Below, in pieces: positions 1-64,000 of a stretch of DNA of 64,000 nucleotides (the stretch's first letter is position 1; every line of letters starts with the position of its first letter). Location: the NCBI GenBank assembly GCA_015832175.1, contig WJXW01000004.1:124001-188000 (forward strand). Reading direction: 5' to 3'. Source of the stretch: Paraphaeosphaeria minitans (Eukaryota; Ascomycota; Dothideomycetes; Pleosporales; Didymosphaeriaceae). The position numbers were made by a program, and so were the translations under genes. The notes under the pieces are model-generated. The model saw nothing but the letters and a program-made list of their open reading frames with translations. It ran no database searches and was not told where the DNA came from.

Positions 1-824
1 ACCTCCGCAAAAGCCTTTCACTCGCATCCTTCTTCCGCGTTATCAACAGCCGCCCTGTCGCCTCCGCCCTCGTCGAGTCCAGCGCCTCCGACCAAGACTA
101 CGAGCTTCTCAAGGATCTTTACTACCAAGACGACCGCCGCCTCGATGGCTCCAATCTGCTACTATCGCAGGCCCTCGCTGCACCCTCCGTTGCGTCTGCT
201 ATCGACAAGCTCAAATCTGCATCCACGTACTTGAGAGATAGTCGTGACGCACCCGCCACTTTCCAGCGCCAGGCCCTCGACGATGCGCAGAAGTTGCTTC
301 GTTTCCAGGAGCAGTTCGAGAAGGACCTCGTATCCAGCGACGGCGCCGCGACGTCGCCCGGGGCCAGTGCTGCGAGCGCCTTCGTAGGACTGTCCGCGCA
401 CGCGACCATCTCCGCGCTGCTGCGTCAGGGCCACACCAAGCGCGCACAAAAGGTTGTCTCCGAGTTCAAGATTCCCGAGAAAACCTTTGCGTGGCTGCGG
501 CTCCGCGCGCTCGTCGCGGAGCGGCACTGGAACGAGCTTGAAGAAATCTCCAAGCAGAAGAGTCCCATTGGATGGGAGCCGTACTTCAATGAGATACTTG
601 GCGCCGGGAGCACGCGGGTGGCGAGTGTTTTTATTCCGAAGTGTACGGGGCTGAGCGTCGCGGAGCGTGTCGAGATGTGGATGAAGTGTGGGCTTGTGGT
701 AAGGGCTGGGGAAGAGGCGAGTAAGGCGAAGGACCGGGGTCTGTTGGAGGAGGTTTCTGCGCGGGCGAGCGGGAGCGCGAAGGTCGAGGTTGAGAGGATG
801 CTGGGGATGATGGGGAAGCGGTAA
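1..824 (+). CDS. VPS16: Vacuolar protein sorting protein 16, C-terminal part (partial)
   Basis: This is the last 273 codons of a gene whose 5' part lies outside the window; the frame is open from base 3 to the stop at 822-824. The residues match the helical Vps16 C-terminal domain, starting with a segment rich in Leu, Ser and Phe and followed by the YELLKDLYYQDD stretch and the TISALLRQGH helix. In fungi Vps16 is a core subunit of the HOPS and CORVET tethering complexes at vacuole and endosome membranes, where it binds Vps33. No intron is seen in this part. Codon use resembles the neighbouring housekeeping genes. Identification rests on family resemblance of the C-terminal half only. Confidence 0.88.
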   Translation, partial: LRKSLSLASFFRVINSRPVASALVESSASDQDYELLKDLYYQDDRRLDGSNLLLSQALAAPSVASAIDKLKSASTYLRDSRDAPATFQRQALDDAQKLLRFQEQFEKDLVSSDGAATSPGASAASAFVGLSAHATISALLRQGHTKRAQKVVSEFKIPEKTFAWLRLRALVAERHWNELEEISKQKSPIGWEPYFNEILGAGSTRVASVFIPKCTGLSVAERVEMWMKCGLVVRAGEEASKAKDRGLLEEVSARASGSAKVEVERMLGMMGKR

Positions 825-921
825 GGAGATGCATAGATGTATAAGGGATGAATGGATGCAAGTTCTGAAGGCGCGTATGCGCGGTGTTGTACAAGGTCTA
901 TACACAATGTTTTCTCGCCAT

Positions 922-2489
922 CTACCTTAATCGCTCCAGCGCCTCCGCGACCTTCTCTCGTACACCCTGCTTCCCCTCGTACTTTTCCAGCAGCGTCGCC
1001 ACCACATCCTCGTGCGACTTGCCGCTCGCCTCACTCCAGATCTCGTCGTCCTTGGGCAGCCCAATCCACGCATGTGGATACTGGTTGTAGTTCGTGTTAC
1101 TCATCAGCGTGAGTCCCTGCTTGCCCTCGGGCCGCGTAAAGAACTTGTGCACATCCGCCTCAGCGACGTCCTCGAGCTTGTTTGGCACCCAGTTCGGACG
1201 CTCCTTCTTGCGCTCAATCAGGCGCGCAGTGACGCCCTCGACGAAATCCGGGTGCGCCATGAAGTGCGTCGCGATGTCATACTCGCGCTGGAAGGTCTCG
1301 GCGATGGACCAGTGGCGACCGACGCGCATCTGCTGGAGGGCGACGGCGACGGCAATCGGGGACCGCGTATGCAGCGTGTCGATTGTCTTGCTGGCCCAGG
1401 TCTTGAGGTCCTCCGTTGCGCCGTTATCGCGGACGTTGGCGAGGGATTCGAGGATGGATGCGATGCTGGGCTGGTCGCGGTGGAACACCTTGTCGATTGT
1501 CTGGCGGAGGGCGCCGGAGATGTGCGGGCGCGGCGAGGGGAGACCGGTAGCGTACTCCTCGATGGTGGCGTTGATGATCTTGAAGCGCGCCTGCAGTTCC
1601 ATGTAGTCTGGGAACTGGAGCTCTGCGAGACGTGCTTCGAGGGCCTGGAGGGTCGAGCTGTGGACGTAGTGTGTGGCGACGCCGTGGTAGAAGGCGTCTG
1701 CGCCCTTGAGCTGCTCGCTGGTGAGCGCGAGGTAGGTGCCCAGGCCTCCCTCCATGCGCGGGAGGAAGAAGGACGCGCCGACGTCTGGGAAGAATCCGAT
1801 GGTGGTTTCGGGCATGGCGAAAAGGGTGTTCTCGGTTGCGATGCGGAAGGGCGCGTGGATCGAGAGACCTACGCCGCCGCCCATGGTGATGCCGTCCATG
1901 AAGGCGACGTAGGGCTTCGTGTAGGTTGCGATCATGTGGTCGAGCCTGTATTCGAGGGCAAAGTAGTCGGCGCTTTGCTGCTGGCCTTGCTCGCCCCTCT
2001 TGTTCCATTTCGCGAGCAGAGCGACGTCGCCTCCGGCGCAGAAGGCACGGCCTGAACCCTTGATGACGACAACACCGGCCAGTTCAGAATTTGCCCACTC
2101 TTGCAGGCGCGGGATGATTTTGCGGGCCATGGACCCATCGAGAGAGTTGAGCTTCTGAGGCCGGTTGAGCTCGATGGAGCGGACCCCGTAGTTATTTGTG
2201 AAGATGACATCGTCCGGGTTGTCGCCTTTCTGCCGTGCTAGAAAGTCGGCTGGTGGCGATACTGGAGCAACGTTTTCTGAGGGAGAAGAATACTGCATTC
2301 TGGTTAGATGGTGCGAGGACACCGCGAACGGCCGAATGGAGAATGCTGCGGGCAGCGTACCTGCCGACTTGGGCTCAGCAGCGTAGCAGGGTTTGTGATG
2401 TTTGCACGGAGAGGCATGGTGCAGGTCGTCGTGCGTGAGGCCCAGCTCAGCGACGAGGCTGTCCGTCTGATCGATGTGCGGAACGACAT
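922..2489 (-). CDS. 3-hydroxyisobutyryl-CoA hydrolase, mitochondrial
   Basis: Crotonase-fold enzyme of valine catabolism that hydrolyses 3-hydroxyisobutyryl-CoA to 3-hydroxyisobutyrate (HIBCH/Ehd3 family). I join exon 1 (2361-2489, 43 codons) to exon 2 (922-2292) across a 68-bp intron (donor GTACGC, branch CTAAC, acceptor ATGCAG); the junction is phase 0 and gives 499 residues. Exon 1 is rich in Arg, Ser and Thr without acidic residues, as expected of a mitochondrial presequence. The conserved AFCAGGD motif lies near residues 126-132, the oxyanion-hole GGG near 181-183, and the likely catalytic Glu205 and Asp213 sit in the PETTIGFFPDVG segment. The intronless ORF starting at 2322 would begin inside the intron, so I prefer the spliced start. 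It shares an upstream region with TUF1. Confidence 0.9.
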
Positions 2490-2930
2490 GGAGAGCGCTG
2501 GTTGGGAGACGCTGCTCAGAGAGAGGCTGCCGACAAACCTCGGGTGTCGGATTAATCGAGCGCGGTCGGGTGCGATTCGAGCTGTTGCAAGCTCAATTGG
2601 CTTGCGATGGAGGGAGCGACTGTAATTATTACAACAAGAAGTCGGGCTGACAGAGTGATCACCTCGGGAAAGCTTTCCCGCTTCCTGTGGGTTTCTAGAA
2701 GCTCTGTTGATGTACGGCAGGGCAGGGTGGAGCTCGCGTTGGGCTTGCACGTGACGGCGCAAGACAAAATCTTGGATTCGCGCTAACAAATGTCGAGTGT
2801 ATTGCTATCGAACCGCCTCCCAAGGAGCACCACTGCAACCTCGCGCCTCCCATCCCAATCGCGCCTTTCTTCATTTTCCTTGTCTTAGTACGGATACGCA
2901 TTGTTTTAATTGGGTTCTGCAACCAGAGCC
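2490..2930. promoter_or_regulatory. Divergent promoter region between HIBCH-like gene and TUF1
   Basis: This 441-bp gap separates two divergently transcribed genes for mitochondrial proteins. An inverted CCAAT box (ATTGG) lies at 2596-2600. No ORF, repeat or RNA gene is convincing here. Co-regulation of the two genes is only inferred from the shared spacer. Confidence 0.4.
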
Positions 2931-4346
2931 ATGTCGTCCTTCTCGCGCGCTTTCATGCGCACCTCGCGGTGTGCTCTGCGATACCAGAGAGGCGTGAACC
3001 CCGTTCAGCAGGCATGGAGCGGAAACCAGGTCAGGAACTACGCTGCGGCTTTCTCCCGTGACAAGCCGCACGTAAACATTGGTATGCCATCCCTATGAAG
3101 CTCGCCGAAGCTTGGTGCGCTCTTGCTGATTATACTAGGTACTATTGGCCACGTCGATCACGGCAAGGCACGACTCCCAAGCTCGTCATCCACGGTCGAT
3201 GTACTAACCGCATGATAGACCACCCTCACAGCTGCCATCACCAAGCGCCAGGCCGAGAAGGGTTACGCAAAGTTCCTCGAATACGGCTCCATCGACAAGG
3301 CCCCTGAGGAGCGAAAGCGCGGTATCACCATCTCCACAGCACACATCGAGTACTCGACCGACAACAGGCATTATGCCCACGTCGACTGCCCTGGTCACGC
3401 CGATTACATCAAGAACATGATTACGGGTGCGGCCAACATGGACGGTGCCATCATCGTTGTCGCCGCCTCCGACGGCCAGATGCCCCAGACTCGTGAGCAC
3501 TTGCTACTCGCCCGCCAGGTTGGTGTCCAGAAGATCGTCGTCTTCGTAAACAAAGTGGATGCCATCGAGGATAAGGAGATGTTGGAGCTTGTCGAGATGG
3601 AGATGCGTGAGCTGCTCACTTCGTATGGCTTCGAGGGTGACGAGACTCCCATCGTCATGGGCTCTGCGCTGTGCGCTCTTGAGGGCCGTCAGCCCGAAAT
3701 CGGCGAGCAGAAGATCGACGAGCTCCTCGAGCAGGTCGACTCTTGGATCCCCACGCCCCAGCGTGAGACCGAGAAGCCTTTCCTCATGGCCGTCGAGGAC
3801 GTCTTCTCCATTGCCGGTCGTGGAACCGTCTGCTCTGGCCGTGTCGAGCGCGGTATTCTGAAGAAGGATTCCGAAGTCGAGCTCGTCGGCAAGGGTGTTG
3901 CCCCCATCAAGACCAAGGTCACCGACATCGAGACCTTCAAGAAGTCTTGCGACGAGTCGCGTGCTGGTGACAACTCCGGTCTTCTCCTCCGTGGTGTCAA
4001 GCGCGAGGACGTCCGCCGCGGCATGGTCGTCGCCATCCCCGGAACCGTCAAGGCGCACAGGAAGTTCCTCGTCTCCATGTACGTGCTGAGCAAGGAAGAG
4101 GGCGGACGCCACACCGGATTTGGCGAGAACTACAGGCCCCAGATGTTCATCCGAACGGCTGACGAGAGCTGCGCGCTCACCTGGCCCGAGGGTGTCGAGA
4201 AAGACAAGCAGATCATGCCCGGCGACAACGTGGAGATGATCTGCGAGCTGCACCAGCCGCATGTGCTCGAGGCCGGTCAGCGCTTCAACATGCGCGAGGG
4301 TGGCCGCACCGTCGCCACCGGTCTCGTCACCCGTGTCCTCGAATAA
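2931..4346 (+). CDS. TUF1: Elongation factor Tu, mitochondrial
   Basis: GTPase that delivers aminoacyl-tRNA to mitochondrial ribosomes. Exons are 2931-3081, 3139-3167 and 3219-4346, giving 435 residues. The first ~45 residues (many Arg and Ser, AAAF before the mature start) form a mitochondrial presequence. The P-loop GHVDHGKT is at residues 54-61, the switch I GITI at 95-98, DCPGH at 116-120 and NKVD at 171-174. Domains II and III follow to the C-terminal LVTRVLE. Intron 1 is 57 bp with a normal GTATGC donor. Intron 2 (3168-3218, 51 bp) begins with GC rather than GT (AAG|GCACGA) and ends CATGATAG, with a CTAAC branch point. It interrupts the P-loop codons exactly between HGK and TT. The 29-bp middle exon is very short but required by homology. 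Confidence 0.96.
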
Positions 4347-4728
4347 ATGTCAATACCTGGAAGGAGACGAGATGTCATGTGTGGAAGGGGCACTATGTGT
4401 AAGATGTTTGAGCTAATTGTACACCATTTCCGGCGCCGGGTTTTCCCCGTGCACTTGTACTTCCCCTACTCTCCTCTTGAGCCCGTGTCTTTTCGAATTA
4501 TGTAACATCACTCTGCCGCGAGGGTCGCATGGAAAATAGGAAGGTTTGGCGCCGAGTGTACGCTTTGCATGGAGGAAGAGTAGACTAAGTGAATCGAGAA
4601 ACATAATGACCATCTTCGACGTGCTTCTATGCTTCATGCGTTGTACGTACCAGTCTCCCCGATTTCCAAGCATTTCTATTGGTCATCAGCAAGACGAGAA
4701 TGTCACGATTTAAGGGCTCGAAAACAAC

Positions 4729-4772
4729 AACCCTAACACTTACTAGGGTTCCCTAACTAGGGTTCCCTAACC
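4729..4772. repeat. Telomere-like CCCTAA/AGGGTT block 1
   Basis: One AACCCTAAC is followed by two tandem copies of the 14-bp unit CTAGGGTTCCCTAA. Each unit combines the fungal telomere word TTAGGG and its complement, so the block is nearly palindromic. It could be a telobox or Tbf1-like binding site, or a relic of telomere repeat insertion. Confidence 0.7.
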
Positions 4773-4920
4773 ACTCATCCTTCCTTTTACACCTAACACC
4801 ACGTACCATAATGCAGCTCTTACTTGCTTCTTCTACGGGTGTCTACATGCTCTCTAGTAGTACCATTATCTCCTTGATCGGGGCTGAGATCGTGTCAGGA
4901 GCCTTTACTTCATCGCCAGG

Positions 4921-4958
4921 AAACCCTAACCCTTAGTAGGGTTACCTAGGTAGGGTTT
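4921..4958. repeat. Telomere-like inverted repeat block 2
   Basis: AAACCCTAACCC at the left and TAGGTAGGGTTT at the right face each other, with TAGTAGGGTTACC between them. Together with block 1, about 150 bp away, it makes a clustered set of telomere-like words in an internal, gene-rich position. Confidence 0.65.
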
Positions 4959-5368
4959 CTTAAACTCAGCCCTTGTTGCTACATTTCGCATCATGTATGA
5001 TTACGTGGCAGTCGATTCCACATTGCGCCCTCCTCCCAGTCATTCCGCCTTTACCGGCCTCTTTATCCTGGAGAGATCACCTACCATCCTTAGCATAACT
5101 ACTCCTCTACCTCCCCTTCCATTTCCCCATCGCATCCCGCCAGTGGGGCATGTACTTTGTACCCTCCAACAGCTTTCCCCTTCTCTTAGCTTCCGCAGCG
5201 CCTCTATCCCACCGACAACAAGATCATGGTTTGGTGTAGATATCCACAGTAGGTTTTACTTCCAAAGTCCCTATAGGTACACTTATCGGCACTGTGCCTC
5301 CTCTAACTCCACTCAGCTTCTTTATCTATCACGTATATCGGCTTCGTCACAGCCTCACCCATACCTAC

Positions 5369-6742
5369 TCACCTGACTTGCCCTTCTAGTGCCGTCCCCC
5401 TGACTACAGTGTGATCACTCTCCCATCCGCCCTTGACCCACCGCACCCCCATCCTGACCAACTCCGTGCCCCTTCTCCTCGTCTCGGCATCCACGTCCTT
5501 GCGCCCCGGCGGCCCGCGACTCCACCAGTTGACCACGAAGACTCCAGTCTGAAAAAGAGTGCGCCGTTTCATGTCTTCGCTACAGGGTCCGTACCCAGCG
5601 AGGAAGGCGGTAAGTAGGGTTTTGATGGAAGGTAATGGGGTAGCGGAGATGTAGTGCCGTTCAAGGAGGGAGCCGAGGAAGGAGGCGAGGTCAGTGGAGA
5701 GGGGTGCGAGGTGAGAGAATTCAAAGTCAATGACGTGAAGCTGTAAGGATTTCGTTTGGTCTGGGACGGGGAAGGGGGTAGGGATGAGAATACTGCATGG
5801 TGTTAGCAGGTCTTATTCGTGTTCTGCAAAAGGGTGAAGGCTCGGCTCAGGGAAATTGCATAGACAAGATGGAGAGACCACGAGACAAGACGGACACACG
5901 TACTTCCCCGCCCAAAAATCGCCATGCACGACTCCCGTTCGCAACCGCCTCCGCATCTGCTTCTCCTCCCACGCCCTGTCCTTCGCTGCATCCCACGCCT
6001 CCCTCTCGTCTTTCCCCACTACGTCCCCCAATCTATCCAAAACCTCTGTCACCTGGCCCCACGTTAATTTCCACTTCAACTCCACCTCCTCCTCATTCCC
6101 ACCCAACATCTCTTTCAGCTCAGCGTGTTCGCGCTCCTCACACCACACGTGAACCCGCAGTAACCACGTCCCCAGCGCGCGGCCTACGCGGTCCGCCTCG
6201 GCGATGCTTAGGTAATTGAGAGCCGTATGAAGCGCGATTGTGGAGGAGATGTATTGGATGACAAGTACCCTGGCCTCCTCATCGTAAAGGTACAGCTTCG
6301 GCACTTTGACTTTAATCTCCACATCCACATTAGTCTCTTCATCTCCAAAGCTTGTCAGCGCCGCCAACATCGCGCTCTCGTACTTCACCCTCCCAGCATC
6401 TACGAGAAACTCGGTATGACACGATGCAAACGGCGCAGCATGCTTTACGACGACTTGTGTTTCGATTGTCTCGGTGCCGCAGGGGGAGGTAAATAACAGG
6501 GGCGTGGCGAGTGTGCCGAGGAAGACGAAGGAGGTTGTGCCGCCAGGGAGTTGGGTGAGGGAGGTGCAGGCGTAGGACGTGGGGGCGAGGAGGGTGCGCA
6601 GGTCGTTAGTGAGCGTTAGTGAGGGAGGCGATGGCGGGACCGGAGAGGTGTGGCATTTGGGCGGTGCTAGTAGGGTGTAACAGTCTATAAACGGTCGGAG
6701 ATGAATTTGAAATTGTTGTTGAGTTGGAAATCTCGAAGTCAA
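5369..6742 (-). CDS. APH-fold phosphotransferase family protein
   Basis: Aminoglycoside-phosphotransferase/choline-kinase-like fold protein. Such fungal proteins are often annotated as kinases of small molecules, and the substrate is unknown. Exon 1 is 5904-6742 and exon 2 is 5369-5792, separated by a 111-bp intron (donor GTACGTG, branch GCTAAC, acceptor ATGCAG); the junction completes an Asn codon and yields 420 residues. The catalytic loop HGDFWAGN occupies residues 273-280 with Asp275 as likely base. The metal-binding DFE is at 302-304 in the second exon. An N-terminal Val-Lys (residues near 93-94 in the VVVKHA segment) may bind ATP. The intron falls inside the catalytic loop, so either exon alone would be inactive. 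The gene is convergent with TUF1. Confidence 0.82.
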
Positions 6743-7332
6743 GGTTAGTTGCGGTATCTATACCTACCTATTCCCACATGTAGCTCTTGCACCCGAGTTT
6801 GAGATATGCGATGACGACTTGGGTGAGTCACGGCACTGAGCACACCGTTCATTGAACACGTCGCGAAAGCGAATTGCATTCATTGGACATGTTCTGTCCC
6901 CGAGTCCGAGGAACCACTATGATACGTAATCTTAGATGCTAGGCTGCCCACCGGTCATTAAGATGCATGTTGCATCGATCAGGTAGTGGAGAAGAAGGTA
7001 CGTCTATTTGCTGGAAGATAGGTCGTTCGACAAATGATTTGGCAAGGAAGAACGGTTGAAACGAGGCCCATTTCTGGCGATGCATTGGTTAGGCATTACA
7101 CAGGCTTGCATTGAGTGCAGAATGAATGATACGAACAAGGGGCCGAGGTGATGTTGGTAGGGCAAATGTATCGATAACGCTCACCAATCAACGGTGTGTA
7201 CGCACGGACCATTCGTCAACCCTCGGCCCGCGATGCTGGTGCGCGACGCGCTTTGGTCGCGCCGCAGCCATCGCCCCCTCTTCTCCGCTTGCAGCCATCC
7301 ACAACATGCAATCATAACCCCAACGATCCAGA
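6743..7332. other. Intergenic region, divergent promoters
   Basis: This stretch holds upstream sequence of the APH-fold gene and the RFTS-domain gene, which diverge. A CCAAT box lies at 7184-7188, about 145 bp before the RFTS start codon. No gene or repeat is seen. Confidence 0.4.
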
Positions 7333-9457
7333 ATGCCCGTTCCTGAGCTCCATGTGCTTATACCGACCAACCCTGCCAGCGATTTGGAGGACTACTTCGT
7401 GCTCAGCAACGCACACGTTGTCTACGAGAGCAATGGCAGGCCCGCTAGCCTGCTGTCTGCATACGCAGATGTCCCACTGCGCGTCGAAGGTAGGCTTGAG
7501 CCGCCAGACCGCAGTATGGCAAGGTGCTGTACGTAATTACCTGCTACTCCACTCCGGGAAGGGCACTGACTTCGCAACGCAGTGGTAAAGAAGCCCTACA
7601 AGCCCGTCGATATCGTCATTCGCAACGTATCGCGCTTCTCCTACGGCCTACAGGGCAACACAGTGGTCGTATGGGCCATGGGCGAGGCTGGCTGGTTCGA
7701 ATTGCGACCGGCACGCCACTACAAGGACATCTTCGACAGCATGACCCAGGCCGTGGAGCTGCTCTACTTCTTGGCGGATATATACAGCGAGCCGCGCAAG
7801 AGGGGCGGTGGGCCAAATGCACAACTGATATTCCAGGAGTACGCCGAAGACGAGCGGTTTGCCTGCCACGATGTTGCGACCGCCGAAGCAATATTCCAAA
7901 AGCACCACCAGTTCCTCACGATGCGGTTTCTCCACCGAGCAGAGGACATTGGGTGGAGCAATACGCCGATATATCAATACTTCAAAAGACAGTATCCCGT
8001 AGGGTGCACCTCCCTCAACCATACACCACATTGTTGATTTTCTGCAGAGAGTATTCGAATCCGTAAAAGCGCGAAAAGAAGGTCGCTACGATGAAGTCCC
8101 GAAAGAGTCACGTTCCGCAAAGCCTACGGCAGCACCAACAGTGCAGCCGTCCCGCTCTTCCCGGAGCCGATCGCTTGCGGAGAAGCCTACCGCGGCACCG
8201 AAGAAAGATGATAATTGGTGGGAAGCGGCAGCCATATACGAGTATATACGGAGCGCCGTCAACAAGCGCGTGCTGCAACCAGGACATGACCAGATCACCG
8301 TTGATCGCGTCGCAGAACTCATGACGAGGCGTTATGAGATAGAGGAGGTGGACACAGCGCGCAATGTATTACTCGTGCATGCAAAGAATCTGTGCTATAA
8401 GATAGACCACCCGCGGAGCAAAAGCGCCATTTTCCTTGCCGATGAGCCCATCTACCGAGAGCTTGACATGGGACCTGATCTTCCAGCTGCAGATATCAGG
8501 AAAGCGCAAGCGGTGGAGCTCCGACCACGGAAACACCAAGCACCGCTTGAGAGGGCGGACTCGGACACCTCATCGCATTCTGAGCCAGTTGAAGACGTTG
8601 TAGTAACGCCACAGCCACGACCAGATCGCAGGAAGAAAAGAGGTCGGCTTTCTGTCCTGCGGCCAAAGAGCGGCAAGTTCTCCGGCAAAGGGAAGACCGT
8701 AGATCCGAGGAAAGCACAAGGTTTGGAAGATAGCTCGAGCGAAGCCGCACACTTCAGTGCAGCGGCTGCAGACCAAGAAGGAGAGAATGACAGCGAGACC
8801 GTTGCAGACATGGAAATCGACACACCGTCAGACGCATCATCACCTAGTCGCGAGAAGCGCAAATTACCCAACGTTGAAAACAGCGAAGAAGAAGACGGAC
8901 CACGAAAACGCGCAGCCTCATCCATCTCAGCCTCATCCGCCCCAACCACCTCAGACTCCGACATCGAAGCCGCCGCGGAGGTAGACAACGAAGTACCACT
9001 GCCCTTACGGAAATGCCCGAACCAGCCACTAAGCAACGGCAAATATCCCGACACCCAACTGAAATCAGACCTCGTAACCCCGATTGTATCCACGCCCCTG
9101 CCCACTTACGAAGCGAACGGGCCTAGAGATTCCTGGACCTGCACATTCGACGGGTGCCATCAGCGGATCTACGGCGCCTCCAAACCAATCGGGCGACAGC
9201 TGATTACCGAGCACCTGGAGGACCATGCGAAAGGGCGTCAGCAGGTCGTTGGCGTTGTGTGGAGGGAGAACCAGAAGCTGGCTCTGCCTGTCAAGTAAGT
9301 TGTCTTGTATGGTTTTTGGAGCGGACTGTGGCTGACAGCATGCAGTAATCTCCTGAAGAAAATTCGCGAAATGAGCGAGTCTCAGGTGCCGCTGTTTCCT
9401 TCGCTGGGTCCGAGCAATTCAGCCATTTCTCCGGAACCGATAAGAAGGATTTTGTAG
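7333..9457 (+). CDS. RFTS-domain protein, Raf2/DIM-7-like candidate
   Basis: The predicted 656-residue protein has an N-terminal segment (about residues 8-120) that matches the replication-foci-targeting domain of DNMT1 and of fission yeast Raf2. The match includes the WFEL segment and a following helix before the linker. No methyltransferase domain follows. A second globular stretch to about residue 370 contains a short helix-rich region, then a long acidic, Ser-rich disordered linker. Near the C terminus (about 566-600) there is a Cys2-His2-like pattern (WTC...GC...H...H). Exons are 7333-7528, 7583-7998, 8048-9294 and 9346-9457; introns are 54, 49 and 51 bp. All junctions keep frame. In S. 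pombe and Neurospora such proteins act with Cul4-Ddb1 in H3K9 methylation. Orthology to Raf2/DIM-7 is inferred, not shown. Confidence 0.72.
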
Positions 9458-10395
9458 TGCTTGGGCGTACGAAGCGGTTTATTTTGTTTTTGAAAGGCCG
9501 CGTATGGTGTTGCGATGATTATCGCTGGACTCACCTGCTCATTTTCTTCTGTAGCTTCCCGTGTCTTTTTCGTGAGCGAATTGGTGGCGTTGTCACCATC
9601 ACATTCTAGCGCCTGAATACAGGCAGCATGGGATCTTCCAACGCTTGGGTGAATCGCCCGAGCTTCGGCTGGTTATTTCTGCTATGCGAATAACGAGTAT
9701 TATTCATGTTGACAGCTTGACCAAACGAGCTAAAGTGATTTCTGGTTTATCTAAGACCGCCAGAGGGCTGGTCAGAGGCATAATTTCGTGTTGTCGTGAT
9801 ATTCAAGAACAGCGACAAGCACATGGAATATATATATATAGATTTCGTGAAGCTTTTGAGACAAATGCATCTATTGATTCCTCAGAGATGCCGAAACCAG
9901 CGTGCGAGAGGGCAGACCAAATGCATGGCGGCTGGCTGAACTTCATCTGGAACCGACCCCAGACGCGCCTGAACTGTTGTACTGTGATCTCACAGTAGGA
10001 TGTTGCCAAATTCTTGTTACTTAGCTTTAGAAGACGGAACGCAGGAAGGCAGTTCCGGCACGTAATGGTTCACCTTGGGGCTTTCAGGACCAACGCCAAA
10101 TACATGGCCACATCGCGTGGCCTTTTTTCAATAAGCGCATGGGTTTGACTGCTACGACATGAAATATGTGTCATTAGAAACCTTTCACGCAAGAGGAAGT
10201 TTTTGAATGCGACTTCGTCAATTGAGAGCGTGGTTGCCCAGGTTGCGTCAAGATGCGTGACGGGTACCTAGGTACCTAGTCGCTTCGTTGGGCAAGGTTT
10301 TGTTTGCTGCTTTTGCTGCTGCGGACCTACGAAAACTTTCGTCGTGCGCAGTCGCACCCTCTCCACTTCATAATAGACCACAAAAACCGTACAAC
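9458..10395. other. Intergenic region, no gene seen
   Basis: No coding region is supported. A short (TA)n tract lies near 9829-9840 and a perfect 14-bp palindrome GGTACCTAGGTACC at 10263-10276, upstream of the translin gene. A 117-codon plus-strand frame at 9645-9998 has no recognisable features. Confidence 0.4.
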
Positions 10396-11438
10396 ATGTC
10401 GGCACCTTCAGGAATGATCGATCCCGCCATCTTCGAGGGCCTACAGACGAAGGTCGACGAGGATACGGCCGTCCGCGACGTGAGCGCACACCTTTCTCGC
10501 CAAGCGAGGCGCACGTGACAGCGTACTGACAGCGCGACAGGAGCTCAAGGATATCATCCAGGCGTTGGAGAAGCAGAGTGCGCATTGCGGAGGGTCAAAT
10601 GAGCATAGTTGATCAAATTTAGCTCGCAATATCTCCTTCGTCCTATCAAGGGCACACTCGACAACTTATGCGGACCGTAGGTAGTAGTGTTGGGCTCAAG
10701 AAACGCGTCGCTGACAATCGTCGCAGTTCCCAGTGTGCTCAAAGCCTCCGAGGAGCATATCAAGAGTGCCATTGATACTGTCTCGAAGCTCGCCCAGGCA
10801 GCATCGAAGCAGCCATACTACAAATTCAACGGCATGTGGTCTCGACAGATGCAGGATGCAGTATGTTCAACACTGTTGCAGCAGCGACATGTCCACTGAT
10901 CAAGTTGCAGCTACAAGGAATCCTCTTCTGGGCCTGGCTCGGCGGAACAGACTATAAGACTGGCGAGGCAAAATGCGGACGCCTGCTGACACTCGAGGAG
11001 CTCGGCGACGTGCTGAAAGGTACTTCTCCTCACTCTCACGATCGAAATATCGCTCTAACAAGTGTATAGTGCCTACCAACCTGAAGGACAAAGACGAATT
11101 CCACATTACTATCGAGGAGTACCTCATTGCACTCACTTCGCTTGTCGAGGAGCTGGTGTGTCCTTCATACTGTCACTCGGACTGAACGATTACTAATGTC
11201 TAAGTAGACTCGCCTTGCACGTAATGCCGTGACTCTAGGCGATTACGAGCGCCCTCTTCTCATCAACCAATTTGTCAAGGATGTGTTCGCAGGCTTCCAG
11301 ATCCTCAACCTCAAGAACGACATCCTGCGGAGGAAGAGCGACGGGTTGAAGTACCGGGTCAAGGATGTGGAAGATGTGGTGTACGACTTGTCTTTGAGGA
11401 ACCTGGTCCCGAAAAAGGGCGTCAAGGAGGAGCAGTAG
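10396..11438 (+). CDS. TSN: Translin
   Basis: Translin is a single-strand nucleic-acid-binding protein that, with its partner Trax, forms the C3PO octameric RNase. I reconstruct seven exons: 10396-10479, 10541-10577, 10623-10676, 10727-10860, 10911-11019, 11070-11155 and 11208-11438. They give 244 residues, close to the usual ~230-240. The joined sequence follows the family closely, with the SRAHST segment, the YYKFNGMWSRQMQDA block, the WLGG turn and the C-terminal YDLSLRNLVPKK. All six introns are 45-61 bp with AG acceptors and in-frame junctions. The exon density is unusually high for this window. No Trax gene is seen nearby. Confidence 0.92.
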
Positions 11439-11801
11439 AAGAAGGAAAGGTGTGGCGCATGGATTGTGGCGCTAGCCAGATCGCCCGACTTTCGGTATGA
11501 CGAGGACAACCGACTCGGGCGATTGTCCCAAGGCAAGATCTAGAAGTCGCGGAAATGTAGCGAGTTCGACTGTTCCTCTGCGATCAGATATATTTTAACA
11601 GACATGATGGTACCGTACCTTGCTGGCCGCCGTGCACCGCCACACGAACCAAGCACGGCCGCAAAACTTCCGAAACTCGCGACGGTAACGCGCCGGAAGC
11701 ACCCAATTGACAACCCTCCTACAGCGCTTCAATGCCCACTAAAACAGGAACCCGAACCCACGGAATTCCCTAATTGTTTCTGCCTCCCGCCAGCCCGCAT
11801 C
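11439..11801. other. Intergenic region between translin and GPI11
   Basis: This is 363 bp with no supported feature; the right half should hold the GPI11 promoter and 5' UTR. An upstream ATG at 11604 opens in the same frame as GPI11, but the extra ~66 residues look non-conserved. Confidence 0.35.
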
Positions 11802-12631
11802 ATGGCCACCACCGTCCTAAACTCGCACCCCAAACCTCGCGCCCCCGCCTCCCCCACCGACGTCCTCCCCACCGACACCGCCCAGCTCTATACGCACATC
11901 CACCCTATCCTCGTCGTCTCGCTGTACGCGCTGCAGTTTCCCTCCATTGTCGCAGACCCCGTCCCAGCGCTCGCAACGGCCCTTGTCCCACTCGCCATCC
12001 TGCAGATTGTGTACGTAGCGATATGTCTCCCGCCAACGGGCGGGACGGCGACGCCGGTTGTAGATAAGAAGAAGCCCGGAAGTGGAGTGCAAGAGAAGGG
12101 GAAGAAGGGGCGCGTGAAGGGCACCATAATTGTGCGTCAGATTCTCATCACCCACGCCAAATGCGAGAACAAGATGAGAAGGAGTAGTTGCATGTCCTGA
12201 ACATAGGAGCTGACTTGTATTATCCACAGCCGGTTTTCCTCTCCTTGATCATCGCCTCCACCATAACCGCGCCTCTCCTTGCCGCCATCCTCATCCTCTT
12301 CGGTGCGCCCCTGACCACGCACCACCTCCACACCCTCCTTGCCGCAGCGCACATCTCCTTCCTCTCGACCCTCCCGCTCGTATACGTGCACGGCGTCGAC
12401 GGTGCCGCCTGGCGCGACATCATTGCGCTGCTGCGTCCGGTCGACGAGGTTTATGGCGCGATGATTGGCGGAGTGGTCGGCGCGTGGCTGGGCGCCGTGC
12501 CGATTCCGCTGGACTGGGATCGGGAGTGGCAGAAGTGGCCGGTTACAATTGTCACGGGCGCGTATGTGGGGTGGGCGGTGGGGAAGATGCTGGGTGGGTT
12601 GTTGAAGGGTAGGAAGATCGGGTTTGAGTAG
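11802..12631 (+). CDS. GPI11: GPI ethanolamine-phosphate transferase accessory subunit (PIG-F)
   Basis: Membrane protein of the endoplasmic reticulum that partners the enzymes adding ethanolamine phosphate to GPI anchors. Exon 1 (11802-12131) and exon 2 (12230-12631) join in phase 0 across a 98-bp intron (donor GTGCGT, branch GCTGAC, acceptor CCACAG), giving 243 residues. About six hydrophobic segments are visible: two in exon 1 and four in exon 2. The conserved FGAPLTTHHLHT and PLVYVHGVDG blocks identify the family. A Lys-rich loop (about residues 88-107) separates the second and third segments. The ATG at 11802 is chosen because it gives the usual family length. Confidence 0.9.
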
Positions 12632-13973
12632 CGGAGATGACATTCGTTGTGAATTGGAAGGTGAATCTGACTACAGATGGGCAGCTGGAGCTCAGTATCG
12701 CGAGGCTGGGCTGTAAGCATTGTACCGCGTGTACTCGCAATTGTTGCCGCGCTAGGAATTTGGCGATCAAAAGACGATGTGGCTTCACGATGTCAACAGG
12801 CCATCTACAAATACGTCGCTCAGCCCTCGCATACTCTCTAGAAGATCTAAACCATGCATTTTCTCACCGACCTCCCATCTATCGACGAAACCCTAGACAG
12901 TGTCTTCCTCAGCGCTATAATCTTCACAGCAGAAGCAAGCGCCATCCTGAGCCTCAAGAAACCCGAACCAATGATGCAGCTCCCCTCAATCGACGAAATT
13001 GTTGACAGTTTCTTTCTGAGTCTTGAAATACTGCTGATGGAGACGAGTGCTGTGTTCGGCGTTGGGGAGAAGCTTGGTGAGATTGTTTGTAAAAAAACGA
13101 TATAGCATAATGAATCTATCAACTTCTTGTACACGCTATAACATGTGCTTGTAAAGACTGTTGACGCCGTATGATGTATCGTAATCTTGTAGCTGGGCAC
13201 TCACGAGTACCGTGTTCATGGCAGGATACACTGCCAAACGCTGTTTAATCAGCTCTTAATTCTTGATGACCAACCAACATGAATTCGCTTTACTCTCGTC
13301 AGCAACCAGTCATCAAGAGCATATCATTGGTAGACTCGTCTCACAGTTGGAACGAATTTCATGGGAGGCAAAAATAACCAATTATTGCTAGACGACAGTC
13401 GGGTGGGGTGGGAGTGCAAAACTACCGGAAATCACTGCAATTTTTAAGGCGGAAGAGGGCACAGCACGCGACGATATTCCGATTCTCGGGGTCTAGTTAC
13501 TGCGCAACATCCTCTGAAATTAGTTAATATCTGACCTGATGCTCGGTGAGCATATATGGTGGCATGGTAGAAGCGATACTTTGTTCGAGACACTGGTTTA
13601 TACTCTTGTTTGATCACTGTAAAATTGCTGCACTGTTTGTCTGGGCATGCGTGAGATGCAAAGTGCTGATAAGCCTCGTGTCAAAGTCAAGTCACAATGA
13701 TGCATAGTAAGGAGGGCTTAGAATTTAGATTAGAGTCTGATACCATCGCATAGAGTCTGGATGCTGGAACAATTGAGTGAAGTGCAAGGTTGAGGGATGG
13801 TATAAGTGTGATAGCACCTGCACTCCATTAAACAAGTGAAGACTTGCCGTTTTGAACGCGTGGTGACTTACCACCTTAGCAGACGGGGACTTACCACCGG
13901 AACGCGGGAATTACCAGTGAAGGGAAAGAGTCAGCATCTAACTAAAGATGCAATCTACGTCTGTTGGTGAAGC
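12632..13973. other. Gene-poor region after GPI11
   Basis: Apart from the small duplicated ORF at 12854-13105, nothing is supported here. The stretch 13200-13970 is AT-richer than the genes around it. At 13862-13900 the word ACTTACCACC occurs twice, about 30 bp apart. Confidence 0.4.
12854..13105 (+). CDS. Small ORF with internal duplication (hypothetical)
   Basis: An 83-codon ORF encodes two copies of a ~37-residue unit beginning LPSIDE (about residues 7-33 and 43-69). Each copy is an acidic turn followed by a hydrophobic helix-like stretch (VFLSAIIF and FFLSLEIL). Within the LPSIDE segment the differences between the copies are silent, which hints at coding constraint. There is no signal peptide and no known domain. 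It lies just downstream of GPI11 on the same strand. It might instead be a decayed tandem duplicate without function. Confidence 0.35.
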   Translation: MHFLTDLPSIDETLDSVFLSAIIFTAEASAILSLKKPEPMMQLPSIDEIVDSFFLSLEILLMETSAVFGVGEKLGEIVCKKTI

Positions 13974-14949
13974 TTAGCCAATGAAGCCATCCTCCACAGC
14001 GTAATGACTAGGAGTCACAGCGTGACTAGCAACCAGACGGTGCGGATCCCCTAGGAGCACAACGAGTGGTGCAGAAGCTATATCGCTTAGGACGTCAACC
14101 TCGTCGTCGCTACCGGAAGGCTCGCTGACAGGAGGCTCATAACTAGGAGACCCTGACACGTCGTAAGTGGGCAAAGTAGGCAAATCTGATTCACTAGAAT
14201 CGAAACCTTCATCCTCATCTTCACCAGCTTCGAGCATAGCCTCGAAGTCATCAATCGAGAAGAATGGATGATCGGCATGCGGTAAGATAGTAGACGTGTT
14301 CCAGTGCGCATCCATCATCAATTCGTGCGCCTTGTACACATGTTGCTTGCAAGCACATCCAGAGGTCGAGGGTCATGAGCATCGAATGTATACTTACGCA
14401 TCTCTGGCAGCGTGTAGACCCACTGTCGGTAGATCTCCCACTCCCGGCTCTTGACAGCCGGCATACGGTAGCCTCGAGCCTTATCGGCTTTAGAATCGAA
14501 TAAATACCACCGAGTCAAATCCCCTAACAATTTGAGCCGTTCATGCTCCTTGTTCAGCACACACATATCCTTGCAGGTCTGAAGGTCGTATGCCCGTAAA
14601 CCGAGCCAACCCATCTCTGTCACAGTATCGCTGTTGATAAGACGATCAGCCTGATTACGCAGGTTTCCGGTCACGTTTATGCGCTCATGCAAAGCTTCGA
14701 GCGTTCGTTGGGGCGGCATTCCCACAGCAACTTTTGTAAGAGTTGCTGCACAGGTAGACACTACTCGCGCCACACGTTATAGTCTGTAAGCGAGTTTTGA
14801 AGCCGTTGTTGGGTTTCAGGGATTATACGGGATGAAGTACGCGACTGCAGGCTTGTCGTGTGATAAAGCATGGCGAAGTTACAATATGCATTCTCGTGGG
14901 TGTCGATAAAGACCAACATGCGTTGGGCCCACTTCTCGTTGGCAATCAC
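13974..14949 (-). pseudogene. Disrupted ORFs of unknown family
   Basis: Three successive minus-strand open segments overlap slightly: 14761-14949, 14318-14773 and 13974-14339. Each looks compositionally like protein, the last being an acidic Ser/Asp-rich tail. They sit in different frames and I could not join them with convincing introns. A good donor, GTAAGT, lies at 14392-14397, but no acceptor restores the acidic frame. The set may be a decayed gene or a transposon fragment, or a real gene with an intron layout I failed to find. No domain was recognised. Confidence 0.25.
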
Positions 14950-15754
14950 CTCTTTCTAACACAATTGCATGCGGGTAAGAGGCGGGCAATCAGCGTATTG
15001 AGGCATTGTCGAGTTCCAGCTCTAGATATTAAAGTCGATTTTGTTGTTGTATTAAAGTCGATTTTGTTGTTGTATTAAAGTCGATTTTGTTGTTGTATTA
15101 AAGTCGATTTTGTTGTTGTATTGAAGTTGATTGTGTTGGTTGTTTTGCTTCGTGGTGGAGCAGCTCTATTAGTAGTTCGCAAGACTTACTTTGTGAGTTG
15201 CAAATGTGTATTGTACACGATACCAAAAGAAGCATTGTGCAGATATGCCGCCTTTCGTTCCATGTGCGTTGTGTCACACTCATTACGATCCTTTGTCTGT
15301 CCCAGCCATATCCCGAAGTCCTTTCAACATTGTGATGTGGCCTTAAGAAACAGCAATGCTAACGAAGCATCGTAAGCGCGGCATGTAATTTGCTCGTAGG
15401 CGGTCTTTCTTTGACGGGCAATGGCAGAAGGCTTTCGCTGCGTGCATTTGCTCATGCGATGACTCGCAGTGTATAGTGTTCATTAGGTTTAGAGATGAGA
15501 TGATCTCAGATCGGCTGTACTTTCTGTATTAGTGGTGGCATTATTGTGTACGGAGAATGACCCATTAGCGTGACATGGGATTATGGTGAGGTGCAAGTGC
15601 TAGTGTGATGGCAATGCCAAGACGCTTGCTAGCGCTAGCCTAATCGATAACCAGAAAAGCTCGTGAACTTTTTTGGCAGCAAGCCTTCACTCGAACCACG
15701 CTTCGAACTTGGATAGAGTTCGCCGAGAAACTTCGAATCAACGCGCCGTGCACC
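14950..15754. other. Intergenic region upstream of DBP9
   Basis: This stretch holds the 23-bp tandem repeat listed separately and the presumed promoter of the DBP9 gene. No gene is supported. Confidence 0.4.
15028..15142. repeat. 23-bp tandem repeat, five units
   Basis: Four identical units of ATTAAAGTCGATTTTGTTGTTG plus a closing T start at 15028, 15051, 15074 and 15097, followed by one diverged unit at 15120. The perfect identity of four copies suggests recent slippage. The unit is not a multiple of three and no gene is present here. Confidence 0.95.
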
Positions 15755-17585
15755 ATGTCCAAACGAAAGCTCAATGCGCACGACGTCCCAGAGGCAGCGA
15801 AGCCGTCGTCACCACCCGCCCCCGCTAATCACGAGGGAACCCAGCAACAGAGCGAAAAGCCCGCTGAAAACTTGACATTTGCGTCCTTCGGCCTAGAGCC
15901 GCGCCTGCTACAAGGCATTCAAAAACAGAAATGGTCCGCACCGACGACCGTGCAAGAGAAGGTCATACCCTTGGCGCTCGAGGGCAAGGACATACTGGCT
16001 AGGTCAGGTACCGGCACCGGAAAAACGGCTGCGTACCTGCTTCCAATCTTGGACAAGATACTTCGCCGCACCGAGAAGCGCGTCACGTCGTCACTCATAC
16101 TCGTCCCGACGAAAGAACTCGCACTCCAGGTGTCAAGACTGGCTGTGAGACTGGCCGCATTCTGTGGCCAGGATGTGCGGACCCAGAACCTGGCGGGCAA
16201 GGAATCGGATGTCGTTCAGAAGGCCAAGCTCGCTGAAATTCCTGACATTGTGGTCGCAACACCTGCACGAGCGGCAGCCAACATTGGAGCCCTGTCACTC
16301 AAAACGCTGGCAACACTAGTCATCGATGAGGGCGATCTGATCTTGGGATATGGTTTCAAGGACGACCTGGAGACTGTCTCACAGAACATGCCAAAAGGTG
16401 TTCAGATCTATCTCATGAGCGCAACGCTCAGCACCGATGTCGAGGCTGTCCAAGCGCTCTTCTGCCGGGACCCAGTCATACTCAAGCTGGACGATCTCGA
16501 GAAGGACGCGAAGCTGGTCAAGCAATACGTCATTCCATGTGCAGAACCCGACAAATTCCTACTGGCCTACTCTCTGTTTAAACTGCAGCTCATTCGCGGA
16601 AAGACCATCGTGTTCGTAGGAGATGTCGATCGCAGTTACCGGTTGAAGCTCTTCCTGGAGCAGTTTGCCATCAAGAGCTGCGTGCTCAATAGCGAACTCC
16701 CCCTCGCCTCCCGCCTCGATATCGTCGAACAATTCAATAAGAACATCTACAACATCCTCATCGCCTCGGACGAAATCGAGCTCCTTGGCTCGATGACAAA
16801 AGACACGGAAGAATCCCGTCCACACAAGAAAGCCAAGAAAGACGACGGCAAATCTGACTCGGGCGTGTCCCGCGGTATCGACTTCCGCGACGTCAGCTGC
16901 GTCGTCAACTTCGACCTCCCCACAGGCCAAAAGGCCTACTTCCACCGCATCGGCCGCACCGCGCGCGCCGGCAAGAGCGGTACCGCAATATCCTTCATGA
17001 TACCCAAAGACCAGTATCGCAAGCACAAACCGACCACCTTTGCAGGTTCCGAGCACGACGAGGAGGTCCTCAAGAAGATCGAAAAGCATCAGAAACCGGG
17101 CCAGAAGATCGAGGACTGGTCCTTCGATATGCAGCGCCTCGAGCCGTTCCGGTATCGCTTTGCTGACGCGCTGAGAGCGGTTACCAGGATCGCGGTGCGC
17201 GAGGCGCGGATCAAGGAGATCAGGATGGAGCTTACGAAGAGTCAGAAGTTGTCGAGGTATTTCGAGGAGAATCCTGAGGAGCTGGAGCACTTGAGACATG
17301 ATCAGACGCTGAATCATCCCGCGCGCATACAGCCGCATCTCAAGCATGGTATGTTGATCCCACCCGGTTTTTTTTTTCTTTTCTTCTTTACGGATGCTGA
17401 TGGAAATAGTTCCGGATTACCTCCTCCCTGGTGGAAGAAAGCCGCAGGATATCGGGTTCGTGGCGCTGGAAAAGCCGAAAAGGAGGTTTGTTAAGGCTAA
17501 GGCGGGGAAGAAGGTGGTCAAGGGCAGGAATGGCAAGATTGATCCATTGAAGACGTTCAATGCGCGGGGGAAGGGGAAGAGATAG
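15755..17585 (+). CDS. DBP9: ATP-dependent RNA helicase Dbp9 (DDX56-like)
   Basis: Nucleolar DEAD-box helicase of 60S ribosomal subunit assembly. Exons 15755-17348 and 17410-17585 join across a 61-bp intron with a long T tract, giving 589 residues. The Q-motif region begins FASFGLEPR (42-50). Motif I is SGTGTGKT (84-91), motif Ia PTKEL (118-122) and motif III SAT (222-224). Motif VI HRIGRTARAG lies near residue 400. Motif II reads DEGD (191-194) instead of DEAD. The loop before SRGIDF carries a Lys-rich insert (TEESRPHKKAKKDD). The C terminus is basic. The start codon precedes a Ser/Pro-rich, poorly conserved leader. Confidence 0.93.
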
Positions 17586-18869
17586 TGGGCTAATAGAGAT
17601 GAATGAGATGTTTTCGAACGTTTGGTGTTGGATAGGCATGCTTTGGTGAAGTAATGATGCGTTGTGGTGCTGGATGACTGCGGGAAGGGGACACGCTAGA
17701 GGTTGCTCTGAACAGCTTGGGGTGGAGGCGAAAATGGGCAAGGCGAATATGTGTACCTGATTGCGATGGATGCATCAACGAACCAGCGTTTCAAGGGCGC
17801 TGAGCTGGGTGTACAGCGTCACCATGTGTGCAAACCAACTTTTTTTAATTTTGTCAAGATGTATATTGACGCGTTGTTCTGCCGCTCAGCGAGTGGACGT
17901 TGAATTGGAGATTCGGTACCAATCCGTGAAGTATCCCAGCGTAATCTTGGTGTTGTGGGACGCTGCGCTTCAGCCGTCTCAACGAGGGGATCCCGAACAC
18001 GGTTACAGCGTGGAGCGTGGTCATGATCACCGTTACGTACCGTTTCCCAAGCCACGGTACCGTGCGTCTTCAGTCTTTCTTATCTTTCTCTTTTTCTTTC
18101 TTCTTCTTCTCGGGGCAGCACATGCACTTGGCCACGTCGCCCAACCTCTGGAACTCCCGGTCATGCAGCATCCAAACCGTCAAGCAAGCCACACACTTCC
18201 AACGTCCATGATTCGGATGTCTCGCCTGTCGAAATTTTAGTCGTACTTTGTTTTCCGGCTCACCAAGCCGGGCATTCCTTCCTATCGGCGTCAGATTGGC
18301 ATACCGTTCTAATCACCTTGAAACCTGCAGGTAGCTTAACATAAACCTCAATACGTGTAGTACAAACACCACATTGGCCATAGCACAGAAACATCACAGT
18401 GAATTAAGCCACGCCACGCCACGAGATGTTAAACCCTTGATGGAAGATTAGAAATTACCTATTTGCCCCACCGTTACCCCTCCTCCGTTTGTCCAAACCG
18501 CTCATACATACATACATACATACATCAAACATCTAGCATATACAAGAAAAGTTGCCGTCCGCGCACGGCCAAGTTGGTATCTCCTTTGTGCCCTCGGTGT
18601 TCCAGCCAACCAACAAACATACGAAACAAAACAAAACAAAACAAAACAGTGCAAAGGAAATAGTAGCGTCTGTGCAAGTGTGATGCGCGTCGATCAATCT
18701 CCAGTCTGTCGGATGTCAGAGTCCGGCCGATAGCATCCCAGCAGAGCAACGCTCGCGCGCACAAACGAGTCCACAGACGTCGAACTGAAGCTGCGCCTGC
18801 ATCTACGCCCGCAGTGTCTTTCTCGCTCTTGTTCCTGTCTACTCAGCGTCAGCGCCACGTCCCTGCAGC
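17586..18869. other. Convergent intergenic region with short simple repeats
   Basis: About 1.3 kb lies between the 3' ends of DBP9 and the large disordered-protein gene. It contains a (CATA)n microsatellite at 18502-18525 and an (AAAAC)n tract at 18624-18647. No gene is supported; a 159-codon plus-strand frame near 17761 has no features. Confidence 0.45.
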
Positions 18870-21800
18870 TCAATCATGAAGTCCCAACACGCGCCTCAAC
18901 CCCTGGAACTTCTTCTTTTTTCCCGTCCGCCCAAAGCTCACATCCTTACCCGTCTTCGGATCAACCTCCGTCCGCGCTTGACTAATCTGGCTCATCTGGG
19001 ATGTATTCCTTTTCATCAGTGTCGGTCTTGCAGACGATAAACGCCGCGTGAGCGGCCCATCGGCGCTCTGGGGGCGCTGGCCCTCTGCGAATGCGGGGTT
19101 GGGCGACGGCAGCGGCCACGAGTCGGATGTCGAGCGCTCGAGTGGCGTGCGGCGGCCCGCCTTGGGAGGCAGCGTCGACGTGTTGCCGGCGTCGGCGTCG
19201 AGGTCCTCGCCGATGGGGGTGAGAGGGCGGTTGCGGTCGTGGTTCTGCTGAGTGGGCGGCATGGGGATGTCGAGGTCTGCGGCGTTCTGCGCGTGGATGT
19301 CTGTTTCGGCGCTGTGGGCGTTCTTCTTCTTGCCGAAGCTGAAGAAGCCTCGCTTTGCCTTCTTCTGTCCAGCATCAATTGATGGAAGCGCCCCGGGCTT
19401 TCGGAGAGACCCGGCGGCCAGCGTTGAGCCCTGCGCATTAATCAAGCCATTGGTGGCCACGCCCTTCCCCTTGCCATTACCGTTTGTCACTGGTGGTGGC
19501 AAGGGCTCATTGTCGCTCAACTCTTCCTCCAGATCAGTAGAATCGCCGTCATCCTTACCAGCGCGTCTTGGAATACCTCGCACAGGAGGCAGCATAAAGT
19601 CTTCGTCTTCAGATGAATCTGCGAATCTGCTCTGGAAGCGGCGCGGCAAGCCTTCGTCCTCGTCACTGGAGTCGTTGATGCGACTTTTGAACGGCTTTGC
19701 TGCCTTCTTCGCTGGGGCTTTCGATGGAGCGGGTTTGCCAAACATCGTCTTTTTTACCTTCGGCGGAGGAGCTTCTACAGGTGCGATAGGCATGGGCGGT
19801 GCGGCTTCGTAGGCACTGCTGCGCCTGAAACGGCCCGTGGGGGACATGGACCTGATGCTGAAGCGGGAGGACTTTACGGTACTTGGTGAGTCAGGTGTCG
19901 GAGAAGATGGTCGCATGGACTTCCTAAGCGTCGACGGCGGAGGCGACGCGGCAGTCCGAGGTGGCGAAATTGATCGCACAGGCGGCGCAGCTCGCATGGT
20001 AGGTGTGGGACCTGAGCGCATGGACGCACGCATTGTGTATTGGCCGCCATTGTTGTTGTTCCGTGAAGCGCGGTTCCGTTGTCGCTCACGCTGGAAGCTA
20101 CTGGCCGAAGCATCCGAGTCGCTGTCATAAGTGGGAGCCGGAGGAGCGACATACTTGGGCTTAGTAGGAAGACCTGATGCGCCTTGTGGACGGGGACGAA
20201 ACGCTACACCGGCCGCTGCTGCTGGCAGATGTTTCTTCTGGAGGGCACCTCTTGGTGGTCTGGTGTCCACTGGTGGCATGTTCTGGCGTTGAGTAGCTGG
20301 TACGGATGAGCCTCTGCCGGCGAGCCCACCGCCGGTGCCACGCATAGTCGTCCGCATGTGCGGCTCAGTGGCGTTTGATGGAGGTGCGGTACCACGCATC
20401 GTCTTCTTAAGAGGAATCTCAGCCGGTGGAGAGGTAGCCATGGCCTTCTTCAAAGCAGACTTACGAGGCTGCGCTGGTGCCTTCGCAGGCTGTGTAGATG
20501 GTGCTTGAATAGGAACAACGGTAGGTTCTACCTTGACTCTGCGCTCCTTTGGTTTCGCGGGAATCGGTTCGGTCGCTTGCTGAGCGTTGCGCTTCGGCTC
20601 GGTCATTGTCTGTGTGGCGGGTGCTGCAGCTTGAGTAACGCTCCTGGGCTCTTCTTTGCTAGCAAGGTTGTTGATGAGCAGTCCCGATTTCGGTTGGTGC
20701 TTCCGCGAGTTGTGCAGGTCGCTCCAATGCTGCTGAGATTTCTCCCAATCAGCATCTTGTGCCTTTCGTTGCTCCTGAATGAGACCCTCCTGGATATCTT
20801 CTGAGTTGGTAGGGGCCCATCTCGAAGTTTCCAGTCCCGTCTTGTGTGCGGTAGGTGATGAATTGGTTGACGGGAAGCGAGAGGTTGGCGCCACAACCGG
20901 GCTTTCCATGATGGCATCTATAGAGCCAAAGCCCTCGACCTCATCCAGGTCTTCGTAAGCATCACTATAGATGCTGCTGTTGTCGTCTGAAGACTCGTCG
21001 TCGACAGGACGCTCAGGTATCTGGATCGTAATGGATGGCTGGCTGAGTGCAGAAACAATTGGTCCGGGGGCCTTTGTTACGACTTCAGGCTCCGAGGCAT
21101 CGTCGTCATCCCGGCCGCCGGGCACAAGCGGTCGCGGTGCTTTGGCTACGTCTTGGAAAGGTACGGGCTGGGGTGCAAATGTTGGTTCAGTCTCGGGTTC
21201 CCTGGAAAGAGGTGGACTTGCGGGTTGGACCGCGATAATGGGTACCTCGAGGGGTGTTGAGTGTGTCTCTATAGGGTTAGCCAAGGCCTTTGGCTCCGGT
21301 GCGGGTGTCGACTCTAGCTTGTGTGTCGTTTGATGGTCAACGGCAGGCGCGTCAACCTCGCTCTCGCTCGATTCCGAATAGTAGCCACTTCCCTCCACAG
21401 ATGTAACCTGCGGCGGAAGAGGGTCGTTCCCTGACGAGCGCTCCGCTGAACTCGCAGCAAAGTCGTGAGCAAGTACAGCACCAATCTTGTGGTCACGTGA
21501 TAGTTCTGTTGAGTCTCCCATAAGCGTAGCTGAATTTGACAACGACGAAGACACAGTCTCCGTGACCTTCTCAGGGTCATCTCTCGATCGGCGATTCGTA
21601 TCCCGGATACTGCCAAACGATGGCAGGACCGGGGTTGGTTTCAGGATTTCGTCGAGATCCTCGTCTGAACCATCATCCACCGTCTGCGGCTGCGAATCGT
21701 TGTATGCTGAGGTACCAACCAGTGTGGGCTCCTCCTCGAAGCTGATGCGGACCTTCTTTTTCTTCTTACTCCCGCCGTCTTCATACACGGCATCGGATGC

Positions 21801-23533
21801 TTCGCTTTGTCCTCCGCGGTTAAGTAGGCGGCCATTGTTGGCGAGTGGCGAATGACTTCGACCGGGGACCGATGGAGAGGCCTTGAGAGCGGACTTGGCG
21901 GGAGACACTGAACGGCCGGGCGGTTGGTGCTTGATCCCATTTAACAGGTCTGCTGCGACTGCTGCAAAGTGCGCATTGCGCGGAGGGCTCATGGAAGGCG
22001 CCCTCGCAGACCGTTCGCTTCCTTCGACACTGGGAGGGCCAGATGGAGTGCGGAGGCGCGGATAAGGACCGTCCTGGTTTGGAGGCAGCCTGGGCAAGGC
22101 CGTCTCTTTTGGCTCCTCGATCGGTTCAGGGGTAGGAGACTCGAGCTTTCGGCTGGTGTTAGCATCTGCGGGGGGCCGGTCTCCTGCTTCAGTCAAGTCT
22201 TGGGGGATGAATGCAACAGGGTCTTGTCTCGTATATTTTGCTGGCCGTGGAGCGTCTAGTATCGGGTCGCGTACCGGGGATGCGCTTGGGGACCGCTGAA
22301 CAATGTTCTTGAGTTGTGGAGCTTGCTTAGTCGGCTGGCTGTACTGCGGCGGGTTGTGGTGGGTCTGCCGTGGCGCATGCTGGGGCACGTATGGCGGCGC
22401 TGGATCTGCCGCATCGCTCATTGCTCGGTGTAGGTTCATTGCATCCTGCTTATGGATGAATGTCCTACTCGACGGGTCGTAGACAGCAAAGGGCGACTTG
22501 GGATCGACGACAGAGGGCGCTACAGCTGTTCCGCTCGGTTTCGCTCGCATGCCGCCCGTAGCCAGGCGTGAGCCTTGGACGCCGTTGGACATGTGCGCTG
22601 CCCTCGTCGAAACAGGTCGATGGGCAGCGTTTTGCACACCCTGAGCGGCTTGGCGGGTGGCGTACGCAGAGGAACCATCCGCTGTCTGTGGTGGCAGTTT
22701 TTCGCCTCTGAAGATTTGCTCAGCGTCCACGACTGGTCCGCTGAACCAGCCGCCATGGCCACGGCGCGCCGAGGCAACGGGTCGTGGTGCAGGGTAGGAT
22801 GTCGCTGGAGGAGAGATGGGCCGCGAGAAGTTGATAGATGATCTTTGTGCGCCGTCTTGTTCGTCCTCTACCACTTTGGCGAGAGGCGGCGCTCGCGGTT
22901 GGCCCCTTCCGCGATTGCTGGCATTAGATGTTCCCCGATCCAAGCTCACGCCACGGCCTCCTCCTGCTCCTCCTCCCCCTCTCCCAGCAGGCGACCCTCG
23001 GCGCGCCGGCGGTTCGAGACTCGAATTTCGTCGATGGACAAGGCTGGTTTGGGGGACGTTCCTGGGGACGGCCGGGACGGGAGGCGCATTGGGATCAACG
23101 GGGCTGCTCCTGGTGGGCGATTGATCGCGGAAGGAGCGCTCCGTCATGGAGCCTGAGCTGGAGTGGCGGCGCAAGCCTGGCCGTTGCTGGCTACTGTTGC
23201 CGTTGCCGCTGCCGTGCGAGGATGCCGAGGACACTGAAGCTTTCCGCGCCATCCGCTTCGTGATCGTGTCGGCCACGGGGGTCGGTGTCGGGGTATGGGT
23301 GCGCAGCGCAGCGGCGGCAGCGGCCGAGGACAAGGCGCCATTGGATTCGCGGTCGCGGAGGAAGGCTTTTGTAGCAGCAAGGGATGCGGATGCGCTCGGG
23401 GTCCTGGTCGAGGCCTGCATGTGACTTGTTAGCAAGGCAACCGGGGGCGCGCGAGAGGCTTCGTCAGTCTGCGTGGGCGCAAAGTACGTACGCTGCTCGC
23501 CGAAGAGGCCCGTCGTCTTCTACTGCCAAGCAT
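18870..23533 (-). CDS. Large Ser/Pro-rich intrinsically disordered protein
   Basis: A 1528-residue protein that I do not recognise by function. A tiny first exon (23492-23533, encoding 14 residues rich in Arg and Ser) joins in phase 0 to an uninterrupted 4545-bp exon (18870-23414). The intron is 77 bp (donor GTACGT, branch GCTAAC, acceptor ATGCAG). The sequence is low complexity throughout, dominated by Ser, Pro, Ala, Arg and acidic runs, with an Ala-rich helix near residues 34-45. A Lys-rich patch KKKKKVRISFEE appears mid-protein. Basic tails include FGKKK and the C-terminal GKKKKFQGLRRVLGLHD. Repeated short Ser-Asp-Asp-Glu motifs suggest casein-kinase sites. There is no signal peptide or membrane segment. 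It could be a cell-polarity or cytoskeletal scaffold, but this is a guess. Confidence 0.75.
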
Positions 23534-24563
23534 GTCGATGGGGTATCAGGGAGGGCGCGACTGCATCCCCTTTTCTGAAGAAGGACTATCTGTGGAGGTC
23601 GACGGTGGGTTTTGGGGAGAGAGAATCTACGCCAGTGATGTCATGAAAGGAGCCATGAGAAAGGCCGGGCGAGACTAGTCAGGGCGCGGGAAACAAGGAC
23701 AGCAGCGGCGCGGTTTGCGCAGTCACCGGCGGTAACAATGACCACAGACTGGTAATGACCACAGACTTGTGAGGGTGTCGACGGGCGGAATGGAGAGACG
23801 AAGAGCAGCGTTCGGCGGGCTGACCAGCAGAGCTTCGGCCATCACGCCCATTAAGATTCACGCCTTGGCGCTGGCTTCGTCATTGCAGATCACGACTGCC
23901 CTTCTCCACTGCAACCCACTGCAACCCACTGTATCGCATCGCTCTGCCGTGAAACAGGGCCCGCGATCCCGCAACCCCGGCGTGGCGCCCGAGCAACGGT
24001 GCGCGCAGTGCTCGTGCTGGCGGCTGGCGGCTGTGACTGACCAGGCGTGTCTTTGGACAGGACGCCTCTTGCAAACATCCTGCGACGCGTTGCAAAACAG
24101 TCAAGGTCTTCAGGAGGCGTCTCATCGGGCACTATGTAACGCATAGCAGACCTTTTGACCGAGGAGATGGACCTACTGCGGCATGACTGTCAACAGCGCG
24201 ATGCCTCACTGCTCCCCATCCTGTTCACTGTTCACTCACAACTTCACTCATGTTCACTCACATCTTCACTCATATTCACTCACTCACACACCCACGGCCA
24301 AGAATGGCTCTCTCCTCCTGAACACCCGTCACGGCGGATACGGTACCTATCTTGACTGCGGAGAAGGCCCCGCCGTCCTCGACATGTCACAGCCTGCACC
24401 CCTCAGAACTCCGAGAATCAGAAGAAGCCCTCCAGAACTACGTGACTCAGAAGAAGTCCTCCAGGACTACGTGAATCAGAAGAAGCCCTCCAGAACTACG
24501 TGAATCAGAAGAAGCGCAACGAGAAGAAGTGCAACGACGTGAACCCGAAGAACAACGGTTCCC
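23534..24563. other. Divergent intergenic region with simple and tandem repeats
   Basis: This is upstream sequence of the large disordered-protein gene and of the epoxide hydrolase. From 24223 to 24289 it is a run of imperfect TTCACTCA words. The 29-bp tandem repeat at 24419-24505 follows. A frame at 24183-24503 is open through part of this, but the 29-bp period shifts frame, so I do not call it. Confidence 0.5.
24419..24505. repeat. 29-bp tandem repeat, three units
   Basis: Three units starting CAGAAGAAGCCCTCCAG begin at 24419, 24448 and 24477, each 29 bp with one or two substitutions. A partial unit precedes and another follows. They lie directly upstream of the epoxide hydrolase ORF. Confidence 0.9.
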
Positions 24564-25811
24564 ATGCCCACCATGCCGCAACCAGCACACAGCACAGCTC
24601 GCAGCCCTCTCGCACCGCTGCCACCCTCAGACAACATCACAGAGCACCGTCGCAGCCCTCTCCCACCGCTGCCACTCCCACACGGCGTCACGCAGCACCT
24701 TCTCCACTGCCCCTCGGCCGGCCTCACCTTCCACCTCCTCGAGGCCGGACATGCACCGGAAGAGCAGAAGCCTCTCGTGCTTCTCGTCCACGGCTACCCC
24801 GAACTCGCCTTCTCCTGGCGAAAGGTGATGCCCGCGCTGGCCGACGCTGGCTACTACGTCGTGGCCTTTGACCAGCGTGGCTACGGCCGGACGACGGGCT
24901 GGGACGACTCCCCGTTCCCCAAGACGAACATGGCCGACTTCACCGTGACCAACCTCGTCCGCGACGTCGTGGTCCTCGTGCACGCCCTGGGCTACCGCGC
25001 CGTCGAGTGCATCGTCGGCCACGACTTCGGCGCCGTCACGTCCAGCATGTGCGCGTGGATGCGGCCAGACCTGTTCCGCAGCGTGGTCATGATGTCGCAT
25101 CCCTTCAAGGAGCACCCAGGCCTGCCCTTCGATGTGCTCCACGGCGAGCCCGCCACCACCCCTCCTCCCCAGCTCGACGTCCAGAAGGACCTCGCGAAGC
25201 TGCCCGAGCCGCGGAAGCACTACAAGTGGTACAACGCCACCTCCACCGCGGCCCTGCACTGGTACTCCCCGAACCAGGGCCTCGCCGCCTTCCTGCGCGG
25301 CTACTGGCACGTCAAGAGCGCCGACTGGGGCGGCAACGACCCGCAGCCTCTGACGGCCTGGAGCGCGGCCGAACTCGCAAAGATGCCGCTCTACTACATC
25401 ATGCCCTTTGCCAAGTCCATGCCCGAGACCATCGAGCTGATGATGCAGGGCGAGGACGCCGAGAAGAGCAAGCGCTGGCTCTCGGACGAGGCGCTGCACG
25501 TGTACGTCCAGGAGTGGCGGCGGACGGGGTTCCAGGGGGGCTTGAACTGGTATCGCACCATGACGGACCCCGAGAGGAAGAAGGATTTGGATCTGTTCGC
25601 CGGCAGGAAGATCGAGTGTCCCTCGATATTCATATCCGGAGCGAAGGACTGGGGGAATTACCAGGAGCCGGGGGCGCTGGAGGGGTTTCCGAAGACTTGC
25701 TTGCAGTTCAAGGGTGTGAGGATGATCGAGGGCGCGGGACACTGGCCGCAGCAGGAGCAGCCCGAGGCGGTTGTCAAGGAGCTTCTGGAGTTTTTAGAAG
25801 TGCATGTATGA
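24564..25811 (+). CDS. Epoxide hydrolase, alpha/beta-hydrolase fold
   Basis: A 415-residue soluble epoxide hydrolase that would open epoxides to diols. The oxyanion motif HGYPE starts at His76, the nucleophile is Asp154 in GHDFGA, and the catalytic His is His393 in GHWPQQEQPE; an Asp near residue 360 (SGAKDWGN) is a likely acid. Conserved sequence begins near residue 39 (PHGVTQH). The N terminus is a 17-residue tandem duplication (residues 13-29 and 30-46, RSPL-PLP type) produced by a 51-bp DNA repeat. The last ~15 codons are part of a 108-bp tandem repeat that continues downstream. The true start may be later than 24564. It is GC-rich, without introns, unlike most genes here. Confidence 0.88.
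   Translation: MPTMPQPAHSTARSPLAPLPPSDNITEHRRSPLPPLPLPHGVTQHLLHCPSAGLTFHLLEAGHAPEEQKPLVLLVHGYPELAFSWRKVMPALADAGYYVVAFDQRGYGRTTGWDDSPFPKTNMADFTVTNLVRDVVVLVHALGYRAVECIVGHDFGAVTSSMCAWMRPDLFRSVVMMSHPFKEHPGLPFDVLHGEPATTPPPQLDVQKDLAKLPEPRKHYKWYNATSTAALHWYSPNQGLAAFLRGYWHVKSADWGGNDPQPLTAWSAAELAKMPLYYIMPFAKSMPETIELMMQGEDAEKSKRWLSDEALHVYVQEWRRTGFQGGLNWYRTMTDPERKKDLDLFAGRKIECPSIFISGAKDWGNYQEPGALEGFPKTCLQFKGVRMIEGAGHWPQQEQPEAVVKELLEFLEVHV
24600..24701. repeat. 51-bp in-frame tandem duplication in epoxide hydrolase N terminus
   Basis: Units 24600-24650 and 24651-24701 share the opening CGCAGCCCTCTCSCACCGCT and remain in frame, encoding two 17-residue copies. Only the second copy looks like conserved family sequence, so the first probably arose by duplication into the leader. 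Confidence 0.85.
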
Positions 25812-26195
25812 TGTTGGTGTTTATATTTCAAACGAAACGCTTGCTCCTAGATGATTCACGCGACAAGCAGTGAGGCTGTTGTTAAGGAGTTTCTAGGTTC
25901 TTAGAAGTGCATGTATGAAGTTGGTTTTTCTATTTCAAACGAAAAGCTTGCTCGTAGATGATACACGCGACAAGTAGTGAGGCTGTTGTCAAGGACCTTC
26001 TAGGTTCGTAACAGTGCATGCATGATGCCTGTTTCTACGTATCAAATTCAAAAGCTTGCTGGCAGATGATTCACGCGATAAGTGGTGAGGCTGTTGTCAA
26101 GGAGCTCCTGGGCTCGTAGAGGTACCTACATGTATCATGTCAATTTTTATATATTAAATCAAAAAGCTTGCTGGCATATGATTCACGCGGGAGGT
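25764..26195. repeat. 108-bp tandem repeat, four copies, starting inside the gene end
   Basis: Copies begin at 25764, 25872, 25979 and 26087, each opening GAGGC(G/T)GTTGT. The first copy contains the final codons and stop of the epoxide hydrolase; the later copies carry decayed versions of the same codons, for example EAVVKEFLGS then stop in copy 2. Each copy also holds an AAAGCTTGCT-like word and GATTCACGCG. A piece of the coding end plus 3' flank has therefore been amplified in tandem. Confidence 0.92.
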
Positions 26196-27558
26196 GGGTT
26201 TGCACGAGACTGAACGGAGACGCAAGAAGCACATTCCGCAGTCTGTCAGGTGTTGACGGGGAGGTGCAATGGCTTCCTCGGCGCTGTTTGCCGCCCGTGG
26301 TATTGGAGAGGGACAAGCATTGCATCGTACGAGGGCTACATGGCACAGCGGTGCTAAGCCTTTTGGCATCTGATGACAGAGTAGATGGCACTATCTACCG
26401 AGTCGTTGGATTTCGTGATGACTTCTCCTACCTGCTTCGATTGCTGCAGCGGGCAAGTCGGCATCAAAGTCCATCCCAACGACTACCTACCTACCCACCT
26501 ACCTACCTACCTACCTACCTACCTACCTACCTACCTACCTACCTACCTACCTACCTACCTACCTACCTACCTACGGTGCACCTCTTCCCGGCTAGGTACC
26601 TCGACCACCACACCGCATCAATCCACCACACCCCCATCGCGCAGACTGCAGCTCCGACCCCCCAAGCGAAGCGGATCGGGCGCTCCCGTTGGCAGTGATG
26701 AGTGGGGCATGGGCTCGACTCTGCCAGGGACGGGCAGCGGAACGGAACAAGCGAACGAGGACACGGCGCTGCGGCAAAGTTTGAGAGCAGCATCCAATCA
26801 CAGGACCAGATGAAGCGACGGCAAGGACGCAGTAGAACACGCTGGGGGTTCATGCGTGGATCTTGGTTTGGAGACAAGACCAGGGCACAAGAGGAGGGAC
26901 GATGAAGACGCGGGTTCGTTGAATTTCTGGGGAAAGGCGCAGCAGCATGTTCATCACGTCTATCCTGCTGCAGTCACATCACCGCAGCGGTTACGCATAG
27001 CAACCTCCCCTTTCCAGCAGTCCTGCTATGCGATGGAGATGGACTCTTTCTGCGGTTTCGCGGCGCGGCTTCGCACGGCGCATAGGCGCTGCAGGGCCCC
27101 AGTCCATCACACCAGCCGCGCCCCGGCGATCCCACTCCGCCCGCTCGTTGGCTGCGATCCCTACCGCCCCAATATCACTACCGCGTATCTATTGGCATGG
27201 TCGCGCTGACAAGCAGCATCTTCCCAAGACGCCGGGAGCTTCTTGGGTCGAATTGGCTTGCGGAGAGGCGTTGCACAGGGACCCAGCATTGTCTTAAGGC
27301 GATACCGCCCCGCCACCCGCCACCCGTGCTTGGGCTTGTGTTCCTCTGCTTTGTGTGTCCAGCTCGCTGTCGCCATCTCGCCGACGTTCCAGCATACTTA
27401 GGACTGCGCTGTGTTGTGTTGCGTTGCCTTGGTTGCGTTGCCATCATCCTACATCGGACGAAAGGACGCCTACGCACACTGGGTGCTCAAGTACCAAAGA
27501 GATAGGACACACTGAGAGCAGGGCTGAGATTCGAGAGCTGAAAACACCATCCGCCACC
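25812..27558. other. Intergenic region with tandem repeats and microsatellite
   Basis: The left part is the 108-bp repeat. At 26483-26574 there is a (CCTA)n microsatellite. From 26600 to 27540 several overlapping frames of 70-110 codons exist in GC-rich sequence, but none has recognisable features. The last few hundred bases should be the promoter of the BIM1-like gene. Confidence 0.45.
26483..26574. repeat. (CCTA)n tetranucleotide microsatellite
   Basis: About 23 uninterrupted tetranucleotide units, with one CCCA variant near the left end. It differs from the TTAGGG telomere unit. Confidence 0.95.
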
Positions 27559-28464
27559 ATGTTTCGTTTCGCACAGCTTGTTTCGCTTGCCGCATGTGCG
27601 TCGCTCGCCGCCGCCCACACAGTCATCGTCTATCCGGGCTGGAGAGGCGACAACATCCATACCAATGGCACCGTCTCCCAGACCGACGCGAGCATAAAAC
27701 CAGGCAGTCTGGGCATCAACTACGAGGGCAACGGTACCTATGGCTTCCCGTATGGAATGCAGTGGATGTATCCATGTACGTCTCCCTCCCAGAAGTCCCC
27801 AACCAACACATCAAGGCACATAGTAGTACATACGCACATGTAATGCAGAACAACAGATTGACCACTCCCAGGCGGCGGCATGCCCATGTCCACCAACCGT
27901 ACCAAGTGGCCCATCTCCGGCGGCGCCGTCAGCCTGCAGCCCGGATGGTTCCCCGGCCACTCCGTCGCCCAGTTCTACGTCAACATGGGCTACGGGAACG
28001 AGCCGCTGAACTACAGCCACGTCGCGGTGCCCGTCTTCAGCATCACGGGCCCCTCAAACATGCAGTACAACGGCACATTCTGCCTACCCCAAGTCCCACT
28101 GCCGGCGAATTACACGCCCAAGGTTGGCGACAACGCGACCATCCAGGTCATCGAGCTCGCGCAGCACGGAGCGAGCTTGTACAACGTACGTCTTCTCCCT
28201 CGTTCTTGATGGCCAGCTGGGAAAGTGCTAATCGAAGCCGTGCAGTGCGCAGACATCACCTTTGCCGAGGACGGCGACCCGGAGATCCCAAACGTCAACA
28301 CGACGAACTGCTTCAACTCGACGCAACCCGACCAGCGCATCGGCTTCCAGGTCGTCTACACGACCACCCCCGGCGCCGCGCCGCTGAGCATCCAGTTCAA
28401 CCCGTACGTCTCACTCCTCGCGCCGCTGCTGCTGGTGCTCGCGACCTGCGTGACGTGGTGGTAG
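27559..28464 (+). CDS. BIM1/X325-type copper-binding GPI-anchored protein
   Basis: Secreted LPMO-fold protein of the X325 (BIM1/CBI1) type, a family linked in fungi to copper acquisition rather than polysaccharide cleavage. Exons 27559-27775, 27872-28185 and 28246-28464 join in frame (introns 96 and 60 bp) to give 249 residues. A signal peptide of 19 residues ends at AAA, so the mature N terminus would be His20 in HTVIVYPGW, as needed for a copper-binding histidine site. Conserved Cys and Asn-glycosylation sites follow, including C-GG near the first junction. The C-terminal ~20 residues are hydrophobic (SLLAPLLLVLATCVTWW), as expected of a GPI-attachment signal. The start lies in a strong CCGCCACC context. 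It is 3.5 kb from the isonitrile cluster edge. Confidence 0.85.
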
Positions 28465-29919
28465 GCGCCGCGCTGCGGGATTGGGGAGGCTTGATTATTT
28501 TTTCCAGGACGAGGAGTTCTAGCGGGCGTTTTGGCGCGAGATATCCACGCACGGCTTTGTGCACATGGTTCATTGCTTTTCCAGGGGAAGTTCAGGTGGG
28601 GCGTCGTGCGAGATGGGCGGACGAGTGCAGCGGAGGGGGAGGGCGGACGCCCGACCTGCGCGCACGGCTGCAATTTGTACCGTATAGGATGGGGTTGCGG
28701 ATGGGAGTATGGTATACCTCTCGCTCTTCTACCACGTAATGAAAGATTCATACAATCACCCACATCATTCGACTTTGTACCGTCGTGCAGACAAAAGTCA
28801 GCGCTGTGTGGTTACCGGACCCAAAGATCTGGGAGGGCTTTGGTAGCAGACGTCGGTGGCATGACATCGATTGAGGGGAATGCACGCTACGCTGCGTTGT
28901 CCAGTCCCACGAGATGCAGAAGACGGCCTACCGGGACTCGTTGAGAAGAAAACTTCGGGTGGCTGTCGCCTACAGCAAGTCTCACAATGGGTCCCTTTAG
29001 ATGGTAGGTACTGGGGGCCCTGATCTAGGTAGAACTATGGCCACCGCACTCATCTCAACCCCGAGGTGACCGTGTCACACGAGCATGGCCAAGTGTGGTA
29101 GAACGGGAAGCGATGCAAGGCCTAGCTCCGAACATTTGAAAATTTGGAGCGGTAACCACGAGCACTGTTGCGATCTCAAAGAGTATGTGCCAACATATCG
29201 ACTTTCTAGATGATGTCCAGCTGTCCTTGGTGCTCTCGTTTCCGGCGCAAATTGGAATTCAATGCCTTGTATGTGCGCGCAGAGGCTAGAAACGGCTTTC
29301 GAGATGCACGAGATCTCGCTGCAGTGCCATTCGCGTGCAGGATACCTAGCATGTGCTTCGGTTTCCTTGTAGGACGCAGTCCAGTCTAGTGTGTTGGTCA
29401 GAGATCGCACCGAATTAGTAAGGGGGCAGTGCAGAGGTGTTCTCCGACCTCACTTCAGTCCTCATGCTCCTTGGTTACAATGCACCGTTCTACATTAAGA
29501 TAGGGCTGCCCTTTGTATATTGCGAACGCGCAGTCAAATACCCATATCGGCGCGGTATCGTCACTCAACCTGGAAAGATTCATTTCAAACACACAACAAG
29601 CTGGAAACCAACGCGGACCTGGCACCAAGTGCAATTACTCTGTAAGTAGTATACAAGATGTAGCGAACGCTACTTCAGGCTATGTATGCCCGACAATCCA
29701 AGGGAATGAAGAAACATTTGCTCTGCATGTGGCGGGCATAATGCGAACCAGCAAACCACGCAATCTGATTACCACTACATCATCGTCGTCATCACCATGA
29801 TCGTCAATATCATATCGAGTCATAAGGCCACCGGACACCAATCCCAGCGAGTGTGAAGCTGGCCAGCAGCTACTGGCCAAGGCGCAGCATGGTCACAGAC
29901 CCCCCCCGCGAAGACGACC
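28465..29919. other. Intergenic region, no gene seen
   Basis: About 1.45 kb without a supported feature. Short frames on both strands (up to 137 codons) lack domains, and none can be joined by good splice sites. Confidence 0.4.
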
Positions 29920-30411
29920 TCACGAGCTGCGCTTGAACGCCTTGCTCGCCGTCTCGGTGAACGAGAAGTCATTGAAGAGCCACGAGTTGGAGTGTCGCCC
30001 GCGCCACATGTCGCTATTGCTGGTGCTGCGTCGCGCCGGCGTCGGCATGGTCGGCCGCTGGGCCTTTGCTGCTGACGACCCGATCGAGCCCAGGCTGGCA
30101 GAGGAGACGTGTCGGGGCTGTTTAGGATGCTGCGTGGCGTATGTTGGACTTGTTGGATGCGAGGTGGGGTTTCGTTGGAATGTCGAGTGCTCCGGGGATG
30201 ATGCGCGAGACCGCCTGGGCGAGCGCCCGCGGATCTTCGCACTGATGGCGCTGAAGAAGGAGTCTTCTGTGGGGCTGGTGGGCGAGCGCGAGTACATGGA
30301 TGTGGGGGAATGCATGTCTGGGGATGCAGTGCCGGAGGAGTGGGACTTGTGCGAGCCGCTGGTTGCGGTGCGGATGGGCGGCGGGGCCTGGAAGTTGTCG
30401 TAGGACGGCAT
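29920..30411 (-). CDS. Small Ser-rich protein, unrecognised
   Basis: Encodes 163 residues from the ATG at 30411 (MPSYDNFQAPPP). The frame is open 50 codons further upstream to 30561, but that leader looks like translated 5' UTR. The protein is rich in Ser, Pro, Thr and Arg. It has an SFFSAISAKIRGRSPRRSR segment and a C-terminal WRGRHSNSWLFNDFSFTET motif that looks constrained. I think similar small proteins occur across Pezizomycotina, but I cannot name a function. There is no signal peptide or membrane segment. Confidence 0.6.
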   Translation of the reverse strand: MPSYDNFQAPPPIRTATSGSHKSHSSGTASPDMHSPTSMYSRSPTSPTEDSFFSAISAKIRGRSPRRSRASSPEHSTFQRNPTSHPTSPTYATQHPKQPRHVSSASLGSIGSSAAKAQRPTMPTPARRSTSNSDMWRGRHSNSWLFNDFSFTETASKAFKRSS

Positions 30412-31404
30412 GATGAGCAGTTCGTCTGGACCAAGTGGGCGTGGGGTGTTCCACTTCCCTGCGATTTGAGCTTTTGAAGTCGAGGCGCGAGACGTGTTGA
30501 AATAGAGGCGCGATGGCGGAGGAACAGACTTCAGATCAAATATCCGGACTCGCCGCAACATGTGCCGCCTCCTGAGTTTATATACTCATCTCTGTTTCCT
30601 CCTGCTCGAGGACACAACAGACACAGTCCCACGCTTGGCGCATGTCCTCGCATAGGTATGCCACCCGTGAGGCATACGGTGAGCACGAACCGTCGCCGGC
30701 CAATCAACTTGCACACGGTGCTCTCCGCCCACATAAACAGCACGCAGGACTCGCGTTCGACAGCTCAGTACACCGACTCCCCCCTCTCGACGATGTGCAG
30801 CCCTAGCGGGCTCGTCGCCTGAACGACAGCGCATTCACCCGAGAAGAGTAACCTAGAACCCGTTGGGCTCTGGGGCCAGATACAAGGCTGACGCCCGCCA
30901 CGCCAATCGGGGACGCGCTGGCGAGGCTGCTATCTTGGATCCAAGGCTCGTGTGCAACTTTTGGGTGGCATCGCGTGCACGCCTCGTCACCTGAATCCTG
31001 GTGATGCCTCTGCGGTCGCCATTCGGGACTGAAACGGGCCCGTATCGCGGGGCGGAATGGGTTCATTGTTTCGAAACGAGACATGCTTGGGTGCGGGGTC
31101 GGATTTGGAGACAGATGAGCATCGCGTGATGTTCGTGAGCGGTTGAGTACCGTCGGCAGTCCTCGTCAAAGGATGCGTGTCGACAATGCATTCGGTCGCC
31201 CCGACAAGGCCGCACCTGATCGACTGTAAATCAATCTTCATGCGGTAGTCTCGTCTGCATGTGCGCAAAACAGATGGTTTGCGCCTGTGCGGCGTCACTG
31301 TCCTGCGCAATGTAGCAGCGCAACGCTCCGCACCCGCGCCCGCGCCCAGATTACCCGCGTTTATCAACACAGCGACAAGGGAAGCAAAAAGACAAAAGAG
31401 AATT
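30412..31404. other. Intergenic region before tRNA-Gly
   Basis: No gene is supported. Overlapping minus-strand frames at 30803-31084 and 30987-31433 have no domain, and the second runs into the tRNA. Confidence 0.4.
31386..31397 (-). terminator. Pol III terminator of tRNA-Gly
   Basis: Read on the minus strand, TTTT (31397-31394) and then TTTTT (31390-31386) lie 8-19 bases past the 3' end of the tRNA, fitting an RNA polymerase III stop. Confidence 0.75.
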
Positions 31405-31503
31405 GCATCTTCCGGGAGTCGAACCCGAGCCAATCGCTTATCGCAGCCAGTGATTAAACTGGTTGCTTGGAAGGCGATTATCCTACCGCTGGACCAAAGA
31501 TGC
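31405..31503 (-). tRNA. tRNA-Gly (anticodon UCC) with intron
   Basis: The minus strand folds as a cloverleaf. A 7-bp acceptor stem pairs GCATCTT with AAGATGC, the D stem pairs GTCC with GGAT, and the anticodon stem pairs ATCGC with GCGAT. The loop CTTCCAA carries UCC, and the T arm is TCGGG-TTCGACT-CCCGG. A 29-base intron interrupts the anticodon loop one base 3' of the anticodon, the usual position. The mature RNA would be about 70 bases before CCA addition. Confidence 0.93.
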
Positions 31504-31923
31504 GGATGCTGTTGAACACTTAGTGCTCATGCTTTTTTCGATGAAGTAGCGGCCAAAATGAACGTATATATATAGAAGTAAAATCTTGACGAGCAAGAGA
31601 ATCGAGAAAGATCTCGCTACCGGGAAATTTCAATAGCGCTGGTCGTTCCTCCGATCAGCCAGAATAGCCGATCTGTCGCCCCACCACATATCTCCACCCT
31701 TGCACAATCTCATTGGGCCGAGTCCTGAGCAATGTTCAACACCTCACACATTGCAATCAATGATCCATCTGATTTCAAGCTCAAGAGTACGTCCCCTGAA
31801 GGACTGCCACCCACACTAACCCACCCCAAGATAAGCTTTCTCTTTGCTTCGGTTGGCTGACGCAGACAGACAGCTATTTGCAGCACAATAGCCCGAGAAC
31901 ACCTTGTACCGTAACATATGTCA
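31504..31923. other. Intergenic region, no gene seen
   Basis: 420 bp between the tRNA and the 3' end of the DJ-1-like gene. A short TATATATATA tract occurs near 31564-31574. Nothing else is supported. Confidence 0.4.
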
Positions 31924-32785
31924 TCAGACCTTTGCCTCCCAGATACCCGCAAATGGATCCCACTTGCCATCCAAATGTCTGTCATACTCCATCACGTTCG
32001 CAACATGCTCGGCCGTTTCCCCTCCGTATAGCTTCTCAACGAATGCAAAAGTCACGTCGATCCCCGCCGAGACACCCGACGAACTCCACACCGGCGTGAC
32101 ACCCGCAGTCTCATCCACCACCCAGCGAGCTTTCCTCACCCACTCCACATTCGGCCCAAGCTTCGCATTCGCGTCCCACGTACACTTGTTTGTAGTCGCA
32201 CGCCGATGGTCCAGGAGTCCCAGACCTGCCAGTATCGCAGAGCCTGTACATATGGTGATGACGTACCCCACCTTGGGAAAGACGGTGCGGATGTATGCTT
32301 CAACCGGAGCCATGACATCTTTGTTCCGAGTCCCAAAGCCTAAGATCAGGTCGGTCGTCAGATCGATCCATCATCCTCGCCTTCTCGGCTGCATGAATAT
32401 ACTAACCTCCAGGAACGAGCAGGACTTCAATCTCGGGGGCATTCTGGAATGTGTGCGTCGGAACGATTTCTTGGCCAAAGGACGCCGACACGAACCCTGG
32501 GTTGGGCTCAGGGTGTGTCGAGACTGGTTTCGTGGATTCGGCTATGATTGCTAGTTCCATCTTGTGCGTTCGAGAGAGCACATTCAGCGCGCTCAAGGGT
32601 CCGAAGACATCTGTTGTGTATATGCTCAGATATGTGACTGTAGGACGCAAAGGTAATGGGCCAAAGGTTAACGCACCAAGAGCTTGGAATCCCTTGAACA
32701 CGATCATCCCATACCTGGTAGGGCGCGTCGCACTTTGATGCGTCAGATACAGAGGACATAAATAGATGGAGCAGAGAACCATCAT
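31924..32785 (-). CDS. DJ-1/PfpI family, isonitrile-hydratase-like
   Basis: Exons 32677-32785, 32407-32610 and 31924-32339 join in frame (introns 66 and 67 bp) to 242 residues. The fold motifs are complete: GFQALDVFGPL, LVPGG and ICTGS with the nucleophile-elbow Cys135 followed by Thr136. Asp37 in QALDVFG matches the acid residue. A Cys-Thr pair plus this Asp is the pattern described for bacterial isocyanide hydratase (InhA), which turns R-NC into R-NH-CHO. The neighbouring isocyanide synthase makes this a plausible detoxification or tailoring enzyme. The N terminus is uncertain: residues 1-24 look odd, and a more family-like leader (MSSVSDAS) sits one frame over with no intron between. Met27 is an alternative start. 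Confidence 0.82.
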
Positions 32786-33527
32786 GCAGATACCTCATGT
32801 TGACAAGACGTCCGGTGATCTTGCTATAACTCGATACACACGTGGCCGATGAATATTTCACAGGCGTGTCTGCACAATAGTTTTCCTCCCGTGTGAGAAC
32901 ACTGTGGGCAGTTGCGAAGGCTATTTATTGGTAGGAGAATCGGTGAGAGCGTACGGAGAAGTAAGAGTGGGCGACTGGTAGGGGTTTATGTGATCTGTGT
33001 GGCTGCTCCTGCTGACCAACCAATACCTACGGTAACAACACCTTAATACGTGCGTCAGTAATCTCGCTCGTCAAAATTTCTTGTCTGACAGCCTTTGAAA
33101 TTCCATACAAAGGCCGATTAGCGCGTCTCTGCAAATACGCATACTTTATGTGAGACGTTTACAAAACGGCGTTGTCCGTCCAAATCCCTGCAGCTAATCT
33201 AAGAGCTGGCAGTATTTGGAGGAAGGCATACATTGCATATATAACCACAGTACAGTACGGGATTGAAGTCGGTGCCATGCACTTGTTTCTTAACTCAGAA
33301 AATGCGCACGATTGGGGTAATTCGACGAAGAAGAGCCTTTTGCGTGTACGTGATTATTATTCATCTTTGTGCACCTAGATCGACCTATAGCCATTGCTAC
33401 CGGCCCCTTGCTCCTATCAAGATCATTACCGGAGCTACGGACAACGTGCAGACTAGGACAGGCTGACATGGCCTGTCTTCCAACAGCAGAGCACGCGCGA
33501 GATGCCCAGTCAAATCCAACGCCCGAC
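32786..33527. other. Intergenic region, no gene seen
   Basis: 742 bp holding the promoter of the DJ-1-like gene and the 3' flank of the MFS gene. Nothing else is supported. Confidence 0.4.
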
Positions 33528-35339
33528 TCAGACTACATAACCCTTGTTCTGATGAACTCTCTTGACATTCGTATTCTTCCACACAAGCATGCACGCCAGC
33601 CCCAGGGCCCACACCGACACACCAGCGATCAACAAAAATCGCCAGGTATCCCCGTATGCGTGTTGGATGGCCAGACGAGTGGGCGAGTCCCACTCGTAGC
33701 TCAACTGCTCTTCAATGGAGCCGAAGATGGTAGTGAGGTTTCCTTGGGCCTCGAGGGGAAGGTATAGCGCGAGCCTTTTGGGTAACGTGCCCTGCCAGAT
33801 CGCAGACGAGATCGAGTAGCCAATAGCACTGCCAATGTAAGTGAAGAGATTGAGCAATGCAATGGTGATGGCAAAATATTGCTGTGCGGCAGCAGCAGCT
33901 AAAATGCTGATCTCGACGGTAAGCATGAGGATGCCGAAACCGAAGTTTGTGAAGATGGTGCACATGGCGATGTAGCCTACGTAGTGGTCGGGCTCGCGGA
34001 AGTGTATGAGCAGGCCTGTCCCAAGCACGATCAGTGGGATACCGCAGAACAAGCTGATGGGTTTGTATCTTCCGGTGACGGAGATGACGGCGCCGGCGGT
34101 AATATTCGCGAAGATCTGTACAACAGTGCCGGACTGATTGAGGTAGCTTGCATTGGCCACGTCTAGGCCGTGCACCACTTGCAGGTACGAGCTGAAGTAC
34201 GAATTCCAGCACGAGGCGCTTACAAAAAGCGTGAACGCTACCATGCAGGTGCCGAGGACTGTACGGTCGCCGAGGATAGGCCACGGAGTGAGCTTGACGC
34301 TGGCAAATGATCTCTCCCAGACGACAAATGCGGCGATGGATAAGACCCCGAAGACCAGGAAGCAGATGATGATCGCAGATCCCCAACCCTTTGCTTCTAT
34401 GGTGTACAGGTTAAACGGTAAAAGCAGGAAGGCAAATCCAGCAGATAGTAGTAGCAGTCCAACAACGTCAAACTCTTTCACATAATGCATGGTCGACTGC
34501 AAGAATGTGCGACCACTTCCTGTTTTGATCTGGACAATGCCTTCTCTTCTTGCCTTCCTGTACTGGTACATGAACAGCCCAAATAGCGGGAGAGCGACAC
34601 TAGGGAGTAAGATAGTCTCCATTCCAAACGCCCAGCGCCAGCCAGTCACGCCACGGTTGAGGAATGAGGTAGAAATAGGCCCTGCCAGCCATGACGTGAT
34701 GATGTATGGTGAAGAAAGCAGGGCTTGCATGAGACCTCGATGACGGAGCGACGACGTATCGGCAATAAAGACACTAAGACAGTATCCAAGACCATTAATA
34801 CCGACGGTATAGAAAATCTGGGATGCAGCATACATCTCCACACTGTTGCAAGAAGCCGCTATAATGAGGCCGATGGTCGCAAGTCCCACGCACAGGAGGA
34901 ATCCATGATGTCGACCGAAGATGTCCAGCATTTTGGCAATGGCAAGATTCGTGACGCCGCCAACCACCGAACTCACGACACTGGTGGTTGGCATGAGTGA
35001 GTGAGAAGCGAAGTCGGATGTGACGTAGGGAAGCACCGCGTTGCTAACTCCAGTGACAATGCCTTGCACAAAATAGACGAACCAGATTGCGATGTACGCC
35101 ACGATCAAAGCTTTGAGTGTCCACGCAATCGTGATGGCCTCGGCCTTTTGCACACCTGCTTGGAAATTCGTATCGATTGACTGATCGTTGGCCGCGTTGC
35201 CCTGGACTTTATCGGCACTGTGCTCGTGATCCGAGCTTGTGTCTTCCGTCGAAACGTGGACCATGTCGATCTCTTTGGTGTCAATGGCGCCCAACGGAGG
35301 GACGTTATTGGAAGCCATGATCGATTGATGAACCTTCAA
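33528..35339 (-). CDS. MFS transporter, siderophore-iron (SIT) type
   Basis: A 603-residue intronless protein with about 14 hydrophobic spans after a ~70-residue cytoplasmic leader. It has the arrangement of fungal siderophore transporters (MirB, Sit1/Arn types), including an AWTLKALIVAYIAIWFVYF first span and the KMLDIFGRHHGF loop between spans 2 and 3. The C-terminal extracellular loop before the last span (LPLEAQGNLTTIFGS) is typical of this subfamily. Such proteins import Fe-siderophore chelates by proton symport at the plasma membrane. In this cluster it might instead move a metal-isocyanide chelate, which is inference. Met8 (35318) is an alternative start. Confidence 0.85.
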   Translation of the reverse strand: MKVHQSIMASNNVPPLGAIDTKEIDMVHVSTEDTSSDHEHSADKVQGNAANDQSIDTNFQAGVQKAEAITIAWTLKALIVAYIAIWFVYFVQGIVTGVSNAVLPYVTSDFASHSLMPTTSVVSSVVGGVTNLAIAKMLDIFGRHHGFLLCVGLATIGLIIAASCNSVEMYAASQIFYTVGINGLGYCLSVFIADTSSLRHRGLMQALLSSPYIITSWLAGPISTSFLNRGVTGWRWAFGMETILLPSVALPLFGLFMYQYRKARREGIVQIKTGSGRTFLQSTMHYVKEFDVVGLLLLSAGFAFLLLPFNLYTIEAKGWGSAIIICFLVFGVLSIAAFVVWERSFASVKLTPWPILGDRTVLGTCMVAFTLFVSASCWNSYFSSYLQVVHGLDVANASYLNQSGTVVQIFANITAGAVISVTGRYKPISLFCGIPLIVLGTGLLIHFREPDHYVGYIAMCTIFTNFGFGILMLTVEISILAAAAAQQYFAITIALLNLFTYIGSAIGYSISSAIWQGTLPKRLALYLPLEAQGNLTTIFGSIEEQLSYEWDSPTRLAIQHAYGDTWRFLLIAGVSVWALGLACMLVWKNTNVKRVHQNKGYVV

Positions 35340-36412
35340 ATCCTTTCCTCGATTAACGGCTATTGCCGTTGTCGTCGCTCTTAGTTGCTATAGTTGAACG
35401 GCATGTGCTTCGTGCAAGCAAGGTGATGAAGGAATAGGCCCAAAGAAAAGGTAGGGAGAGCCTATGGTAACTCTACGCAGGAAGGGAGCATATATGCTCA
35501 TGGGCTATATGTAATGAGAGCAGGGTCGCTTAAGTGTAGAAACAATAACGGTAGAAGGAAGAAGGCTTTTCGATGGTAATATGCGCTTCGCGACTCATTG
35601 TGGCTTTCATGGGACATTTTACGGTACATAGACGGGAAAACCCGCTCATCTGTTGATGTGAGCATGTTGTCTGTGAACTGTGGCTGATTAGCCGATCTCT
35701 CGTGCTTGAAAAAAACCAGCTCAAACTTGCTCATATTGTGTAACTTACGATGCGAACCCCCACGCTACAGCAGTGAGATGCATAGGCCCCAGTCATAATC
35801 CAAACTGACATTTGCGGGTCATGGTCTTATGAGCTCGCATACTTGATTACAAGTTAGCATGTACTGCAAGTGCAGTCTAACTGTATAATTCACATTACAT
35901 ACGCTCTGGTTAGGGCTGTTGCGTGACTACGTGCTTATCAGACGTGTATGAGCAGACGCGTGCGTACCCTGTGCTTACATAGACCCTAGTTCTGAGCCAA
36001 TTTTGTTGGGCATTCTCGTAGGGGCCAACATAAACTTGCAAACTGGGCGTCCTAACAGCACGATTTAGGAGCATTTTACGTTGTCTCTATAAAGTATAAT
36101 ATCACTGGTAGGTAATCGGCCCTAGATTTGCCGAGCCGCAGATAATCTAGATGATAGCGTTTCTTCCGCCTGTATTTGGACTTAAATAGGATGCTAAAAG
36201 ATCTTAGATAGCGCATGAATGTATGGTCTACATGCATGCAGTTTGATCATTACTACGTCGTTGTGCGAGACAACACTCTCTCCGAAGTTCCTGATGATCA
36301 CGTACCTCCATCATGAAGACCTCTTTCCACCCCATTTTCCAATTTGGAATCTCCTTGACTCAACCGTGAAGGATTCATCGTATGAAAATTCGTCTCTATT
36401 CCCAGTCCCTCC
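35340..36412. other. Intergenic region, no gene seen
   Basis: AT-rich 1.07 kb between two transporter genes read in the same direction. No feature is supported. Confidence 0.4.
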
Positions 36413-38247
36413 TCAATTCTCCACCTCAATCGCTTTTTCGGTCGCTTTTTCCATTGCCGTCTCCTCAACGCTGATAGTTGCTTCAATGTCATTTGTCTGA
36501 TCATCGTCTGCCTCCTTCTGGTCCTTTGACTTAAGGTTATTCCAATCAATTCCCAAGGTTCCGATAGTTGCAATACAGAGCAAGATAAGCGCGACCAAGA
36601 ACGGTTGCGATAGAGCCTCGTTGTAAGCGATTCTGATTGACCTCAGGGTCTCGGGATCTCGAGTCAAGCTGTTGATTTCAGTCGCACCAGTCTTGACGAC
36701 GCTGGCTGGATCAATGTTTGCAATGTGTTGCAGTTTCTCTGCAAGCTTGTTGGCCCACAGGTTCTGAGCCACGCTGACAAACACGGCACCACCGAAGTTT
36801 TCGGCAAAGCATAGTAGCGCTATGCCGCTGGGAATATCGATATTCTTCCCGGACTGGACCGCAACAATGGCCTGCTGGATACCGAGTCCAACACCTACGC
36901 CAAACAGGATCTGATATCCGATCAGTCGACTTGTGGAAGTATCCACGTCCCATGTGTAGATGAGCCCAGCGCCAACGGATCCTAGCGTGATCGGAGCAAA
37001 CATGAATGGGTGGTACCAGCCAATCTTGGTAACAAGAAAGCCACCGCTCATGATGCTCAGAATGAGACTGATCATGAATGGCAATAGATCAATCCCGGAT
37101 CCTACTGCCGAAGCACCACGAACCGCTTGAAACCAGATTGGAATGAAGTATGCCATGACGAAGAAGGAAGCGCTGACGCAGAAAGCGTAAAGAGCAGCGC
37201 ACATGACGTGTCGCGAGGTCATGGCCTTGGTGTTCAAGGTCGCGTTGTCCTTCATGAAGGGTTGTACCACTAAGAAACCGAGAAGGAGAACACCGAAAAT
37301 CACCAACAGGGCGATGATCCGGCCGTTGCTCCAAGCATACGTTGTCCCACCCCACTGGAGTGCGATCAATAGACATATGATGGACGGAGCAAACAAGATT
37401 GTACCGATGGGATCGAACCGGAGAATGTACTCTTTCAAGGTCTTTTTCTCCTTGGGTGGTGAAGGCGGGAACTGGAGGCAAAAGATCAAGATGAGAATCG
37501 TTATTCCTCCGATCGGTAGATTGATGTAGAAGCACCATCTCCAAGAAGCGTGGTCTGTCAGCGCACCTCCCAGCAGCGGTCCCACTATACTTGCTATCCC
37601 ATAGACAGCAGTTATCAATCCAATAAAGGCACCGCGCTTTTCCAGTGGTGTTACTGTTGAAATCGTGGTAAGACAGCCGGTGAATATTCCGGAGGCACCA
37701 AATCCAGAGATGGCTCGTCCAGCGATAAGTCCAGCTGAGGTCGGAGCGACCGCGGAAATCAATGATCCAACCTCAAACACCACGACGCAGGCGATGAAGA
37801 GCCATTTCATGTTCAAGAAGCTGTAAAGCCGTCCGAAGAAAAGCTGGAATCCTGAGACGAATAAGAGGTACGCAGACCCGTACCATCCCACATCACCTAA
37901 GGAACCGAAGTGATCTGTGATTCTAGGTATGGCGGTGGCGATGATAGTATTGTCAACCGCAATACAAAAATTCGTAAGCTGAAGACTGATTACGATCATC
38001 GCCAACTTGAATCCCGTGGCATATTGTTCTTGGTTGTCTTCGCCGGCTTTCGGTTTCGGAGTCTCGCTGCCCCCGGTGGAATCATTGCTTTCAGGTAGCC
38101 CTGTGCTTTGATTAATCTAATGTTGCTTCCACAAAAGTCGCAGAACTTACCTGCAGCATTATTTGACGCTTTGGAAGAGCTAGTATCCCCCTTGGTCTCA
38201 TCAAAATCGACGATAGGCGTCTCTTTCATTGTCGAATTGGCTGACAT
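36413..38247 (-). CDS. MFS multidrug transporter, DHA2 family
   Basis: Exon 1 (38151-38247) and exon 2 (36413-38100) join across a 50-bp intron (donor GTAAGT), giving 594 residues with about 14 hydrophobic spans. The N-terminal 62 residues are polar. Motif C of antiporters is present (GPLLGGALTDHASWRWCFYINLP), as is the TAIPRITDHF block of the first loop. The tail after the last span is acidic. DHA2 proteins export drugs and secondary metabolites by proton antiport. Its place beside the biosynthetic genes fits an exporter of the product or an intermediate. Without the first exon the ORF would start at 38005, which lies just before the first span. Confidence 0.88.
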
Positions 38248-39624
38248 GAGAGGCTTGATGAGCTCTAACCCCGGGCTCGAACACGACCTTTCAAGAATGA
38301 TGGGCTAGCTTTCCAGGGCTATCAATCTCTAAGCCTCTTAAACGATTAGAATATCCGCTAATAGTCCGTCATGTGCATGTGTAGAGACCAGTACACCGCT
38401 CCACCACACCATGGATTCTGTCACCGCTCTAGGCGCTTCGAGTCCCGATCCTTCTTATCACCATAACGTAAGAGCATTGGAAAGCCAAGCGCTCGATGAA
38501 TAGAGTTTATCTCGTACGCGATACGATGCGCATGAGCAGATCGCCGATGGAAAATTCAATGCAGCACGTATGAGACATTTTCGAAATCCATCGAAACACG
38601 GCTGATGAATAGATCAATACATACAAGGCAATCTCACTGTGCATGAGCAGGCCTCTCCAACCCAGTCTCAGCCTGAGACAATAAGCACAACAAGCTGTGT
38701 ATTGCGCAACACGGGTCGAAACTCTACTTGCAGATGGGAGGCTGATCCTCAACAGAACACAATCCTGGAGGAAGAACCTTAAAGATACTACAAGGGATGA
38801 GTGGGCAGGTTTCTGGCTTAGCATCCGTATATCTATCGTCTAAGGCTTAGTTAGGGTGGATCTAGAGCGCATATTAGAGGTAGTTCATAAAATAACCAAT
38901 TCTAGAACAGTGACATGCAATACAACTCCATTGTATAATGATGTGATGTTTGATGCTGACTGTGGTGACATTCGTTGCTGACTGCAGGACACAAACCCAG
39001 GAATCATAAGCGAGGGACCTTCAACGTGGTACGCAGTCACACAACGTTATTCGAACACTTCCGAGTGAATTGCGCGGAAGTCTGATCCTGGTCACCGGTA
39101 GTGCGAAACTCAGGGGTGAGCAATCGTGGGATGAGTGCCCGCTCGGTATGGGGGTTTGGTAGCTGCAGGTGGAAATTCACAGCCGGACGTCACGAATAAT
39201 GGACGAAATGGCCCCTAGTGTAATGAAAATCCTCATGTCACCTGAATCAGTTGAATCTCCGTGCACCGTAGGCACGCCCTGAGAGGTCCCGCGGAGATAC
39301 AGTAGTTACGTAGGACCGAGTTTGAGCGCCCACGCAAGCCGAGGCAGGCGTTGCTATAGAGAAGGAATGATAGCATTGACGACAAGTCCTGACTACGGAA
39401 TTGTTCGTGACGCTGAGACCAACACAAAACACGTGCACAATGAGTTCACCCTCAGATGCCTTGGTCTGGGGGCAGAGATGGTGGGGTGGCATTTGGATCT
39501 AGGGATCATTTGGGAGGCATGTAAGCTGAAGGAGCCGTTGCTGTAGAAAATGGATGATAGCAGACGGCAAAGAAGTCGTAAACCATGTTTTCATATCACG
39601 GGAGCTAATCTGTCTGCATATCGC
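38248..39624. other. Intergenic region, no gene seen
   Basis: 1.38 kb between the DHA2 gene and the 3' end of the NRPS-like gene. It is AT-rich with only short frames. Nothing is supported. Confidence 0.4.
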
Positions 39625-42600
39625 TTACCATCCCTCGCCGCGCCTGATATCCAGCAGTCTCGCATACCTCGTAAAATGCTCATCCTGCTGTAGTGTCTTC
39701 AACTCCTCCGGCAGAGTGCCCAGCTCAAGCTCCACACCGCCATCAGCCCTCAGCGGGTGAATCAGCGAGAATCGGAAGCGCCTATGCCCACGTTCAATTT
39801 GTGGACGCACAACAGCTGGTCTCCCTCCGGCAAAGATTCCCTCGCCGAATGAGGAGATATTGTCTTCCTGCTCCCACAGAATCATGTTTGAAATCATCTC
39901 GTTCATGTGCTCCAGACCCATGTTAGCGGTCGCTGGCTTACTGTAGTCATCCATGGAGCGCAAAAGCGTGTATGCATCGTGTACCAATGCAGTGTTGACT
40001 TTGGCGATTGTCTTACGGATCAGATATGCAACCTTGACAAGGTCTGTGTTCGGTGAGCACAGCTCTTCCACGGACATCATCGTACGACTCATGATGAGCA
40101 TGCTACCTGTATAAGTCGACGGCAGATGACCTGAGAAGTAGAGCCGACCGTCGATTGGGATCTCGAGTATAGACATGTCGTCCTGAGCGAAGGTCTGGCC
40201 ACGATGGTTTTTGGCAACCAGATATCTTGCTCTGACTGCAGTTTGCCACATGAATGCCTGAACGATATCGCTGATGGAGGGAACGTGCCCTTTGGCATCA
40301 ACGTGGCCGTTGACGTCTTGTTTGAGTTTTTGCAGGTTCTCGCGGGAGATCAAAAAGAATGTGCTGGACAAGGAACGATCAGAGGGAGCTCTTGGCCACT
40401 GAGGCTGACGTCGATAGACGGGTCTCAGATCGTTTAGTGACCCGCCTTTGATGACCGCTCTGTTGTTGCTTTCCCGTTCTCCAGCATTGTAGTCGGGCGG
40501 GAAGAACGGCAGAAAGTCCCATACAGTATTGTCGACCTCTGAAACTGATTTCGCATGTCCCTCATGCTGGTAGAGGATCTCGGGTAGGCTGTGGTGGCAG
40601 CTTTGAGGATCGTACCAGTCACACGTTGCAGTTTGATCTCCTTGCACGTATCTGCAGCTATCTGCCCAGACTCTGAGAGCCACCAAGGCACCTTGACCAT
40701 CGAAGAAAGTATGCATGAAGTTCGTGGCCAGTATACATCCGCCCTCAACGAAGTTCGCATGGGCTACCAAGACATCGGCAGGCATGCTTGGGAACGGATA
40801 GCAATCGAGAACCGTCTTGTCTTCATAGAGCGAAGGTGAAAATTTGCCGTCTCGCATTTTTTGGAACGACGGAAGGACTTTCGTCATATCTTTGAAGACA
40901 AGCTGTCTGGGATTGGATGTGGTCGCCAACGACGGAGGTGGCATTGAGATGGCGTATTCACCCTTCCTGTAGCCAAACTCGGAATCTGAAGCATGCATCA
41001 TCTTCCCATCAAGCTCTGGCATGATCTGAAAAGCACGACATAAACCAGCTTGAAGGCGCTCGAAGGCTTGTTGGAAGCTTGAATCCCTCGGCAACGCAAA
41101 GAAGAAGGTGAACCCCATGTAGTGGTTCGGATTCACTGCATCGAAAGGATTCATCTTAAACCCCATACGCCGCTGGTACTCGTGCATGGCATGGTGAAGG
41201 TCGACATGTCCATTCGTTGACCCGTTGGAAGGTTCCAGGATAGGCTTTTCGGATATTTGATGTTGGTCACTGCCATCAGTGTGCCCGTTGGTGTGCCCAT
41301 TCACTTGTGCATTAGACTCTTCATTGGTCGCTGATTTCACTCGTTGTTGCAGGAGTGTTCTCAGTTGCGATGAGAATTTGGCAAGGGTTGGGTTTGCATA
41401 TAGATGCCTTGGGGCGATCTGCTCCTGTAACCCTGTGGATCCTCGGATGATTCTAATAGCTTGGAACACAACGAGAGAGTCTAGGCCCAAGTCGAAGACA
41501 TCTTCATCTGGATCGGCACCTTCGATTTCTGGGAATACTGACTCCAAGATCTTTTTGACAGACTGCAAGGTAGCCTCATCTGAGCTTGTGTCGATTGTGA
41601 ACTCATCGAACTCCTCAAGCTGTACCTCATCTCTAGTAGCGTAGAAGCGATCAATGAAGTCTCTGTAGAGGTCCAAAGTCGCTCGGCGCTTGAGCGTTGA
41701 CTTGTCCGTGCGGATGAAAGGTTTATCTGGCTCTGCAAAGGCAACATAGTCCCTGTGGAACCTCGTCTTTTGAAAACCAGATGAGTTCGCGCGCTGCACC
41801 TTCTCCCAGATGCTGTCAAATAACTCGTTGTTTCTGGCGGAGGGATCTTTCAATTCGATGAGTAGTCCAGCCTGCGGTTTGCCTTGTCCAATGACAAGGC
41901 AGCCCTCGATTGCAGGATGTGTTGTGATCAAGGCCTCTGCTTCCAAAGGCGCGATCTTGTATCCGTTGGACAAGACGACAGCATCGTCACTTCTGCCAGT
42001 GTACGCATATAGATACGGCTTAGTGGGGTGTCGTTTGTAGAGATCTTTGAGGTTGACAGATTGCTGGTCGGGGAAAGTGTAGAAGACGCCTTGGAAAAGA
42101 TCCCATTGAGGCTTTCGATGGACCCAGTGCTCGTAAACACCTGGTTCGATTTCCTTGAATTCGAATCCTGCAAGTGGATGAAAGGCAAACCAATGCCAAT
42201 CCTCTCGTGTCGGCCACAACACGCCCATAAACAGACCCTCTGTGGTGCCTGTCAGGTTAAGAACTCTAACGACATCATTGACCTTTGTTACGATGCTGGG
42301 GCTGACAGGACCTAGATTTACGGTTCGAGTTAGCCTCATGATTCGTCTTGTTTCTAGGACATCGCTGTGCTACTTACCGCCGGAGACACAGATGAATTTG
42401 ACCTTCGTGAACTTCGCCAACACAGCCGGAGTCTCGCCCAGCTCGTCAGCAAGTGATGGCACGAGATGATAAATGTCGATCTTGGCATGGTCCAGTAGAT
42501 TCTCGATCAGCGACATGTTTGGCAGAACTCTCGGGGGACCCAGAACGCAATGAAGCCTGAAGAAAGCGGGCACAACGATGTCCATGAGCATACCAGCACC

Positions 42601-43526
42601 CTGAAAGTCCCAGAAGTCAGAATTCGAGACAAAATACAGTATTGCGAGCAGGAATTGCTAGGATTGAGGTAAAACTTACATGGCTCATAGGAAATGAAGA
42701 GTAGATGGTGTCCCCTTCGTTCCAGTTGTCAGTCCACGGTTTGAAACCATGATCGCCTACAGCCGGGGGCAGCAAGCGGACGGCGTCCAATGACCCAACC
42801 AACCCATGAGTCCATGAAATCGGTTTTGGAACCCCCGTGGTGCCAGATGTATGTGTTATACAGAAGGGCTCGTGCACAGCTTCTTCGAAGGTCTTTGTGA
42901 ATGGAAATGGCTCGGTGGTCTCCGCATCTAGAAGCTCTTCCAAAGAAGGTAGCTCGAGAATCGTCATGGGTCTTTGCTTTGTGAAAGCCTCAACAAGAGG
43001 AAGCCCTGCTTGTCCATGGGGTCTAATCCATACATCGCATTTGGCGGCGTTGAGAACCGCCAAAGCACCCTCAACATTGTTTTTAGGGGACAAGAACAAC
43101 GCCTGTCAGCAGAAGAGTCAGTTGCCAATTCATATTCCGGGATAGATACGATCTGAAACTTACTCCACAGTTGGCCTTAATGGCACCGTAGATTAACAGA
43201 ATGTGTCGCAAATCATCTATAGTTCAATTTAGAGAGACTATTTGCCTACTGAATTGCCAGTATAGCTTACGAGGGCCGATATAGCCTACTGGCACAATCT
43301 TGTTGCATGATTGATCATGATTCTCTTTGAGCCTGTCATTCAGGAACCAAGCAGTCTTGTCCACTGCTTTCGCAAATGCAGCGGCGGTTATCGTTTGAAA
43401 TTGGGAAGTCTGATCTGTAAACGAGGCCAGCGAGTAGATGATGCGATCGGGCTCGGAGCGAGCCAAGGCATCCAAGATATGGGGTATCAACCTCTTGCCA
43501 TAGGAATGCGTGCTGTTGATAGCCAT
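39625..43526 (-). CDS. NRPS-like enzyme: adenylation-thiolation-acyltransferase
   Basis: Exons 43271-43526, 43164-43216, 42680-43102, 42378-42600 and 39625-42311 join in frame to 1213 residues. The adenylation domain (about 1-550) has THTSGTTGVPKP, an LTGTTEG core 5 and GRSDDAVVLSNGYKI, the form seen in single-module NRPS-like enzymes. The thiolation domain carries DLGLDSL with Ser597 as phosphopantetheine site. A linker of Asn-Gly-His-Thr repeats follows. The C-terminal ~500 residues resemble BAHD/trichothecene acetyltransferases, with catalytic HTFFDG (His852, Asp856). There is no condensation, thioesterase or reductase domain. I infer that an acid is activated, loaded and transferred to an alcohol or amine. 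It diverges from the isocyanide-synthase gene. As I recall, Aspergillus CrmA has a similar A-T-transferase part fused to its isocyanide synthase. Confidence 0.88.
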
Positions 43527-43889
43527 AGCGACCAAGGAATGAAAAATTGGGTGTGCAAGTGATCTTTCTCTCCGTTAACCAGCAGGTTCCAAGGCTAGAA
43601 CTTAACGATCTGATGGCTTTGCAACGATAGCTTGTCAAGTCTGCGTAGCATTCGGCGGGATTTGACTTTCAAATTTTCAATACTATCAAATCAGCCTTGG
43701 GACATTCAGGTCCGGGGCTTGAGTCAGGTGCATGGTCGGCTTAGGTCGCCTCAATCACCATGCAAGAGATATGTGGTGACACCATGACAGCACAATCGAC
43801 TAAAGTTCGCAACGATGAAATAAGCAAGGGTCCTGTATAGACGGGCACTCTATTTTTTACAATAGTGTCTTTGCAAAAACTAAGTAACG

Positions 43890-43897
43890 TGAGCAAA
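43890..43897 (-). promoter_or_regulatory. Candidate copper-response (Mac1-like) site
   Basis: TGAGCAAA on the plus strand reads TTTGCTCA on the minus strand, the yeast Mac1 copper-starvation element. It is about 370 bp upstream of the NRPS-like start. By chance an exact 8-mer would occur about 0.04 times in this spacer on either strand. Function is inferred. Confidence 0.4.
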
Positions 43898-44245
43898 ATG
43901 TCGTGTCCTGCATAAGACTTGCGCCTCTTACGCGCGCGGGCCATCGACACTCAAGTGCTGTCTCAACCAAACACCACGGTAATCCCCACCGCTATTACGT
44001 AGCTTGAACAGTAATTCAGCCTTGGACGATCCATAAGTTGATGTCGTTCACAGTGCAGCACGTGTGCTGACAACGTCCGACCGCAGGGCGGATTGAAGTA
44101 ACAAGGATGTGGTCCTTGCGATAAGAGATCAACCACGCTCATGCAGTGCAACACGAGCACCGACACGTGAATGAAAGGAGTGAGATTTTAATCCTTCAGA
44201 CCTTAATATCGATAATATATCTTTGGTCGTTCATACAATTAAGCG

Positions 44246-44478
44246 AAGCGAATGCGAAGGATTGAGCACGTTTAAGGTTTGCTGGAGGCCTTGTGGCGCC
44301 CATGTTGTAGCCCATGAGCTGTTTCGATTGAGATATCTTGGAGGTGACCTTGTTCCTTGGAATTTGCATATCAGCACTATTTCTCGTGAATAAGCGAGTG
44401 CAGATGATCGAGCACATACGAGGTTTGGTCGAGGCCACGAGGCGCTCATGCGGGGTGACTTTGAGCTGTATCGGTCAG
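44246..44478. repeat. Duplicated ~85-bp element in the divergent promoter
   Basis: Copy A (about 44246-44330) and copy B (about 44392-44478) are offset by 146-147 bp. They share AAGCGARTGC, GAGCAC, AGGTTTG, GAGGCC, GGCGC and GAGCTGT in order. The GAGCAC core in each (TGAGCACG at 44263, CGAGCACA at 44409) is one mismatch from TGTGCTCA on the other strand, which I recall as the Aspergillus Mac1 site. Many differences between copies are transitions. Confidence 0.6.
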
Positions 44479-44752
44479 GAAGTTCGAATCGCCCGTTCTT
44501 AGCCGATGTGGCTGATCCTACATTGTTTTAGACTGTAATCGAGTTTGCCTGGTTTTTGTGACACAGGATTGTATTTCTTACTGTATGCACATGGCGGTGT
44601 CATAAGCGACTCAAATTATAGAGGCAACTACTCGAGTTTAAGGAACTACATAAATTACGATCAGGACTGCGAGAGTCTTGGAGAAGGCATTTGTTAGTCA
44701 AGGTCAACGTGATCAGCTCTCAATATTCCATTTCTGCCCTCACTTCACAGCT

Positions 44753-47389
44753 ATGGCTCCTGCCCTACTTGCAACACCGGTGACCAATGATCAAGTGCTC
44801 ATCGCCAAATGGTCTCCAGAACTTTCCGTCAAGATGAAACCTATATCTTCCGACACTTTGTCAACTGGTGGCTCGGTTGTAAATTCTCCAACTTCGAACA
44901 CCATGCCAAAAACGTCCGGCAGCGCAACTGATGAGGAAGACAATGTTAGTCTTACGTCAACCAAGATTTTAGAGATCATTTTCGACTATGCTCTGAACAA
45001 GTTTGACGACTATCGAGAGCGTCTTGAAGCCGGAAGACCCAGGTTCATCGAGGTGCTCAATGAGTTTGTGAAAGTAGGGTCGAGGATCGACATGGCTCTT
45101 CCCGCATTTCCCTTCAAATCAGCCAACAAGGTCTACAAGGCGCTGGGATTTCTGCCCGATAAGGCTGAGGAGCTCGCTTTGTCACGGTTACACAACATGT
45201 GCAGACGCATTAAGGAGATCTATGCGCCGGGTGCCAACGTTGTCATCATCTCGGATGGACTTGTCTACAATGGTTGGTTCCACCTCATGCACATGCAGTA
45301 CGCGCTAATACGTATGGTTAGACCTATTGAGCATCTCCGACAGACATACCTGGATTTACGGACAGGCCCTGCGAGCAATGGCTGTCGAACAAGACTTCAC
45401 CAACATTAGGTTCTCCCGACTACGAGACTTTGTTCCTGCCGATTCAACTTTGAAGCTGCCAGATAAGTTGGACGAGATTTCGTACGTCGCCAATGCCACG
45501 AACTTCCGGCGATTCATCCTCAACAAGTTTGGAAAGGATGGCCTGGACGTCGATGAACTCATTGCTACCGATACAGACACCCGTCTGACGTACCAGGGGT
45601 ATCGCCGATTCTTGATGTCAGATTTGAGGCACATCTTCACGCTTGGAGCGGATCGGAACAGTACTGCCTATAAACGGGAGACGAAGTATCTGGCTAAACA
45701 GATGATCGTTCGAGGAGTTGTAAGTAGATTGAGTCTGACAACATGGGAGGGTGGAATGCTGACGGTGCCCTTGGGAACAGGCTTTCGCGGGTGCAATCAA
45801 GCACAACTTCCCGAACTACTTGCGGCTCTCTATCCACCAGTCTACCGGGGAGCACAAAGTTTCGATGAGCTTGCTGAACACCAAGACGGGATACACGACT
45901 CCTTGGCATTGCAGTGTCGCTCTGCAGGCCGATGGAGAGTGGACGAGTGCTCCAAAAGGCGACTTCGAGGATATGCCTAGGATGAAGGTCGTCGAAGAGA
46001 ACGGCCGTCCTAGCTACTTCCGAGAGATGACTGAAGAAGAGTTCCTCGAAGACCAGAGACTGGCAGAGGAGGCGGCAAAGATGGCTGCCAAGCCAGTGTT
46101 GGAAGAGATCCAGGAGCCCGAGAGGAACGAGGACTTCGTCCAGTGGGAAGGCTTGACCTACGAAGCCAAGAATGGGGGCAAGACGAAGCGACTTCTGGAT
46201 CAAGTGGACGGATGGCTTCGGGGCGGGACATTGACGGCCTTGATGGTATGTGACCTTTGACACCAGAATATTACAACGACGCCCACTTACTGACACTTCT
46301 AGGGGGTCAGCGGCGCTGGTAAGGGTATCCTGCTTGAGGTATTGTCCAACAGGTCGAACCCTGGTATCGTCCATGGTGACATCTTGGTGAATGGTCAGGC
46401 TTCGAACTCCAAGAGTGTATCAGCAACGGTCTATCAGCAAGACGTGCAGCTTTCTACCGCGACGGTCAAGGAGGCATTGATCTTCAGTGCCCTTTTGAGG
46501 CAACCAAAGACGACCCCTGTCGTCGAGAAAATTGCTTATGCCGAAGGGGTACTAAACCTCATCGGCTTGGATGCTTTTGCCGATACAGTTATCGGGGCGT
46601 CTAGTGAAAGTGAGTCGCAAGACCTTCCAGAGTATCCATTATTTACAACTTGACAGCCTTGAACAGCGAACAGATAAAGCGGCTGTCGATCGGAGTTGAA
46701 CTTGCTGCCAAACCCACCAACTTTCTCCTGCTTGACCAGCCACTTGCTGGGCTAGATAGTCAAGCTGCCTTCGCCATTTGTCAGCTTCTGCGCAAGGTGG
46801 CGCAAAAAGGCCCAGCCATCCTCTGTGTCGTCGATCAACCTTCTGCACGACTTCTCCAGACTTTCGATCGCTTGCTACTGCTTGGTGAAGGAGGGAAGCA
46901 ATTGTACTTTGGCAAGATCGGTCCTTCTTGCAAAACTATGATCAGCTACTTTGAGAAGAACGGCGCCAGGCCATGCAAACCAGATGAGAACCCTGCAGAG
47001 TGGACACTTGATGTCACTTCCTCGACTGAAAACTTTGAGGAGTCACAAGACTGGCCCGAGATCTGGAACAAGTCTCAGGAGTGCAAGGCGACGAAGAGCA
47101 AGCTTGCTCAGCTGAAGAAGAAGTTCTCGGCAGCGGCGGAGCAGGTCGACAGCCCTGGCACTTTAGATGCGACCGATCCGTCAGCTCCTGGGTTTGATTC
47201 ACTGGACTTACAACGTAAGTCATCCTTACCTGTCACGAAACTTGATCTTTGACTCACATTGTTATAGGGACCTTCTACAAGTACCTCCAATTGGAGAAGA
47301 TGCAACTGCCCGCGGCGAATCCCACAGACGCGTCAGCACCTTGGCTCACAAACGGGCCTGCAGTACTTTCAGCAGCCTATCTTCCCTAA
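44753..47389 (+). CDS. Isocyanide synthase fused to a degenerate PDR-type ABC ATPase domain
   Basis: Six exons (44753-45272, 45322-45719, 45781-46245, 46303-46609, 46657-47214, 47268-47389) join in frame to 789 residues. Residues ~71-389 match the DIT1/PvcA isocyanide-synthase family, with ISDGLVYNDLL spanning the first junction, NFPNYLRLSIHQSTGEHK and TPWHCSVAL. These enzymes convert an amino-acid amine to an isonitrile using ribulose 5-phosphate. After an acidic linker, residues ~426-700 match the second nucleotide-binding domain of PDR transporters: Q-loop VYQQD, signature LNSEQIKRLSIG and D-loop GLDSQ. Key catalytic residues are changed. Walker A is GVSGAGKG (Thr to Gly469), the residue after Walker B Asp590 is Gln591 not Glu, and the H-loop residue is Asp623 not His. 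No membrane domain follows. An upstream in-frame ATG exists at 44678. Confidence 0.9.
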
Positions 47390-47990
47390 TGAAGGCAACA
47401 ACCAGGGGCGTGAAGGTGCCCTTTGCATGCCCGCAAGGAAGGGGAGTGTGGCGGTCGTTGAGGGAGTGTAGATGACCACCCAACTTCAGGGCGTTCTGTA
47501 TGCGTTCATCAGATTGAATGTGGTCAAGTTCTATAAGGATTGTGGCGTTGCGGCTGGATTTGATAGATCAATGTAATTCGTTGATGAAATCAATGTTGAT
47601 AAACTTGCTCAAGGCACAAGGATCTTCGTTGCCCAATGCAGCCTAGGTAAGTAGGTAGTCTACTAGGGACCATACAACCGGCTCCACTTCCAAGTGTTCA
47701 GATCTCACGTTCCACGCCATCGCCCGTGGGCCGCTGCACCGGGAAATGACAACTTGCTCAGCGCCCGCCGCAGCGGTCAGCTCGGCCTGTCTCGCCAAAT
47801 TTAGGTACCTACCTACCCAGTACCTACTGTACAGACTCGAAAAGATATCACAGGAGTTCATAGCCAGTCACGACAGTCATCATGATATTGCAAACATGCG
47901 TAGTTTCATCCCGTCCGCATCATAATTGCTGCTATCGATTGGTGCTGCTGATCACCACCCAAACAGTCCTTGTCGACACGGTCACTCATC
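47390..47990. other. Convergent intergenic region
   Basis: 601 bp between the isocyanide-synthase gene and the esterase gene. It has a few CCTA words near 47803-47825. Nothing else is seen. Confidence 0.4.
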
Positions 47991-49037
47991 TCAGATCGCC
48001 ATCATCCTCTTAATCCAATTGGCTTTGGCCGCTTTGGCTGACTGAATGACCAAGTGGTTGCCGTCATTGATCATCTCGAAGATGTGGTATGCACCAGGCC
48101 AGATGTGCAACTCGCAAGTGGACCCACATCGCCACATGTTCGTCGCAAACTGCACTGCCTGATCGCGCAAGACCTCGCACTCGCCAGCATCAACGTAGGT
48201 TGGGGGCAGATTGGAGTAGTCGTCGGCGCGTGCCGGTGCGTGGTACGGCGTGACCTTGTCAGTGCCACGGATATCCGGAAGGACAAGGTCCCAACAGGCG
48301 CGCACCCACGGCGTGCTGGTCGGGTTGCCGTACTCGTATTGCTGGTCCGACAAGGTTTCGCACCGGTCATCGAGCTGAGGTGCATACAGCATCAGACCCT
48401 TAATCGGGATGGAAGGAATCTTCCTGTCGCGAGCCATGAGGCACACCGCTGTAGCCACTATGCCCCCGCCAGAGATGCCGAAGACTACAATTTGCGCGGG
48501 ATCGATTCCAAGCTTACTGGCATTTTCAGAAAGCCACACAAGCCCGGCATAGCAATCTTCGCTGGGGCCAGGTTGGGGAGTCTCGGGTGACAAGCGATAC
48601 TCAACAGACACCACGACACAGTCAACGCCCTCGAGAAGGTCAATGATGGGCGTGAGAGCCGTGAATCTGTCTCCACTGACCAGTCCGCCTCCATGCATAT
48701 GGTACAAAACTGGCCGTGGAGTACTCGAGGGTTCCTTTGGCGTAAAGACGGAAAGAATGATGGTAGTGTTGTCCGGCCCCGGAATCGAATGTTCCTCATG
48801 GGACAAGAAAGGTTTGTCTTTGAGGATGGTATCCGCACTAAACTCCGTCTCTCCCGTCTCTCCATGTGCGCATTGATGATCTTCTTTCGAGACTCCACGC
48901 ATCAAGTCAAGATCGAACTCTTCGGGGATTGTAGTAGCATCGAGGAGCTTCGCGAGCTCAGCGTCATAGGCTGGACGAGGGATAATCCTCGAATCAAGCT
49001 TCGCAGCCTGGCTGAATGGATGAGGATACTGTGTCAT
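47991..49037 (-). CDS. Alpha/beta-hydrolase, HSL-type esterase
   Basis: A 348-residue intronless member of the alpha/beta-hydrolase-3 (hormone-sensitive-lipase-like) family. The oxyanion motif HGGG is at 115-118, the nucleophile Ser189 in GISGG and the catalytic His318 in GAYHIF. At the usual acid position the sequence reads GECEVLRD, so the acid appears to be Glu287 rather than Asp. There is no signal peptide, suggesting a cytosolic enzyme. It may remove acyl groups from the cluster product or simply lie next to it; membership of the cluster is inferred from position. Confidence 0.85.
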   Translation of the reverse strand: MTQYPHPFSQAAKLDSRIIPRPAYDAELAKLLDATTIPEEFDLDLMRGVSKEDHQCAHGETGETEFSADTILKDKPFLSHEEHSIPGPDNTTIILSVFTPKEPSSTPRPVLYHMHGGGLVSGDRFTALTPIIDLLEGVDCVVVSVEYRLSPETPQPGPSEDCYAGLVWLSENASKLGIDPAQIVVFGISGGGIVATAVCLMARDRKIPSIPIKGLMLYAPQLDDRCETLSDQQYEYGNPTSTPWVRACWDLVLPDIRGTDKVTPYHAPARADDYSNLPPTYVDAGECEVLRDQAVQFATNMWRCGSTCELHIWPGAYHIFEMINDGNHLVIQSAKAAKANWIKRMMAI

Positions 49038-50574
49038 GTTGACGCTCCAAAGACAGATCTCGAAAAATGCAGAGTGGAAAGTGGCGTTCGGTGGACAGAA
49101 AACGGTTCTTTGATCGTAGCTGAGTCGAAGTGATTACCGACGAGTCCCAAGGACTGGGTACGAAATATCAAAGCTTAGAAACCAGTAAGGAAGGACAGCA
49201 CACCGCTAACAATGTGCTCCATTGTGGCGATACGGTAAAAGTTACGCGGGACAGAAACTCTCTCGCGACCAAGACATTCCCCACGTTAATCTCACATGCG
49301 GGGCGACCCGCTACGCTCAAGACACGGGTAATACCGTTGTCGTTCACGGATCTCACCTGCATGCACACGACGAACTCTATCTTGACATTCAAGGGTGGCC
49401 ACCACGCTAAGTACGGTCAATGCCGCTGACGTTCCCACGTTTAACCTGCAGGCAAACATCAAGAACTACACCTATCTCGGCACTGCTGCAAGTGAGACTA
49501 TTATCGTCCAGACTTTGCTTTTACTACAGCAACGCCTCCTTCGCCTTACGCCTCTTCTGGTCTCGGATTCTGGAGACCAGCGCTGACGGGCTTGCCGCCT
49601 CACCGCAGTCCATTACCGCTTCCACGCAAAGTATTCGTAGCCCAGTTAACTTTATTCGACGCTTCTTGTGAATAAGCTAACTCTAAGTAACTCCGCTTCT
49701 CCAACAAGGCCATGTCGTCACATCAAATCACCTGCCGCAGCGCTGCCTCATCGTACGAGTAACGAGACTGAAGGAATAGCTAAGTCTGAATCCTACGCCA
49801 CTATCACACCCTCTATACCTGAGACCTCTAATGACGCTATAGCCTACGACACCAAAGCCAGTGAACACTACTGCAAGTGAGAGAATTCGCATCACTTGTC
49901 ATGTCACTGTCAATGGCTAGTCCACCGGGGAAGAGGACGGGAGACCACAGAAACTGAGACCCCAAGAGGCCAAAAGCGCTATAGCCTACAAATCACGGAG
50001 TCTCCACGAACACTCCTGCAAGTGAGAAGGTTCGCGTCACTTGTCATGATACGGTCAATGGCTACCCCATCGGCCCACGGGCACCCACAAGCGCCCTCGA
50101 GATCCACACAAGGCTACTCCATGGAGGATGGAGGACCACAGAGGGCTGCTTACTGCACCACGCGGGGGCGAGAAGCCACTGCCTTCTTTCACGGCTTCGA
50201 CGCATGGGATCCATATCCTAGCATACACACTTCGTCCTGCATCTCGTGTCGGCGGTGAAGGGAGCTCCTCATGACTACTCTGCCCGGACTGCAGGAAGTC
50301 TAGGCTGGAATCACAATAAGCTAGTTTCATACGCGGAGACGGTTGGACTGTTGCCACGAGAATTCGCTCTCAATCGTGCCCCCCGTCTTCGAATTCCCAA
50401 CGCCTCCTCTGCCTCCTCTGCCTCGCCACTAACCCCGTTTATCGACCCCTTCAACTGTGTCTCTGCTGCCAATACAGACCTCCTCCTCAGTCCACGGCTC
50501 TAACTGACCAGAACAGCTTTCCATAACAACGCCTCGACCCAGCCCAACCCAGCCCCCCTCCCAGCAGCCTCACC
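49038..50574. other. Intergenic region with a diverged duplication
   Basis: About 1.5 kb containing the imperfect duplication listed separately. Short plus-strand frames (49130-49429, 49668-49880, 49896-50258) look protein-like in composition but lack domains and do not join. It may be a decayed gene or repeat. Confidence 0.4.
49835..50064. repeat. Imperfect ~85-bp direct duplication
   Basis: Segments 49835-49920 and 49977-50064 share CGCTATAGCCTAC, GAACACT, CCTGCAAGTGAGA-like, TTCGCRTCACTTGTCATG and GTCAATGGCTA in order, offset by 142-145 bp. Confidence 0.6.
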
Positions 50575-52080
50575 ATGGACATTAGCCAGCTCACGAAATT
50601 GCGAGCAGCAGGTACGTCATCTACACAACCACCTCGAATCTACCCCTAACGCCTCGTCCCAGGTAAGTTGGAGGAAATGGCTGCCGTAGCCCACGAGCTC
50701 GATCTCTACACCACCGCCGGCTTCTCCGTGCACTACGCGCCCTCGCAGGCTGTCTCCGGCTCCGACCCAGAAGCCTTGATCTACCGCGCCCTTGCCCAAA
50801 CGCTGCGCGCACAACCGACGCTCTTCGCCGTCCCGATCGTCAGAGAGGGCGCGGAGACCTACTTTGCGCGTCTCCCCTCCATTGATCTCCGTCAGGTCAC
50901 GACCTTTGTCGCGCGGGCCAAGGGCGTGCCTGGTCCTGGTGATGGAGGTAGAGATGCCGAGCTCGACGCCGTCCTCCAGGAGCAGGTCAATCTCAATTTC
51001 AAATCCGAGGCGGGTGTCCTGCCCGTGTGGCGCTTCATCGCGCTGTATGATGGGCCTGAGAAGCTGGGGTTTACGGCAAACTTCATGGCGCACCACGCGA
51101 TCGCCGACGGGGCCAGTTTCCAGATCCTACACCGGGAGTTTCACAAGGCGTTGCACGATCTCTTCTCTTCTTCTTCGTTGTCGTCGTCCCCCACCTCGCA
51201 GGCTGAAACTCATGTCGAATACGTCGTCTCCCCCAAAGACAGCGACGTCATAGGACCCCCGATAGAAGCCATCCACTCGCTGCAGCTCCCCGAGCCCGCG
51301 CCCCAGCCAGACGAAGAAGCATCGCCGAAATTCAACGACTGGCTCGGCAACCCGCCCTCCCTACCCAACTCCACGGGCTACACCACGCTCACGCTCACCC
51401 CCGCTGCGGTGGCCTCCTGGACCCGGGAGTGTCGCAAGAACAAAGTCGCGCCGCCCGCGGGTCTCAACGCCCTGCTGACCCGCAGCATCTACGCCGCGCT
51501 GCCCGCAGCCACCGAGTCCATGGACGTCAACATCCCCGTCGATGTGCGCGGGAGCCTCCCGCCCGCCGCCGTGGATGGTGTGATGGGGAACTTCTTCGAC
51601 GCGTTCCGGATCCGTGTGCTGCGGTCCGACTTCGCCTCTGACGGCAAAGAGGACGGGACAGAAGGATTAGGCGCCATCTGGCCCTCCGCGAAGAAGGTCG
51701 CCAGAGAAACGCGCGCCTACTTCAGCCGCACGACGGCAGACGGCGAAGCCATCCTCAACATCGCGGGGCTGAGGAACGTGCCCGACTTGCACGCCCTCCT
51801 CACTTCACTCATCACCGGCCCGCGCAGCGAGGCTCTCGAGCTGGCATACATAGGCCCGCACGTGCCGTATTCCTCGGGGGAGACGCTGCGCTGGGACGCC
51901 GGCAAGGCGACGGTGAGCCGGTGTGCGTTTGCGCTGGGGGCGTGTCTGCAGATGACCGTCGTGCTGCACGCCGAGGGCATGACCATCGGGTTTGCGTGGC
52001 CGCGGGCTGCGATTGAGGAGCGGCTCGTGGAGGAGACCATTGCGGGGGTCAGGGGGTATTTTGATTCGATTACCGCGTAG
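50575..52080 (+). CDS. Alcohol O-acetyltransferase-like acyltransferase
   Basis: Member of the AATase (Atf1/Atf2-like) family, which transfers acyl groups from CoA to alcohols. A 13-codon first exon (50575-50611) joins exon 2 (50663-52080) across a 51-bp intron (donor GTACGT, branch CTAAC, acceptor CCCAG) to 484 residues. The catalytic HHAIADG motif has His156-His157 and Asp161. The C-terminal CLQMTVVLHAEGMTIGFAWPR segment is typical of the fold. The coding sequence is markedly GC-rich compared with the transporter genes upstream. It could acylate an alcohol in the isocyanide pathway or serve detoxification; cluster membership is uncertain. Confidence 0.8.
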
Positions 52081-52747
52081 ACGCAAATGTGTTGTAGCTC
52101 TGTTCAGCTGATGATCGGAGGGGTAGATAGCTGGTAGGGATCTGAAGGTGTGGTCTTTCCTCTTCAAGGGAGTATGAAGGTTCTGTGTCTTCCGCTGTGT
52201 CCGAGTCGAGATCACTAGGCCGGTACATGGCATGGCCATCCACCATCGCTTCCTGTTCCAGCATTTTCTTCCCGCGTAGGCGTGACATGTCATGACCCCT
52301 CTCAACCAAGACCCATACAAAGCCCCAGTGTAGCCAGTAGAACCAAAAGCCCAGTCTTCCCCTTCAACACAGTATAAACAACACGAATCTTCCACCGTAT
52401 CCGCGTTGCAATCCGTCTGCCCATGGTCTAGAGCCTGCCTGTGTGCCGAGTGCACAAGGCCGCCGGGCAGGGTCTAGATCAAGTCCAGCATCGCCAACCA
52501 ACCACTGTCCGAGGAGGGGCCTGTGGAGGAGGTGGTTGATGAAATTAGGAAGTATTTTGCTGGGTTCACGGATGGGGGGCAAAGTAGAGATAAGATGAGA
52601 TGCAATGCGATGCGGTGGAGCAATGGAGACTGTCAGTCATCGTGGTGAATGGTAGATTCGAACGTGTAGTCTTCCTCTCTAGGCGAGCGTGCAACGCCAA
52701 AGTAGCCAAACAACAACGTCGGAACTGGGCAAGATTCGGTATTCGAC
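52081..52747. other. Convergent intergenic region, no gene seen
   Basis: 667 bp between the acyltransferase gene and the 3' end of the NUP82 gene, with no supported feature. Confidence 0.4.
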
Positions 52748-55270
52748 TCAGATTGCCATGCGCTCCTCAGCTGGCCCGTCCACCACCTCCGCAATCGAAA
52801 CGCCATTACTCCTCAATCTCTCCGCCGTCGCCTGCAGCAACTCCGTCTGGTGCTGCAGCATCGCCTGAATCTGATCGTGCTCCGCTCTCCTCGAATGGCT
52901 CGGCACCTTCATGCTCGAGCCTGCTCTTTGTTCACCCGCTGCTTTGACCCCTCCCTCCACCTCCTTGGACAACTTCTGCTGCAAGTCCTTGACCTTGTCC
53001 AGGCGTCCCCACACGGGTACCTCGCTGCCGTCCGCGTTGTCTGTTAGTCTGTGTGCTTCCTTATCAAGACTGCCCTCCATAGTGTGCAGTTCCTCGACGA
53101 AGTAGACCTCCTTGTCGCTGAGCTGCGATGTATTCACCGACGCCATCTTCCGCCTCAGAGCCAGGTACCTCTGCTTCTGCGCTTCCTGCTTAGCCTGCAC
53201 TTTCTCCAGACGGTCCTCGATCTTCTTGTTGCCGTATAGTCTCGCGCCGCTCTGTGCTTCGTCCTTGCCCGTGACTGTGTCGACTTTCTGCATGACTTCA
53301 GCAACCCGGATCACCTGGTCGCGGTACTCGTCCTGGAGGCGCTGACACCGGTTGAAGAGGTCGGAGACTCTGAGCTGGAGCGTCTCGGTGTGCTCGGCGA
53401 GGACACGGTGCGCGGCCATGAGCACTTCGAGATTGGCGGGCGACAGCTTGATCTCCTCGTTCCACAAGGCTCGTGAGCGATGGACGGCCTGGAGGGACGA
53501 ATGCAGACTGAACGGCTGCCAGAACTCCTTTGGTGGTTGCCACGCCTCCCTGTTGTTGCCTGCAGGATCTTCCCATTGCAGGGCTTCTTCAATATCCTTT
53601 TCGGTGGTCCCTTCTTCGGCGTCGAGAATCACAGCTTGCGGCTCATTGTCAAACACAGTCAGCACTATGTAGCCGATAGATGTCTCCTCAATGACAACGC
53701 ACGATGTGACGTCCTTGTTCGTGTCCCTCGCGTTGCGGCGCATGCATCGCTCCGTAACAGTATTTGCGGATTCTAGCAGGCGCTGCAGCCGGAAATCGGC
53801 GCCTTCGATCTGCGGTTCGTATAGTTCGCTCTCGAGGTGGCGGATCCATGGCTCAAGGGACATGTAGAAGACCCCAGTGGCGTGCGAGACGAAGAACGAA
53901 AAGTCGGTGCGGACATCCGGGGTGATGCTCTGATTCGGCGAAGAAACGCCATCATTGGCCAATGCAATGGTCTCGACAACGGCAAGAACGTGCTCTGAGG
54001 GTTCCGGCTTATATTCGTCCTCGACAGAGGGAAGCCATCGTCCTACGATGCCTTCCAGGTCAAGACATACGTGCACCTCACAGGTGTCAGTGAGCAAACA
54101 GACCACTGCTGAGGGAAGGCCTTCGGCGATCTCCTCGTCCTGGCTGTCGGTAAAGGTTTTGAGCGAGAACACAATCATGTCGCTAAGTTCAAAGTCTTCT
54201 ACCTCAGGGACAATAGTGAATGGACCTTGCAGGAGTGGAACAGCAGGGACGCTGCTTGGTCGGTTGAATATGGTGATAACGTCGTCGTCGGAGAGTTGCT
54301 CGGTGAATGGTTCTTGGTATATTATGTCGCTCAGCCATTTTATTTGTTTGTCTGCAAGGGACATTTCTTCAATCGGAGAGGAATCGTTTTCGGTGACATT
54401 AGCATGGTTGATGTTAATGGTGGTAATGAGCGTCTGCTTGAACGTGTCTGCACCGTCCGAGTTCACCAGCTGCCACTTGGAGGGCAACAGAGGGCACAGC
54501 GCGTAGACATCGCCAGAAACAGTAGCGATCCATAGGGTCATGGGCGCCCACCCGTGGACGCCTTGCTGGTCGGGCGAGTCCCCGAAGCAGGCGGAAGCCA
54601 CCTCAAGATCCGCAGCATCGGGGGAAAATCCCTTGGTAGCCCCATACTGCGATGCGCTCAGATTTTCTTGGTCGTTCTTTGCGTTTGCGAGCTTTTGCAG
54701 GTCGATTGATAGCGTTGTCTCGCAGAAACTCGACCGGTCAGCTCGGTTGATTTCCCACAAGCGAACGACACCTGCCCGTGTTATTGTGACCAGGCAGCGA
54801 CCGTGGTATCCTAGCGGATGCCAGAGTACCGAAGCAATGGGCGATTCCTCCAGCACATGGGCAGTAGGACCAACCTGGAAAGTCTTTGGTTTGATGGGCG
54901 AGTCGTCGGCGGAGGTCAAGAGCGAGGGTTCGGGAAGATGGACAATGTGGACCGTGTGCGATGTCGACACGGCTAGGTAGTCGCCTTTGGGAGACATGTC
55001 GAGGCGCTCAATGGCCAGCGGTATGGAGATCTTGAGCACGCGGTACACGGGTTGCTCGTGTTCTTTCAACGCCTCGAGGTCGGCCCATCGTATCTCATTG
55101 CCTACGGCGACAAACACCTCTGAGTTTCTTGCGGCGATGGTCTTGCGGATCCCGGGTGCCTTCTCTTTCTGGGCCAGAGCTCGGTTGGTGGAAGGTTTGG
55201 GCGCAAACAATTCGTGGCCGCGGCTCGGTCGCTGTAGCCAGCGCGGCGTGTGACTGACGACCTTTGGCAT
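52748..55270 (-). CDS. NUP82: Nucleoporin Nup82 (Nup88-like)
   Basis: An 840-residue intronless protein. The first ~500 residues form a beta-propeller typical of Nup82/Nup88, with a conserved VLWHPLGYHGRCLVTITRAG strand pair and LWEINRAD. Roughly the last 250 residues are helical, with heptads, and should form the coiled coil that binds Nup159 and Nsp1 on the cytoplasmic face of the nuclear pore for mRNA export. The start MPKVVSHTPRWLQRP is conserved-looking, and no better ATG lies upstream. The gene diverges from the cap-binding protein gene, another mRNA-export factor, with only 285 bp between start codons. Confidence 0.88.
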   Translation of the reverse strand: MPKVVSHTPRWLQRPSRGHELFAPKPSTNRALAQKEKAPGIRKTIAARNSEVFVAVGNEIRWADLEALKEHEQPVYRVLKISIPLAIERLDMSPKGDYLAVSTSHTVHIVHLPEPSLLTSADDSPIKPKTFQVGPTAHVLEESPIASVLWHPLGYHGRCLVTITRAGVVRLWEINRADRSSFCETTLSIDLQKLANAKNDQENLSASQYGATKGFSPDAADLEVASACFGDSPDQQGVHGWAPMTLWIATVSGDVYALCPLLPSKWQLVNSDGADTFKQTLITTININHANVTENDSSPIEEMSLADKQIKWLSDIIYQEPFTEQLSDDDVITIFNRPSSVPAVPLLQGPFTIVPEVEDFELSDMIVFSLKTFTDSQDEEIAEGLPSAVVCLLTDTCEVHVCLDLEGIVGRWLPSVEDEYKPEPSEHVLAVVETIALANDGVSSPNQSITPDVRTDFSFFVSHATGVFYMSLEPWIRHLESELYEPQIEGADFRLQRLLESANTVTERCMRRNARDTNKDVTSCVVIEETSIGYIVLTVFDNEPQAVILDAEEGTTEKDIEEALQWEDPAGNNREAWQPPKEFWQPFSLHSSLQAVHRSRALWNEEIKLSPANLEVLMAAHRVLAEHTETLQLRVSDLFNRCQRLQDEYRDQVIRVAEVMQKVDTVTGKDEAQSGARLYGNKKIEDRLEKVQAKQEAQKQRYLALRRKMASVNTSQLSDKEVYFVEELHTMEGSLDKEAHRLTDNADGSEVPVWGRLDKVKDLQQKLSKEVEGGVKAAGEQRAGSSMKVPSHSRRAEHDQIQAMLQHQTELLQATAERLRSNGVSIAEVVDGPAEERMAI

Positions 55271-55555
55271 GTCGATTCGAGTATACGGCGACGGTCACGG
55301 TGAGAGAGACGGGGAATGTTGTGGGCGCAAACGCGCTTTTGGCTGAAGCTACAATCAACAGTAAGAAAGTACGGCAGACAAGGACGCACGGGCCCGACGC
55401 GTCTTTCGGGGAAGCTTCAACCACGCTCCACCAACCTTCACATCGCTGCTCCTGCGACCTACCCTCATTGCACCAACTACGGCGACAAGTACCCCTGGAG
55501 CTGTAGAAACAATCACGTCATCCTAAACTCGCCCACAAGACACCTTGCGCCCGCC

Positions 55556-56181
55556 ATGCCTGCGCTGCGCAAGAAGAGCACTGTCGAGCGGCTGGACAAG
55601 GCGAGCTCATATGCGTCGTCCAAGGTACTTTGCGTCCCACTGCAGCCGTGATGCTTGCTGACACTGGGCCAGAACCGACGCCGCAACCAGAACCGCCGCG
55701 ACGGTCAACGCGAGCGCGAGCCCACGCCCGAGGACGAGAAGCTCAAGGACGCGACGACACTCTACGTCGGCAACCTGTCCTTTTACACCACCGAGGAGCA
55801 GATCCACGAGCTGTTCTCCAAGTGCGGCGAGATCAAGCGCCTCGTCATGGGCCTCGACCGCTTCCAGAAGACGCCCTGCGGCTTCTGCTTTGTCGAGTAC
55901 TACACCCACCAGGATGCGCTCGACTGCATGAAGTACATTGGAGGCACCAAGCTGGACGAGCGCATCATCCGTAGCGATCTGGACGAGGGTTTTGCCGAGG
56001 GCCGGCAATACGGGTGCGTGAATTGGACCGACTTTTGCAGTGTCTCGACTAACTTGCCGACAGACGAGGAAAGTCTGGTGGCCAGGTGCGCGACGAGTAC
56101 CGCGACGAATACGACCCTGGACGTGGCGGATACGGCAGGGCGATACAAGAGGAGGAGTCGTACGCAAAAGAATACGAGTAG
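55556..56181 (+). CDS. CBC2: Nuclear cap-binding protein subunit 2
   Basis: Small subunit (CBP20) of the nuclear cap-binding complex, which binds the m7G cap with CBP80. Exons 55556-55624, 55673-56013 and 56064-56181 join in frame (introns 48 and 50 bp) to 175 residues. The RRM has RNP2 LYVGNL at 53-58 and RNP1 GFCFVEY at 93-99. After the RRM come the family-specific [17 protein letters not shown] and DPGRGGYG segments. Tyr54 and Tyr61, expected to stack on the cap, are present. It is divergent from NUP82. Confidence 0.94.
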
Positions 56182-56491
56182 TCGCTACCTTGGCCAGGTG
56201 CGCGGTGGAAGCGATAGCAGCATGGCAGGCGTCACGGCGTTGTTTGGGTTTGCTAGGGCGCTGTTTGGATTTGCTCAGGTCAAGGTGCTCTTCTCCGGTT
56301 TGCAGCTCCCAGGCCTTTTTGAGGACATTTGTATTTACAGGCATAGTCATTGTTCCTCCATGAACCGGGGCCAAACCATGCTAGGTCTCCTACCAGAGCT
56401 AGATAGATGCAACCGTCTAATCAATCAGATACCTCCAAGGCCATGTCTATTCCAGTATGCTTATGCGCGCACGTGCTCATATCGCTGACAG
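56182..56491. other. Convergent intergenic region
   Basis: 310 bp between the 3' ends of CBC2 and the PDX2 gene. Nothing is seen. Confidence 0.4.
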
Positions 56492-57441
56492 CTAGGAAGC
56501 CGAGCGATGCACAAGGTCGAACTGCCGTCTGCGCTCGACCGCCTTCAACACCTCCCCGAGCCACCACACGTGTATGCGTGGATCGGCAGTCAGCTCCGGG
56601 TGGAAGCTGATGCCCAAGACGTTGCCTTGTCGCACGGCAATGATGTCCTCGGTGCCGGCGTCGTCGTGCTCCCGATTAGCGTGCAGCGCAGGCGTCTGTG
56701 CTGGCAGCGTGGCCATGACCTCGACCTGCGCCGTCGTCTCCTTTTCAGCGAGCTGGTCCCCAGGAGCCTTGGACGGGGCCACGACGGTGGCGTCGCGCGA
56801 TTCCTCCTCGGTCTGGACGCCGTCTCGGTGCGGGAGAATCTTCTCGACAACGGGCGCCCGGATGAAGACGCATCTGTATGGCTCATTCGCGGACTTGTCG
56901 GGGGAGTCTCCCAGGAAGGAAAGCTGGAGATTGGCCTGGAAGCTTTCGACTTGACGTCCAAAATGGTTCCGGTTGACTCTTACGTCGAGCCCCCCAATGA
57001 GCTGCTGGCCGCCCTTCTTGGTCCTGTTTGCAGCCTCGGCCAGCAGAATCAGCCCGGCGCAGGTCCCCCACGTGGGTTTGCGGAGCACCCTACACAGCGT
57101 CAGCGTGTCTGTGTCTGTATCTGTCTCCGTCTCTGTGGCACAAAGTGCGCGGTACGGGGTGCGCACTTGACAAAGTCGCGCAACGGCTCCAGCAGGCCAG
57201 AGCGGGCGGCGACGAGCGACATGGCGGTGCTCTCGCCGCCGGGGATGATGAGGCCGTCGCAGCGTGCCAGCTCCTCGGGCGTCCTGATCTCGACGAAGCT
57301 CCACCGTGTTTGCGATTGCTGGGCAGGTTCATGCTTGAGGGCCAGCGATTCCGCGGCGGCGCGAAGCAGCTGCACATGCTCACTGAAGGCGCCCTGCAGG
57401 GCCAGGACGCCCACAGTCACGTCCGGGAGGACGACGGTCAT
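56492..57441 (-). CDS. PDX2: Pyridoxal 5'-phosphate synthase, glutaminase subunit
   Basis: Class-I glutamine amidotransferase that supplies ammonia to Pdx1 for vitamin B6 synthesis (yeast Sno1). Exons 57167-57441 and 56492-57089 join across a 77-bp intron to 290 residues. The motifs are GGES at 68-71, catalytic Cys102 in PTWGTCAG, and His255-Pro-Glu257. The protein is ~60-80 residues longer than bacterial PdxT because of a charged, low-complexity insert at about 185-240. No splice sites would remove that insert cleanly. The intron contains a short GACAGA-type repeat. Confidence 0.92.
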
Positions 57442-57762
57442 GACGCGAGTGCACTGCTCGCTGGGGCTTTTTGCGGTGCAGTGGAGGGGTGCGGTGAAGG
57501 TGAGTCAGAATCGCAGTCGAAGTCCGGATGCCGGGGGACGGAGCCGGGTGAGTTGAGCGTTGCGGATAGTGAAGGTATAAAAAGGCGCGCCGCCGGTGTC
57601 GATGGCGATGGCGGATCCGGTTATCGATAACGATGGCTTATCGATAACGAGGGTGTATCGATAACGGTGGCTTATCGATAGCAACGGCTGAGTGAGTGAG
57701 TGAATGACTCGCGCCCGCACCGCCGTTGTTCACGACCACGGCTGGCTGGCTGCCTTTTCACC
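57442..57762. promoter_or_regulatory. Divergent promoter of PDX2 and PPTase genes
   Basis: 321 bp between two start codons, containing four evenly spaced TATCGATA palindromes (listed separately) 74-141 bp upstream of the PPTase ATG. Confidence 0.5.
57621..57688. repeat. 17-bp tandem repeat with TATCGATA, four units
   Basis: Units of TTATCGATAACGATGGC type begin at 57621, 57638, 57655 and 57672. The 8-bp palindrome TATCGATA is intact in all four while flanking bases vary, suggesting constraint on the palindrome, perhaps as a protein-binding site. Confidence 0.85.
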
Positions 57763-58813
57763 ATGACCCGTCCTCAACGCGACCTGGACCTGACATGCTG
57801 GCTGCTCGACACGCGCTCGCTATGGCCCGGCACCAAGATTGCTGAAGCGGTTGGTATCCCTTCCAGCCACTGCCGCCGCTGACACGCCCACCCAGGCCGC
57901 CGCCGAGCTCCAACTCATCAGCCCCGAGGAGCGCGAGGCCTGCACGAGGAAGTACCACATTGCCGACGCGCGCATGAGCCTGGCTTCGGCCCTCCTCAAG
58001 CGCCGCTTCGTCTCGCGCACCCTCGCCATCCCCTGGGCCCAGGTGCGCTATGGGCGCAGGCGCGATCCCACCCACGGGAAGCCCTGCGCCCTGCTCCCCA
58101 ACGGCGAGCACGCTCCCCTCGAATTCAACGTCTCGCACCAGAACGGCCTGGTCGCCCTGGTGGGCAGCTCCAGCCCAGACGCCGAGCTCGGCGTCGACAT
58201 TGTGCACACCAACGAGCGCCTGGCCTACACGCACAAGCTGGTCGACCGCGAGGGGCTCGATGGCTGGGTCGACATGTATGCCGACATCTTCAGCGACGAA
58301 GAGTGCTGGGACATCAAGTACAACCTCGACCCCTTCACGCTGCTCGACGGGACCGACGTAACCCCCGAGATGCTGGGTCGCCACGACCGCGTCTGCCAGC
58401 GCGGCCAGCCTGTCTCCGCGACGCTGCCGTCGGGTGAAAGGCGCGTCTTCAGCTCCGACCTCATCATCGACGCCAAGCTGCGAAGGTTTTACGTCTACTG
58501 GTGCTTCAAGGAGGCCTACATCAAGCTCGACGGCGAGGCCCTGCTCGCCAAGTGGATCAAGGAGCTCGAGTTCAAGAACGTGCGCGCCCCGCGCCCGGGG
58601 GGTCCCGCGGCCTGGGGCGAGCGCGTGAGCGACAGCGAGGTGTGGCTCAAGCGGATGAGACTGGCCGACGTGCGGCTCGAGATCCAGAGCTTCGAGGACG
58701 CCTTCATGATTGCCGTTGCCGCCAGGCCCGCGGACCGGCTGCCGGACCATCTGACCGACTTTCAGAGTTTGCGTCTTGAGCACGATCTTGTGCGCTTTGC
58801 GACGCCGTTGTAG
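57763..58813 (+). CDS. 4'-phosphopantetheinyl transferase, Sfp/NpgA type
   Basis: Transfers phosphopantetheine from CoA to carrier domains of PKSs, NRPSs and alpha-aminoadipate reductase. Exon 1 (57763-57849) and exon 2 (57896-58813) join in phase 0 across a 46-bp intron (donor GTTGGT, branch GCTGAC, acceptor CCCAG) to 334 residues. The N-terminal CWLLDTRSLW block is typical of NpgA. Conserved motifs are FNVSHQNGLVAL, GVDIV with Asp130, and WCFKEA with Trp231, Lys234 and Glu235. It is probably the general fungal enzyme and should prime Ser597 of the NRPS-like protein 15-20 kb away. Confidence 0.93.
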
Positions 58814-59541
58814 TCATGTTTGGTCGAGGCAGCCATCGAGACGAGGGTTTGGTGTACTGATGTTGCACCGTCCGTCATGATCGAATGAGTACTAATAGGA
58901 GATGGCATAATTCCTTGCTAGCGTTGTAGACTTTAGCTCTATACAACTTTTATTACCATGCTTGTGGCTTAACTGTTACTTACAGACAACCCTTTCTGCT
59001 GCTTAGATCTATCTCTATCTTTACTATTCAGGGTTCCCTTTATATCATATAACATTCTCTTGGCTTTGTAGACTATCTATGGCCACGTACTGCATCTACC
59101 ACTTTTCTTGTGGCTTGGCCGTCACCTAAAGACAACCCTACTCACTGCTTAGATCCATCTCTATCTTAAGATCTTATTACAAATTATATAATATCGTCTT
59201 AGCTGTGTAAACTACCTATGGCTATATATTACATCTACTACTATACGTGTAGCTTCGCTATTTATTATAAACATCCCTATCCGCTGCTTTAGACCCGTCC
59301 CTGTCGTTAGAATTACCCTTCACGGTACAGTATCATCTTCGCTCTGTAGACTATCTACAGCTACACATCACCCCTACCACTCTGCTCGTGGCTTAGCCGT
59401 CACCTACAGACAAACCCACACACTGTTTTGATCCATCTCCAAACCCAAGACTCCCCTACGCCCTACGCCATCCACATCTTCCGTCCCAAAAGACACCCGC
59501 CAACGCCCCCCTCCAACGCAACCCCTGCCAAACCCCCACCC
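58814..59541. other. Convergent intergenic region made mostly of a minisatellite
   Basis: AT-rich sequence between the PPTase and DJ-1-like genes, dominated by a ~140-bp tandem repeat listed separately. Confidence 0.6.
58926..59436. repeat. ~140-bp diverged tandem repeat, four copies
   Basis: Copies begin at 58926, 59068, 59207 and 59346 (periods 142, 139, 139; the last is partial). Each opens GTAGACT or GTAAACT and contains GTGGCTT-like, CACCTA-AGACAA-like and TTAGATCCATCTCTATC-like words. Later parts are AT-rich. The copies differ by many transitions, as after RIP or long divergence. Confidence 0.8.
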
Positions 59542-60386
59542 TCACCCATCCGTCGCCCCCCACCGCTCCGCAAACCGATCATTCCCACTATCCCGATTCC
59601 TCTCATACTCACTCCCATCCGCCAACTCCCCAGCAATCCCCTCCCCCCACACCGCCTCCACCCACGCATACACCATATCCATGCCCGCCGCAACCCCCGA
59701 ACTCGTCCACACATTGCCATCCACCACCCAGCGCGCGCGCGCCACCCACGCCACCGCCTCGCTCTGCTGCTTGGCCCACGCGAACGCGCGCTTGTTCGAC
59801 GTCGCGCGGCGCCCGTCCAGGACGCCGGTTTGGGCGACGATGCCGGAGCCGGTGCATATGCTGAGGAGGTGCGTTAGGGAGGGGTAGGTGCGGGTGATGA
59901 AGGGGAGGATGGGGCGGGTGGTGGCTGGGGTGCGGGTGCCGGGGCCGCCGGGGACGATTAGGACGTCGATGTCGGGTGGGGCTGTGTCGAAGGTGTGCGT
60001 TGGGAGGATGGACTGCGCGAAGGGGGGAGTGGAAGGGGTGGAAGGGGTTGGGGGTAGGGCGGTGGATACGGGGTCTGTGTTGCCGTGGTGGAGTTAGTCG
60101 GTGGACTATATAGGCTTGACGAAAGGGGGGGAGGACAGAGGATGGAAGGAAGTAAGTTCCGTCGTGAACCTGTGGGTAGCTAGCTCATGCGATGTCTGAG
60201 ATGCCAGCACATTGATAGCTAGGCGAGATGGAAAGCTCACGTACCGAGAGTGGAGGCTAGGATGGAGAGTCTGAGGGGTGTGCTGCGGGAGAGGACGTTG
60301 AGCGTGTCGAGGGGGCCGGTGACGTCGAGGAGTTGGAAACCGGGGAAGAGGATGATGGCGATGTGTTTGGGCGTGTGGGCTGCCAT
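59542..60386 (-). CDS. DJ-1/PfpI family, isonitrile-hydratase-like, second gene
   Basis: Exons 60245-60386 and 59542-60074 join across a 170-bp intron (donor GTACGTG, branch CTAAC, acceptor CACAG) to 224 residues. It has the same active-site pattern as the protein at 31.9 kb: Asp21 in QLLDVTGPLD and Cys121-Thr122 in SICTGS. LIVPGGPG and the C-terminal SSGVAAGMDM motif are present. A Pro/Ser/Thr-rich insert follows the first intron (about residues 49-65). It lies 7.5 kb beyond the cluster boundary and is not obviously co-regulated with it. Substrate is unknown; glyoxalase-like or stress roles are alternatives. Confidence 0.82.
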
Positions 60387-60982
60387 TGCTGCGCGTCTGT
60401 CCTTCTTTGCTGAACTTGTCTTGGCTTGTGCAGCGTTGCTGGTCGTTGTGGTTGCTGGGACCTTGCGGCTGCGTTATAGATAGGTACCGGTATCCCTTCC
60501 TCTGCTCTCTCCACGACAACTATCTCCCGTTCTCGGTTATGGTTATCCCCGCAAAGATGTCCTACCTACAGAGGTGGTGTTTCCAAGCCTCACAAGGTGC
60601 AACGAGGGGTACGTCCTCACGTGCTTTCTAACTAGGTAGGTAGTCAATATATCTCGCGGCTGGGATTGGTCGGGTTGTTTGGTGGTTGCGGATCGGAGAG
60701 ATTCTGACGTCCGTGTTTGGAACGTGACCCTGCAGGGCGTTCTATACGCGGGGTTCAGAGTGGATGCTGCGCGGCTGGGGATTGGTGTTTTGTTTGACTA
60801 CAGAGATGGTGGTCGAAGGGTCGGATCTGGGGGATATGGCGGAGTTTCTCTTGGAATGCAATGTGATACGGTCGGTCACACGATCCATAGTTGCGAGTTG
60901 GTTTGGAGGTGCCTTCAAATAGGTAGATATCGTAGGTAGTGTAGGTAGGTATGCCCGGAAACAGACACAGAGACAACGTTTT
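60387..60982. other. Intergenic region, no gene seen
   Basis: 596 bp upstream of the DJ-1-like gene and downstream of the oxidoreductase. It has several TAGGTAGG words near 60635-60650 and 60930-60950. Nothing else is supported. Confidence 0.4.
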
Positions 60983-62491
60983 CTACACCACGCCTTTCAT
61001 ATGCACACCCCCTTTATCCTGCTGCTCCACCGTGGGCCACAGCCTCGCCTTCGCAAACCTTTCCGGCGTAATAAGATAGCTCTTCGGAATATCCCCCCGC
61101 TCAACCATGCGTCCCTGGACCTCTGCAATGTCCCCCCCAGCACCCTCCCCAAGCACCATGTCCACGACCGCCTTCCCGCACAACGTCCCATTCGGCATCC
61201 CGTGCCCCGTGTACCCCCCAGACAGCCACAGCCCCTCCCGCCCAGGCACCTTGCCCACCCACGGGTGGTCGTCCCGCGAGTACCCCATGATGCCGGTCCA
61301 CTCGGCTGCCGCCTTCAACTCCTCCACGCCCACCGTCTCCCCGTCGAGCTGCATCACCTTGAGCAGCGCGCTGCGTAGATAGACTGCCGAGTCAGGATCG
61401 ATGACCGTGTCGTCTGACACGCCGATCGTAGGCAGCTTGCCTGCTCCGCGGCCGCCGCCGAACATCAAGTGGCCCGCGGGATTCGGGACCCCGCTGTACG
61501 GCCGCTGGATGAGATAGTCGTCTGCGTTTGCGGGCTGGCCGAGGGCAGCCACCATGCCGTAGGAGTTGGGCAGGAGGGAGGATTCTCGCGGCGGGAAGAG
61601 GGCGCTCATTTCGCCGCGGACGGGGACGATGAGATCTGCAAAGGTGGGGAGGAGGGCGGAGGTGTAGCCGTTTGTTGCGAGGATGACGGTGGGGGCGGTG
61701 ATGGTGCCGCGAGGAGTGTGCAGGGTGTAGGAGTTGGCGCTGTAGGAGAGTTCTGTGACAGGGGTGGTGGTTTGGAGGTTCAGGTGGCCTTCTTTCACAA
61801 GCTTCTCCAGGATGAAGGTGACGAGCTTGTAGGGCCAGAGGCTCCCTGCGCCCGGGGTGAGGGTTGCGCCGATGCAGTCCGGGCTCACGCGGTGCTGCGC
61901 CAGTTCGTCTTTGTCTGTGATGATCTTGAGCTGGGAGGCGATTTCTGGGGCGATCGTCTTGAGGTGTGCGATTTCTTTCTCGGCTTCGGCCATCACTTCC
62001 TGCGTCCAGAACTGGCGGCAGCCGGACACGGTTCGCCATTCGCACGGCACGTTGTGCTTTTCGATATAGGATCGGACGGTGTGGACGTTCTTGAGCTCAA
62101 AGTAGGCGACGTCGGCGCTGCGGTCCCAGAGTAAGGGTTGGCAGTGGCCACCGTTCTAGGTCGGGTGTTAGTAAAGGCCTCGGATGTACGCATGTTCATC
62201 TGGTAGGACGTTGGCGCAACGTAGACTGGAGTATCGGCGTACCCTGCCGGTAGCGCCCCAGCATGCTTCCCGCGCCTCTAGCATGACAATCTTCTTGCCA
62301 TTTGCCCGCTCGTCTTCAGCAAGAAACCTTGCCGCAGACGTGCCTGTTATTCCACTCCCGACAATGACTATATCAGCCTCGGCGGGGAGGTCTTCCGTGG
62401 TGCGATGGCCGATGAGAAATTCATTTGGCTCGCTGTGCCAGAAAGAATTGGTGGATGTAGGCGTCGGAAGTGTTGCGCGCGCGTGTCTCAT
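60983..62491 (-). CDS. FAD-dependent oxidoreductase, DAO family
   Basis: Exon 1 (62243-62491) and exon 2 (60983-62155) join in phase 0 across an 87-bp intron (donor GTACGC, branch CTAAC) to 473 residues. The FAD-binding IVIVGSGITG is at 41-50. The second half has the family's NGYTSALLP strand, and the C-terminal WLSGGYTGHGMPNG segment contacts the flavin. Such fungal enzymes oxidise amines or amino acids; the substrate cannot be read from sequence. The first exon carries 39 residues before the Rossmann fold and has no clear targeting signal. Confidence 0.87.
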
Positions 62492-64000
62492 GGTGAACAG
62501 CTGCAGTGGGGTGGTGGATTGTGCCCCTCGTAGAGCACTGGATGGGACTCTTTATGTGCCCGGCTCCGTGGAAAAACAAGAGACTTCTGTATGACGTCGC
62601 GTCCGCTCTTCTAAGCATGCAGATGTAAATGGTGTACGTGTATCATGTAATTGTGGTGGCAGCATTCTGCGATAGAGTACTGTGATCGGCACCTCGGAGT
62701 AAAGATGGAGATACGACACCCGCTAGCCTTCCCCAGCGCTTCCATTCCGACCCCGGCGTTGCCATTTCAAGACGGGCGCCATCTAGACACCATTTGCGCA
62801 GAACATACCGTGCAATCCGTCCGCAGCTCGCAAAGATGGAAGTATTGATGTAGGCGCGATGACTCTTTGAGCGATGATGGAGAATGACGCGCGCTCAACG
62901 TACGGTAGGAAAGCGGAGTTGACAATCCACGAAATCCGCGTCGGCATTAGAAGGGATGGCATTTCTAAAAGCACGAGCATGAAGATGCATACCATGTGGG
63001 GTGGATGGCATAAGATTCGTGTCGTGGCGCCCAGTGAGCATGACGTGACAGTGTAGGTACATGTGCCTGGGCTTCTAGAGTTTGGACTCGGCGGGAAGAC
63101 AGCCCATCGCCCTAGAACATTTGATTATCTGCGCTTACAACTTGTCCCGCCATCATCGATCCCATCTGCCAGTGCTAATACGGTACAGGATCACACAAGT
63201 CTAAGGGAGTCATGCATAGGTCGTGTATCATGCAGTCTGTTCTGTACCACTTCTTGTTGCCCCCCACGCGAGCCATTAGCTCTGCTCACCACGGCATTTC
63301 TCTACCTGAAAACAATAAAAACCTCGCTGATGTTTGTGCTTGCCTTGCTTATCCTTGTTTAAGCTGTGGACGACCTCGAGAATGCCAGCCGTACTCTTGT
63401 AAACCTCAACACTTGCCCTGTCCCTACCAAGCCGCCTCTGTACATGGTTAGCATCCACGCAAGCGACCCGATGTTTCCCTTTCAGCTCCTGCGTTCAACA
63501 CACAGTAATCATGTTAAGAGTATATGTAGAACCATTGTAAGCAGTCGCTGCTTCTATTATTCTGCTGCTAGTGACCATCTGCACGGAAGCCATTCTACTG
63601 GTGATGTTTACACTGACGGTCCTAGAGGCACTGCAATCCAGGTGATATAGTACAGACGGTAGTAACAACAATAACGGTAGAAGCGGTCAAAGATAGTTAG
63701 TTAACAGGTTTAAGGTCAATACCTTAGGCTACGCCTGTAACAAGATTGCCATCAAGGTATTGCTTATTGCTTCCAGCCGATTCTCACCAGGTGTTTCAGC
63801 TAAAATCTAGATAGATTTACAAACTACAGTAGGTACAGCTCTTAGTTTCAGTTCTACGGTAGCTTTGTAATGCCTTTGGTGGACTCTATCACAACAGTAT
63901 AACTAAGGCTTGATGTAAGTAGAAGTACTTGGGCTTATTATGTTTCGTACGCGCTGTTTCTGCCTGTCACGCTGGTCTGTACAATAGCTAATGGGATCCG
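62492..64000. other. Terminal region, no gene seen
   Basis: 1.5 kb to the window edge. Only short frames exist. Past about 63500 the sequence becomes AT-richer with many TAG and GTA words, similar in texture to the minisatellite region. It may be a decayed repeat, but no unit was found. Confidence 0.4.

Follow-up and report, generated by a model that had tools for sequence, protein, structure and literature searches.

The gene at 44753..47389 of Paraphaeosphaeria minitans joins an isocyanide synthase (ICS) to a single nucleotide-binding domain (NBD) of the kind that forms the second NBD (NBD2) of PDR pumps. The ICS-NBD fusion is firm, and the domains of the gene and its neighbours are well supported. 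Our preferred explanation, held with moderate confidence, is that the gene supplies the ICS of a split CrmA-type pathway and that it has captured a non-catalytic NBD2 as a fold. All positions are those of the window, the whole stretch of 64,000 nucleotides that was analysed; the genome examined comprises 47.45 Mb in 30 contigs, and its size, its introns and the genes it contains point to a filamentous fungus.

Gene model and point of fusion

The model of the fusion gene consists of the following features.

44753..47389, + strand: ICS-ABC fusion gene, six exons, 789 aa (spliced model and Pfam)
44753-45272, 45322-45719, 45781-46245, 46303-46609, 46657-47214 and 47268-47389, + strand: exons of the fusion gene
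45059..45979, + strand: isocyanide synthase domain (PF05141), aa 103-373, broken by the introns 45273-45321 and 45720-45780 (Pfam)
45781..46245, + strand: exon 3, the fusion point, in which the C terminus of the ICS is followed by the N terminus of the NBD
46123..47123, + strand: PDR-NBD2-type NBD, aa 421-719, without a membrane domain (structure, profile and tblastn searches)
47268..47389, + strand: last exon (41 aa), the least certain part of the model (splice signals only)

The splice sites were picked from homology and consensus. All introns are of the GT..AG type and 47-61 bases long, and the reading frame is kept throughout. The ICS domain ends at about 45979-46021 and the NBD homology starts at about 46123, both in exon 3 and with no stop between them, which makes the fusion independent of the intron 46246-46302. 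An earlier note on this DNA had described an ICS joined to a lone PDR-type NBD, which was confirmed, the two domains being fused within exon 3. It had also treated the 46245/46303 junction as the place that decides the fusion, and this did not hold: the intron lies inside the ABC half, not between ICS and NBD, and transcripts across it are therefore not decisive. That two genes were read as one through an annotation or assembly artefact is very improbable. The model was derived from sequence, which leaves some room for such an error, but the end of the ICS and the start of the NBD share a single stop-free exon and the gene sits on a genome contig of 4.2 Mb.

The isocyanide synthase half

The match of the ICS half to PF05141 (E 1.5e-94) reached 317 bits against a curated cut-off of 26.4 and covered positions 2-269 of the 273 in the profile. 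A search of solved structures aligned this half with PvcA (3e59) over aa 102-387 (E 3.4e-32), with the LPAFPxKS, SDG, RLSIH and TPWH stretches kept. As judged from these matches, the ICS half is a complete domain of the DIT1/PvcA isocyanide synthase type. The domain is likewise complete in PvcA, which, unlike the fusion protein, is bacterial and has a chain of 330 aa. The NCBIfam model of tyrosine isonitrile synthase gave 120 of 600 bits with the fusion protein, far under its cut-off. Genome-wide, PF05141 was matched three times, each time by an exon of the fusion gene, which suggests that no other isocyanide synthase gene is present.

Identity of the ABC half

Pfam assigned aa 446-593 to PF00005 (ABC_tran) with 47.7 bits against a cut-off of 25. 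In the PDR family model TIGR00956, aa 387-728 matched profile positions 725-1065 of 1394, which correspond to the second half of a PDR pump, with a score of 388 bits against a cut-off of 1959 set for the whole pump. The best PDB match was residues 864-1164 of 7p03, which we take to be yeast Pdr5, with 307.5 bits, whereas NBD1 of this chain scored 32.3 bits. The matches to the second NBD of 7p03 and to the second half of TIGR00956 identify the ABC half as a PDR NBD2. Its homology to the NBD2 of PDR pumps (7p03, 9s2c and 9iuk) extends over about 300 residues and includes an LNxEQ-type signature and the GLDSQ stretch. In contrast to these pumps, the ABC half lacks NBD1, the membrane domains and the Walker A Thr, the Glu and the His; where a PDR (ABCG) protein has two NBDs and two membrane domains, NBD2 alone is present here.

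The earlier note had seen no membrane domain attached to the ABC half. In agreement with this, tblastn searches with three PDR stretches from the same genome, which contained whole or partial membrane domains, NBD2 and, in two of them, the end of NBD1, found no PDR remnant below E 0.43 in the window besides the NBD2 piece itself, and hence no remnant of a membrane domain.

A shared intron was considered as a sign of the origin of the ABC half and rejected. The Met at the intron 46246-46302 is also next to an intron in the PDR paralog L013 (C13:1619482-1620592, - strand), but as read by eye the two positions differ by two bases, and the site carries no intron in six other paralogs nor, by its open frame, in L005. 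The L013 paralog has GAEKT in its Walker A.

Loss of the catalytic residues

Fifteen of 30 loci from the same genome were compared, comprising eight PDR-type NBD2s (L005, L006, L007, L009, L010, L012, L013 and L016), six more distant loci and one (L028) without a match. Three sites of the ABC half deviated from the catalytic consensus.

46324..46329, + strand: Gly469-Ile470 (GAGKGI) in place of the Walker A Thr-Thr (paralog comparison)
46737..46739, + strand: Gln591 in place of the catalytic Glu (7p03 alignment and paralogs)
46833..46835, + strand: Asp623 in place of the H-loop His (7p03 alignment and paralogs)

The counterparts in the 7p03 alignment are T912/T913 for G469/I470, E1036 for Q591 and H1068 for D623. 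All eight PDR-type NBD2s of the genome have KTT, LDEP and the His, against KGI, LDQP and Asp in the fusion gene, which bears out the loss of the Walker A Thr, the catalytic Glu and the H-loop His reported in the earlier note. An active ABC ATPase has Thr or Ser in Walker A, Glu in Walker B and His in the H-loop; the fusion protein has G469, Q591 and D623. The Walker A Lys468, the Walker B Asp590, the Q-loop Gln and the GLDSQ stretch are retained. The signature, which had been listed as kept, is LNSEQ; it matches the LxxEQ of 8/8 paralog NBD2s but is not the canonical LSGG, and, given these paralogs, it was non-canonical already before the fusion.

The catalytic site of Pdr5 is made up of the Walker motifs of NBD2 and the signature of NBD1. 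Consequently, ATP hydrolysis would not be expected of an NBD2 without NBD1 even if its catalytic residues were in place, and their loss after the capture is unsurprising. According to the published work on Pdr5, one of its two nucleotide sites is degenerate and the E1036Q substitution abolishes its ATPase activity (PMC6533308). With its NBD2-type signature and without the Walker A Thr, the Glu and the His, the predicted ABC half is not expected to hydrolyse ATP.

A domain that cannot hydrolyse might still bind ATP and serve as a nucleotide sensor or an ATP-bound clamp, in which the Glu-to-Gln change would hold the bound state and the domain would regulate the ICS or dock the A-T-transferase encoded nearby. 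The retained Lys468, Asp590, Q-loop Gln and GLDSQ would suit such a role, and the replacement of Glu by Gln is the same as the laboratory E1036Q change in Pdr5 (PMC6533308). We nevertheless consider it quite improbable, as the Walker A Thr, a ligand of Mg2+, is replaced by Gly and a homodimer would have the deviant LNSEQ signature on both sides.

Constraint on the ABC half

The ABC half keeps 69 of the 91 positions that are invariant among the NBD2s (76%; 73-78% with each paralog left out once), whereas each paralog, set against the other seven, keeps 92-100%. At variable positions its residue was seen among the paralogs in 139 of 204 cases (68%), compared with 77-85% for the paralogs. In a tree of 15 NBDs it grouped with the eight NBD2s (support 100/99), none of which was supported as a closer sister, and its end branch, at 1.03 changes per column, was longer than those of the eight others (0.083-0.54). 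The three lost residues named in the earlier note are all real, but the losses are wider and affect 22 of the 91 invariant positions. They were not significantly concentrated in the motifs, in which 21 of 33 positions were kept and 12 lost, with 48 of 58 kept and 10 lost elsewhere (Fisher p 0.07).

The long branch, the 22 lost positions, the disappearance of all three catalytic residue types and the lack of confinement of the losses to motifs speak for a decaying passenger, that is, a PDR fragment fused by chance, tolerated because it is C-terminal, and now drifting. We regard this as unlikely, but as the alternative to be taken most seriously. Against it stands the open frame, as the absence of stops and frameshifts claimed in the earlier note was confirmed over 376 codons. 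In neutral simulations with about 23% of the residues replaced (d 0.12), no stop arose in 0.7% of 1000 runs; these started from the present sequence, contained no indels and cannot date the fusion, and the post-fusion share of the divergence is not separable. Much of the divergence of the ABC half may predate the fusion. The third-position GC is also alike in the ABC and ICS halves (0.606 and 0.600), which argues against a passenger as well.

The ratio dN/dS against the paralogs was discarded as a selection test; of the 36 pairs, 32 gave an infinite dS and four a dS of 2.8-4.0, and with such saturation the ratio says little.

The open frame and the 69 kept positions suggest that the ABC half is under selection, and by the stop test it does not appear to be a freely drifting fragment. 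Its constraint is nevertheless clearly weaker than that of a pump domain, or of a different kind. The earlier view that this is not a dying transporter therefore stands as far as the open frame and the missing membrane remnant are concerned, but the relaxed constraint and the long branch are visible too.

Neighbourhood of the fusion gene

The fusion gene is surrounded by the following features.

39625..43526, - strand: NRPS-like gene, divergent from the fusion gene, with adenylation (PF00501, PF23562), thiolation (PF00550) and transferase (PF02458/PF22664) domains (Pfam, two single-frame pieces)
43527..44752, no strand: intergenic region of 1.2 kb between the divergent NRPS-like and fusion genes
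47991..49037, - strand: alpha/beta hydrolase gene, its 3' end facing that of the fusion gene (Pfam, PF07859, E 2.2e-46)
50650..52080, + strand: candidate crmB ORF, matching Condensation (E 1.9e-4) and AATase (E 0.024) below threshold

The start and introns of the NRPS-like gene were read by eye. For the candidate crmB, no PDB match was found up to E 0.1.

Two sequences that we take to be copper-response motifs were counted, TGTGCTCA, which appears in copper reviews, and TTTGCKC. The latter occurred 24 times in the window, with 20.3 expected, and once between the divergent genes (TTTGCTC, 43891-43897, - strand); TGTGCTCA occurred three times, with 3.07 expected, and not between these genes. As the counts in the window are at chance, the motifs were rejected as evidence of copper control. 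Six matches to Ctr copper transporters were found in the genome, none of them on the contig of the window. These copper results count against the preferred explanation, as does the weakness of the crmB candidate.

Two ORFs of MFS transporters, 36416-38116 (- strand) and 33531-35387 (- strand), lie near the cluster. The former most resembles the DHA2 efflux pumps (TIGR00711, 167.9 bits, under the cut-off of 230.2), and these ORFs could encode a candidate export pump for the product. A 4'-phosphopantetheinyl transferase-like ORF (57797-58813, + strand; PF22624, PF01648) is located about 10 kb from the fusion gene; enzymes of this kind activate thiolation domains. The open frame 18873-23519 (- strand, 1549 aa) had no Pfam match up to E 1.

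Proposed explanation

In our preferred explanation, a CrmA-type chain would have been split into the ICS-ABC protein and the divergently transcribed A-T-transferase gene. The ICS half would make an amino-acid isocyanide, perhaps from valine, given the likeness of the cluster to crm, and the A-T-transferase partner would activate this product and transfer it to mannitol or another acceptor. This likeness is also the sole ground for proposing a mannitol-type product and copper control. The capture would have taken in the NBD2 of a PDR pump but neither its NBD1 partner nor the membrane domains, and this NBD2 would most likely serve as a non-catalytic fold, either a spacer or a dimerisation or docking surface, perhaps with weak nucleotide binding retained through Lys468 and Asp590.

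The earlier proposal of a selected nucleotide-sensing or scaffold domain is plausible, and of the possible roles a scaffold is favoured over slow decay and nucleotide sensing. That the captured NBD2 is a conserved pseudo-ATPase which ties the ICS to the separate A-T-transferase, possibly under nucleotide control through a Glu-to-Gln lock, is a tentative proposal and on balance unlikely.

Comparison with known isocyanide synthases

The earlier note knew of no described protein with this architecture. This claim probably does not hold: CrmA homologs that carry 'an additional transporter domain' were reported by Won et al. 2022, primarily in Dothideomycetes (PMC9381783). In their description CrmA is composed of ICS, adenylation, thiolation and transferase domains, the genera with such homologs include those of A. 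brassicicola, L. maculans and C. heterostrophus, and in C. heterostrophus the formation of copper-dependent mannitol derivatives requires crmA; an extra domain is thus compatible with a working enzyme. The main text of that paper leaves the type of the transporter domain and its catalysis unnamed and does not contain 'abc'. That the ABC half is this transporter domain is our inference from the shared architecture. If so, its presence in three genera would mean long retention, which would argue against a decaying passenger.

Among the other literature hits, most of them represented by their listing, nothing on an ICS-ABC protein was found beyond this remark, and under the terms tried no such fusion appeared in the NRPS surveys PMC2823734, PMC3554632 and PMC4205913. 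Nickles et al. 2023 place all ICS proteins of their survey under three architectures, with 'abc' absent from the main text (PMC10153163), and Lim et al. 2018 give the same three (PMC5974471).

If the ABC half is retained across fungi, an ATPase domain of a transporter would have found a second, non-catalytic use within an enzyme of natural-product synthesis. The 'transporter domain' of CrmA, so far unexplained, would then gain an identity at the sequence level. CrmA would also occur in two forms, as a single chain and as a pair of genes, a point of relevance to the origin of ICS-NRPS-like fusions.

The complete CrmA domain set was found at the locus, but across two divergent genes. As in Dothideomycete CrmA, an ICS with an added transporter domain adjoins an alpha/beta hydrolase, which occupies the place expected from the layout crmA - hydrolase - crmB. 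The acyltransferase gene that lies beyond the hydrolase in crm has as its possible counterpart in the window a weak AATase-like ORF, a sub-threshold crmB candidate. The Dothideomycete CrmA is one multidomain protein, whereas the adenylation, thiolation and transferase domains of the window reside in a separate, divergent gene (PMC9381783). The CrmA of A. fumigatus, an ICS-NRPS-like protein (Lim et al. 2018, PMC5974471), also has the A, T and transferase domains at the ICS locus, but in one gene, and its description includes no ABC domain. The split has its closest precedent in the Fusarium GCF 8 (Nickles et al. 2023, preprint, PMC10153163), in which ICS and NRPS-like genes are likewise separate neighbours; its ICS is monodomain, unlike the ICS-ABC fusion. 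By these likenesses, the fusion gene most likely represents a split version of the known copper-starvation enzyme, which looks different from known CrmA in its division into two genes and in a predicted catalytically dead NBD.
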